Assembly (NCBI RefSeq): GCF_047663525.1
Contig: NC_092587.1
Location: 146,560,001-146,624,000, forward strand
Length of the DNA stretch: 64,000 nucleotides
DNA from: Anas platyrhynchos
Lineage: Eukaryota > Chordata > Aves > Anseriformes > Anatidae
Direction of reading: 5' to 3'
The notes under the pieces are model-generated. The model was not told where the DNA came from. It did not search any database and saw nothing but the letters and a program-made list of their open reading frames with translations. Both the position numbers and the translations under genes were made by a program. Shown here in pieces: positions 1-64,000 of this stretch (the stretch's first letter is position 1; every line of letters begins with the position of its first letter).

Positions 1-1676
1 TTCGATAGGTCATGCAGTTCCCAAGTAGCTCTGCATAAAGTCTGCTGTCGTGTGTGCACCAATGGCAGGCTTGGTTTGTAACCTTGGACATCAGTCCGTG
101 CTGAAGGGAGAATGAACTCTGCCAGAGGAGAAAATATCCTAGCTCCAGTTTACGTCAGCTAGAGAGCTTTAGAGCACTGTGGCATCTCTTCTTGCTGTGT
201 TTTTGTGTCAACCGGGTTATTTTTATGCAGGTTTGTTGCTTTTGTAATGAATGTCAGGAAAATTGGTGACACCTTAGACCGAGCACATTTCCTAGTATCT
301 CTCTGTTCTTTGGAGTTGCTATTCTTGAGATAAGTGTACCCCCACTGCTCGCAGGAGAAAGGCGACAGTATCCATTGTCTCTTGTCACGCAGGATTCAAA
401 AAGGGGAAGCATCTGAAAGTCTTTGCAATTCCAATTTTGAACGGTCAGGCATGGCACAAATTTGGTGTATGCTTGGTGTGCTTTGGGGGCTTTTCATTGT
501 TCCCCCTTCCCTCCTCCTCTTTGTCTTGTGTACTGATTTTTTTTCTCTCTTAGTTAAGTGGCTTTTTATTTGAAATAAAAAACAATTTTGTGGCTTTATA
601 GCAATTGTTTGATATAGCTATAGGCTGTTTTTGTGTTCTTACACTGGCTCTGTGATTGATGCTTTCTCTCTCCTGGATTACAGACATTACAGGTAGTATT
701 ACTGAGCACTAAGAAAGCAGTTGTCAGGTTTAATGCATGTTACAGTGTCGACTACAAACACTGTTTTTAGCGTTTGTGTTGCTTGTAAGAAAGTTCCTGA
801 GAATTCTGCAGAAATTAAAGACGTCAGCTTCCTTTTAAGAAGAATATTCTTTGGGTCTGGGAGTTACTGTTGGTCAATTTTTGAAAGGTTCGAATGAAAA
901 ATAACATGGAGAAAGGAGATCCTACTGTCTGCTCTGGGCTACAACGCAGAACATGTTGTCGTGCCACTGACCTTGAATTCTCTACCAGATTTTCCGCTCT
1001 TAACTTCTGCTTTTTCATCTGTCTGTTCTTTTGATCTGATGTCATTTTTTTTCAGCTGAGACAACACACATGATGATTCCAGTGTGAGGGAAATCCAGAT
1101 CTTTGGATCAGGCCAATATCCTCTGAGCACAATGAAATATTATGAAAAGATCTATGTACTCCTCTTGCCTTTTATTTTTCATATCGTCACCTATCTATCG
1201 TGCTGAAGCCTTACCTATTTTCAGGCATTTTGTGTTTGAGCTCATGTGCTTAGCACGCTGATACTCCAGTTTCCAGATGTCACTTCTAAACTGTCTCCTT
1301 CGGGCGTATAATGCATGCATACTTCCTGAAAAATGAAGTCTGAATGCTCTCCAGAAAAAGCAAAACTTGCAAACCCAGCTATGTATCTTTGGTGTGCAGT
1401 GCTTGGCTGTTGTGGAAAGAAAACTTTCTGAGGATGCAGGGTTTGCAGCACGGAAAACCGTGTCTTGGTGAATACTTCTTGGCTTCGAGTGATTGTAGTG
1501 GCTATTGCCATAATACTTTTGTACATGTGTCTGTAGGAAATTGAGTGAGTAGAAGGTTTACTTCTGTTAGTTTAAGACCAGAAAGGTTATCAAGTGATTT
1601 GACAGTGGGCTGGAAGTAAAGGTGTTGGTGAAGGATTACTGTTAGCAAACAACTCTTTGGACTTGATGGACTTTTG

Positions 1677-1731
1677 GACTTGATGATCCTTAAGGGTCCC
1701 TTCCAACTCAGGATATTCTATGATTCTATGA
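1677..1731 (+). mobile_element. CR1 LINE 3' end fragment
   Basis: It contains GATCCTTAAGGGTCCCTTCC followed by an ATTCTATGATTCTATGA tail, the hallmark of CR1 3' ends. The upstream part is too diverged to delimit. It shares a 55-nt identical block with the copy near 40.85 kb. Confidence 0.8.
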
Positions 1732-1880
1732 ACTCTAATCTGAGCAAACCGGCACAATAAACTCTGCCTGGAAGCTGAGGTATCAACAATTCAGATGACA
1801 AGTAAGGCATATTTTATTAAGAGTCAAAGAAATTAGCCTTAGAATAGCATAACTAGAACCTTGATAAATTCCCAAACTTT

Positions 1881-1906
1881 AAAAAAAAAAAAAAAAAAAA
1901 AAAAAA
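1881..1906 (+). repeat. Poly(A) run, 26 bp
   Basis: Uninterrupted A run. No gene-like sequence precedes it, so a processed retrocopy cannot be claimed. Confidence 0.85.
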
Positions 1907-3424
1907 GGACACTTCTGAGATTGTTTTTTACAGATCACATTTTTTACAGGCTACATCCAAGTGGTTCTTTGTGGCCCTAAAATCAGAACCGAATCACATA
2001 CATAGCCTCTGTGAAATCAGTAACAGCCCTCCACTACAAACGAGGCTTTTCTAAAATGTCTCACTTTCAGTAACGAGCTGCCAACTGCCCTGTAAACGTA
2101 ATCAGCAAGATTTTAAATTAAGTTTTATATACTCTTTTTCTCTTTCCTTTTGCAATTTCACGTTATAGCTTGGTCTACACTTGTTGATTCCCTGCTCTAC
2201 AAAGATGAGCTTCACCATGCTCTTGGTAGGTGATATCAGTGCCATCACTGACCAGGGTAGGAATGAGTACTCAGCCTGTGGGTAGAAGGTAAGTCAGCTT
2301 TTATTCACTACGGCACAGCGCTCTAAGGTTTTCTTTTTATTATTCATTGGAGAACTGGTCAATAATAAAGTGTGGTTATACCAGTCATAGTTCCTAGCAT
2401 GTTTAAAATTTGGTTAGGTCCTTGAATTAGATCATTTGTTTTATTGGTTGTTTTCTCTTTCTCTTTTTTTATTTATTTTTTAACATTACAATAAGTTTTT
2501 TCCTCTACTTCCTGTGTTTGTCCTCACCTCCCGTCCAAAAGGCAGACCTCATGGGTAACCAACCAGTTGCTGCCTCTGACTACTTTTACCTGGAGCCAGT
2601 AGTCAGTGTTTCCCTCCTGTTGCCCAGCTGCAGCTATGGTCAAGAGAAGCAAAGAAACATGTGAGAGGGAGTATCGAGTACTGAGTATGGGGTAAAAAGC
2701 CATCTCTTGCACTAAATCCCCAAGCAGTACTTAAAATTTCTGCTGTTAATCTGCCATACAGCTGGAAATAAGGCTATTCAGTGCGTCAGTCCCTGGTTCC
2801 CTTAGCTAAAAGCTCTTACAGTGTCCAGCTGCCCTGCAGATTCTGCCTAGATTTTAGTACCTTGAGCTCCACTCCTGCTTCTGCAGACTGAACAAAACAG
2901 GGAGGTCTTGGTTCCTGTCCACTATCCCACCCTGTTTGTCACTGCATGTGTGGCCCAGCCTGTTGCCTCCCTGGCAGTACTCGTCTGTTATCACATCCAT
3001 CCCCTGGCTCCTGCACCTATCCAAGGAGAGGAATATAAAATTCAGATTTTCTTTCAACCTAATTTGCCTGGTGTTTTGCACTCAAGGACCTAGCTAAGTT
3101 TTAAAAGTGTGATTAGGGAATACAAAAGTATAAGCACCCTTTATATAAAAGCCAACTTACATTTTCCACATCAGTTGAGTGAGGTTTCTCCAGTCCAGGT
3201 CATTAATATTGGTTGCCCTGTCTTTATGCAGTCTGGAACGTGTTTCTGGGAGTCTCCAGTCTCCAGCTCCGTAGCTTTGTGAACTAACTTGCAAAAGGAA
3301 AAAGATAAATTTCTTATTATTATGGTTTTCTTGGTAAAAGGTTTTACTAAAGATCTGGTAATGGTCTAAACCTGAATCTTGCATTTGGTGGAACAAAGTG
3401 GTTCTTGATAGCTGGCTACATTAT

Positions 3425-4445
3425 GTTGCATATGTGGTGGCTTTACTTGGGCAGGCAGCCGAGCTCCACCACAGCCACTCTCACTCCCCCTCCTCAAAGG
3501 GAAAGGGGGATAAAATGTGATGGAAAGGCTCAAGGGGTGAGGTAAGGACAGGGAGATCACTCAACAATTATCATCATGGGCAAAACAGACTCAGCATAGG
3601 GAGATTAGAGAAATGTATTACCTATTGCTAACTAGCTAGAGCACGGAGAAATAACAAACTACAAACACCTCCCCCATCCACCCTCTTCTACCTCCTTCCC
3701 CTGAGCAGCACAGGGGAACAGGGAATGGGGGCTGCGGCTGGTCCCTAACGCTTCGTCTCTGCCACTCCTTCATGGTCACTCTGCCCCTGCTCCACGTGGA
3801 GTCCCTCCCACAGGCAGCAGCTCCTCAAGCACTGCTCCCACACGGCTCCGTCCCACGGGGTCCATCCATCCCCCAGGAGCAAACTGCTCCAGCACGGGTC
3901 CCCCACTGGTGGGTGGCAGCTCCCCCCAGACCCCCTGCTCCTGCGTGGGCTCCTCTCCACGGGCTGCAGCTCCGGCCCGGGGCCTGCTCCTGCGGGGGCT
4001 TTCCATGGGCCGCAGCCTCCTCCAGGCCACATCCACCTGCTCCACCGGGGGCTCCTCCACCCATGGGGGGGCTGCAGCGTGGAGATCTGCTCCATGTGGG
4101 ACCCATGGGCTGCAGGGGGACAGCCTGCTCCACCAGGGGCCTCTCCACAGGCCGCAGGGGAACTGCTGCTGCGTGCCTGGAGCACCTCCTGCCCTCCTGC
4201 TGCACTCACCTGGGGGGCTGCAGGGCTGCTTCTCACTCCTCTCTCCCAGCTGCTGTTGTATAGTAAGGTTTCTTAAATCTGCTCTCACAGAGGTACAAAC
4301 AACATTTGTTTGTTTGGCTCTGGCCAGTGGCAGGTCCCATTGGAGCCAGCTGAAACTGGCCCTTATCTGACAGGGGCAGCTTCTGGATTCTCACAGAGGC
4401 CACCCCTTCAGCCCCCCACTATCAAAACTTTGCCACCCAATACAG
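3425..4445. mobile_element. Avian ERV/LTR-like interspersed repeat
   Basis: The block opens with a purine-rich segment (GGCAGGCAGCCGAGCTCCAC) and continues as a GC-rich stretch (3745-4270) with the word CTGCTCC about every 40-50 bp. It closes with CTATCAAAACTTTGCCACCC. I recall this layout from LTR-type endogenous retroviral repeats that are common in bird genomes; the family name is uncertain. No retroviral coding sequence is seen. Overlapping open frames on both strands (up to 170 codons) reflect the stop-poor tandem structure. Confidence 0.6.
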
Positions 4446-7400
4446 CATAGAAAGTAGAAACATAAAACATTCCAATTAAATGAGATTATTTGTTTTGTGA
4501 GGTAGCTGATGAGTCATAGAGGAGTCAGAATGGTTGTACCTTTCATTTGCACATCCTTAATTCGTTTAGGGTAAGTGCAATTCTCTTGCTTTGCAAGAGG
4601 AAAACAAATGCAGAGAACTTGTTCAGGATGTCCGAAAATCATGAATAAAATTTTAATCTCCAGGCTGTCTTTTGGTCTGCAGACTCAGTAAATGTGGTGC
4701 TTCACAGAGACTCTTTAGCCTTCGTTATCATCAGCAGCAATAAGTGTTGAGCCTTAACTAGCATTCCCATATTTCACAGTGTGTCCTAAACAAAAACATC
4801 AAAAATTATGTGCCTGTGTTTTTTTCTACTACCATGAATATTGTGAATCAAGAATATTGCAGACATAGGTTACTTTTTACACTGTACATGAGCCTTCAGT
4901 TTTCTAATTGCGACACATTTAGTAGCTAGTATAAATAGGGCTGCCTGTACAGAGCTGTGTCAAAATTCATGCTTTCCATTTAATTCACAGCCTTTGATCT
5001 CAGCTATTACATTCATTTATTTATTTTTTAACTCACAAGACAGCTATTTTCAGTTACATCACAGGCTGTTTTATTAATTAAATGTATAATAACCATAAAT
5101 TTGTCATGCTTCTGGGGCTTGCTTTGCCAGTGCAGTTTGGGCTGTTAGCGCCTTTGGCTTAAAACTTGCTGGCAGCGGTGTAGGTAAGCAAGAGGCCATG
5201 ATCTGAATGCTTGCCCAAATGCTAGTTTTTATCTTATCTTCAAGGTATGTTGAAAAGGGAGTGATGATAACTTATTCTATGTCCTGAAGTACGTTAGGTA
5301 TATATAGAAGCTACTTAATAACTTGCCCATTGTTACCCCCAAAGTTTGGGGCTGAATTTTAATTTTTTTAGTATGTAAAACTCATAAATTTCTACTTTCC
5401 AGTATTCTGTCAGCATGACAGCCTTCATTTTTATTTTTTTTTTTGTTTCTGTGGCACTCATATTTCAGTACAAATTGTTTTAATGGACTTAGGCAAAGCA
5501 AGAAATCTGGGTGACTGTATGACCAGCATGTTGGGTTTGCTGCACACAGCTCTGGCAAGATTTATGTGCTGTTTAATCGCTGAGACTATGTTGAAACCGT
5601 TGAAATAGGGCTGTGGTTGTTCTGAGTTCAGCAGACCTCTCTTACCATATTTCATTCAGCGATTTCATCAAGTGATAACAATTTTATTTCAGATAGCCTT
5701 TTCGTACTACAGTCTGGATGCTCCATGGATAGGTGGTAGGGAGTTGTTGCTTTGTTGGTTGTGTTGTTTTTTTTTTTCAGGAAGTCGCTTGTCATAAATT
5801 GGTTTTCATTAAAATTCTACCTATTAGTTATATTGAGTTAGTTTTTCAATTTTTCACCCTTTGAAATAAAGCCTTCAGATTTGATTGCCAGGACCTATTA
5901 AGAAACAAAAGCAGACTCCCTGCCCCAGCAGCCGGTTTGGCTGGTGTTAGCTGCTTGTTCCTACTCTAAAGGCCTGTCAGTAGGACTATAGGTGAACCTC
6001 CCCGGTACTTTGATTGGGACTGATGTCAGACTACTTGACTTTAAGTAGCCCCGATTGCTGTCTTTCAGCATTGACAAGTAGTGGTGATTTCACTCTTCCC
6101 AGTGTCCCTGCTGTTCAACATTTGGTTGTCTTGGTCTCCTCAGCTCTTCCAGAATTAGATGAACCTTGCTTTCTAGGCCTTCTCATTTAGTGTTCATCAC
6201 TAGCCTTACTGAGCAGTGGGCAGAAAAATGCTTCATCCTCATGCAAACACATCATTCTTCATCTCTCCAGGGAAGAGCTATCTGCCTTCCCTACATCACC
6301 ACTGAACATCCCATCGTGTCCATCTAACAGATGTCTTGGAAGGCTGCCACTGGTGGTTGCTGCTCGGTGCAACACGTCAGGAGGTCACCCACGTGGTCGC
6401 TGAAGAAATGCTCAATCCAGTGGGCAATGGACATTTATTTGGTCAGGGATGTTGGATTGGTGCTGAGAGTGAGGAAGATAACAGTTAATTTTTATTGCTC
6501 GAGGAGAAAGTTGAGAAAAGCATCTCGAAGACTTTGTCCTTTGTGGGCTTGGCAGCACGCCACTCTGTCGTGACGGTAGTGCGGGATTCCTTCTTTTATT
6601 CTAAAAGCTCTCAGCAGTGACGATTGTTCAAAGGACTTTTTCATTCCTTTCCACACTGCCTGTCGTTCATCATGCTTTTATTTTGAGGTATTTTTTTGAG
6701 GAACTGAGCCTCTGTGCAAGAACTTGCCAGGCATTATACCTTTCCCCCTCATTCAAGTGAATTTCCTGTAATTCTGCTGCTTTGAAGCTATTGCGTGGAT
6801 TTGTTTTCCAGCATCTCTGCGCGGAGTACAAAGGTCTGCCTTTGTTGCTGCCTGTGAGGTACTCTGCACATATTTGAGACTTACTTACATAAAAAAAAAA
6901 AAAGGGACACAAACAAAAGACCACTTTTTGTAGCAGGGTATTATAATTGGCCTAGTTTGAGGAGATTTTACTTTCCTACACAGCTCAAAACTGGCTGGAA
7001 GGTTGCGGGGCTACAGAATAGTGGCAGATGGTGACATACAGCTAATAAGCAGGGGCTTGTGCTCGGCTGTCAGTCAGAAGGCCTCAAAGCTTTTGAACAG
7101 AGGATTTCCATCCTGCCTCCTGCCAGGAGTTCAAGACCTCAAAGTGAAAATCCTGTGAGATACCATCTTCAAAGTAGCAGAATTAGAGGTAATTTCTCCA
7201 AAGCGCTGTATTAAAAAAAAAAAAAAAATCCACCTAAAAGGGCATACCTTTTTTTCAGATACCTCACTCCGAAGTGTATTACACTTGTGAAATTTGACAT
7301 TAACTACTGCTCACCGAGGAACACAGCCAGCATCTTAATTTGGGACAGGGGGAGGGGAGAGGAGAGGAGTGATTGGGAAAATTAGCTGCGGGGAACGCTG

Positions 7401-8849
7401 CCGCGGTGTCTGCGGTGTGCGGGGTGACTGATGGCTTTTTGCCCTCCCAGTGGCAGCAGAAATGCACAGCTGCCTGGCGTTGTGAGCCCAGCAATTCCCG
7501 CTGGAAGAACGGGTAGGAAATGGAAGCAAAGCACAATTCTCCATGGCACTGTGTAACAGCAAGCAGAAATGAGCTATGCAGATCAACTGGAAAGGGCTTG
7601 CTTGTGCTGAGCAGTTTTCTAATGTCTCTCTATTTAAGAAGGCTTTACCTGCAAGGGCTTCAGGTTTGTCCCATTATCTCAGAGAAATGTTCCCTCTACA
7701 AATATGAATAGCATTCCCTCTAAGACGCTTGTGCTGCTCTCTTCATACGTCTTGGAGAAACCCAGCCCAGGTGACTGCAGGAAACTGGGGTAAAGGCTGT
7801 TGTCCCAGCACTGTCTTGCTTGAAGTACTTGCTTGTGTACATAGCTTGCCCAGGAATGCACAATCCATGATGTGCAGAGCCCATAGCTCCTTAGTACCTG
7901 CCTGGAGATCCTAAACATTGCTACATGGCCACCAGTGATATTATCAGCTCTTCTGTCCTCTTAGGAGAGGAAAATGAAGTTCTCTTTTTTCCTTTTTTTT
8001 TCTTCCAGAGCCTAGCAAGGAGAGCTAAGGGCAGGCACATACCCACAAGAGAGATTGGAGAAGGGTAGCAGAGTTGGTGGTGGTCTCTTTTTCCATGCCT
8101 TACGGATCCTCCAGGCTTCTTCCTTGGGCTTGCTAGGAGTGGAGAGCACATTCAGTGACAATAGTTGCATGTTCTTTGTAGTTAAAGCTCCGCAGAGATC
8201 AGTTTGACAAAGGACCTTTGTATATTTAACACAGAAACGGAACATCTGATACTCTGACAGAGCCTGTCCGCGGTGACACTGCTGACAGAAATGCATGGGC
8301 TCTCAGGGTGCTGTTGGTTGGCAGAAAAAGAGATCCCTTTTTGGCTGTATTCTTACAAAGCCTCAGGAAAAGACTGCTTTGAGTGGTGTCTTTCTGATGG
8401 ACATGGAAGGAGGCTTCAGAATGTAGCTCTGTTGAGTTCAGAGAGCGTTTGCTCTTTGTGAAACACCTTGCCTTAACATTTGGAAACACTGGAGGTCAGA
8501 GGCTCTGGAGAGCTGCGTCTGTGCAGTGGCTGGTGGAGGGATGTGGTCCAGCTCGGGTTGTGTGCATATTGTGGCAGCATCAGTAGTGTACATCAACAGG
8601 AATCAGTGACTGAATGTCTAAGATGGAAAACATATGGTGTATGCGTTGTGTTGTTACTTAGAAAGGACTGAAATGCAATTGGAAAAGTATTTTTTAAATG
8701 TTAACATTTTTTTTTTTTTTGATGAGTGGTGTATTTCAGCGTGTACTGCTGCCTGTGAATTTCTTCCGAGATGAGCCCTCGCAGCTCCAGCGTTGTTATT
8801 GTGAACGGACGAAAAAACGCAGGACTGTTTTTGGTTTGTTTGTTCACAG

Positions 8850-8970
8850 TGCTGGTGTGCAGCCATGAAGGAAGCAGCCGGAGGTGCGGAGGACAGGGAG
8901 ACCTCCTTTCTGGTTCTCTGGGAGTCTTAGCGCACTGGGCATTCATGGCTGGAGCTGAGAAAACAAATGG
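8850..8970 (+). CDS. NAXD: NAXD penultimate coding exon
   Basis: The exon follows a pyrimidine-rich acceptor ending ttgttcacag and ends at the donor aatgg|gtatga. It starts with the last two bases of a Val codon, carries 39 full codons and leaves two bases (GG) for the next exon. It contains [14 protein letters not shown], the glycine-rich anion-hole and catalytic-Asp motif of the family. Confidence 0.92.
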
Positions 8971-10706
8971 GTATGAATATTAATTAATCACTTGTTAATT
9001 CTCAATTAACAATTTCAAAGACGGTGACTGTCTTAAGGCCAAGGGGCAGGCTGGTGTGCTCGTACATAAAGCCAACACCCACCTGCAGCTGGCTGCTGGC
9101 TCTTGTGTTAAATGGTGTCAGTTCCTCTCTGACTAGTTGGTCCCTATAGCTGTGTAGGCTTCCTGTGAAAGTAGCTTCTTTAAATAACACTAAAAGGAAC
9201 CTTAAGACAAGTAGTGAGGGAACAGCAGTCCCTTCCCAGTAAGTAATGAGCTGTAAACTGTAGACTGCAGTCTGAAGTAACGAAGCTTCAGACTTTTTCT
9301 TAGTCTAAATAGTCACTTAAAAAAAACACCCTTAGTTCGATCTTACTTTCAATAATTCATTATCCCTGTTAATGTGGAAATTGTTCACTAAGTAACGAGA
9401 TTTCCCCATACACCTTTCAGATATGTTGTCTCTTGGTGTGACTGCGTGCCCCTCTGGTCCAGTAGCAGTAGTAGCAGTACGCCCTTTGCTACTGTATGAG
9501 ATCACAGATTATACGAGAAGTCAATGTGGAGAGCTCCACTTCTTCTGCTGAAAAAATTCGGATATTACTGTCTCATTGTTTGTCTCTGCCAAAGCTTTTC
9601 TTTTCAGTGTTTCCTCCTATAGGAGTCTGTTGTTTTCTAGGTATCTCTTCAATCCTTTTTGACCTCGTTCAGTCTCAGGGGCGTGTTTGGAGACAAGATG
9701 TCCAGGGCTAAACACAGTGCTGAGCAAAAGCACGTAGCTCACTTCCCTGGTTTTTCTTTGGGCTCTTGGTTTTTGCAGCTTCTGACCATGAGTTTTGCCT
9801 TCTTGGGCTGCCCCACTGAGCGTGGCTGTCTGCAGTAATCACCAGAGCCTTGCTCCAGGTCCCAGCTTTCTCTAGTTGGTGTGTTAAATTCCAGATGTAG
9901 CATTCCTTGTCCCCTAGGGCTGGCTGCTGAATTATTCTGCTGTTTTCCTCTTCTCCGGGACTGCAAAAGCAGCAGAAGTGGCTCCCATGGCCTGTAAAAG
10001 GTGCTTTGGAGGTGCCAGGTCCGTGCTTCTCCATTCAGTGCCTGAGCGATGGGGACCGAGATGCTCTGTCAGGCAGCTTGTAAACGTAGAAAGCATTAAG
10101 AGAGTGTGCCTTAATTTCTGGTGTGGCCCACAGTTGTCACCATACTCTCTGTAAGCTGATTTAATGAAACGTGATGGCTCCCAGTGCAGTCGGTGAGGTG
10201 TTTACACATCATCTGAGTCCGTGAGGGGCCACCTGGTTGTCCGTGGCCATGGAACACCTTCTGACCCGCTTCCTGAGCACGTGTTTTCCTTTTGCATCCT
10301 TCAGCACTGTTGTTGTTTCTTAGTCATGTGCTGAGCCATGGGAAGAGAAGCATGAGTTAAAAAATCCCCAGCCAAGGATGCTCTGCAACACAAGAGTTTA
10401 AGAAATGCAGGATTTTTTCTCAAGAGTCTTTCCCAGCAGGGCTGACAAACGTTTATGGGTACAAAGATTACGCCTGCCACCTTACGAATTACACAAAGCT
10501 GCTTTAGAAAAGCAGTGTTCAGATATTGTTTGTAACTGTGTTTGTTTCCTTTTAGTCAAAATCCCTTCCTGGTGGCTGCGTTTGGAGCTTGCTCTCTTAC
10601 GAGGCAGTGTAACAACCAAGCCTTCCAAAAATTCGGACGTTCAATGACTGCCTCTGACATGGTTTCAGAAGTTGGAACAGCTTTTAACAAACTTTTCGAA
10701 ACCTGA
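8850..10706 (+). CDS. NAXD: NAD(P)HX dehydratase, 3' part of gene (last two coding exons)
   Basis: NAXD (also CARKD) is the ATP/ADP-dependent dehydratase that repairs S-NAD(P)HX, the hydrated form of NAD(P)H, working with the epimerase NAXE. It belongs to the ribokinase-like YjeF C-terminal family. Two exons are visible: 8850-8970 and 10556-10706, joined across a 1585-bp GT-AG intron with the phase preserved (GG|T gives Gly). Exon 8850-8970 holds the family signature [18 protein letters not shown], whose GxGD contains the conserved catalytic Asp. The last exon encodes a segment starting [19 protein letters not shown] and ends in FNKLFET-stop, essentially the C-terminus I recall for vertebrate NAXD. 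The N-terminal two thirds is not found in the window. The gene converges on CARS2, as in mammals. Identification is firm; completeness is not. Confidence 0.93.
10556..10706 (+). CDS. NAXD: NAXD terminal coding exon with stop codon
   Basis: The acceptor is gtttccttttag. The first T completes the Gly codon begun in the previous exon, and 49 codons follow before TGA at 10704-10706. The segment [20 protein letters not shown] and the ending NKLFET match the vertebrate NAXD C-terminus. An ATG-initiated frame starting nearby at 10405 covers the same bases in a different frame and is a shadow. Confidence 0.92.
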
Positions 10707-13700
10707 AGCCAAAGCAGCGCAGAAGAAGAGGAAGAACAATGACTGCAAGAGTAATTGCATTTACAGTAGAATTGAAATAAGTAATGCACCCTTTCAAGTG
10801 CTGTAGCAGCATTGGTATGCTAGGTAGATTTTTTTTTTTATTTTTAAGAATAGAAAAATATGATTAATGTAGATATTTTCTAAGAGTTTGGAATACGAAA
10901 ATGTTTTGGCTGAAATAAGCTGTAGTTGCAGATCTGTTATAATATAATAAAACTAAACTGAAAGTATTCCTCTGTTCTTTTTGATAGTTATTGAGCAATA
11001 ACTAAAGTTTGAACAGCAAAAAAAAAAAAAAAATAAATGCACTTAATACTTAGATAAGAATAAAATTCTTCCACCAGCTCAACTGAATTTCTTGGATTGC
11101 ACCAAGCTTGTCATGATTTCATCCTTAGGCCGTCTGTCTAGAGTTAACTGTTGCACTTCATTTTTTGCCACGCTAGTGTATTTACTTTAAGAAGCAAAAC
11201 TAAGCCTCGTTGGAAAGGGAACGCATGAAGTTGCTTTAGATTCTGAATGTAACTAGTTGCCTTTTTCCATTCCCAGTCCCAGAGGCAGCATTCCTCCCAG
11301 CAGCACACCCCTGCCTGCCACGTCTGGCTTTCTGGGAGAAGATCCCCCCGTTGCAGAATAAGGACGCGCTGTAGGTATATTAGCAGTGCACAGTGATTGT
11401 GTTTGCCTGAAGAAGAATTATTTTGAATTCCTTTAGCTGGTCTCAGCTCACCTGGAGCTCAGCGTGATGAACTGTGTGAAATTATCCTTGGGAGAGGCGC
11501 TAGGTGGGTGAGGAGTGTAGTGCCACCTAACTGAGCTGGTCAGGCCGCGGGGCTAGCGGCAGAGCGAGGTGCTTTTAAGTCAGATTGCCTGCTGGACTGG
11601 AGCTCTGAGAGCACGAGCGTAGGTGTACAGAGGTGGCTATTTATTAACCAGCAGGAACTGAAGGAAAAGGCAGACAACAGCACGCATCTGTCTGCTCTTA
11701 GTGATACACAGGCAGTCGCAAGTCAAAGACAGGGACAGAAAAATGGTGGCAGGTGCTCGAGCTCTGGGTTTAGAGGCGTTTTGCTCTGCCATTATTGCCA
11801 ATCTATTACCTCTATCTACTGTTGTGAACATATCTGCCTGGCGGGCAGAACAGATGAGTGCTGGATACAAAGGGGAAGTTGGATTTTGCACAGTATCGCT
11901 TCTGAAGTTTTTGGAAATTCAGTCAAAGCTTGTAAGGATTGAAGCAGTGTGGAGAGAGGGGCGAGCTCATTCAAAGGGCTGTCACAAAACTTTCAGTGAG
12001 GTCTGGCAGCAGGTGCCACCATTGGACCTACGGCCTAGCTCCGAGTGTATATACTCCTTAAAGCGCAGGAACAAGCACCCGAAGATGTGTCTAGTTCTTA
12101 CAGCAGGTGTTATATATTCATTGCAAACACTCTTTTTTTCCCAGTGGTCTGACTGTAGGCTGGAACACAGCATCGCTCATAGGTTCTTGTTCTCGTTCCT
12201 TGCAATAGCTCCCCACAAGAAGCACCTGAAGTCAGGCTGCTCTCAGTCCTTCCCCTCCCGCCCTTACGGTCAATACTTCTGTATGCACTGTGACTACTAC
12301 CTCACCCCGATGCATTTTTGGTTTTTCTTTTTAAACCAGTTGCCTATTTTTAAAATAGGTTTTTAAATGTTTGCTCATTTTGGTCTATGAGGGTTCACGG
12401 ACTTCTTTTTAGATTAGAGCAACTGTCTGTCTGCTCCTAAGAGATGGATTATTGGGGTTTATTTTAAGCAATTTTGTAAACTGTCTACATCCCTGGGGAA
12501 ACCAAGCTACTATTACTTTTCCCCCTGAACCTATTGGGGAAGCCCAACTCCTTTTAAATAAAGTCAGTGCTGGATTTTCTTCACAATACCGAGCGTTTCT
12601 GTATGTAGACCATCATGGTATGCTAGCCCACCGGCGTTTGTAGGCAAAGGCAATCAAGCCCCAGGTATCCGTACAGATTTCAACCTGCCATGTCGGTTTT
12701 AAACCTACACAAAAGTTGTAACTTTGTTATTCACTAATGTATGCAAATTGTTACAATTTTTAAGCATTCTGGAAATGTAGCGGTTTCTTTCAGTAGGAAA
12801 TAAAAAACATAGCAAACGAACCTGCTGGAGTTTGGTGTGTTCTGATTACGCTGCCCCCAGAAGCCGAGCTGGGGGACGTGTCTGCCCTTCCTTCTCCTTT
12901 GCCACTGGTGGAAGCAATGCAGCCACTAACAGATGTAAAATCCCAGCAGAGGCACTTGAGCCTAAGTGCTAAGGAAGGCTGGTGACTAAAAATGGGTTTA
13001 GCTTAATAAATGCCACTTGGTGTAAAAGAAAGCCTTTATCCTTTTGAATAGATTATTCGTGTAATTTCAGATGAAACTCCTCCTGTATGAGCCCACGTTC
13101 TTATTTAGCATCTCACAAAGTGATTTGAACATACAGAAACACACCAGTAGGCAGTACATGCCACGTAAAATGCAGCCCATAAACTACAGGGATTGCAACA
13201 GGGGTGCAAGCGGCTGGCTTGCCCTTGGGCCTGACCCTTTGTGCAGTCTTGGGCAAGTACGGTACAGCCCATTTCGTTCTCCTCCAAAATACTCGCATGT
13301 TACTTACTGACCACCCAGGTACCACACTGCATGTGCTAATTGCATTTTTCCACTTCTGAGAGCTGGATCCTGAGCCTGCCCTAGTCCCAGCACTAGGGAA
13401 AGCTCAGGGCAATCTGTGCAAAAACAAACTGGAAGGAGCCCCAGCCTTACAGGTAGGTGCTTGCGTGGTAATTTGGGTGAAGATTTCACAAACCAAGCCA
13501 GCACCGCTGCAGTAGGAATTACTTCAAGGCTTAACATCATCACCTCCTTCCGTGCCTAAGAAAAAAGTACCTCTGCTAGGGGTGGTTTGGATGCCTGCAC
13601 GCCCTGCATCTCATGTGCCCCTTCTGCAAGGCCAGTACTTATTTACCTAGTAGTAGTTCCAATGTTTTTGCTCAGATTACGTCACTGTTAGACATTTTGT

Positions 13701-13709
13701 TCCAAAGAT
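10707..13709 (+). other. NAXD 3' UTR and convergent NAXD-CARS2 intergenic DNA
   Basis: This stretch runs from the NAXD stop codon to the CARS2 poly(A) signal. Plus-strand AATAAA hexamers occur at 10946-10951, 11032-11037 (after a 15-A run) and 11059-11064, and more lie near 12.56, 12.80 and 13.00 kb. NAXD transcripts could therefore end near 11.0 kb or run on towards 13.0 kb. One open frame of 221 codons (11701-12366, plus) lies here. It has no recognisable domain and is treated as UTR or chance. Confidence 0.5.
10946..10951 (+). promoter_or_regulatory. NAXD: Candidate NAXD poly(A) signal AATAAA
   Basis: A canonical hexamer lies 240 nt after the NAXD stop codon in AT-rich sequence. Further copies at 11032-11037 and 11059-11064 could be used instead. 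Confidence 0.55.
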
Positions 13710-13715
13710 TTTATT
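13710..13715 (-). promoter_or_regulatory. CARS2: Candidate CARS2 poly(A) signal AATAAA (minus strand)
   Basis: The plus strand reads TTTATT, which is AATAAA on the minus strand, about 65 nt past the CARS2 stop codon. It is the first canonical hexamer downstream, so a very short 3' UTR of roughly 90 nt is likely. Confidence 0.65.
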
Positions 13716-13779
13716 TGGATACTACAGGTATTTACAACACCAAGCAGCTGCAACCAAAACCAAGTCCGGTGATGATGGT

Positions 13780-13854
13780 TCAGCTTTTTTTCTCAGTCTG
13801 CTGCTCTACTCGTCCGCCTTCCACAATTTCCCAGGTTGAAACCGCACTTCTGTC
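13780..13854 (-). CDS. CARS2: CARS2 coding exon 15 with stop codon
   Basis: Residues 558-581 followed by TGA (plus-strand 13780-13782). It begins [20 protein letters not shown], matching the DRSS-x-x-STWEL start of the human last exon as I remember it. The acceptor is cttgttcctgcag. Confidence 0.9.
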   Translation of the reverse strand, partial: DRSAVSTWEIVEGGRVEQQTEKKS

Positions 13855-16800
13855 CTGCAGGAACAAGGAAACGTGTTATTCTCATCAGCCTGCATCACGC
13901 AGGGATCGCTGGAGCTGGCTGCAGCCCATTCAGCACACCCTGTAATGTACCAGATGGAGCTCAATGAGCATGAAGATATTATTTTTTTCTGTCTACTCCA
14001 ACACAAACGTCACACAGCAAAGCTATTAATCAAGTTAGGAAAAGAGGTGGTGATACCACCTCACAGAAATGCCCTCACTACCACTGCTCAGTAGTTGTAA
14101 AATAAGCCCAGACAATTCGTCACAGTTAAGAAAAAATAATTTAAAAAATCACTACAAGAAAACAATATATATTTTTCAGTGTTAGGCACTCATAATCATA
14201 TTCTCATGTTCAAGTGGCTGGCCTACATGGAAAACATCTCTTCTGTGGTCAGTACACAAGAAAATATTGCCTAACACATTCCCCTCTGTGAATTTTTAGA
14301 AGGATAGAAGCCCGCTGCTGTAAGAATCTGTAGTGCGATGTTATATTTTTGGAAGAGTATCATAACCAAACCGATAATTTCGGTTTTGATACAGTCACTT
14401 GACCACAGCTGTTGAAAATGACAAAAGTTTATCTGAATATTAAATGTTCAACAAGCTAAAATGTTAAAGGAGCTAACGTAAGAAAGGCTGGAATACAATG
14501 TAGGATTTTCTTTGTATTGAAGTGAAAACTGTGATGCTTAAATAATTATGTCATTTCACTTCCTAGTACAAGATACCTTGCATTTAGTGCACATTTACTG
14601 TGACAAAGTTCTGGGAACAAAGAGCCATGAGGCCATGCCATGAAAGGCCAGGTGAGGCTGGCAATAGAACTGCTCCAGTGGTAATAAAGAGGAATTATGT
14701 AAAATATTTCCCTTTATAAAATAAGCACTTTGCTGTATCTCATACGAGCATGCTACAGCAACGCAACTCTGGGGTTCTGCTCGAGTTGTGAGCCGGCCAG
14801 AGGAGGTAAAAGGCTGCAAGCTGGATGCTGCAAATCACAGCCTCCAGGTGGGAGCTCTCAGTACCAAAACAGGGAGCTGGCTCCTTCCTGCAGCACGCAG
14901 GAAGGATCAGGGGTCAAAACACCGCCAAGAGCCAGCCCAAGGCTGCAGCCAGCCTACACCTGGGGAGTTCCTCCAAAGGGGCACGGCCACGGTGATTGCA
15001 GCAGGGAATAAGCAGCATTGCCTGGGACTGGGGAGACTCATATAAAAACCAAAATAAATTGGGCTGGATCTCAGCTAAGGCCAATTTCTAGGAGGTTATT
15101 AAATATCCGTAAATCCCTTTAAGAACAAAACAAAACAAATCTTCAAAGGGGCTGGGGGGGCGGGCACAGCTGTTTGGCCAGATGGATCAAACGGGGCCGC
15201 TCCTCTCCAAGACTTTGTCTCAGCGCAGCGGCTTGGATTTGCCTTCCTGACAGAGCAGCGAGGCTGAGGATTTAGCGACGTACAAACAAGGAAGCCGATG
15301 CTCCAGCTTCCCACGGGCTCCCTTTGCTTTCACAGCTGCAGCTCGCCACGGCCGGGCTCCGGCCCCCAACCCCGCTTGGATCCCTTCCACATGAAATCTT
15401 GAGCGCTGCCCACAGTTCGCGCTTGATTTTATTCAGTGCATCGACGAGTGACAGCCCTCACGCTCGGCAATTAAAGGGGATGTGTGCTGCTCTCCCCTAA
15501 TGTCATCGTGCTTCATGGCCTCCCGTGGGTAAAATGACGCAAGGAGGCTGCGCGAGGCTCAAAACACAAGCGAGGAGCAGCACGAACTGCAGGGAGGGAG
15601 AAGGATGCTGAGCAGAAAGCAGAGCGTGATCCTGCACGTGAGGAACAAGATCAAACTAACGCCATGGAGCTGAGATGAAAAGGGCAGTGGAGCAGGAGAA
15701 GTGGAAGAAGCAGCGCACACTGAGGAAGTCACGCAGCATCTTGAGACCAGGAGGAAGCTGTGAGCCAACGAGGGGATTTCTCTTCGGTGGGAGACACAGT
15801 CGGGGGAATGAAAAAGAGGAACAGTGGCGTTAGGAACGGGCTGAGAGCAGAAAGCAGCATGGAAAAAGGAGTGCAACAGGAACCAGGCAAAGCACTTGTG
15901 GCTCAGGGACATTTAGGATTGCACCTGCCAAAAACAGAAGAGGCTTTCTTGTGCGGACTTATCTTTTTGGTGGGGAAATGTGAGGAGGTAGAGGAAGGTA
16001 TTATTTTCCTAAGTCATCTCAGTTTATTTTCCAGTTCCTCTGCAGCCTTCTTAAAATAGCACACGTCACTCCTAGCCTCTCTTGTGTGTTAAACTCGGAC
16101 AATTTAGGGATTTCTGAGCATGAGGGGATTATCAGTGGCAAAATAATACTTCCTTAGTAACTGCAGTAGCTACAGCGTGCACAGAGACACGAGGCTGAGG
16201 TGAGCAGAAGATAAGGCCAGCAGTACCATCAGGAAGAGCTCAGCTTCAGCTCAGCTCCTGCCTCCTGCCACTGTAGCTGTATTGGATGCAGGGTGTAAGA
16301 AGGAAAGTTGCTGAGGGGGCAGGAAGGGCATAAATAACGCTGCCTTAGAGACCCTAGCAGCCTCACAAGGCAAGTAGCTATCATCTACCTTGATGTGGAT
16401 TCCAAAAGCAGCAAGGTTCCCGCGCAGACCATCACAAGCTTCCAGGAGAGGTTTTCTCTCCTGCATTAACTTCTGTCTCTTCTCCTTCTGCTCTTGTTTT
16501 GGTCCTTTTGATCCCGCGGCACCTTCTTCTGTTTGCACGGTGTCCGCTGCTTCTGGCACAGCGAGCGCGTAATTACGGACCCTTGTGCGGAAGCCCACGA
16601 GCTCGTCCATCACGTTGGAGAGCAGAGCCGAGTTTCCTCCTCCCGCCGCAACCTGTAAATCAAACGCAGGGTTTTAAAAACACCTGAGAACGATTTCAAA
16701 ATCCATCACAATTCATCTGCGTGCACGAAGGCCTTCCTCATCACCTCGCGCGGCCGTGCACCTTCCACTACAGCGGTGTGATTAACACATCCCACTCGTG

Positions 16801-19800
16801 CTGGGCAGAAGTGAGAGCCCAGCCGTGCTTTGGAGTAGCTGGGGGTGTTCCTACACAGGACAGTGTCCACAGGACGGGGAGCAGACGCTGCAGCCAAATG
16901 CAGAGCACAGCAGCACCGCGGGGTGAGGCAGCTGCCAGGGGCACTGGGAGCAGAAGAGGGGCTGAGTAATTAAAGGCAGAGGGGACCGACTGCGTTTAGT
17001 CACAGAACAACGGGGGGGGGGATGAAAGGGAGCCTTTTCAGAGGTCACTGGCTGAAGAAAACTAAAGAGGAGGAGGAGGAGGCGAAGAGGAAGCTATTTA
17101 GGGGCCAGAGCTTGAGACGCTCAGTGCTCTCCAGGATTGTAAGAGGCAGCAAATTCCCCAAACTTTCAAAAGATGTAAACATGCTGAAGAAGCGGCTTAG
17201 GAGAATGAAGGAGGAAATAAACCTAAACGCCAGGAATGTCCCCTTGTAACCTGGGACAGGAAAAGAGCAGAGTAAATGCTTAAATGCAGAAGGGAGAGAA
17301 AAGTCAAATGATGAGAGGGGATAAGAGCATGCCTCTACAGACACCAGCAAAGCTGCAATGAGGCACTTATTTCATGGCACAAAGGCAAGATCCTCCAAAA
17401 GAAGGGACAGCCTGGGAAATGGGATCAGTTCACCTCCTAAGCAAAACACTGCATAAAGTCTCCTGATCTCCATTTTCTTCTTCTGTAGTACCATCCAATC
17501 CAAAAGGCTTATAACAATTTTATGCAGAAACGTGTCCTTGCCTCTCCCACAGCAGATCAGCTGTCACACCTGGACGACAGCACTTGCAGGCGAGCTAAAG
17601 GCCTTACCTGTGCCCCCCAGCTTTAAAGAGGCACGATGGTTTCCACTTGCCAGCTAGAAGCCCCCAGCAGTAGCCAGTAAGACCAAGAGAAAAATGTTTA
17701 CAGGACTTCAACCTGGCTAGGGATGTCTTTATCTACTCTCATAGCCCCCAGACCTTTGTGGTGTCTTGAGTAAGAAATCAAGATTTTCATTGATTCGGTT
17801 ATTTGAGGGCAAAAGGAAAAAGGAAAGAGGCAGGGAAGGAGCTGCAGTGCTGTTCCTTCCTTCCTGCCTACCTCTCACCAGCATCTGCTGCTGACCCCGA
17901 TACCCCAGAGAAAGTAGCACAGCACACAAAAAGAAAAGCTTTAAGGCACTTATTGCACTACAAATAAATATTCACTTGCATACAGGCAGCTCAGAATAAG
18001 GAGGAATGGCTTCAACATTCAGACAGACACACAAATGTAAGTGTTGAGTATTTAGTGGGATGCTAAACATGGCAAACGCATGCGTTATGAGGAGCAGCGA
18101 ACAGCTGAACTGCATCCAGCAGCTGTTTCAGGAGAAATTTTGTGGGAAAATCCACAAAGAAGCAAAGTAACTGAATGCACTGATTGCTGTACTGGATGAA
18201 CAAGGTTATTTGTATTTCCTTATTCTCTTCTTCCCCTACCTCAAAAGAAATTTCTGTAGAAGGGTTTCTCTGAAGAAAGTTTTTAACTTCTTCCTCTTCA
18301 GCCCCACACTCCTCATGAAGCTGCAGGAGGTGAGCACAAAAGAGCTCACTCATCTCCAAACCTTCAAATTGCTCCCCTTCCATATACCAGGATATCACCT
18401 GCCTGTTTATTGTCCTCTTCTATCTGCAGCACTTTGCATTGGGCTTTTCCTCTCTTTTTTCCCTCCCTGTTCCTGCCCTTTTTCAAGCACTGGAAGATAG
18501 GTAAGGTATGTCCAGTGAAGGCCCCTCCTGAGGGCAGAGCAGCCCCTTCCTCCTCACCTTGGCTTTCTGCAGAGGAGCCAAGCCCTGGCTCCTGCTGGGC
18601 AGAGAAGTATTTGTATGGCTACCAAAGTCAGCCTGGATGCAACCATCAAAAAACGAGGAAGAGCCAGGGAAAAGACAGAGAACAGTACCAACGTAAAGGC
18701 CTCCAGCACTGACTTTTTCTCGTTTTGTTCATCCAACTTTCGTTCCTACGATGTGATCTCTGCAGAAGTCAAGCAGGAATACCCAGGGGAAGGAGAAAAG
18801 CACCCGTTGTGCTTTACCCTTTTCTGCCTGCTCAGACGTTCTCCTACAACATCTCAGCAGAAACCACAAGCAATGAAGGAAGGTTTACTAGAGCCATAGA
18901 TAGCTCTGTTACACTTCATGCTTTCAGGAAGCGTTGCACAGCACCCAACGCTAGCACCGCTACCGTGTACTGGTGCGCACAGAAGAGGTGTTTCATACCT
19001 GTCGTTCTTCAAAGGACATCCCAAGGGCCTTAAAAACGCCTTCTACGTAGGAAATAATGCTTCCATACACAACAGAGCTTCTGGGAGAGCCGCCATCCTG
19101 TTTAAAAAACACTCAAAAGAGATTGTCCAGTCAATACATATCACAGAGCTCCGCATCTCTCCACAGCCGCGGCCGCGAGGGAGAGCTACCGCAAATTCGA
19201 TAGCTCCACCTCTGCCAGTAAAACCTGCCCCAAACGGGAACTTTTACGCGGCTATAAAAGCACCTCCAGCAATCCCCTTTGTGCCGTGAGGGGGAAAAGA
19301 TGCAAGTAAATGGGGGAGGGGACGAGCTTATTACCAGGCGAGGAGGGGAGATGCATGCAAGCACAGCGCGTTGCACGTAAATTGGACCTAAAAATAGCAG
19401 TGCTGCGCACAGAAACCAAACAGAAGAACAAAATCGCAGCTTCAAGGGCATCCTTAAAATAAAGGTCAAAAAAAAAAAAACACCCTTTTTTGTGTCTTAT
19501 TGATTTAAACAACATGAAGTCTGCTTTGAGATTGCTTATGGCGTTTTGTCGTGCCCTAGGAGCAGCAGCAGCAATGGACTAGTGTTTAAGGACATGGGTA
19601 TTTCTTTCTTTCCTCCACATTTATTGCATTAAAAAAATAAATTCAAGATTAAATGACAGACTGAAAAGTGATTTAAGGGACTAACAGTTGCCTAAAAAAG
19701 AATAATGATATACACAACCAAATTAGCAGCTGGTGCTGGATTTTATCTGGTAGCTCCACCAGGGTCTGAGATAAGCCATAACCTACAACTTCCAAACTGG

Positions 19801-22800
19801 AAGGAGCTGAAGTGAGCTATGGAGGAAAGAAACAGGCACGTGCCAACTGAGATAAAAATTTTGAGAAGATAAACATAACTCATTCCTCTTTTTGATGTGA
19901 ATTCAGTCAGTTCTTAAGAAAAAGCACCCACATGTTGACTAGGAGGTAAAACAAAAAGCTGGACTGCACCCAGAGGAGCATCAAGACACCAAGACTCAGC
20001 TGACTCAGCTGACAAAATGAATTCAGAGAAAACAAGCAGCAACCAGCAATACGTGTATTTACGGAGCAGTAATGCTACTGCAGATCCCTACTGCAAACTG
20101 GCTTAAGCCAGGGATCTGTTTGGCGAGTGATTTTGTAACAAAAAGGGGCAGATGGGGCTGAAGAGGGAGTTTAAAATCGGCACCAAAACAAGACCAGGAG
20201 GAGGCAGGATGTTTAAAGCAATGAGCAAATTCTCTCTTAAAATTGGCTGTTGCTATATGCTCGGCATCTCCTTCACAGCCCAACAAGGTGGCCGTCGTGA
20301 AAACAGCAATTAAGGAGCACAGCAGCAAGGCTGAGCTGTTCGCCTCGAGCGAGAAAGGGAGCTGTGGGTAAAGAGAACAAGTTTTCAGACCCCCCAGAAG
20401 TGACCACAGCCCCTTTCCTTACTAAGGCCAACTTCAAGGCATGGATATGAAGCAAAGAAGCAAGATGAGGCCGTAAAACCAGCATTAAAAATTAGCTGCG
20501 TGTCACAGAGGCTTCAGGCCTTTCGAAAAGCCGAGGTATAAATAATATCGGGCAGCAGCAAAGAGAGATACTTTGGACACAGCGAGGCATAATACAATAG
20601 TCGTATATAATTCCTGCGCTACAGCCAGGACAAATGGGGACCATTAAGGTCAACAATTTATGGAGCTTTGTTTCTGCTGGTTTCTCGTGTGAACAATAAA
20701 CTAATCTGTCTGCATTAAACAGTAGGACAGTGGACAGCTGTCATTTTCTGATCTCTGTATCCTAATGGGTTACCTTAGTAACAGCCTTAAGCTGTCTGTT
20801 GCCATGGTGAACGAGGTCCATAATTGCTGCAACAGCCCTGGAGGTGTCAAAGTCATCTGCAAGCGCAGCCTTCACGTTTACTTTTGTGCTGGCTAGCCTT
20901 CAAGAAGAAAAAAGGTAACGTTTAAGATAAGACAAACAAGATGCCAGCAGTAGGCTGAAGCCGTCAGCTAGCCGGGAGGAGTCACGGGAAGGACACCCGT
21001 TTCCTCCTGAGCTGCTCCGGGAGGGGAGATGCTGCGTCGATCAGGAGGGAACACATTTTTCGGGAAAAAACTCGACGCCTGTCAGACCCCAAAGCGCTAC
21101 ATCCGTTCAATAAACACATCATTAATCACAGCAACCAGCCGCAGAGCGATGCTCGCCTTCGTCGTTTAAAAACAGATGGAAAGCTGCCTTGAAATGAAGC
21201 ACGTTAGCAGTTTTGCTACGTCCTTTTATTCTGGCAGCCTGCTCTTCACGCTGAGGGCACCCTTCTCTCCCAAAGTCACGCCACACGCGTTGCTCCAGTG
21301 CTTAGCAGAAGAGCTGGGCCGGGTCAGGAGGGAGTCCTGTGGGCAGGATCCGGCTCTGCGGCAGGCTCTGCTTCCCTGTTTCCTACGGTAGCCAAATTCC
21401 AGCTCTATAGGGTGAGATAAAGGTCTATCTATAGGGTGAGATATAGGGTGAGAGAAAGATCTGGTGGAAAAGCCAAGCCCGCCTCACGCAGCCCGTGGGC
21501 GGCCTGCACTCGTCGGGCAGGGCCGCTTGGCAGGGCAGGGTGAGCTGAGCAGGGGGAACAAACAGCAAGCTGCCAACAATTGCTGGGGACTTTCTCTTGT
21601 ACAAAGCTAGATGAACTGGATATTTATTGCCACTGATACGGGGATGCTGCTCCACAGTAAAGCCGGAGGAGCAGAGTTACCCGGGGAGCCTCAAGCTACC
21701 GTAGTACCTCTGGGGATGGCCTCAACCCCGTTTTGCCTGTTTCTGAGTGGTTTCTCCTGGAGTACCTGCCTCTCTCGGGGATCAAATGGCTGCTGCCCTA
21801 AATCCATTCACCCAAAACTATTCCCTGTGAGTTTCCCCTTGTCCATGCAATATCTATCACTTTCCCAAAATAAGCACTTTAGAGATACCCAAGTTTTGCC
21901 CTCTCATACGTCCTCCACTGACACTCTATTTTGGCTTCCTTACATGCCTCACACCTCTCAGCCTTATCCCTCACCAGCAAGTCCCCTGGAGCCTCCAGCT
22001 GAAGGACAGCTTCAGCTGCCCAATATCACAAGTAGCTAATTTACCCCCCCCTCCTTGTGACATGCTCCGGTGCTCCCTATGAGACACAGTGAGACGCAGT
22101 CGGTACAGCCACGAGCTCTTCAATACGACCGTGTACAAACTTGTCTCTCACTTCATCTTCCCCTCTGATCACACGCCTCAGAGCTGCCTGTATGTGTGGC
22201 ACTTCACTGCCTCTCCCACCCTAAATCCAGAGCACCAGGCTCCTCAGGTTTACTCCCAACACCATCCACATCTCTGCATTTGAGCAAGCTGCTCTAGTGG
22301 AAGGCATCTGTGCCCATGGCAGGAGGATGGAACTAGGTGATCCCTAAGGATCCCTTCGAGCCCAAATCACTCTGTGATCCTGTAAGATGACCCAATTTTT
22401 GTAAGGGACTCCAAAAAAGATTCTCCTCATCACTGCCAGGGTCCCAGCAAACAGAACAGCTTCTTTCCCTATGAAATCTCTCCTGGCCAGTTTGAGTAAC
22501 CCTTCCCTCCTTCACACCAGCCTGTCAGCCAGTTTGACTACAAGCTCCTGTACCCAAGGCTTATTGCTTTCCAGTTGTCTTCTTTCTTCTTCAGTCATTA
22601 GCACGGTTCTTCTTATGTCCTGGGTAGCTTTGCAACTTCAGACGGAGCTTTTCCTTCTACATCAGTCAGGAGGTGCAAATGTGCTTGTATGAGGTCAGGC
22701 ACACCAGATAAACAACGTGATTGTACAAATACAATGCACCAAGTGTAGCAGACTGTGAGGAAAAACAGCTGGCTACAAAATTAAAAAAAAATCCACCCTA

Positions 22801-25800
22801 CCCGCGGTGAGGGTAGCAGGGAAGGCTGCTTCCCAGTTCTTCAACAGAACTCAGTATGTTGCAAAGTTCAGCCCTCGGAGCCTGCCAGCAATTTGCAAAT
22901 TACTGCTCCCATAATGACAATCTCTATCTAGAGGAAGCACACTTACCTTTCCCACAGTATGTCTTCTCTAACAGGGTCACATACCAGCTGTCCTTTTATA
23001 TAAGCATTTGCATCTCTAATAAACGAGGAGATTGCCTGGAGAAGGTGCTTTGCATCATTCATGGTCTCGTCACTGAATTCTACTGCTAAGGAAAAAAAAA
23101 AAACAAGCACTGTGTTATGGAGGACGTTGCTGTCACACATAGGCACAATACTCTGAGCCACAGTAGTTCCAGGAACAAAAGTTTGTAGTCACTTGTCAGA
23201 GCAAACTCTTCTTAATTGCACATTTAATTAGCAACTCTGCTTTTCAAGTGCACTAGGTGAATTAGATCAACATAAGAGACGATCATTTTATGTGACAACA
23301 AGGAACCTACTGGAAAGGCTTCAGACTGGTCTGAAGATTAGAAGCTCTCTGAGGCAACACCTGCTTGAATTAAAGTATTTTTTCAGTATTGAATCTTTCT
23401 GCCTGGTTATTAATCTCACGCACTTGGATGGGATGTACTTCTAATTGTCCCCCCAGATTAAAGCTGGGAGAACCCACCTTTGATCTCCCCCCTGAATTTT
23501 GTTCCAGTTTTAATTTAGGTAGACACAGTCAGCCTCTGGAGACCTCGGAAGACCCCTAACCCTCACCACTGACTGAGGAATACAGGCACTTACCTCTAAG
23601 GGTCTGTGTCACCAGCACCTAAACGCCTAGAGGCACCCAGCATGTTAGCAGAAGCCAGATGCGAGCCCTGATCTCGGTGCCATTAGCACAAATCCCGAAG
23701 AAGCCGAGCTGTCCAAACAGGCTTTCTGCAGGATTTGCCACCGTGTAACTGAGGCGTTAGTCTGGACTGTATTTGTCAGGTTTTCCACTTGTGTGTAATT
23801 AAAAATCTGCATTCCTGGCTCGTTAACATTGGTTTTAGAATTAAGCTGTACTAAGCTTTTAAAAAGACCGATGTAGTGACTTTTAGGAAACCGTGAGATA
23901 TCGAAGGAGATCATTTATATCCACTAAGATTACCCAGCTGATTACGCTGGTTACAGGGGCTCCGAGAGGAATACTTGATGAAAGTTTATTCTGATGAAGC
24001 TTTGATTAAAGCCATTCTTCTCCACTGATTCAGGGCATTCTTCTAACCCGCCACGTGCTGCAAACGCACCACGGGGCACACAGGCTGCTCGAGCAGCTCT
24101 CCATCTACCCCTTCCCTCCCTGCCACGGAAACCATCGCTGCTAAGTGCCGAATAACCGAGTGTTTGCTGCTAGCACCGACAATTCAAGACCTGAACGAGG
24201 GAAGTGTTTCAGTTTGTTCAAGTACAGAGTATCTCTGAGCCTGTTCCAGAGGCAAGCAGAGTTTTTAGGGTAAATGTAACACAGACCACAAAAAGGCACA
24301 AGATGAGCACCAGATCTACACAAACTACAGCACCAAAGGGACCATCTCTGAAATATCCAGGGAAATTGCAGAGTACTGACCATGTGCTTGATATCCTCAG
24401 AGCGAAAAACTCAGTAAGGAGAGCAGAGAGGCCACAAATCAGCGATTACAGCATCGGCAGTGGCAGCAGCAGACCACGCTGCTCTTCTGTTGCCCGTCTT
24501 ATTTTCCCCTAACATCCCGCTCAGCACTCGGTGTGCACAGCAGCAGACACGCGGGGGTAAGCTGGAGGCAGAAAGCCACACGTGGCAATGCCACCCAGCA
24601 TTTGCTACCTGGCTTCTTTAAGCAGAGGAGCAAACTGCAGGCTGTCACTGCCGCAGTACCCGAGCACAGAGGGAGACGACCAGCATCTGTCAGGCCTCAT
24701 TTCTCAGGCTTTATTTCCAAAGCCATTTCGCTGGTCGTGTCTCCTGGGCTCTTGTGTGCTCCTACTGCTAAGTAGCACCGATGTCTGCAGCCCGTGGTGA
24801 CCTGCCCCCAGCCCCAGGCAACGCAGCCCCTTCTTCACAGAAGAGCTTTATCCTAGTGGACAGCACCTCCACGCTTCCAGAGGAAGACACCAGCCTCATC
24901 TGAGCGCTCCTGAAGGCCTTTTACGGGCTCAATGAACGCTGCCCACCTCTCCAAGCTGATATTCCAGCAGGGTAACGTGTTCTCCTTCCAAGGCTGGGAC
25001 GGCAGGAATCGCCACCAACAGGCTCAGGCTGCAGGAAGCTTTTGAGGAACAAACAGAAGGTGCTCGGGATCTCACCTCTAATAAAAACACTTTGGAAGCA
25101 GGCAGCAAGGAGAAATGCAGCAGTCATCTCTGAACTGAGCTGATGGCATGGGCACGCTCTGGCTCACTGCGCAGTAAGTGCCTGGCTCTGCCCATTTATC
25201 TGACAAGGGGCCTGCCTCATCATGTGCACACCTTCCAGCAACCCATATCTGCCTGCACAGCGGCTTACTGGCATTATATTGACACAACACCACCGCTTCC
25301 TTTCAGCAAAGCCACCCAGATTTGCACAGGCAGCCCTGTTCTTTATTGTAGGAAGATATTTACCCGAGAAGGACGTGGCGATTCTTTGCTTTACTTCTCA
25401 GGTCGGTTCAAAGGCAGCCAGGAGCTCAGGAGCAGTGCAGAGGGGTGTGCAGGCATCCTCAGCTGCAGGGCTGCCCGTGCCATCCCTCACCCCTGAGGCA
25501 ACTGAAGCAACCCAGCCCCTCAGCTTTTGTTTCTAGAACAAACACGTGTGTGACAACGCTGTGGGTGCCAGCCTTTTTTCTTCATCCTTTGTTTTATTCA
25601 CTCCAGACTCCCACCACTCACTCTCCTACTACTCCAAACTTCCAAGTATTCAGGAATACGCAGCCTTCCCGGTGCCTTTGGCTGCCTTAGGAAAAGCAAG
25701 GCTCCGCCAGGCAGGTAGCTCCTGCAAGCAGCCAGGGGTATTAATGAGCAAAGATCTCCCAGCCCAGTAACTGCCTGTCTGTGGGGATGCACAGTGTGTT

Positions 25801-28800
25801 AGGCATTAGCAAAGCCACAGAGCCTTCACCACGTCAGTTCTCCCAGTCCTACTGCTAGGTGTGCTTTATTTGAGGCATCTGGAGGCTGGATTAATAACAC
25901 GGCAGGCGTTTCAGTGTGCTCCAGCATCTCAGCGCAGTACCAGGAGCGCTGACAAATCACATTATCCACCAGCAGCCATGGTGCTACCATCCACTTTTGG
26001 TAGATATCAATAAACTGGTTAAAAAAAAACAAACTGGTGCTATCCACACAAAAACCTCCTCTGGTTAAAAGCAGTGCCTGCCTGATGGAAACACTCTGGT
26101 GGAGAGCGAGGGAAGCCAGCAAAATTCCCCCACAGTTTTCCCTGCCAGCAGCTTCTGCCAGCTTGCCATGATCATCAGCTCATCAAGTGCTCGCCCAACT
26201 GAGCTGCACCGCCCTGAATGCCGAGCAACTCCACAGGACAAAAATAAAATAAAAATAAAAAATTATTAGTAAACCCTTGCCGTACCATAGAGGAACAGAA
26301 GGTAAAGCTCTACCTACATGTCTCTAAAAGCAGTTGGTTGTGACTGAAATGTAACTGGCTGCAACAGATGCAAATCAGAGGTGCAGGTAATTCATTAATC
26401 GAAAGCGTAATTAATTCCGAGTTGTAATTAACCTCAGTTTCAGGAAGGTATTTAGACAAACAGTTAAGTGCTGCCCTCGGTAAAGATGCCTTCCTAAATG
26501 TCAGCCTAAGAGCAACCCCACAGAGCACAGCAAACCTGCCCGCTTAGGGTGGGAGCTGTGGGGCACAGCAGGAGGAGCCCCCTCCTCTGCACCACCAGAG
26601 CTCCGCTCGGGGAGCTGTGTGTGAAAAGCCAGGCATAGCTTTTCCTTACCTGAGCTGTACCTGCTGCGCAGACAAAACATCCGGAATTGATCCGATGAAG
26701 ACTTCTCCAGAAAATCCTAAACTCCACCCAGAAAAAGAGAGCTTTAGTATCGCGTCAGATCATTTCTTAATCTGTTGTTAATTCTCTTACGCGGGTTTTA
26801 CAGCATATTTCAGACAAATTGGCATTACAAGGAAACTCTGTCCTTTAAATTGGGTTTAAAACTTTAAATGAGAAAACTTTTTTAGAGTCTGAACTAAATA
26901 AAATCTAATTCCATCAACATATAACGTGATATATACATATACATAGAATATATAAGTATACATGTAATGTCCATCACAAATATAAAACACTGAAAAATAC
27001 TTTGTTAGGATGATCAAATGTTTATTCATTGATAAAGACCTGTGCACAAAACCAAACTAAAATTACTAGACTAAGAGGTGGATACAAACCTACAGGAAAG
27101 GACAACTCCTAAGTTTTTGCAAAGTTTCTGACAAAGAAAAACTTCCTGAAGAAGAAAATGAGTGTACCTCTTCTGGAGGAGTAGCTTATGAAGGAAAACA
27201 GGGGAGTGAACAAAAAGCTTTTTTAAAAAAAAATAATCACAGGAATTTATCTACGCTAGTTGTGAAGCCTCATTAATTTCACCCTGCTACTTATCTAGCT
27301 TTAAAAATAATTTACTATCCCGACAAAGAACTATTTCAGTGCTTGGGAGGGACGCGGATAAAACATTCAATCCCTTGACAGCTCTGCTCTCAGCAAGCCG
27401 GTTGAACAAGGTGGCAGATTAACTGAACATCGCATTCCTGCCTCTTTTTTTTTTTTTACCCCCAATTTGCAAATTGGTGCTAGTAAGTTTGTAACACTGA
27501 AGCACCACTGAAATAGAAAATCGTAAGGTGAAGTCAGTACAAGAAGAAAACACGGGAAGTGTCATTTGCTTAAAGATGCACATTTCGGAATTTAGCTTCT
27601 GCTGCCAGACTAAACCAGCCTGAACACTGAAGGTAGCAAAATGTCAGCAATGTGCAGTCTCTCAAGTGAAAATAGAAATAATTGAGGCAATCAGTGCAAG
27701 CTAAATCAAGAAACAGATTGTGAAACTAAATGGTCTTTTTTCTTTTTTTTTTTTTTGGGGAAATAAACTTAACCCATAACTTTATGTACTCAGTGTTCCC
27801 AGAAGCTTTATGCGAATACGCAGAAGGAAAACAAAGTCAGTAAAGTAAGGAAATAAATTCCACTGAGGAAAACTTTGAATTTGGGAAGGGGTCATCCAAA
27901 TTGCAGAAATCAGTTCTGCATTTCATTAAAAACAGAGCACGGAGGAAGAAAGTACTCGTAAATCTTTCCAAGGGGGTTGCTTGGCCGTGCATTATCGGCA
28001 CGCACTTGATTTTGGAGGTCAGAATTAATAGCCTTTATATATAAAAAAAAAAAAAAAAACCACGAACAAGGGGGAAGAAAAATAGCGCAGCTGGACTGAG
28101 AGCATCCAGCACGGCTGCAGGAAAGGAGAGCCATGCCTCAGTGGCTGCCAGGAATGCGCTCTGCGCTCCTCTGCCACCCGAGACAAAGGAAAAGCCGCCG
28201 GCACCATCCGAGGCCGTGAATTTTTCAGAGCACAGGCACGGAGCTCCTCACAGGGCTTAGCGCCCAGGCTGCAGAAAGACTGTATGGGAAGAAATCTGGC
28301 TCACTGGACTGAAAGTTACTTGCCGGAGAGGATTAATACTTGCTCACCATGTCTAATCGCAGAAATTAAAAGAAGAAACCCACAAGGAAAGGGAGAAGGC
28401 CCTGAATGTTTTGTTGCTGAGCACATCGCTGCTGGCTACAAAGAAATTTCTGCGTGCCTCCTGCACAACACTTTGCTCCATACAAAGAAGTGCCACTGCA
28501 CAGATGCAGGGGAGCATTTCTATACATTTTTTTTCGTTGTGTGTATTGCATTCACAGCCATTCCTCCACCCTGCATCTGCTTGGACTCTGGAAAGTGCTG
28601 TGAAAATGGTGAGGGATGGATAATTTTCCTCGGGGAGGAGAGGCTTAGCTGTACACACACGAGACGAGATGGGAGAATTCAGAATAAAGCAGAACTCCCT
28701 TTAAAAGGACTGTAATTAGTCTTCCGAGAGGGCAGAGGGGAACGTGTGTGCTGAAACGGCCTCTCAAGCTTTGTCTAAAGGAAGAAAATTACCCGCTTCG

Positions 28801-31800
28801 AACAATAGGTGTCAGCCATCGCTGGAGCTGAGATGGTGTTAAGTACAACGTATCACCAACACGCTGACACAAACCCTGCTCTGCGCTGTGCCACAAACTT
28901 TGGCTCAACCCCTTTGTGGGCCTTCGGGGAGGAAAGGAGAGGATCCACAAGTGACTGACTCACTGAACTGCTTCTGGTGAATGGCTCCTTCTCTCTGACA
29001 CAGTAAAACAGGATGTATTTGTGCAGCTTGGAGGTATGAAAAGACAAAGGTTTCTGTACATCATCAAAAAGGTGACAGTAAAAAAAAAAAAGAAATAAAA
29101 TAAAGGAGAGGACAAGAGACCATTATGATAGTATAGTTGCAGAATACCTGATAAATTACTAAGAAAATGCTGAGACTATGTCACTTCTCACCTAAAGCAG
29201 GACAAGGAAAAATATCCACCCTTGCCTAAATCCCAAACTCATACATGATAGATAAGTGTACAGAAAACGCATTATTGCAACACAAATTTCTGGTACTAGG
29301 CACAAATGCTGCTCCTACAAACCCTCTCAGCTCAGTGAGACCCAAGTTATGAACAATCCCTGAGTCACAGCAGGTTTCCTGCGTCCCAACAGAATAACAG
29401 GTACATCTGCATTAGAAAAACACCCTGCCTCACTTCTTCCACTGCAGTATAAGCAAATGCTCATGTGTTTTCTCAAAAGAAAGCTGTGATTAATACTTAC
29501 GTGTTACATACATACATCTCTTCAGCTCACAAAAATAGATTACCTTAATTGTTATGTAGTTTTTTAATGACTTGGACATTTTTTCTTGACTTCCTTTAAC
29601 GTGCAAATGCCCTAGGGGGAAAAAAAAAATTGGGATAAGTTAGTATTCTTCTCAATGGGCAGCGAATGAGGAAAAAAATCTGGAGTCTCAGGAGGCATAC
29701 GCTGAGATGGACGTGTGCCAACCATCTCAATGCAACATGTAAATTATTGTTCAAAAGCTCGGCCACGCCACCCTCGACATGGGCTGGGTGAATTTTAAAA
29801 CAGAAGAAAACATTATTCAAAAAAGAACTACCCTAGGAGACATAAGGGAAAAACAAAAGAAAAAAAGTCTTTCTTAACCAAATTGATAATGAATTGATAA
29901 AAAACAAGCAAGCAAGTATTTTTCAGTCTTCACAGAAAAGTACTTTACCTGTTACCTTTGACTTTCCATAAATATTTTAAGACTTTTAAAGATCATCCAA
30001 TTATCCTGCAATACGATGTTCTTGAAACCCAACTTTCTGTATGTACTACTCACTACTATTTTTTTAATCCAAAAGTTTATTGTTTTAATCCAAAATACCT
30101 CAAGTGTAAAGTTTTCTGTGCATCCCCTATTCTGAAACTCAATCTACAAAAATTTGGAAGGAGTTGGTTGCCAGAAAGGATTAGATGGGATAAGGAAGAC
30201 ACTCAGATCTGAGGATCTGTTTTCTGAAGTTCAATTTTAAGAGATACCATAAAGCAAGTCAAAGCTTTTGAAAGGCAACTGGTAGATTTTGCTGCTCAGA
30301 AGTAACTTACTGAAAAAGCCGTCTGTGTTTCTTCTGGATACTTATGCCAAAAAATCTGACAGGAGCTTATAGTCACAGAAAAGAGCTAGTGAGGAGTACT
30401 GTACTTGGGGAATGAAGTCATTGGCACTGTCTGGGAGCATGTTTCCTCAAAGTGGGGCTAGTGAAGGCAGTGGGGAGCATCCAAGGTGGCCATCCAGACC
30501 TTCTCCCCACGTGCTGAGTCCCCCTGCACAGCTCTCAGCTGTGCCACACCAAGCACACGTGCCTGTTAACCACAGCCCCAGTGGTGTGGCAGCCCTGGAG
30601 CACTCCATGCACAAGGAGTGTGTCTGCGTGGCACCAGGAGCTGCATGCTAACGCTGCTCACAGCGCAGCTCCTTCACACAGGCTTGGCATGTGCAGGGTC
30701 CCTGCAGGTCCTCCACCAGGACTCATTGCCTTCTTGCTGCCTTGGGGAGCTGGTGAGGTAGAAGGAAAATAACAGGGGGATTTAGCTGGTAAGGAAACTC
30801 GTCAGGCTGCTCAGGTGAACCCTGCTCCTAGCAGGGCTAACTTCAAAGCCAGATCATGCTCAAAATTGCCCAAGTTCTGCTTGAAGAAAGGGGTTCATTT
30901 GTCTGCTCACTGCTGGGATGCAGTGTAAAGAAAGAGGGGAAAAGTTATAGCTGCGATGCCTAATTGGAATTAATTTTAAAATGTAATCTCTAAGAACTAA
31001 TGCAGCTTTCAATAGCTGCACAGACCCTCCATTTGCAGGGCTGTGATGCAAGAAAAAGGAAGTAATGATCTGCATCACACTTAGAGTAAGCAGAGCTTGA
31101 CTTCAGGGTAAAATTCTGTCAAAGCAATGCGGGAGATGAGGCTGTATGCTCCTGGACCCTGTCTGCACTAGCCACACCACCACCACTGATAGAAGACATC
31201 AATTATTTACAGAGCCGGAGGGATGCTGAACACAGAGCCAATAAAATGCTACTCAGCACCATTTCAGAAATGTAGTTAAAAGCTTTAATTGGCTTCTCTT
31301 ATTAATAGAGTAATCCTGGAAGTTACCAAGCTCCCACAACTAACAGTTTTCAGACACTGTTAACTGCAGAACCCAGCACTTAGCCCTACTCAGATGCAGA
31401 TTTTTAAGCGTGAACTTTCCTTACTCTTTAACAGCACACCAGCAACCTTGCATTCCTTCAGACACCTGCTGCCTCCGGGTGCTCCTCAGGGTGGACACAC
31501 TACACACAATTACGGCTCCGTTTTCACAGATGGTGGAAGAAGTTTCACATCTTGTGAAGCAGCCCGGTCTGATGCTTGAATTTTGCATCACTCTGCACAG
31601 CGCTGCTCTGCCGCCCTGACTGGAGCCCTCTCCCTTCTCCAAGGGGACAAAATTCCCAGCAACTCTTCCAAAGAGAAAAGCAACCTTCTTGGGCCTGGTG
31701 AACGGGCATGAGAAGCGTCTGGATTCATCTCCTAGCTCCTTTGACAGTGGTTCAAGTCCGTGGGGATTCTCCTGGAGAAAGCCACCTCCAGTCCTACCTC

Positions 31801-34800
31801 CACCACCTGCACAGCTAAGTTTGCACAGCACCCTTTCAAGGATAGCAAAGAATCAAGAGTTGTATGGATCCAGAACCAGCTACAACAAAAACCTACAATT
31901 CAATAAAAACCTCATTTTCATGATGTTTAGTCCTGACCGCCATCAGGTGAGGCCATTCCCTCTGCCTTGTAGCTAAATTCCTGAATAAAAACATGCAGAC
32001 TGCCAGAAACACTGGACACTTGTAGCTCTAACAACTAAAATAAACCCCTCAAACACAAACTTTCACCAGTGGAAAATGAATAGCCTGGGTATGATTACTT
32101 ATTTATTTATTTAGCTTCTGTGAAGCTGCCTAAATATTGACTGACTTAACTGTAGGCAGCCCAATTTTGAGCAATTTGGCCATGTTGTCTTAATAAGGCA
32201 CAGGTAACACCTGAATTTGAAGTAATACTCCTCTTCAAGAGCCTCAGCGCTTGGAATGGTTTCATTAAAGAATCACAGAATATAAGGATTTTCATAACTT
32301 TGGCTTGGCGCTCTTCCCGGAGCACAAGTAGTCTAAAAATAAAGTCCTTATAAGAAGATTTATCCCCAGTGCAGGGATTTTCTTCCTCTAATGGGGATTG
32401 CTTCTCCAATTCTGAGCCTGCTAAAATTCTGAAGTCTGTTACCAGAATAAATTGTTTCTGAAGCTGATTCATTTGCCCTAAATAATTCACGTTATCGTCC
32501 TCCAGCAACATTTTTTGAATTAATGAATGTAATCTGTCAGCTCCTGGAGAAGCTCAGCACTCAAACTGCCCTTGGAATCAAGCTTTTTTTTTTTTTCTTC
32601 ATTTTCTTGAGAAAAGAAATCTTGAATCCTCTTTATTTGCTTAGTTTCAAAGGATATTTCCCCTATAGTTTTGACTCCAAGCTAGAGAACTCAGAGTATT
32701 TTTTTTTTTTGGCAGAGGGCTCCAGCTGGCAGTAGCCAGTGTATTGTCTATCTCATTGGAAGCACAGACAATTTCCCAGCACTTCAGGAGTGAAGCGTAC
32801 CCTGGAGGATGCACCAGCCTCTGGACAGTTTCTGTTGACTTCTAACAGCCTCCACATTGAGAAATGAAACTAGAATTCGGTATTAACCCCAAACAGCACA
32901 AATATATAAAGGCCTCAGTAATTCCCAGAGCGTACCAAAGCTCCACAGCTCTTGCTCAAACAAGCAGCAAGAGATTTTACACAAAGTGTTGTTCAGCAAG
33001 AAGAAAGGCAGGTTCAATCTGCAGTCTGTTGCTTTTGGTCCTTTGGAGACCACCCAGAACCACTACAACTGCAATAGGAAGAAGAAACTTCACAGTTTCT
33101 CCCAGAAGGACGCTGCCAATCCCATCACGTAACAGCGTTGTTCAGAGCATTGCGCAGCACAATCTTCACTGAAGCATTACTGTATAAGGCAGCAGCTCTA
33201 CGTAACAACAATATAATAATGCTGAAGACCAAGTGAATAAGACACTTTGCTATCATTTAGTCAGGCACAGGCAGCAAGGTCACTTCTAGGAGAAAGAGAT
33301 GCAGAGGTCTGTGGCATCGATGGGCTACCCCAAGACCAAGTCGCTCACCCAGCAGCAACCTCTTTGGTCACGCCTGAGCAGACTAGACCAAAGTGTCTGA
33401 CTCAGTCTTTGGCATTAACCTTGCACCTCTTACTCATCACTCATCACACTGCTACCGGAGGATTTAAAAAAACAAAACAAACAACAAAAACCCACAAGCT
33501 TCTCAGAAGAATTTAAATAGTTACAGGTGCATGAATCATGCATCAGAGCTTCCAGTTCATTGCAGCAGAGCATCTGCTTGGTAGGTTTCTCCCACATTTC
33601 AAAACATCCCAGCTCAGATGTTTCTCTACAGAGTCACAACTGTGAGCTTTGTTGGCTCATCGGTTCAGGCATCTCAGCCTTCTCTCCATTCTTACCCTTC
33701 AGGAGTTCGGAGTCTTTGTAAGAGGAGAGCCTTTTCGCTGTATCCATAATTACAGGCTATTTTACTCAGCACTCCACTGAAAACTGTCTTTTAAGCTCAC
33801 AGGCAACTGGTGCTGAGAGATGATGGAGAGCTAGACTGGTTTATTCCAGTTTCAAAGCTTCTAAAACACTATGATCAGCTACCTGTCACCTTCCCTCACC
33901 TGCCTCCAGATACCGAGGGTTCCATCTCAAAGACAGCAGGAATTTCTATTTTTAGGAGGCCATATAGAAAAGATCAATTATTTTCACCCTCTTCCAGCAG
34001 GACTGTCACAGCCAAAGTAAAACTGGAACAGAAACTGTTATCATAACCAGTGCCCTCAAATTTTGCAGAAATCAGGTGAAAGGAGATGAGATTCTGCTGG
34101 CAGAACTTTTCTTTCCACATTTTTAATTAGGAATAAACACTGTACAGATGCTACTTAGTATTTCAGTGTAACCACTTAAAAAAGGCATTCGTTCTACAGT
34201 TTCAAGATTCACTCATTTATGTTTCTTCTTTTAGTGAGGACAGAACTTGGTCACTGCAGTACAGCATCTGTTTGTAAGGTTTTCTTCCCATTTCATGCCA
34301 TACAATGTCAAACCTTAAAAAAAAATATAAAAAAAAACACCCTTATACTTGTACAGGCCTCCCAGGTGATTGATATTTCACTTACCAGAATGCAGGAAAT
34401 AATTCCCCCACTGCTCGCACTGATGATACACCTCGCACTGCGCGATCTCATTTTCATGATGAGGAAACGCGAGATCTATTCCCCCAGAATGGATGTCCAG
34501 CTGCTTTCCGAACACTGCGCTGTAACAATAATTTCCTGGTCAGCAAGGGGAACGCTACAAAAGGTTTTTGTAAAAGAAATGCAGAAAATGATAAGGTGAA
34601 ACATCATAAACATAAACACATTATTGACTGATTACAGTTTCAGATGAGGATTTTACACAGATCTTAACACCAAAATTGCAGCAGAACCTGTGTGGACAGG
34701 ACCACAACTGCCTGCTATTAATCTTCCTTAGCATGAGCAATTATTTTTCTAATTTAGATCAAAGAACAGCAAGCAGGACATCTCCCTTCCTTGTTCTGCT

Positions 34801-37800
34801 ACGGTATCAGCATCAGACAGCTTCCTTCATCTACAGACTAAACAACTTCAGAGATGAACGTTTCTTGAAATTTAGTGTCCTTCTTGGGACAAAACACCCT
34901 GGCTCACGATGGCACTGCAGTCCTAGTTCACAGAGCCACAGCGTGGTTGAGGCTGGAAAGGCCCCCTGGAGGCCACCTGCTCCAGCAGGGCCACCCAGGC
35001 CCATCTCCAGGCGGCTTTTGAAGATCGCCAAGGAGGAGACCCCACAGCCTCTCTGGGCAGCCTGTGCCAGTGCCCCGTCACTTGCACAGTGAGAATGTGT
35101 TTCCTGATGTTCACAGGGAGCCTCCTGTGTTCTAGTTTGCGCCCACTGCCTCTTGTCCTGGCACCGGGCACCTCTGAAAAGAGCCTGGCTCCATTTTTTT
35201 TGCACCCTCCCTTCAGGTATTTGTAGGCATATATCTTTATAAGTTTTTACATTTATAGACCCTCTCAGTTTGGGGCAGAGAAATAGGAAAAAACTGAAAG
35301 AGAGGATGGAAGACAGACTGCCTGTGGCTATGTCTAAAGCTCATATCCCACTGCTTCTTCCTGCCTGCTTCAAAACCGGATTAAGTGTGGACCTTCAGAG
35401 AGAGACCCCAGCTTGTCCCTTCCCTCTTGCCACCTGGAGGCAAACACTGTCCATGGGCAGTTTCCTTCGACAACACAAATAAGAGCTGAGGAGAGGGAAA
35501 AAGATCTACAAAATGCTCAGGGACAGGAGCTGCAGCCCATCTCTGACTGTAAGTGAAGCTCCAGATCAGACCTGAGTCACACCAGATGGTTCCCTCCTTC
35601 TCCAGGACTAAACTAGAGACCGATGCCCTTCACCTTCTCTCTCTCTCACACACACACACTTCAAAGATATTTCAAAATTAATTCACCTAACTTAAAGAGC
35701 TTTGAGATCTTTGGCAAAACAGACAAGTAGTTATTACTTAAAATGGGTACTTGAGAGCTGACTGTGACAGTACAACACCTCAGGTAACTTACAAAAATAA
35801 GCTCCCTGTTCCTCACAGTCCCAAATTACCACACTTCTGCTCTCCACAGGTAAACTCCTATTTACATGGCAGGAGTCTCATCGCAGTGAAGTGTACAGAA
35901 AACACATACATCCTCTAAATAGCATCACATTAGCACATAGGCCACTTTGTAACCAGTTGTCATTTCTTACCTAGAGTGCACTTCTGTCTTAGGTTGCACT
36001 TCAAATGCAACGTGCTTTTGTGCACTTGGGTTGCTTTAAGAACTGTTCCACAGCACTGAAACTATTTAGTGATATAAAATCACCTTTATAAATGCTTTTT
36101 GCTAGCAGGTAGTAATGACTAACGTCCCTACATGCACCAGCATGGCCTATGAAAGAGAAACCTGAAGCAGTTGTTCCACCTACTTTCAGCTTGGGTTCAA
36201 AACTCTCAAGTTACACAAGGTCAGATCTCAGTAATTTCTTACTAGCTTTGAAAAAAAGATATGAAACTAATGCAAAACTAAGTACCACTACCAATGTTTC
36301 ACAAAGGAAGAGTTAAAGCCTCTCTTTTCCAAACACAAATTAATAGGTCATAAATTGACACTTCACAGGATGAAGTATTCCTGTCCTGTAGAAAAAATGA
36401 AACAAAACTCTAAATTCTGAGCAAATTCTAGACATCTCTAAGCAAACTGCTACTGCACACAATTCACGTCATGCCCACAGATTATACTGCCACGTAGAAA
36501 TCTGAATATTTAGTAGTGTGGCTGGCTTTTAAAGAAATCTGAATAATGATAGATGATTAGCAGACACATCCACAAGTGCCATTAAGATAATGTCAGCAAA
36601 ACTTCCTGTGTCCTGATACAGCACTACAGGCTTGACTAGGTCCACTGGAGATTACATGACGTGGAAGGGAGGAAGATGAAAGAGGTCTTTCTTAACTTTC
36701 ACAAAAACTTTGGTTACTCAATTCAAGTTAAAAGACTCCCTAATCAGCTACGTGATCTTGCATGGCTTATTTTAAATGCACGCTTTTCTCTCTAAGGAGA
36801 GAAAGTGCCAAAATATAACAAGACAGCTACGGAAAGTATTCAGATTAGAACTGGTGCTTTCCACTGATCATAAAAAAAAAAAAAAAGAGCAGTACTGCTT
36901 CTACTACTGTAGTGTGACTGATGACAAAAACCAGCGATGGGTTTAAAATACCAGAAATCTGACCTTGATATCGTGGAGCACTCGATGTGCCATCCAGGTC
37001 TTCCTTTTCCCCAGGGAGAAGTCCAGAATAACTCTTGAGGTTTGGCAGCTTTCCACAGCGCAAAATCTTTACCATAGCGTTTATCAGTATCAACTACCAT
37101 GGAAAAGGGATTTATTAATGGGACATGTCTCAGAAAAATAAATAATGAACAAATGAAAGAAAGCAGAAATGTGCGCTTAGTGAACCATTCAGTTTTTATT
37201 TTCTGCCCAACTCCTTTTCCTGTGTCCTTCCTCCTTTCCTGCTTACCTTGGGCTTCCAGTTCCTTGATCAAGCTTTTGAAAAAAATAGTATGTGGAATTT
37301 GACTTCTGCAGGCTAAAAAGATGGATTCAAGATTCTTTAATACATCTCATCCTTTCTGTTCTTTTGGCTTTCTCTGGTTTTATCTCATTTGCTTAGTTAC
37401 TTATCATCTAGTTTCCTAGGATATACAGGTTGCACTGCAGCAGCAGAAGAAAAAAATCCTTAATTATTTAACATTGCTCATCTGTTTTTATCAGCAGTGA
37501 CGTTAGATTTACTTCTTTCCTCTACTTATTCCAGATCATTAACAAAAACACCATGTATGACTGGGTCTAAACCTACCCCTGCAGCATTCCACTACCAACA
37601 CGTTCTAATGATGATTCACAGCTATTTTCAGGGCTCTATCAGGTGGTCATTTTTCTTGATCCACTCCACTTGTCCTTTATTGATATTATATAGAGGCTGT
37701 TTTTATTCAGAGCGTCATGCAATATTAAGCGGAGCACATTACAGAAATCCATTACACCTGCTTCATCATTCAAAATTGATAAGAAATAAAGGGACAGAAA

Positions 37801-40800
37801 TATAACCTGAGCTCTACCAACTGAATCTTCATCTCAGCTTTCACTGTCTTGCCAAGCTCTGTTTGACCTGCATCTGTTGATTCTATCCCTCTCCTGCCTT
37901 TTTGGAGTATATTACTGCGAAAACAGCACTCTTCATCTTCTCGGTTATAAACTAAGGAACGGTCACTGAATCTTTAGAGATCAGAGTAAGTTCAGTAGCA
38001 AGTGAATTTGAATTGAGGGGAAGCAGGGTAAAATATGAATGATTGCAGCCAGGAGATGCCTCTGGAAACATCTTTTCCAAACCCTAACCAGAGCTGGCTC
38101 ACCTACAGCAGGCTCCCCAGGGCCTCTGTTAACCCTAGGGTAGCCCACAGAGTTAACAGAGCTCTACAACCAAGTGCTCATTCGTGTCGGAGAGCAGCAA
38201 GAGGGATCTCTTCAGGAGATGCTGGTTATGACACTGTGCCCTGCAGCCACCACAGTTTGCTTTGGCAATGAGCGTGCTGTCTGGGACATTTAGGAATGGA
38301 AATGTTCTGGATTTGCAGAGAATGAGAGTGACCTACAATTCACTGGTTTTTAATTTCAGAAGAGAGGAGACGGCAGGCAAAGCCCTGCTTTGGCACCTGT
38401 CTGTTTCCAATTGTCACTAAAAACACCCCAAAGCCCCAAGAAACTGGGGACCTGGTAAAGCAGAGCACACACCACAGGACACCAGTTCTGAGTGCAGTTC
38501 TCCAGCAGCAAACAGGAGGGCACAGCTCCTCAAAACGCCTCCTGTGCAAACTCAAGAAAGGTAACACAGCACAATACAATGCAGGACATCCTCGCCTATA
38601 TTCAGCTGGGGACCCCTATGCTACTATGTGCCTAGGATTAATCAGGAGGATGGTTTCAGCCTGACAGTTACTGCCCCTACAGAACATTCCCTTTGTGGGC
38701 TGTAATGAAACAACTCCAGAGCGGAGCTGTGAGAAGCTTCTGGCTGCAATTCACCTGAGTATCACCTCCTAGACATTTCCAGTAATTGCAAACACAATTT
38801 TTTTTCAATGAAGAGGTAGTGAACTTCAGCATGAAAAGCACACGGGAGACCTGCATCGAACTCTCCTATGCAGAGACCTGATCAGAGCCAACTTACGGAA
38901 ACTACAGCGAGGATCAGCAGCCCTGCTCAGCAAAACAGCAGCAAAAACAGAAGAACACAGCCAAGTGCACATTACCACAGCCCATCAAAAGAGCTCACAC
39001 AACCACTCTGCTTAGCAGTAGTCTGGTGGTAAATAATGAAAGAAGTAAATGCATCTGGTTAGCACACACCAGAAGGGTGCAACTGCCCAACAATAATGTG
39101 GCAGGTGATGTTTCCTAGCATTTCCCCTCGCCCACCTCAGTGCTGGCTAGTGCAAGGGCTGAGAGCACCACCTCATCACTCATCACTCAGCTTGTATACA
39201 ACGCTCCCAAGGATTTAAATAAAATTGATTAAGAATTGTGATTGTTCTAAAGCACCAGAACAAAGGTACAGAGAAAACCAAGCATGAAAAAAGACAGTTT
39301 CCGCTTGCACTGCCTCAATAAGTAATCACTAAAACACAATGTCTTAATTAACTAAAAATGCTGGCTATGTACAACGAGTTACAAAACTGTTTTGAACTGC
39401 TGAATGAAGGTTTATGTGTAGATACATCATGAGTTCAGACAAAGCATTAACACAAACAAGTTGCTGCCATGAGCTTACCTGCTTCATCTTGTGTGTCAGG
39501 ACTAATAGCAGTTAGCACTCCGTATCTTTCTCCCCAGGATTTAACATCAAAATAAACATTGCCTAATAGAAAAGAAATATTTAGTTTTAGAGCAAGGATG
39601 GGGCACATTCACTCTGCTGATATGATGGAGAGATAGTATTTCCCTGAAAGCAAAACAAAACAAAGTACCTTTGAACTTCCATTTGAAATTCTGATTTAGA
39701 AAACCAGAAATTCTGCAGAAGTAGCAGCCCATGTTACTAGCTTTACAGTAACCCCATGGCATTTTCTCGATTTACACCTAAGACAACACTGTTTTCTGGA
39801 CAGCTGCCTGGGTTTTTCCCCTGCTAACTAGCAATCCCCTCCCATGACTGAATTATTACCTACTAGTGTTCCAGTTAAAACACACTCGCATCCTTCTACA
39901 GCCACTAGTGCTACTAAAAAATTTTCCACACATTGTGTTTTGCAGGCATGTCTTTCACAGTACATAGCAGATATCCAGCTCCTGCTACAGCTATAAGCTT
40001 CCCCCAGCTCCCTTGCAGAACCCAGGCCAGGACTTCCCCACAGGAGCTGAGACAGCAGCTCATTACAGCAAACAATTATGTTAAATAATGAACTACTTTT
40101 AACTTAAAAATAGGACAAGAGTTGTTTGGCACACTCGTATCATCACAAACGAGTTGCTCAAGCAGTAGTAATCAACAAAACCTGGTACAGCATATCTCAC
40201 CTGATCCCTAAGCAGGATCACTAAGAGGAGGTGCCTTACTGCAAATCTTACCTCGCGAGGTTGCATAAGCCTGTCCATTAGCAATTATCGTTTTTATAAA
40301 GGAAATTATCTGAGGAATGTTTTCAGTCACTCTCATGTACACTGTAGGAGGAAGGACCTTAAACAAAGAAATGGTGACAGTTCATTACACTGTATGAAAT
40401 ACACTACTGACAAGCCACTCCAATGTAAGAAACAAATTTTAATGACCACTCTTCTTAATTTTATCTTAGCAAAAAAAAAATGTTGCAAATATCATAGAAA
40501 GATTGCAAGCACTATTTAAGATGCAGATAATATTAAAAAAATAAAAATGAGAGACAGAAAAAGAAATCGACTAGCATTCCCCAGTGGCTTCCTGCCTGCT
40601 TCTGACAGTACTCTGCAAAAGAAGCAAAGTCACCCGAACTCAGTGAAAGAATATTTGATGTTTTATATGCTTTAGATCAGGATATTTCTGCATGACAGTA
40701 ACTAAGTATCATCTGTGAACCAAGGCTTTACTGCATGGGGCAGGAAGTCCGTGTTCTTAAATAAATTTGACTTCTTCATTCCTCTTTGGACTGTGCGCTT

Positions 40801-43800
40801 AGTCACATGGTCTGAACTTTTGGGTAGACCTGTGCGGTGTCAAGAGTTAGACTTGATGATCCTTAAGGGTCCCTTCCAACTCAGGATATTCTATGATTCT
40901 ATGATTCTTTCAGAATAGCCATGCTTCCTCTCCCCCTCCTTCAGATGGTGTGCAACATAAAGCCTGTTTCTCCCCAGAAGAATGAGAAAGTAAATCACTA
41001 CTCAGTTTCTGAACAACACTTCATCAGACAAGCAAACAATTGTGTTTTGTTGTGTCCTTCCCCATCAAACTGTCAAAAAAAGAGTCCTTACTAGAAAAAT
41101 TGCATTAAAATACTCTAAAATTTAGAAGCTCAATTATCTATACCTTTAAGGCAGCCATATCTTGCTTAAAGTCTTCTTCATAAATGCGAGCAAGAGCTAC
41201 TGGCGATATATTCATCTGGAAAAAAAAAGATCAGTAAATCAAAGCGATAACATAAAATACTGCAATCTTTTATCAGGCAGTTAGTAGCTAATTGGAAGAC
41301 TTACAGAGCCCCCAAGGTACAGAGTCAGAAAGGCTTATTAATCTAGCATTCACGGGAAGGGGATGCAAGTTATTTATAACTTAAAAGTAGTATTTCATTT
41401 AGGCTCCTGAACTACCAAAATATTAATAGATAACTTTTAAGAGAAAGCAACAGAAGATTAAAATAATGAACTCCTTCCCTCCCCCATTATTTTCCTCTTG
41501 AGAGGGTCGTCTTCCATTTGTATCTACAAGATACACTACAGTGCACAGATGTAAAATTCATTCAACTTATTGGCAGGGGACGCCAATACCACCTCCTTGT
41601 CAGAGACTTGCAGGATGAGACAGGATATTAATTTGCAGTGATTAAGAAAAATGCGATATTTCAGCTGATTGTACTGAAATATGAGTAACAGTCAGGGAAA
41701 ATTAACTGAAAGTCAGTTCCGTGTTTTGCCAAGTGCAGGAGTTCTCAAACATCTTCTCCGCATTTCTCATTCACAAGCTGACTGACAGGAACTGGGATCC
41801 TCGCAGAAGTGCACTCCAAAAGGAAAGAGGCAATTTAATCATGTTAAGAAGGCAAAACCTGCCCTGGCAGGCAAAAGCATGATATCAGTGTTTCTCAAAT
41901 TCAAGTTTTACATCTTCTCTGAGGAAAACCTACTGGGGAAGAGCCAGCAGACTGCCACCCTCTCCAGCTTGCAGACTACTGAATTGTTAACAAAAATCAA
42001 TCCAGTTTCATTGCTTTGAGTTCGTTACTGGAGTACCTTCAAGGGGTGGGTACCTCTATTCAGACAAGTTAGGGGACTAGGCAGGAGTTCTGGTGAAGAC
42101 CAGATGCTCATCTGGCAACGGAAGGAGGAAGATGCTCAGCGCAAAGGCATGTTTCTGCCTGCAGACCAGAGGGAGAGCTCTTCCAGCAATGGGATGCACT
42201 TCAGCACACAGCTCAGCTGCTTCTTTGATCAACAGAAAGACAAAAGCACCTAAAGGAAGATGGGAAAGTTTCCAAGCACAGAGAGACTCATCTCTTTTCC
42301 AAAGGACCACTCAGGGAATGTAGCATGCTACTCACAGACCAGATACCCAACTTTCAGAATCCCTCTATATGAGTCCCACCAGAGGATGAAAAACAATGTC
42401 AGGCACGTTGATCCTAACACTAATACTTCAGCTACAAATGTTGGCAACAACAGAAGCCAAAAGCAAAAACAGAAATCTTAGAAGCAGAGACTTTGATTGT
42501 ACAACCAAAGCATGCAGGAGGGCATTCAAAAATACACAAAAATGCTACAGAAAATAGATCTTCTTAGAACCAAAGAATGGAGTAAATAAGCACACATTCT
42601 TTTAAAACACCTTCCCCACACAAAATAAAATCTCCTTGATGTTCCGATGATAAAGAAAAAACGTAAAACGCAGCCTTCTTTTTTTGGTTAAAGAGTACTG
42701 GCCTTAAAAAAAATGCAAATAAGAGGACTAAGGGAACAAACTTATTTCTACAAGAAAGCAGTGGTAGCATTTTTTGGATGCAGTGCATTTAACTGCAATA
42801 GTAACTGTTTACTTAAAGATTCAAACAAAAGTGACACCTGCCAAATTCTTTGGTTCCAAGAAATTAGCTTAAAGCTTGAAACTGTAATTGCAGTTCAGTT
42901 CATTTATGATCCAGAAAACGTTTTACAGATTTAAAAAAAAAAAGTTAATTTGAAAGAAGTTCAAAATTCACCAAGCACAGTTGTTTAAAAAGGTCTGATA
43001 AAAATCCATCTGAGAACTACTTACAGCCATAAAACATTTAATCATGCCAACAACCCTGAGAATTCAGTGAAAAGTTTGGTTGTGTTGATTTATTTTTTTT
43101 CCCTTCTGTATTGTTGTACTGATCCAGCCACCAGGCCCCTGTCTTACCAAGCCTTACCCAAAAGTGTCAACTTTCAAGGAGGCCATGAACTCAGACAAGA
43201 CTGAGGACACATCTCAAGGTGCTGACTGTGCAGCTAGAGAGTGCTTGGCACCTTTCATGAACTGCCCTCAACCCTGTATATCATCATTTACTGTCTTTAG
43301 AGATCAACAACACAAAACATTTCTTCAGAAAAAAGCCAGAAGCTACTGGCTTCGGTTTGCTTTTGGGAAAAGATATGCTTCAACTCTGCTGATGGGTTGC
43401 CATGGCTTTTTCTTTTCCATTGGCCTTCCAGACAAGGCATAAAGCTATAAGGACACCTGCCCCAGGAGCAGCTCAAGAGATAAAAATCTTTATATTACCT
43501 ATTGAAAAATAAATAAATTATTAAAAAAAAAAAACCTTAGGTTATTTCCCTACATAACTATATCTAGGAAATACCAAAAGCTTGGATCAAAGACTGTAGC
43601 AAATACCTACCTCATTGGCTCTTTTTATGATCTTGTCATCTATGTCTGTAATCCCCATCACCATGATAACTTCAGTTTCAAAAAAATGAGTCAGTATCCT
43701 TCGGATTATATCAAACCTAACATAGGAGCTGGAAGAGAGAAAAAAAAAAAGAGTTTTTAAACATGCAGCAATAGGAATAAACTTTGATAAAAATGTCAAA

Positions 43801-46800
43801 GAGCACTGACAGCCACAGAGATACTCTCAATACCCTAATACTTGGGGGGAAAAAAAAAAAAGGGTGGTCTTGAGTACATAAAATGCTTTTACAAAATTAG
43901 TTCCAATCTGCACAAAAGTCAAGCAAATTTCAGTTGAACTGCTCTACCCTCTTCTGGCATTAGTGACACATTACAGCAAATTTTCTCCGCTTTCTTTTCT
44001 TGCATCTCTTTATGATAACACTGAGCTGTGTTTCAAGCTGCCTCTCACCCAGAAGACTTTTCCCAAGCAAACAGTACAGAAGAGAGACACAGATCAGTTA
44101 TTTCTAAAATAAAAAGCCCTCAGCCTGTATATGCCAGCAGGCTTTCAAAGTCCACCACTCAGCATGATAGAGCTCGTGTTAACTTTGCTTGGGGTCGAGT
44201 AACAGGTAGAGCTACAAGCAAGCTATTTCATTAACACACCACAGATCTTTTCTGACAGAAAAGAAGAGCTGCTCTGGGGGGGGTTACTTTATTTTATTTA
44301 CAGCTGAGAATAAATCTTCAATATCATCCAGGCTGTACGTGACAAAGCTGAACATTCGGTGCGGCCAGACGGATCCACCTGCACACACTGCAGGCCTGTG
44401 GCAGCCTGCTGCCCCTCACAGGCCCCCCACTCTTCCTTCTCAGAACATGCTTTGACTCGGTAAAGCCCAATTACTGTGTGAAATAACAAAAGGTGACTCC
44501 AGGCTCGCACTCTGTCCTGCAAGATGAGGAGAAACCTCAGCCTCCACTGGCTGTGAAGAAACCCGAGCGCACTGCGTCTGCACAACAGAGTGAAGAAAAG
44601 CCCCGGGACCTGCAGCTTTCCATGGCATCCACACCACTGGATGGGCTGCACCCACCTTGTCTGTCAGAGAAAATGAGTGTAAGCAAACACTGCCAAGGGG
44701 TTTGCATCCTTCCCCTCAGCTGTGGGGACCAGGCAACGCTAAGATTCAGATTCTGCGTAACAAGGACATGGGCCTGGAGCCCTGCATTCAGCTCTGGGGC
44801 CACCAGCACAAGGAGGACATGCAAGTGTTAGCACGAGTCCAGAGGAGGGACACAAAGGTGATCAGGGGCTGGAGCACCTCTCCTGTAAAGACAGGCTGAG
44901 GGAGCTGGGGTTGTTCAGCCCGGAGAAGAGAAGGCTCCAGGGAGACCTTACAGTGGCCTTCCAGTACCTAAAGGGGGCTACAGGAAAGCTGGGGAGGGAG
45001 GGACTCCTTGTTAGGGAGTGCAGTGATAGGACAAGGAGGAATGGCTTAAACAAAAAAGGGCAGACTTAAATTAGATATAAGAAAGAAGTTATTTACTGTG
45101 AGGCACTGGAGCAAGATGCCCAGAGAAGCTGTGGCTGCCCCATCCCTGGAGGTGCTCAAGGCCAGGCTGGATGGGGCTGTGGGCAACCTGGGCTGGTGGG
45201 AGGTGTCCCTGCCCATGGCAGGGGGGGGATTAAATAATCTTTAAGGTCCCTTCCAATCCAAACCATTTTGTGATTCTGTGATGATTTTAGTATCTTGACG
45301 AAGGAAAATACTTTACTTTTGTTGTTTGCACTGTGTCCGTATTAAAAAGGCCTTTTGGAAGGTAGCACATGCTGCCAAGAAAAGAGATATTAATGAACAG
45401 CAGCTCACTGGGAGCAATGTGCATCTCATGTTGTGACACAATTCCAGTAGATTAAATTCTTCTTTGGACCTCTTTCAAAGGGACAATGCCAGCATCAAAA
45501 GCTTAAAACTGTATTTAACGGTTCTGCAGCTTTAGTTCCCAAATGATATACAAATTTTCTGTTGTTCCCAGGCACAATGGCATGAAGGAACTCCCCCCTA
45601 TTTGGGCTTATTCTTACCATGGCCCCAACCAGGCTGCAGCCCACATCAGTAAAATCCAAGCCAGTCTCAGCACTGAGGGAAAAGGTGGCATTTTCTGCAT
45701 CTTTTTTTTTTTTTTTTTTTAATATATAGAATAAATTATGGATGCTGTCTGAAAACACAGAGGGTGCCTGTTTTGAAGTCTGGAAGCACAACATGCTAGA
45801 GAAAGTTGGATTATCTAGAGAAGTAGGAAGTCTTAGTGGAGAAAAGAAAAATAGTAATGCAAAAATAGTAATGCAATGCTTTCCAAATTCTTCTTGAGGA
45901 TCTCAAGCTCATTTCCATTATTCATGATCTGCTGTTCTTGTTACGCTCACTGCAAATTAAATGGAAAAAGGATGGAAAAAAGGAATTCCAGTGATAAGAT
46001 TGGATGCTGCAACAGTACAACACCATGAGGGTATTTTATTGGAGTGACGCTGTAGCAACATGCATCATTCCATGTGACTTTGTGCTATTTTCCAGAGCAT
46101 TTCCTGATCTGTAACCTCCCATTCATTTTATCTGTGCCAACAAAAGCAATGTTCTTGTAGCTCTGCAAGTAGGCCTAGATACTGGGAGAAAATAAAAATT
46201 AAAACATTCTGAACAGAGCAGCTGAGATGTCACTACTGAGATCTGCAAGACCACAGACACTGGGAGGGAACAGTTAATTCCTCGCCCCCTGGAGGGTTCA
46301 CCTGATCAGAAGAGAGAGGAAGATCTTTAGCACAGGCATCCTGCTGTACTACAGGAAACACATGAAGGCACTGAAGAGGCGGCAGAAGGATGATAACACA
46401 GCTCCTTATCTGCGGGACACACCATCGTGAATGTGATATGCAGCCCTAACTGTTTTTTCTTATACTATAAGTGAAAAGGTCAGGAATAGGTGGCACAGAA
46501 ATATGGCAAACTTTCAGACCAGGGAAGCTTGAAATTGTTAGTTTGGACATAGGCTAAAAATGAATGGAAAAAATAGCAGATCTCTTTTAATCAGGAGAAC
46601 GTGGAGAACCACTAACTGAGACACTCAAAAGACACATAATGATCCCAGTTGAAGGTGAAGTCCTCTGGCTTTATAAATGCTGTACTCCAGACCTGCTATA
46701 CCATTTTGTATCTGCTCTAGCAGAGAAACATGGGCAGGGAATACAGAAGTGGTAGAAGCTGTTCTACTCCACAGGCCAGCTGTGCAAGGCAATGCCTGCA

Positions 46801-46840
46801 CCTCTCCTTCCTTGGTACAGTTTGATTACTGAAACTTTAT

Positions 46841-46920
<80 letters not shown>

Positions 46921-47445
46921 GCCCTGCTGGCGTGCCAGCAGCCAGCAGAGCTCACTCCCCTCCCTCCCCACGACCCCCAGGCACCCTCTGCCTGCAGGGT
47001 TAGGAGCCGGGGGCTCGGAGGCAGCCCGGATCTCCTTGAGCAGCACAAGCAGCCGCAGCAAAGCCCCCGTCCCTCCTCTCCCCGCTCACTCACCAGGCGT
47101 GCCCGAGGTGCGCCCGGTCGTACACGGTGGGCCCGCAGCTGTACCTGCGGAGACACAGGGAGGCAAACGGCGCCCGTCAGCCCCCTGCGGGCGGCGACCG
47201 AGCCCCGGGGCTCCCCGCCCCCGCCGCTACCAGGTGGCCACTCGCTCCCGGGCCAGCACCAGCGGCTCCTTGCTGCGGCTGCGGCTGTTGTACGCCACCA
47301 CCCCGCTGGGGCTGCCCGCCGGGGACACCCAGCGCTGCTGCCTCCGCCGCCCCGCCTGCCCGCAGCAGCAGCGGCACCGCCGCCATGTCGCCGGCGCGGC
47401 CCCGCGCCAGCCCCGCCGGGCGGCCGCCGCCATTCCGCGCAGCAT
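13780..47445 (-). CDS. CARS2: Mitochondrial cysteinyl-tRNA synthetase (whole gene, 15 coding exons)
   Basis: CARS2 attaches cysteine to mitochondrial tRNA-Cys in the matrix. Fifteen exons join with every phase matching and give 581 residues; the human enzyme is about 564. Residues 1-60 are Arg/Ala-rich without acidic residues, as in a mitochondrial presequence. The class-I HIGH motif is HLGH (residues 84-87) within [15 protein letters not shown]. The predicted zinc ligands, by homology to bacterial CysRS, are C75, C254 (GWHIECS), H279 and E283 (FPHHENE). KMSKS is at 314-318. The anticodon-binding helical region follows, and the protein ends in EKKS-stop. Introns run from 86 bp (intron 1) to 4774 bp (intron 8). 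The Met at 47445 (MLRG) is chosen because it starts the basic presequence. Compared with the human protein as I remember it, exon 14 has a Lys/Gln-rich insertion. Confidence 0.95.
16389..16652 (-). CDS. CARS2: CARS2 coding exon 14 (with Lys/Gln-rich insert)
   Basis: The largest exon, 264 bp, phase 0, residues 470-557. It has [20 protein letters not shown] and later [12 protein letters not shown], both matching vertebrate CARS2. Between them is a charged Lys/Gln/Glu-rich stretch (about residues 507-532) that I recall as much shorter in human. The acceptor is tttgatttacag. The donor AAG|gtagat is weak at +5, and the frame stays open for 45 more codons into the intron. Confidence 0.93.
18999..19097 (-). 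CDS. CARS2: CARS2 coding exon 13
   Basis: A 99-bp phase-0 exon for residues 437-469: [20 protein letters not shown] followed by [13 protein letters not shown]. The acceptor is ttttttaaacag and the donor is CAG|gtatga. Confidence 0.93.
20774..20897 (-). CDS. CARS2: CARS2 coding exon 12
   Basis: It completes R395 and encodes residues 396-436, with [14 protein letters not shown], a block conserved in CysRS, then [12 protein letters not shown]. The acceptor is ttcttcttgaag and the donor is AAG|gtaacc. Confidence 0.94.
21404..21453 (+). repeat. Short tandem CTATAGGGTGAGATA repeats
   Basis: Two exact copies of CTATAGGGTGAGATA and a third partial ATAGGGTGAGA within 50 bp, in CARS2 intron 11. Confidence 0.75.
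22327..22385 (+). mobile_element. CR1-like 3' end, diverged
   Basis: GGTGATCCCTAAGGATCCCT and a TCTGTGATCCTGTAAG tail resemble a CR1 end. It lies in CARS2 intron 11. Confidence 0.6.
22947..23085 (-). CDS. CARS2: CARS2 coding exon 11
   Basis: It completes A349 and encodes residues 350-394, with [20 protein letters not shown] and [11 protein letters not shown]. The acceptor is a long T run then ccttag, and the donor is AAAG|gtaagt. This starts the helical anticodon-binding region. Confidence 0.95.
26650..26716 (-). CDS. CARS2: CARS2 coding exon 10
   Basis: Residues 327-348, [20 protein letters not shown] then SS, plus one base of A349. The acceptor is gtggagtttag and the donor is TCAG|gtaagg. 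A longer open frame over the same bases (26506-26727) is in another frame. Confidence 0.93.
29544..29611 (-). CDS. CARS2: CARS2 coding exon 9 (KMSKS loop)
   Basis: It completes G304 and encodes residues 305-326, including [14 protein letters not shown], the class-I KMSKS catalytic loop. The acceptor ends ccctag and the donor is AAG|gtaatc. Confidence 0.95.
34386..34519 (-). CDS. CARS2: CARS2 coding exon 8 (zinc His/Glu)
   Basis: Residues 260-303 with [20 protein letters not shown]. It supplies the predicted zinc ligands H279 and E283. The acceptor is attgttacag and the donor is TCTG|gtaagt. Confidence 0.95.
34925..35235 (-). mobile_element. CR1 LINE fragment, minus orientation
   Basis: The sequence includes GGCTGGAAAGGCCCCCTGGA, CTCTCTGGGCAGCCTGTGCC and TTCTAGTTTGCGCCCACTGC, which are standard words of the CR1 3' region read in reverse complement. 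It lies in CARS2 intron 7. Confidence 0.85.
36964..37093 (-). CDS. CARS2: CARS2 coding exon 7 (second zinc Cys)
   Basis: Residues 217-258 with [12 protein letters not shown] and [12 protein letters not shown], where C254 is the second zinc ligand. The acceptor is ccatggtag, which has a poor pyrimidine tract, and the donor is CAAG|gtcaga, which deviates from consensus at +3. Both are rather weak sites. Confidence 0.94.
39479..39562 (-). CDS. CARS2: CARS2 coding exon 6
   Basis: It completes G188 and encodes residues 189-215, beginning [16 protein letters not shown], then one base of V216. The acceptor is cttttctattag and the donor is CAG|gtaagc. This is a connective segment that is weakly conserved between species at its 3' half. 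Confidence 0.92.
40252..40357 (-). CDS. CARS2: CARS2 coding exon 5
   Basis: Residues 153-187 plus one base of G188. It contains [20 protein letters not shown]. The acceptor is tttgtttaag and the donor is CGAG|gtaaga. Confidence 0.94.
40825..40908 (+). mobile_element. CR1 LINE 3' end fragment
   Basis: It has the CR1 words CTTTTGGGTAGACCTG, CTTGATGATCCTTAAGGGTC and an ATTCTATGATTCTATGATTC tail. It lies in CARS2 intron 4 in the orientation opposite to the gene. Confidence 0.85.
41144..41215 (-). CDS. CARS2: CARS2 coding exon 4
   Basis: A 72-bp phase-0 exon for residues 129-152 that starts [16 protein letters not shown] and ends ALK. The acceptor is ttttttttccag and the donor is AAG|gtatag. Confidence 0.93.
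43611..43728 (-). CDS. CARS2: CARS2 coding exon 3
   Basis: It completes C89 and encodes residues 90-128, with [10 protein letters not shown] and [17 protein letters not shown], a block strongly conserved in cysteinyl-tRNA synthetases. The acceptor is ctctcttccag and the donor is GAG|gtaggt. Confidence 0.96.
44765..45283 (+). mobile_element. CR1 LINE 3' region, about 0.5 kb
   Basis: It has CR1 words in order: GGCTGGAGCACCTCTCCTGT, CTGAGGGAGCTGGGGTTGTT, CTGGAGGTGCTCAAGGCCAG and a TTTTGTGATTCTGTGATG tail. This is the most complete CR1 copy in the window. It lies in CARS2 intron 2, antisense to the gene. Confidence 0.9.
46844..46920 (+). repeat. (TA)n microsatellite, 77 bp
   Basis: TA dinucleotides run for 77 bp with a single G interruption at 46911. 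The run lies in CARS2 intron 2, about 170 bp from the exon-2 donor, at the exact edge of the CpG island. Confidence 0.92.
47094..47144 (-). CDS. CARS2: CARS2 coding exon 2 (HIGH motif)
   Basis: A 51-bp exon covering W72-C89 with [14 protein letters not shown]. It contains the first zinc Cys (C75) and the ATP-binding HLGH. The acceptor is gtctccgcag and the donor is gtgagt. It lies only 86 bp from exon 1. Confidence 0.92.
47231..47445 (-). CDS. CARS2: CARS2 coding exon 1 (mitochondrial presequence)
   Basis: Residues 1-71 plus two bases of W72, ending at the donor ACCTG|gtagcg. It begins [15 protein letters not shown] and is rich in Arg and Cys with no Asp or Glu before about residue 60, typical of a matrix-targeting sequence. 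A second Met at residue 5 is an alternative start. Confidence 0.9.
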
Positions 47446-47590
47446 GGCCGCGGCACCCGGCACCCCCCCCTCCGCCGCTCCCTGCTCCGCTCCTCGCCCG
47501 AGGCGGGGAGCAGGAGGGAAGAGGAGGGGTCGGGGCTGCTGTCACCGCCCCCGCCGTGCCGCCCCGGCTGCCCGAAGGTGGCCGGGATGT

Positions 47591-47610
47591 GCTGCTGCTG
47601 CTGCTGCAGC
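47591..47610 (+). repeat. Short (GCT)n / (CAG)n run
   Basis: GCTGCT repeat of about 20 bp. On the CARS2 sense strand it is a CAG run about 150 bp upstream of the start codon, in the likely promoter or leader. Confidence 0.7.
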
Positions 47611-47796
47611 TGCGAGGTTTGGGTTTGGATTTGGTGACTCAGAGCACGGGGAGGAAGCGGGGCTGAACCGGCTGGAGTGCCCGGACCTGCTCTGGGAGCT
47701 CCGAGCTGCTCACCTGGGGTGATTAAAGCTGCACGGAGCAGGCGCACGGTGTTTGTAAGCTGCTGTTTGCTTCCCTAAGTAGCTATTGCTCTCTGC

Positions 47797-48112
47797 AGGT
47801 ACCTGAGAGGAAGGTGTGGGGAGCTGGGGTCAGCCTCTTCTCACAGGTAACCAGTGATAGGACTACAGAAAACGGCCTCCAGTTGCACCAGGGGAGGTTC
47901 AGGCTGGCAATGAGGAGCCATTTCTGCTCAGAAAGAGCAGTCAGGCACTGGGACGGGTTGCCCAGGGAGGTGGTGGAGTCACCGTCCCTGGGGGTGCTCA
48001 AGGAAAGGATGGATGTGCTGCCTGGGGACACGGTTTGGTGGTGACATTGGTGGTAGGGGGGTGGTTGGACCAGGTGATCTTGGAGCTTTCTTTCAACCCT
48101 AATGGTTCTGAG
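47797..48112 (+). mobile_element. CR1 LINE 3' region next to the CARS2 promoter
   Basis: It has CR1 words such as GGGGAGCTGGGGTCAGCCTC, CACCAGGGGAGGTTCAGGCT and GGTTGGACCAGGTGATCTTG. It starts about 350 bp upstream of the CARS2 start codon, outside the CpG island. Confidence 0.85.
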
Positions 48113-51100
48113 AGCAGCTACCAAGAAAACAAGTGAGAACTGAACAAGCATATATAATATTTTCCCCCCTAGTTTCCCAGCTTCTGACTGGGTGACTTCC
48201 TGAGCCGGACACTACTTTTTTTTTCCCTGTATATATTTTTTTAACCTATTCTCAGTGAGTCACTCTTCTGTTAACTTCCCCAGCCACCAGGGAAAACCCA
48301 CATCAGCTCCAGCCTCTGGCAAGGAGCACCACAGGCCCGCTGTCAGTTTTAGAAGCAGTCCTCGTGGTGTATTTTGAAGTTGCCCTCCACCTGCCTCAGC
48401 CCTTAGCCCTGCGTGGTAGGAGGCAACCACCAGCTCCAGCACGCTCTGGCTGTGCCTCTCCCTGCTGCCTCTCTCCCTACAAACCTCTGGTTTGGGGCAG
48501 AGCCTTTTCTCCTTTCCCACAGCACTGCAGTGCCCACCAGCTAAAGCATCTTGCTGGCGCCTGTGTGGAAGGTAATAGTGCGTGACTGCAGCCTTTCTTG
48601 ACCGCACTCTGGCTGTGGTGAACTGCCTTGCAGAAATCCTGATACTGTGTTCTCCTGAATCTGCCAGGGATAGGCTTCTTAGAATTTTTTTTTCTCATCT
48701 TGAATATGAGCATTTAAATCACCGCTTTTACATAATAACAGAAATCTCTCTTCATCCGAGCAGGCTGTCTGTATCTGGCTTAGCTGTAGAGAGTATCAGA
48801 TATACAGCCCTACTACTGACAGATGTTTTCTGCTCTTCGTAATATACAGTTGTGTTCCACAATGTTTTTCATTTATCAATGAACTTTTGATTAGATAAGA
48901 AACCTATTTTATGGGCTTGCTATTTCGAGACCAGCTAGAATAAAACTAAAGATACCATCCAGTAACCTTGTAAGTGTTTGCTTTAGATGTTTCTCAGGAA
49001 GCTAATTATTTCAGTTTCCATAGTCGGCTCGTTTTGATGTCTTCACTATTCAACACACATCCTGTTAAGAGTTGTCTTTAACTCTGTTGTCTTCTTTGTT
49101 CTGTACAGTGCCAAGCACTTTGAGAGAGGCCGAATCAATACTAAGTAACAATGGATGTTTTTTAGCTGTAATTCCAGGTTTAGCTGTCATGGATGAAACT
49201 GCCAACAGATCAGAAGAACCGAGAAACTTTTTCTTTCCCTGATGGTTTCAGAAGGCTTAGTGCCGCTGGTATTCCGACTAGCTTTAATTTAGCACTTAGT
49301 CTAGAAATGTCTATGTCCTGAAAAAAAAAAAAAAATCTGAGGGTAGTAAAGGCTATACAGTTATTATTAATAATAATAATAATTTAATGCCTGAAATAAA
49401 TAGTTAACATTGTTAACACTTTAGATTTGGTTTAATGCAGCAGAATAAATTCATTGGAACTGTGGAAAGTGTCCTGCAACCAATATATTATAACCATAGC
49501 TGATATATTATAATCATAAATTATGTACCTTAGAAAAAAGTAAAAGACATTCTCAGAAACAGCCTGTGGCTGTAAGCACAGCTCGACTTACGACACCTAT
49601 AACCACCTCCGTTCCTGATACCCTTATTCCTATCTTGGAGCACATAGAATGAGGTCCTCATCTACCAGAGGAGCGGAATAATATCAGGAAAGGATTTTCT
49701 GCCTCCATTGGGAGACTTGTCTTCTTTGCCATCTGGAGTGGAAGAAGATGCCTTCAGACATTGCCAGCAGCTGGAGCCAGGGGACCAGATCGATACCTGT
49801 TACTTCTGTATTTTCTGCTGACTAGTTAGTAGGAGATGCAGTATGCAGGGGGGTAAATCCCTTCATCAAAATCCCAATGAGGTGTGTCTATCAGAGCTTC
49901 AGGTAGGCTGTTGTTTCAAGGGGGCACAAACATATTTAATATTGTCAGCTCATGTTTTCACCTTTCTCATAGGAGCCATCAAGGTTAAAACTTCCTTCTC
50001 TTAAATACAAGCTGAAACTCAAAGGTAAGGCTGTGACTCCAGAATCCCTTAGAATGAGTTGATATATTTTCTGTACCTGCACATGCAGGAAGGCAATGTT
50101 TCCTTTCTGGGCTTGAGTGAAAGGGAAAAAATGGTAGAAACACACACGTGTTTCAGGTCTGCAACGTTTCTGTGGTGGGCAGGGATGATCTCTGAGTGTT
50201 CTGGCTCACCTGGCTCCTCGTGTGATTTCCAGTTTCCAGTCTCGGGTATTCAGACCAGGATCACATGTAAGACTGGTCCCCAAGAGGTGTGTAGTATCAG
50301 CAGGCAAATCCCAGAGCATGCTTTGTATCACAAATAAAGAGCAAATAAAGCTTATGCTACAAATTTGTTCTTTTCTGTTTATTACTGGGGGATACATGAT
50401 TTGTAACATTTACAGTTTCCCAACGTATTGCTTGGGGTGCTACATTTATCTTAAGAATTAAACCAGGCTGTCTTAGAATTGCCGACAGAGGAGAAAAGCA
50501 GCGTGTGTTGGGTTAACAAGAGCATGTTTCTAGTATCAGTGGCCCATCTAGTCTGATTCTAGTTCAGGAATTTGCAACGGGATCTGGCCCTGAGAAGGTA
50601 AGGGGGGAAGAAATGCTGTGAAGAAACACTACAAACCGAAAGGAAAGACGAGCTAAATCCCCTGCAGTGGACTGAATTTATTCTTAGAACTCTGGAGGAT
50701 TCTGTAATAGACACACTCCAACTTACATTTTATAGTGCTTTTTTTATTTTTACAAAATGTACAAATTCTTTTTGTCTAAGAATCCAATTTAGTTTTTAAA
50801 ATGAGAATAAAAGTTGTCTCATGCTTATTACAAATGCTTGACTCAGAAATGTTGTAAATGCTGAGCAGCCATTCCCCCAAAGTTCAAGAAGAGTATGTTT
50901 TATAAAGGTAATAAATCATCTTGAGATACCTATTCTAGAAGAGTAAGTCTGGGGAAATGAAATAAAACTGCAAAAGAAATTTCAGGATTGGTGGACATAA
51001 AGAACAGTTAATGTAAGAAACTTTCTTGCTCTTACTACGAGCCATTAGGCCCGGACCCTGAGTTTTCAGCACCACTGCTGTTCAGTCGACCTATCCATCA

Positions 51101-51546
51101 GCTGCTCTAGCAGATGCTACTAGTTTAACATCAGACATATTTGGTTCCTGTGCTGCAGTTTACAGAAATAAGCCCGGGATTTTGCATGAATTTGGTCGGA
51201 GGTTGGTCGGAGGTTTGGTTTGTTGGTTGTTTCCAGCTGTTGAGATGCATCTCCTCTGAACTCTTCCTAGATTGTGGAGCCCATGGAATAAGCTCCCCTT
51301 GCTCTGTGTCATCTCCAGCTGTACTTCTGCCTTGGCCTTGTACTGCAATGCACAATTACCGGTTCCAATCAGCATTTTTAGGGCACTTGTAGTGCTAGTG
51401 CTTATTAGGCTCATGAAGTGCAACAGGTGCAAATGGCAGCAGCCAGAAAACACGTGTGAAAGAAGTAGTGAAGTTAGCAGTCTCAAGGCAAGCAGGCAAA
51501 GAGACAGGGAGCTGTAGCCAGTGAAATGCCTGCTTTCCTAAGTAGG

Positions 51547-51595
51547 ATTTTTATTTTTATTTTATTTTTATTTTATTTTATTTTATTTTATTTTA
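51547..51595 (+). repeat. (ATTTT)n pentanucleotide repeat
   Basis: TTTTA units, some with an extra T, over about 49 bp in the CARS2-ING1 intergenic region. Confidence 0.85.
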
Positions 51596-53028
51596 ATGGT
51601 GTGGAAGGCTTAGGTTCAGTGTTTGAGAAGTTATTGAGCTTTTCCTAGGAAGCAGCAGAAGGACAAACTCAGCTAGATTTTTTTTTCTCCAGATTTTAGA
51701 ATGATTAATCCTGTATAATTTATGATACAAGCAGGTATTTCTGGCCCAAATACCTGTAAATGGTATACGCTGTCTAGTGATACCTGTTGCATGAAAGTAC
51801 AAACTATGACTTGTCTCCTGGCCTTAATACTTGCAAAATTCAACTCTGCTCATCTTTTCTGCTAAACTTCTGCAGTTTTGTTTCAAAACTTTCAACCATA
51901 AGCAAGATTAATAGACTTGTAAAATACTACTATCGTCTCCCATGTAAGTACGAATGTAGCCTCGTAAAGAACAAACAGACAAGAAAAACAAATGTGACTG
52001 TAGAAGAAAGGGATTAAGCTATTAAACGGTGAAGAAACAGTACTTTATTAGAAGGAATAACTCATCCGAGTTGTCTGTACCTATAAAGTATAATGACTAG
52101 TGATGAGAAGATGCTATCTTTTCTAATAAAGGGGGACACCGCTGTAGTAATTACAGAGTATTTCATACAGCAACATTCAGCTAAGCTAGAGAAAGAGAAT
52201 GGGGGCAGTGTTTCTTACATGTATATATATGTAAGTTGTTATATCCTCAGTATCTGCATTTATGGAATGTGTCTGAAGGTTTTGAAATGGATGCTGCTCG
52301 TATTAAGAATTCTGAACGTTATGCTGATAAAAACATAGCTACCAGAGTATTTATGTTACATAAATGATGTGCTAGATCTACAAAATAAGTTACAGAGCAG
52401 TTGCACGGTTTGTCGCTCTGGTTGCAGGTTCCCTTGGTTCTCACTGCTGTAAATTTAGATCTTCACTATCTACTTTTAGATCTACTTTTGGGCAAATTAC
52501 TGAAGCCTGGCAAGCCACTACTATACTTAGAAGATGCACCTTCCTATTTTTTTTCCTGTGATGATGGACAAAAGTTCTCGCTCAGCAAATCAGTGGGGAT
52601 AATTTGAACCGGTTTATGAAGTGTTATCTCATTTGTACGTGTAATTACTGCCCCGTGTGTGGCACGGTGGTTAACTTTTTTGCAGGAACGGCTCTTCCTG
52701 GGTCTCGCTTGAACTCCCTCTGGATGCCTTTCCTCTGCTGAGCCGCGATTACGGGCTCACAGCCCCGTTAGCTGCCTTTAATCGCCGACAGCGCCTCAGC
52801 GCCTGCCAGGCGTGAGGGAGCCGGGCTGCCCCCGAGCCGGGGGATCGCCGCTGACGCTCCGAGAACACACGAGGCAGAGAGCGGCCTTTCTCGGGGCGGA
52901 GGCAGCAGAGTTTTATTTTTATTTTTTAATTATTTATTTATTTTTTAACAAAACCACGCCCCCACCACCACCACCACGCCGCTGCATTTCCAAGGGCGGG
53001 AGCCGAGCAGCGCCGCCCCCCTCATGCC

Positions 53029-53088
53029 GGAGCCGCCCCTCTCGGACCGGAGCCGCCCCTTTCGGGTCGGAGCCGCCCCCCTCGGGCC
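53029..53088 (+). repeat. 20-bp GC-rich tandem repeat, three copies plus a part
   Basis: Units begin GGAGCCGCCCCTYTCGGRYC at 53029, 53049 and 53069. A degenerate fourth starts at 53089 with GGGGCCGCC. The copies differ at only a few positions. Confidence 0.8.
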
Positions 53089-53193
53089 GGGGCCGCCTCC
53101 GGGGAGCGGGGCTGGGGGCGGTCGCCCCGCGCCGGCCCCTCAGCCCCGAGCAGGCCGCCCGTTGCTAAGGGCCGCGCCGCCCCGGGGGCTGCC

Positions 53194-53205
53194 GGGAAAT
53201 GTAGT
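53194..53205 (-). promoter_or_regulatory. ZNF143/STAF-like element ACTACATTTCCC
   Basis: The plus strand reads GGGAAATGTAGT, and the minus strand closely matches the ACTACAAnTCCC promoter motif. It sits 53 bp from an NRF1 palindrome in a TATA-less CpG block, a usual promoter arrangement. Confidence 0.5.
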
Positions 53206-53256
53206 TCGGGGCCGCCCCCCGCGCACGCCTCCATTTTCTCCCCGCGCCGCTGGCAG

Positions 53257-53268
53257 CGCGCATGCGCA
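53257..53268. promoter_or_regulatory. NRF1-type palindrome CGCGCATGCGCA
   Basis: A full match to the NRF1 consensus (YGCGCAYGCGCR) in the upstream part of the ING1 CpG island. A second copy is at 53702-53713. Confidence 0.6.
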
Positions 53269-53371
53269 CCCCCCCTCCCTCCTCGGTGTCCCCGCCCCCC
53301 CCTGCCCAGGCCGGTATCCCGGGCAGCGCTGTCGCCGCTGAACCCTCCCCCCCCCCCCCCACGGCTGCCTG

Positions 53372-53423
53372 TGATTGGCTGAGCGCGCAGCGGGGCGGGC
53401 TGCGAGCCGCGCGGCGATTGGCT
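53372..53423 (-). promoter_or_regulatory. Pair of inverted CCAAT boxes (ATTGGCT)
   Basis: TGATTGGCT at about 53372 and CGATTGGCT at about 53415 are CCAAT boxes on the minus strand, 43 bp apart, close to NF-Y consensus. They lie about 1 kb upstream of the ING1 coding start. Confidence 0.5.
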
Positions 53424-53593
53424 GGCGGGGCTGCCAGGCGCCGCGGGGCTGATGGCTGCGGCTGCCCGCTGAGGACAGAAGGAGGGAGGGCGGGGACGAG
53501 GCAGGAGGGGGCCGCGCTGCTCCTCAGCGCCCGGCCCCACGGGGGGGGGGGGGGCACGCTGGTCCCGTGAAAGCAAAGCGCCCAACTCGTGGC

Positions 53594-53620
53594 AGGAGGA
53601 GGAGGAGGAGGAGGAGAGGA
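53594..53620 (+). repeat. (GGA)n microsatellite
   Basis: Uninterrupted AGG/GGA repeat of about 24-27 bp followed by further purine-rich sequence. Confidence 0.85.
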
Positions 53621-53701
53621 GGGGAGCGGAGCGGAGCGTGTGTGTGCGCTGCCGTGTCCGTGTGTCCGTCCGTCCGTGTGTACACACGGCGGCGGGCGGG
53701 G

Positions 53702-53713
53702 TGCGCATGCGCC
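53702..53713. promoter_or_regulatory. NRF1-type palindrome TGCGCATGCGCC
   Basis: Second NRF1-consensus site, about 0.7 kb upstream of the ING1 start codon and between the two GGA microsatellites. Confidence 0.55.
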
Positions 53714-53813
53714 ATGCGCGGCGGGGCCCGAATGTTTCCCAAGTGTTTGAAACTGGGCTGCGGGCAGCGCGCCTCCGGCACGGCGGCACCGGCAGGGGAG
53801 GGGAGGGCAGGGC

Positions 53814-53845
53814 AGGAGGAGGAGGAGGAGGAGGAGGAGGAGGAG
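53814..53845 (+). repeat. (GGA)n microsatellite, second copy
   Basis: 32 bp of pure AGG repeat. It is complementary to the (TCC)n at 53941-53969, with 95 bp between. Confidence 0.88.
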
Positions 53846-53940
53846 CAGCCGCGGCGGGGCTGCCCCTGACAGGCACTTCGCAGGGCGCGTTTTGTTTGCG
53901 GAGTGTTTCGGAGGGGCTGGCTCGAGCCCCCCGCCTCCCT

Positions 53941-53944
53941 CCTC

Positions 53945-53969
<25 letters not shown>
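53941..53969 (+). repeat. (CCT)n microsatellite
   Basis: About 29 bp of CCT repeat followed by a C run. It is the complement of the GGA repeat upstream. Confidence 0.88.
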
Positions 53970-53975
<6 letters not shown>

Positions 53976-53981
53976 TCCACG

Positions 53982-54014
53982 CACACTCACACACACACAC
54001 ACACACTCACACAC
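53982..54014 (+). repeat. (CA)n microsatellite
   Basis: CA repeat with two T interruptions (actcac). It is complementary to the (TG)n at 54113-54164, about 98 bp downstream. Confidence 0.88.
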
Positions 54015-54112
54015 GGAGCCCTCCGATTGTTCCCGTGCCGCCTCCTCCGTGAATTACCCACGACGACAGCCATTCAATCAGCTGCTGCTGGCTGGAGGGG
54101 GACTGGCGGAGG

Positions 54113-54164
54113 GTGTGTGTGTGTCTGTGTGTGTGTGTGTGGTGTGTGTGTGTGTGTGTGCGTG
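54113..54164 (+). repeat. (TG)n microsatellite
   Basis: About 52 bp of TG repeat with small interruptions (a tct and a gg). It lies within the presumed ING1 leader or promoter. Confidence 0.88.
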
Positions 54165-54325
54165 CGGCTCCCTCTGCCTCACACGCGAGCACTCCGATGT
54201 AGCAGCTCTCGGCTCCTGGGGGGCGAGCCCATCTCCCCCTCCTGCCTCCTTCAAGGGGGGGAGCAGCACCCGCTGGGCCAGGGGGACGGAGACAGAGAGA
54301 GAGAAGCGCGTGGAGAAGGATCTAT

Positions 54326-54390
54326 TTTTTTTTTATTATTATTTTTTTATTTTTTTTTTTACCCCCCCCCCCTCCTCCTCCTTCCTTCTC
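54326..54390 (+). repeat. T-rich then C-rich tract immediately before the ING1 ATG
   Basis: A T-rich run (54326-54360) switches abruptly to a C run and CCT repeats (54361-54390), ending six bases before the first ATG. In RNA this would be a long U-rich plus C-rich leader. Confidence 0.85.
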
Positions 54391-54401
54391 GCCGGATGAA
54401 A

Positions 54402-54537
54402 ATGTTGAGTCCTGCGAACGGCGAGCAGCTGCACCTCGTGAACTATGTGGAGGATTACCTGGACTCCATCGAGTCGATGCCCTTCGATCTGCAGCGAAAT
54501 GTCTCCTTGATGAGGGAAATTGACGCCAAATATCAAG
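54402..54537 (+). CDS. ING1: ING1 coding exon 1 (exon 1b)
   Basis: 45 codons plus one base, ending ATATCAAG|gtaagt. The start at 54402 (MLSP) is preferred over 54396 because it matches the canonical protein and has A at -3, whereas the first ATG has C at -3. The frame is open upstream of the ATG from at least 53892 through low-complexity sequence, but without an ATG. Confidence 0.95.
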
Positions 54538-55130
54538 GTAAGTGCTCGCCCGGTGCGTGTGTGCCGTGTGGGGCCGGGGGGAGGGCGGCTTCGCTCCTCG
54601 CCCCGGCTCCCCTCGCCCCCCTGCCCCCCGCGGGGTCGGTACTTGGGTTTTGGGGAGCCGGGAGCAGGGGGAGAGCCGGGCGAGGAGAGCCGGGGAGGGA
54701 GAGGGGCTGATCTGCAGCGTTAGCTCTTGTCATGGGGCGGAACAAAAGGTCTCCGGCTCCTCTCATGAAGCAAGGACTCTGCTTTTTCTGTGTAAATCGC
54801 CGGCCGAGAAGGCGGGGGGCAGGGAAGCGGGGTGCGCGCTGCACAAAGCAGAGGAGGGGGGGGGGGACCGCGATGGAAGAGGGGCTGCGGGAGTGGGGGG
54901 GGGGGGTACGGCACAAAGTGCCGTGCGGACGGGGAGATCACAGCACAACATTTAGGAATGTACAGTATTCATTATGGCTGTAGTAGGGGAGAGAGGCAGC
55001 GAGCGAGGGAGGGAGGGAGAGAGGGAGGGGAGGAGAGGAGAGGGGAGGGGAGGGGGGCAGGGAGCGCTCTCCCCGCTCCCTCCCCGGTGGGTTTCGCTTC
55101 ACCCCCTGAAGCAGAGGGCGGGGGGGGGAG

Positions 55131-55162
<32 letters not shown>

Positions 55163-57884
55163 TGTGTGTGTGTGTGTAAGGGGGGGGCACACGGCCGGCC
55201 CCACGGATGTGCCCAGCGCCCAGCTCTGCCTCCCTGACGGGCCGAGGGAAGGAGAAGGGGCAGGGGCAGGGCCGGCCGGCGCGGGGCAGCCCTGTGGCAG
55301 CTTTGTCACTCGCTGTCCGCTGGGGAAGGGGAAGGGGGAGGGGAGGGCTCTCCCCGGCGCCGCTGACAGCCGGGCGGGGAGGAGGCGCCCGGAGCCCCCT
55401 GCCCTCTCTCGCTGTCCGCGGCCGCTCATGAGAAGAGGGGAAAAAAGGGGCCGGGGAAAAACTTCCTTGGGCGGGGAGGCGGCGATGGCGGGGCAGGGCG
55501 GGCTGAGGCACGCCGCCGCCGCTCCCGCGTCCTAGCACCGCGCGGCCAGCGGGCGCCTCCGCGCTGTGCGGGGCGCTCGGCGTCGGCGCGGCTTTTATAA
55601 CCGCCCCTCGTTAGCATAGCGCCGCTCGCCCCGCCCCCCGGCGGCGCTGATAGGGCGGCGCGCTCCTCGGGGGGCGGGGCCTGCCCGCCTCCGCTCGCTG
55701 ATTGGCTCGCAGGGCGGGCCGTCCCGCCCGGCGCCCCGCCCCCTCGCCCCGTGACGTTTCGAGAAGCAACTTTTCGGTGGCGTTGATTTGAATATCTCGG
55801 CCTGCCCCGGCCGCCGGCCGCTGATTGGCTGCGGCGCCGGCAGTGGGCGGGCCAACCTCGGCCTCCCCTTTTTCACTCTCCGGGCTCTGATTGGACGGCG
55901 CGAGGGGGCGGGCTCTGCCCGCCGCGCCCTCTGATAGGCTCGGCGCCTCCCTTGGCCCCGCCCCCTCCCCGCGCCCCTCCTCCCCCGCCTCGGCCGTTGC
56001 GCTGCCAACCGGGGGCCCGCCGCCGGCTTCCGGCCGGAGAACAATAGCCGCTGCGTCACTTCCGGGGCGCGGCCGGTTGCTAGGCAGGGGCCGGGCCTGG
56101 CGGCGCGGCGCTTCCGGGGCGCGGGGCGGGCCGTTGGGGCCGTTGGGGCCGTTGGGAGCGCGGTTATAACGCTCGCTCCCGGTTAATAAACAATTAACGA
56201 ACCGACTAACGCGGCTCCTGTCGTTACTGGGCACGGGCGGGGGGCTGCAGGCGGCATCCCCCAAAGCAACACTCGGGAAGTGGTGCTGCCAATGGGCTCA
56301 TAAGCGGCTCCCTGGAGCTCTGAGCACCTGAGGAATGTTTCACTTTAAACTCTTTAAGCTCTCCTCAGGTGTCACTCACGGCCCAGCAGGGTTTCACTGT
56401 TAGCGTCTTAAATCATCAAGGAGCTTTATCCATTCCCCTCGCCATAAATCATCTTTAACGCTGCTCCTTAATTTTAACTCCTTCCTTGCAGCAAATATGT
56501 GGTGAAAAATTACACAAAAAGTAAGCCACAGGTGTTGTACAGAGCCCACAGGGAGAAAACAGCCCCCTCGCCTTCCATACAGCAGCGGCAATTCTGTACC
56601 CGCAGGGAGTTCATCGCCCGCGGCAGTGCCGGGTGAATCTCCCCAAAACTTAGCTCTGGCCCTGTGTGTTTGGGGTCGTGCCTCAGCTGCCAGGCACAAT
56701 AACAATTGCTAAGTAATTTGTTGTCTGATTCCTGCACCAATTTGTGCTTCCTTTCTCTTCTCCCACTCCCCGTCATTCACCACAAGCATCAGCCTTATCG
56801 GACAGAAAATGCCCTAGAAAACAATCCATTAACTCCCCTTTCAATTCCACAGCTGATGCTGGAACTTGTGGCGATCCGTGTATTTTCTGTTCTCTTTAAT
56901 TACTGACAAAGGGAAGAGCTGTCACCGTGTGTGAGATTATATTTAGTCTCGTTTTTTTCTAAATCAGCACTTGCGTTCTGTTCCTGAGGGACCTCCTGGG
57001 ACAAAAATATTCCGCTGGAGTCATGAGCCACTTGTCAGATTTCAGCTTTGGGGAGCCTGTCTTTGATCAGCCTCGTGCATTACAAAAAGGTGTTGCTGTG
57101 TGGAAGGAAAAATGCGGGAAGGCTTTCCTTCACCGTCCTCTCGATCTGAAATACTCACGGTTTTTACTTCTTCCTTGCAGAGATTCTGAAGGACCTGGAT
57201 GATTACTATGAAAAATTCAAACGAGAGACAGATGCTGTGCAGAAAAGAAGAATGTTGCACTGCATACAGAGAGCGCTGATTCGGAGTCAGGAGCTGGGCG
57301 ACGAGAAGATCCAAATCGTCAGTCAGATGGTAGAGCTTGTCGAGAACAGAACCAGGCAAGTGGACAGCCACGTGGAACTGTTTGAGACGTGCCAAGAGAC
57401 TAACGACACCACTGGGAACAGCGGCAAAGCCAGCCAAGATAAGTCAAAGAACGAGACAATTGCCCAGGCTGAGAAGCCCAACAATAAGAGGTCAAGGCGG
57501 CAAAGGAATAACGAGAATCGAGAAAATGCTTCAAATAATCATGATCACGATGACATCACCTCAGGAACTCCAAAGGAGAAGAAAGCAAAAACATCCAAGA
57601 AGAAGAAGCGATCCAAGGCTAAGGCGGAGAGGGAAGCTTCTCCTCCAGACCTTCCTATTGATCCCAATGAGCCAACATACTGCTTATGCAACCAAGTCTC
57701 CTATGGAGAAATGATAGGATGCGATAATGACGAGTGCCCCATCGAGTGGTTTCACTTTTCCTGCGTGGGACTCAACCATAAACCAAAGGGCAAATGGTAC
57801 TGCCCCAAATGTCGAGGAGAAAATGAGAAAACTATGGACAAGGCATTGGAGAAGTCTAAAAAAGAAAGGGCCTACAACAGGTAG
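54402..57884 (+). CDS. ING1: Inhibitor of growth protein 1, p33ING1b-type (whole coding region, two exons)
   Basis: ING1 is a chromatin reader of Sin3/HDAC complexes that binds H3K4me3 and influences p53 pathways, senescence and apoptosis. The two exons, 54402-54537 and 57181-57884, join across a 2643-bp GT-AG intron in phase 1 and encode 279 residues, the length of human p33ING1b. The N-terminal ING domain starts [20 protein letters not shown]. The basic nuclear-localisation region includes KKKKRSK. The PHD finger spans about residues 210-258 with zinc ligands C213, C215, C226, C231, H237, C240, C253 and C256; Y212 and W235 are the expected trimethyl-lysine cage residues. The polybasic tail is [11 protein letters not shown] methionine at residue 70 (57252) matches the start of the short p24 isoform. 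An upstream in-frame ATG at 54396 would add Met-Lys. Confidence 0.97.
55132..55177 (+). repeat. (TG)n microsatellite in ING1 intron 1
   Basis: About 46 bp of TG repeat with a single gg interruption like that of the 54.1-kb copy, followed by a G run. Confidence 0.85.
55592..55599 (-). promoter_or_regulatory. Minus-strand TATA box TATAAAAG
   Basis: The plus strand reads CTTTTATA in an otherwise GC-rich context, giving a perfect TATAAAAG on the minus strand. Upstream on that strand is the CCAAT array at 55647-55938. A start near 55565, antisense to ING1, is predicted. Confidence 0.5.
55647..55938 (-). promoter_or_regulatory. Array of five CTGATWGG elements (inverted CCAAT boxes)
   Basis: CTGATTGG occurs at 55698, 55821 and 55887, and CTGATAGG at 55647 and 55931. 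On the minus strand the first three read CCAATCAG, a textbook NF-Y core. Spacing is 51, 123, 66 and 44 bp. Such repetition in 290 bp is unlikely by chance. Confidence 0.6.
56052..56124 (+). promoter_or_regulatory. CRE-like/ETS cluster with duplicated CTTCCGGGGCGCGG
   Basis: TGCGTCACTTCCGG (56052-56065) joins a CRE-like half to an ETS site. A 14-bp block, CTTCCGGGGCGCGG, occurs at 56059 and again at 56111. Between them GGTTGCTAGGCA (56075-56086) resembles an RFX X-box. This is a TATA-less promoter type about 1 kb upstream of ING1 exon 2. Confidence 0.45.
56131..56157 (+). repeat. Three tandem CCGTTGGGG units
   Basis: A 9-bp unit CCGTTGGGG is repeated three times, the last ending in A. The CCGTTG core matches the MYB consensus on the opposite strand (CAACGG). 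Confidence 0.8.
57181..57884 (+). CDS. ING1: ING1 coding exon 2 (PHD finger)
   Basis: It begins after tacttcttccttgcag, completes Glu46 and continues for 233 residues to TAG at 57882-57884. It encodes the rest of the ING domain, the lysine-rich nuclear-localisation region, the PHD finger ([19 protein letters not shown]) and the polybasic tail. All known ING1 isoforms share this exon. Confidence 0.97.
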
Positions 57885-58830
57885 TTTGTAGACTTTTCAC
57901 GGCAAAGAAAAATAAAACCACCAAAACAGTGTATTTATTGTCAGTGTCACCTTTGTTGAGGTGAAAGGATTGTAAAATGTATATTTTTAAAGGAGGTTTA
58001 AAACTGAACCATTCCTGTTATAGGGACGGCAATAAGAGCAATTTTTGTTTTTCATTTGGTAAGCTGTAACAAGAATATGGTCTGTGGACCAATGTATTCC
58101 AAAAGTAAAGTTATAAGAGTTTAAACCGAATATTCAGGTGGGTCTTAAAAGATAAATTAATGCTTTTTTTTTTTTTTTTTCTTCTCCTCCCAGTGCTGGT
58201 AGCACTCTACCCATTAAAATTTTGATGACAAATATTTCCGCAATGTAATTTCTTTTTCTTTAATGAAGAATGTTATTTACATTTGAACGGAATTGTTAAA
58301 TAGCTTAGCCATCTGGTTGTATCTGAATAAAGCTGCAGTACATTACAAATGTAACTTCTTTCGGGGATGAGCAGTGCGAGATCAAACAAGGAGGGCAAAA
58401 ATTTGGTTCCTGCTACAAAGTGTCAGTATAACAGTTCAATAGCAAATGTTTAAATAGGCTTAGAGGATTATTTTTAAAAGAAAAGAAAAAGTTAATGGTT
58501 AAATTTTACACAACAAATATTTTATATGCTGGCCAAGTACCACGAGGGCCGTTTTAAAATAATTGAATATGTTTTATATTTAACCAGGAAGTGGTTTAGT
58601 AACGAGAACTTAACATAAATGAAGCTTTATACTGTCACAGATAGTAGTGTAGCGATCCTTAATTTGTTTAAGTTGTATAAATGTACATTCTTAAGTGGAG
58701 TTGCACTTACTGTATTATACTTGGAAATGCAGCCAAATGCCATTGTGTAACCAATGCGCATTTCCTGCTGTATGTATGAAAATTGTACAGCTGTGATATT
58801 AAGAAATAAATGAAACAACTTTGACAGTTT
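57885..58830 (+). other. ING1: ING1 3' UTR
   Basis: AT-rich sequence after the stop codon. AATAAA hexamers occur at 57911-57916 (only 27 nt after the stop), 58326-58331 and 58805-58810. The middle one, in ctgaataaagctgcag, looks like the best full-length end, and the last could be a longer form. Confidence 0.6.
58326..58331 (+). promoter_or_regulatory. ING1: Candidate ING1 poly(A) signal AATAAA
   Basis: A canonical hexamer lies about 440 nt after the stop, followed by a CA-type cleavage context (cattacaaatg). An alternative at 58805-58810 would give a 3' UTR of about 940 nt. Confidence 0.55.
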
Positions 58831-61800
58831 GCTCCTTTAGCAATCATGTTTAATGACCACTCAAAGAGTTTAAAAAGGAAATTTGCCTTGAACCTTAGCA
58901 GCTCCAGCAAGCTGCTGCTAGGAAGCCTGAAACTGTTGTAGTGGTAACCAAATTGCAGTTCTGATAACGAATCTCCACAGGCCGTGTGACAAACAAGCGT
59001 GTAGAAGAGCCAAAGTAGCGTTTAACTTTCCGTCCAGCTACACTTCGCGTGTTTGCAGTCGCTTCCAGACTTGGCCGTTTGTCTAAAAATCAATAGCGCA
59101 GAGCTGGTCTCGTTCAGTTCTTTTCATGCCTTTACACGGTGGATATAAATTATTTCATGCTTGTTATCAGCAGAAAGTGCTTTTGCGTGACAGCGTTTTC
59201 AGACTATTGCTGCAGCCGCTCCGGGGCGGGCGTTTTCATGCTTTTTGGTCACCTCATGCCAAAATCCTGTAGCTGCAATGAAGGTGGTGCGGTGCTGGAG
59301 GTTACCTGTCCAGATCCTGCGCCACAGCTTCGTGGTGAAGCTTGGTCAGCCGGGCTGGTGGCTGGAGGGGTGCCGTGCTGCTGGCTGAGCTGATCCCGGC
59401 TCCTCGTCCCCCTGCGGGCCTCAGCTGTAAGTGCAGAAGGGGTTGGGGCCGCGAACACTGAGGGAGAGGTCACAAAATCCACCGGGTCGGGCAGGGGACT
59501 CGTAAGAGTATGGGAGGCTGGGGCTGGGAATTGTTGGAGCTCAAAGCTTTCCTAAAATCTGTAATTGCCTTGTTTTGCTTCCTGGGCACTCAGACAATGC
59601 TGTTCTGTTCCGATGTACTCCAGCAGGTCTCCCTGTTGGAGGGAGGAGAGACAAAGCTCTGGATCCAGTCGAAGGGACTAAGTGTTTTCTAAAGGGGTAC
59701 TGGAAAGCCACAAGGTAACACCACTTCACCATGCACGGACGCTCCCTGCCAGGCAGGTACACCCACAGTGACAAGCAGAAGCAAGGTTTTACTTCTAAAT
59801 AGGCACACTGTGTGCATGTGTGTCGTTATAAGCTGCCAGGTTAAACCAGGTCGCCTCTGCCCTCACCAAACGACCACTCGATCATGTCTCCTGGCATGGT
59901 TCAGGGTTGGTCTTATCTGCTGAGAACCTTCTCCAGTTCTTCATACACGCTTACCAGTCTTACCTGCTCCTCTACTCGCAGCTGTTACCTCTAGTCCCCA
60001 GGTTTGTGGTCTATTCTGCCCCTACCGTTCTGTTGCCCTCCCAGCAGCTTCTGGGAGGCTGAGAAGGTGGAGACCTCGTACTGGTGGAGCCCCAGTGAGA
60101 CGTTATCTAGGAGCTGGTGCAGACAGTTTCAGACCTTAGCCTTTTCCATGAAATGTCTGCATTGGCTCTGTGGGGCATTTTGAGTGTGAATAGCTAGAAG
60201 AAATTATTTTCATAACTCACTGTATTCGAGGTTGCAACTTTGTTTGGCTGCTTGGCCCCGACAGCTGGCTGGACCCACGCTGTACCCTTTGACAGGTCTA
60301 GTTTCAGCCTGTGAGCACAGTTGCTTACTTCAGTTAAATTCAATGTACTCTGCCGTGGAGTTAAACACTCTGTTGGTGGAAGTAAAGCCATCTCGTGTTG
60401 TACCGACACACTGCCAAATGCTTCATACCATGCAGGCTTTGTCCTGGCTTTGGTACCTAGTCTAAAATGCTGTCCTTACAGAAGTAGTAATTCTATTTTT
60501 TTTGTAGCTATTTGGAGTTTATTTAATGGTCATGAGAAAATGCCATCCTTCGAGCCAATCTGCGCTGCCTCTATGGGATAGGTGCAGCTAATTTGCAAGC
60601 TTCCTCATACAGCCATCAGGCTGACACAGTGCTGTGATTTGGGGACATCACCTGCAGCTTTGAGATCAGATCCGAATCTCTCGATGACCACTTCCCACTG
60701 CGAGTGCCAGCAACAGGATTGACTAAGAAGGGAGGCTCTCTTCTAGGAGCTGAGCTGAGGCTTCTGACTCACTTCCCACAGGCTAATAAGCATGTATCCA
60801 GTATTACAGGATTAATTTAATATATAAAATTCAGCAGATGTTTGTTGAGGAAGTCATAGCGGTAGGAATCACAAACTTTTCATTGAAAGCATTCAGGCGA
60901 CTGTAACTGTCACTGTTCTGTGACACATGTCACAGGAAGTCCTTATTGTGTTACTGAGCACTTGAACTGGCGATAAAATCCTTCCAACTAATGAAAAACA
61001 GAATTTCAGCACCCAAGTCAAGGGAGCTGGTAGCAGTCCTTACACTTGAATTGTCCCCGTCCCCAGGCAGCAGATTTGTTCTGCAGTAGGGCAGCTACGA
61101 GTTGGTGCTGAGGACACAAGTCAGAAGGTAAGAGCAGGCAGGGAGGGAGCCCTCGAAGCGCAATGTCAGCTGCAACTGCAAAATGTTCCTAGTGGGACAG
61201 CTAGAGAGAGCCACCACCAGACTGAAACAGCAGAGCAAAGCATCGCTTCCAACCATTATGTCACCTGAAAGCATCCCAATTAAGCAGAACTACTGTCTCC
61301 ATTAAGCAGCAGCAACCCTGGCCATGTGTATCATTAGGTTTAAATAGGTTTCTTACTAATTAAGCACAGCTGCTGATTAACTGTGTCCTAATTTCGTGGA
61401 ACATGCAAAATAAATACAATTGAATTGGACTGCTCCACTGGTCTTACCTTTCATAGGGTATTTTTAGTTAATCTTTTAAATTTGTAATGAGATGCAAGAG
61501 CTAGGTGAATTATTGTAAATAGTGTTTTAATAGAATATAATAAAAAAAAAATCTCAGTAGCAGGAGTGCTTCAAAGCAAATTAGAGTATTGCTGGGATTC
61601 ATTCTGTTGCTTTAGTTAAACTTAGCATCATCTTTGAAGCCAATTTGATCCTTAGACATAAACCTCCTTGTGCTAGCTCCCAAAGATGTAAAGATTTCCT
61701 GCTTCCAAATGTCAAATGTAGTGCGAGCGTTCAACGTGGTGTCAAAACCAGGTGAGCTAGGAATGCTACACACAGCTTCTTATTTTCCCAGGTATCACCG

Positions 61801-64000
61801 AATTCCCAGGTCTGATGAGTTAAAGGAACGACGCAGTGAGGAAGAGCACAGGAGTAAAGGAAGTATCTCTCTGAAGTGCTGAGAGGCAGCACTGAGATTT
61901 TCTCATGAGTTCGGGATGGCTAGATTACTTTTCCCAGTAAGCATTTACTGGTGGTAGTAGCCAAAAACAAGGTACTGTACCTCTGCTTCCCCCTCGGAAC
62001 CAGGAGCTGGGTTAGTGGCCAGGTTAGCAAGGTGGAGGCTCTTGCAGTCTTGGTCTTCTACTTGTCATGGTGAGGTCTGAACTTGTTCCTGCAGCCCATG
62101 GCCATGGTCACCACCCCTGGTGGGTGCCACCAGCCCCTCTGCAGGACTTACTGCTCTTGCAGCAGAGCTGCAATGATATTTTGCATTTGGCTGGCTGGTA
62201 AGTCTCTCAGAGTTCAACACACCTAGGGCTGCTAACTCAGCGTATGTAAAAACTTACGTACTTAAAATAAACTTGGATGTTTCAAGTGTATCTCGTAAAA
62301 GCTTGGTGAAGACAGATGGAGTCACCTTTCGTACTCTCACTTTGTGGAAGAATTAATGCAATTTAAATGACTGCTGTCCCCTCAGCACTACCCATCCTGA
62401 ACTCCCTCGTCTCCGTCATCATACAATTCACTTCACGAGTTTGATTTTTTTTTTCCAAAATAAATCAGACTTGCAAAGAAATGTTTTTTAGAGATAAGGA
62501 TGAGAAACTCAAGTGAATTGTGCATAAATGATTTACCTGCATACAGGAAGGGCTGTTCTGCTGTGTTAATTATAAGATACATATCAGGGGACTTTTCATT
62601 TTGCCAGCCTCCTCTCTCCTTGAGATTTGCATGGTCTCATCTGAAATAAAATGCTCCTTTCTCATAATAACTTCTTCAGTCTTATAAGTTTGGGAACAGA
62701 CAATTTATTGAAAGCCGTATCAGTAAGAGATGAATTGTTAGATGCATGTTCCACACAGTGATTTTATTCAACAACTAAAAGATTAAGGGCAACTCTTTCA
62801 GAAAAGTCCCCCGAGCTTTAATGCTTCAGTTTGTAGGTGCCCCCTGAGGATGTTAAAAGTAGAAGGAAATGAATGTAACGTGCCTTGAACTTTAATCAAT
62901 TCTAATCTATGGTCACGATTACTTAAAAACTTTGATCTAATCGTATCATTTTGGCATATTGTTACTGCAGGACAGAACCAGGATTGTTTGGATGCACTGA
63001 TTTCCATGCTTTATCGGGGTTTGATCCATTTTGTAATTTGTCTCAGTTCCTTATCTGCTGAGCCTATCCTGCTTGGGTTGGAGACAGCTTCAAGAAGACA
63101 AAAGCAGTATTAAAATTAAAGTTGCTGATACTACTCTCGATCTTTGTTGTCCACACACACACACACACACACATATAGATACTTCTGGGAACATAGATGA
63201 TGTCAGGAGAGCTCTGTTGTGCCTGAGCTCTTCAAATCAGCACAAAGAAACCTTCACAAAAGGAAGAGAGGGACTTATGAAGAGTAGAAGTAAGAGTACA
63301 ATAGCGAGGCGAACAGCTGGACTTCTGTATCAGAAGCAATCCTTCCTGGTCCATAAAAGATTTAAAGGAGTTATATCTAATCAGGTTCAAGGGAAATCGA
63401 ACATCAAATTTCCTGAAAAGATAAATACAAACTATGTGACACTTGTGCATTTCTGCTAGTTTTGATAAAAGGACTGGAGGCTATTATGTGCAGAGGCGGT
63501 AGTAAAATCTTGCAAAGCCAGAACTGTGTCATGCCATGCAGGAGAATATTGAAGAGCTGTTTCAAGTGGATTACCAAGGTGTCATAGCATCCACAGATTT
63601 CATTTTACAGGAGGCTCTGCTGACCAGGAGATATCACCTGTGTCTGCAGAGGTGTCAAGGGAAGCCTTAGAGCCTTGTTTGTGCAAGTCAAAGGCTGAGG
63701 ATTCACCTACCGTGTCAGAGCAGAAGCAGACAAAATTATGTTTGCCTTCAACTCGATGTCAGGCCATAGCTAAGCAAGTTTGTCAAAAAAAGGTGGGCCA
63801 CCATCCAGAGGGACAGGCCGGAGTGGGGCACCAACACGACCATGTGCAGTTCAGCAAGGACAAGTAGAGAGCGCTGCAGCACGGAAGGATGAGCCTCGTG
63901 CAAGAGCAGAGGCTGGGCTGGTGGGGCTCATTTCAAAAGAGCAAATTTTATAATTCAAAATATATCAAATATATATTGCTGTGAGTTAGTGGGACTGCTG
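58831..64000. other. Region downstream of ING1 without recognised gene
   Basis: No open frame here resembles a known protein, and none exceeds about 130 codons. It contains an (CA)n at 63.15 kb. The next gene I would expect from mammalian synteny (ANKRD10) is not recognised. Confidence 0.6.
63152..63174 (+). repeat. (CA)n microsatellite
   Basis: Eleven CA units followed by tatag in the region downstream of ING1. Confidence 0.85.

Follow-up and report, generated by a model that had tools for sequence, protein, structure and literature searches.

A candidate two-way CpG-island promoter with an antisense-facing TATA box in ING1 intron 1 of Anas platyrhynchos

Results

A separate CpG island in ING1 intron 1

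The stretch of DNA analysed here (the window; 64,000 nucleotides) is located on contig C1 (207 Mb) of a bird genome comprising 1.26 Gb in 42 contigs. It carries ING1 on the plus strand, with a CpG island between its exons:

54396..54537, plus strand: coding part of ING1 exon 1b, followed by a strong splice donor (AAG/GTAAGT)
55400..56199, no strand: intron-1 CpG island (GC content 0.73-0.78, CpG observed/expected 0.85-1.18, in 200-bp steps)
57181..57884, plus strand: ING1 common exon, encoding the ING N-terminal domain and the PHD finger

The PHD finger of the common exon scored slightly below the Pfam cut-off, and its best match in the PDB was 2qic (ING1 PHD, E 5.9e-41). Elsewhere in the window, an open reading frame on the minus strand at 36.8-37.3 kb matched a class I (C) tRNA-synthetase domain, and a further CpG island was found at 47.0-47.6 kb; by synteny, both fit CARS2, which we take to be the neighbouring gene. 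The intron-1 island, with exon 1b to its left and the common exon to its right, is separate and contains all of the minus-strand promoter motifs reported below. In the paralogue ING2 of the same bird, the CpG island spans 5.8-7.4 kb of the reversed locus (L011). It surrounds exon 1, whose peptide is encoded at about 6.7 kb, and reaches into the beginning of intron 1; the remainder of that intron, to about 9.2 kb, holds no separate second island.

Core promoter motifs on the minus strand

The original prediction had placed three perfect CCAATCAG boxes, two CCTATCAG variants and one TATAAAAG on the minus strand of this block, all of which were recovered as exact matches. Together with a candidate initiator, they are arranged as follows, with offsets counted from the predicted start:

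55565..55570, minus strand: initiator CGCACA (BBCABW), predicted A+1 at 55567
55592..55599, minus strand: TATA box TATAAAAG, read from 55599 to 55592
55647..55654, minus strand: CCTATCAG variant at -87 with a broken CCAAT core; WGATAR (TGATAG) on the plus strand
55698..55705, minus strand: CCAATCAG box at -138, the nearest perfect CCAAT; CTGATTGG on the plus strand
55821..55828, minus strand: CCAATCAG box at -261, with the best NF-Y-like context among the five boxes
55887..55894, minus strand: CCAATCAG box at -327
55931..55938, minus strand: CCTATCAG variant at -371

Scored with an approximate matrix, the minus-strand TATA box reached 11.4 bits, compared to 4.8 bits for the next-best TATA-like site in 55200-56300. 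The A+1 of the initiator and the first T of TATAAAAG are 32 nt apart, so that the minus strand carries a consensus TATA box with a matched initiator. The nearest CCAAT had been put about 100 bp upstream of the TATA box, in agreement with a perfect core at 55705-55701 that ends 102 bp before the first T. Less exact was the description of the block as the classical layout of a strong focused promoter. The TATA box and initiator conform to it, but the usual CCAAT slot near -80 does not: no intact CCAAT is present at about -60 to -100, the first one being located at -138, and because the slot holds CCTATCAG with its broken core (-87), the layout is not quite classical. Among the intact boxes, the one at 55821..55828 matched an NF-Y consensus at 14 of 16 positions.

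A CDE/CHR-like element (TGGCG-N4-TTTGAA) is present at 55778-55792, with the CCAAT core of 55828-55824 located 31 nt away. A cell-cycle module combining such an element with CCAAT was considered and left unproven, as TTTGAA turns up in 598 of 5000 island shuffles.

Promoter signs on the plus strand

The right-hand side of the island carries promoter signs of its own:

56027..56117, plus strand: presumed promoter core with ETS-type sites, an X-box-like site and a GC-skew flip
56162..56171, plus strand: weak TATA-like GGTTATAACG (3.2 bits), the best plus-strand candidate downstream of the CCAAT array

Three copies of the ETS-type motif CTTCCGG are located on the plus strand (56027-56033, 56059-56065 and 56111-56117), accompanied by an X-box-like GTTGCTAGG at 56076-56084. 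GC skew moves from -0.325 (55950-56049) to +0.253 (56050-56149), a change from negative to positive that is usual at plus-strand CpG-island starts, and it becomes negative again from about 56.3 kb. Left of 55567, plus-strand GC skew is positive, as would be expected under ING1 sense transcription and not under strong antisense transcription.

CCAAT boxes are functional in either orientation, and CTGATTGG on the plus strand is an inverted CCAAT of the Y-box type. The minus-strand orientation of the boxes therefore sets no direction. The original claim that the promoter points away from exon 2 holds in part: the TATA box and initiator do face the minus strand, but the island also carries plus-strand signs at 56.03-56.2 kb. 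Promoter motifs are thus found on both strands of the island, the plus side contributing the ETS-type and X-box-like sites and the weak TATA-like site. It is this combination of minus-strand core elements with plus-strand signs and skew on the right that leads us to read the block as a putative two-way promoter. Between the minus-strand TATA box and the presumed plus-strand start lie 430 to 570 bp, a long distance if both are to share a single core. According to a review, CCAAT boxes and CpG islands are usual in two-way promoters and TATA boxes are rare in them, at 9% against 29% (PMC4730256), making the TATA box the unusual part of the ING1 intron-1 element.

Candidate transcripts in the two directions

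Two further features bear on the RNAs that such a promoter might produce:

54351-54346 and 54337-54332, minus strand: two AATAAA hexamers within an A-rich tract, at which an antisense RNA may end
56518..56526, plus strand: splice donor AAA/GTAAGC (last exon base 56520), possibly of an alternative non-coding ING1 first exon

The complement of this A-rich tract is the sequence that immediately precedes the ING1 start codon on the plus strand. Being located in such a tract, the hexamers may have arisen by chance.

A transcript from the predicted start had been proposed to run antisense through the ING1 first exon and its promoter. Crossing of exon 1b is indeed predicted; overlap with the upstream ING1b promoter is doubtful, since the hexamers are located about 1.2 kb downstream of the start, past exon 1b, and an RNA extending into that promoter would have to read through them. 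A single minus-strand splice donor above 7 bits (54459) precedes the hexamers, and the antisense RNA is probably short (about 1.2 kb) and unspliced, crossing exon 1b.

In the sense direction, the donor at 56520 scored 8.0 bits with a crude matrix and is the only plus-strand donor above 7 bits from 56.0 kb to the common exon. No in-frame ATG is present upstream of it, so a sense RNA using this donor would lack coding sequence ahead of the common exon, and its translation could start at an internal methionine, as that of p24ING1c does. An alternative exon that is coding and shares its frame with the common exon was also considered and rejected, as this best donor lacks an upstream ATG. From 55.9 kb to the common exon, an in-frame ATG precedes two of the seven donors above 3.5 bits (56368, 3.5 bits; 57089, 4.0 bits), both of which are weak.

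The same features can be accommodated by a one-way sense promoter, which we regard as possible, if doubtful. NF-Y, Sp1 and ETS factors would then drive a plus-strand first exon near 56.05-56.2 kb, with the minus-strand TATA box giving at most an unstable upstream antisense RNA without a role. The ETS-type and X-box-like sites, the skew flip at 56.03-56.1 kb and the donor at 56520 are all consistent with this alternative, as is the ability of CCAAT to work in both orientations. Short-lived upstream antisense RNAs have an early poly(A) signal and few donors, a pattern matched here by the hexamers and the single preceding minus-strand donor. Moreover, several N-terminal isoforms have been described for mammalian ING1 (PMC2968421, PMC3154856, PMC6896041). 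However, the sole consensus TATA box and its matched initiator face the minus strand, not the plus strand. Published data on human cells likewise argue against an unstable by-product: one study recovered its antisense transcripts, for the most part unspliced, from poly(A)-selected RNA (PMC5663069), and ING1as was among the most expressed antisense RNAs in another, though in infected cells (PMC5886697).

Motif clustering against shuffled and genome-wide controls

Chance expectation within the island was derived from 5000 dinucleotide shuffles of 55200-56200. The observed counts of CCAATCAG (three) and CCNATCAG (five) were each reached in 0 of 5000 shuffles, compared to 329 of 5000 for the three bare CCAAT motifs. 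The single TATAAAAG was present in 18 of 5000 shuffles, and a TATA box with initiator in 9 of 5000. The full layout was defined as a TATAWAAR, an initiator located 28-34 nt downstream of it and three or more CCAAT located 40-350 bp upstream. It was observed once; none of 5000 island shuffles contained it, compared to 6 of 200 shuffles of the whole window. A weaker result was obtained for 8-mers that were not preselected, at least three copies being found in 31 of 2000 shuffles for 8-mers with at least four A/T and in 215 of 2000 for those with at least three A/T. Single motifs were not enriched over the 64 kb (CTGATTGG, 4 against 3.21 expected; CTTTTATA, 4 against 2.56 expected).

Genome-wide, CCAATCAG followed by TATAAAAG at a spacing of 85 to 115 nucleotides occurred 23 times (11+12), against 24 (9+15) for the reversed-pattern control. 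CpG-rich DNA was found at only two of these 23 places, ING1 intron 1 (L036) and a locus on C15 (L051). As the pair is not enriched and the island cluster goes beyond its shuffles, what is non-random is the cluster inside the CpG island, not the pair. This clustering, like the motifs themselves, the island and its gene context, is directly observed. The three-box CCAATCAG geometry gave 25 matches in nine places genome-wide and none in the control. Eight of the nine places (20 of the 25 matches) were followed up, with the C39 place left out. Among these eight, the ING1 place was the only one with a same-strand TATA box 40-200 nt after a box; tandem-repeat arrays overlapped six of the other seven and did not overlap the ING1 place.

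These controls bear on the idea of an open CpG element bound by NF-Y, an enhancer or nucleosome-free region with background initiation only, in which the TATA box is a chance match. The lack of pair enrichment genome-wide, the occasional appearance of TATAAAAG in the island shuffles and the seven other CCAATCAG clusters without a TATA box at the same distance all point in this direction. We nevertheless consider it unlikely, since TATA box, initiator and at least three CCAAT never arose jointly in the island shuffles. Another alternative, disfavoured as very improbable, is that the block drives a so far unrecognised protein gene on the minus strand or a histone-type gene, or that it belongs to a retroviral LTR: CCAAT and TATA boxes are typical of such promoters and a 163-aa minus-strand ORF with a stop codon (ATG at 55429) exists, but none of six scanned island ORFs (five minus, one plus, including the frame of the 55429 ORF) matched Pfam at E 0.1, the window gave no Rfam and no tRNA match, and a genome search that skips very common words returned, instead of multiple copies, the island itself and one partial 134-bp match at 72%, so that its sequence is apparently single-copy. 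These tests thus lent no support to a histone-type, protein-coding, tRNA, Rfam-type or repeat/LTR reading. The partial match (C39:3685191-3685324) was rejected as a copy and is read as a different CpG island with CCAATCAG motifs.

Discussion

We assign a probability of roughly 0.55 to the reading of the ING1 intron-1 block as a CpG-island promoter that works both ways. In such a promoter, the island would be kept open by NF-Y bound to the CCAATCAG array and by Sp1-type factors at its numerous GC boxes. Leftward, TATAAAAG and the initiator would set a focused start at about 55567, and the resulting unspliced RNA of about 1.2 kb would cross exon 1b and terminate with the poly(A) signals of 54.33-54.35 kb, making it the bird counterpart of human ING1as. 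Rightward, initiation at the ETS-type sites would yield an ING1 transcript with an alternative, non-coding first exon spliced from 56520 to the common exon, and translation of this RNA from an internal methionine would give a p24ING1c-like protein. Convergent transcription through exon 1b could then dampen the p33ING1b isoform whenever the intronic promoter is active. Binding of NF-Y and TBP, the two transcripts and their possible influence on isoform choice are what we infer from the sequence. Overall, the element is plausible, modestly novel and unproven.

ING1 is a tumour suppressor, and a two-way intronic promoter, if true, would offer a simple route for isoform choice within one gene. Its N-terminal isoforms have been associated with different outcomes, ING1a with growth arrest and senescence and ING1b with strong effects on apoptosis (PMC3589274, PMC6896041). 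A bird counterpart of ING1as, if true, would also mean that viral infection alone does not account for this antisense RNA. A more far-reaching version would posit a switch built into ING1 across vertebrates, in which cell-cycle or stress activation of the island lets an intron-1 TATA/NF-Y promoter send antisense transcription across exon 1b and shift output from p33ING1b to the short internal-methionine form, the human ING1as of infected cells representing the same ancient element; we hold this to be quite improbable.

Comparison with known systems

Searches for relatives yielded 26 pattern stretches in public genome contigs, none of which was confirmed, and no relative in viral contigs, either by protein or by one DNA pattern. 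Within the genome, the other CpG-rich CCAATCAG-TATAAAAG place is a CpG-island promoter (G000:C15:18835567; L051/L055), which shares this pair with the ING1 block and differs in having its CCAAT close to the TATA box. An ORF nearby gave a weak Ras-family match below the cut-off (E 0.0042), and Rfam gave no hits at this place; our guess is that it could be the SNHG19 snoRNA host beside RAB26.

In the literature searches, PMC5663069 and PMC5886697 were the sources naming ING1as among the matches listed. A link between ING1 and NF-Y returned a single match, on plants by its title; the ING1 exon 1a promoter returned none, and p33ING1b was not named among the matches listed for alternative promoters.

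Mammalian ING1a and ING1c first exons resemble the bird arrangement in providing extra N-terminal isoforms (PMC3589274, PMC3154856, PMC2968421). In the mouse, the ING1a-specific sequence is described as lying just upstream of the third, p37ing1-coding shared exon (PMC3589274). The bird locus differs in that its best donor lacks an in-frame ATG and its sense first exon is a predicted one. A tblastn search of the island with a provisional human sequence of the ING1a-specific peptide gave 26.2 bits, compared to up to 32.3 bits for 50 shuffles, and thus no sign of homology. Human ING2b (PMC2968421) offers a further contrast, the bird ING2 having one CpG island that extends from exon 1 into the start of intron 1.

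A parallel in a bird is the chicken GHR-AS-I6/CCDC152 system, in which an antisense RNA of GHR arises from a two-way promoter driven by NFYB (PMC5663575). It shares with the ING1 element a CCAAT/NF-Y-type promoter and an antisense RNA, both predicted at ING1. Its core, however, measures 102 bp between head-to-head transcripts, whereas the ING1 elements extend over about 600 bp within one intron.

Antisense transcription at ING1 itself has been published for both human (PMC5663069) and chicken (PMC4444097). The chicken liver data comprise ING1 antisense tags of low abundance, given in the portion of that source available to us without a position in the gene or a start site (PMC4444097). Human ING1as is classified as 'Convergent, spliced 5' UTR, asTSS in 5' UTR intron' (PMC5663069), so an antisense start in an ING1 intron is not without precedent. 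In another study, open chromatin was clearly induced at three of 11 validated antisense RNAs, ING1as being one of them (PMC5886697). The bird element, with its predicted antisense start in ING1 intron 1, was compared with ING1as by published description. The two would be alike in being antisense to ING1, in starting from the 5' UTR intron and in converging with the sense 5' end. They differ in that ING1as is described as upregulated in HSV-1-infected human fibroblasts; a start of the human or the chicken antisense RNA at the orthologous site is putative. Taken together, the bird element is probably a version of a known kind of feature, with antisense transcription from the same intron already reported in human.

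Additional motifs and repeats around ING1 exon 1b and intron 1

Between the minus-strand CCAAT boxes of the CpG island in ING1 intron 1, and nearby as tandem repeats, the following elements were found:

55752-55756, TGACG, adjoining the heat-shock-element half pair, between CCAAT boxes
55758-55765, heat-shock-element half pair TTCGAGAA, between CCAAT boxes
55778-55792, plus strand, CDE/CHR-like sequence motif TGGCG-TTGA-TTTGAA
56128-56156, exact repeat of GGGCCGTTG, 3.2 copies, right edge of the island
53012-53097, 4.3 tandem copies of the 20-bp unit GCCGCCCCCCTCGGGCCGGA, within the CpG island that precedes ING1 exon 1b

The CDE/CHR-like element is separated by 31 nt from the CCAAT core at 55828-55824. 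It may be a sign of cell-cycle control; it was not significant in a shuffle test.

Similar sequences elsewhere in the genome

A promoter-like, CpG-rich block on another contig (L051/L055, G000:C15:18835567-18835671) carries a CCAAT array and TATAAAAG, with the pyrimidine stretch CCTTTCC downstream. A nearby ORF shows weak Ras/Rab likeness, and the locus is perhaps a snoRNA host gene. A second CpG-rich stretch (L002:1501-1634, G000:C39:3685191-3685324) is 72% like the ING1 block, with two copies of CCAATCAG and TGACGTCA sites close by, a likeness that probably reflects shared motifs only. Finally, CCAATCAG and CTTCCGC recur in tandem arrays at L025-L031 (G000:C35:179361-180051) and L014-L015 (C13), with a unit of ~68 bp and 11.3 and 5.9 copies, respectively, forming striking minisatellites of putative NF-Y sites.
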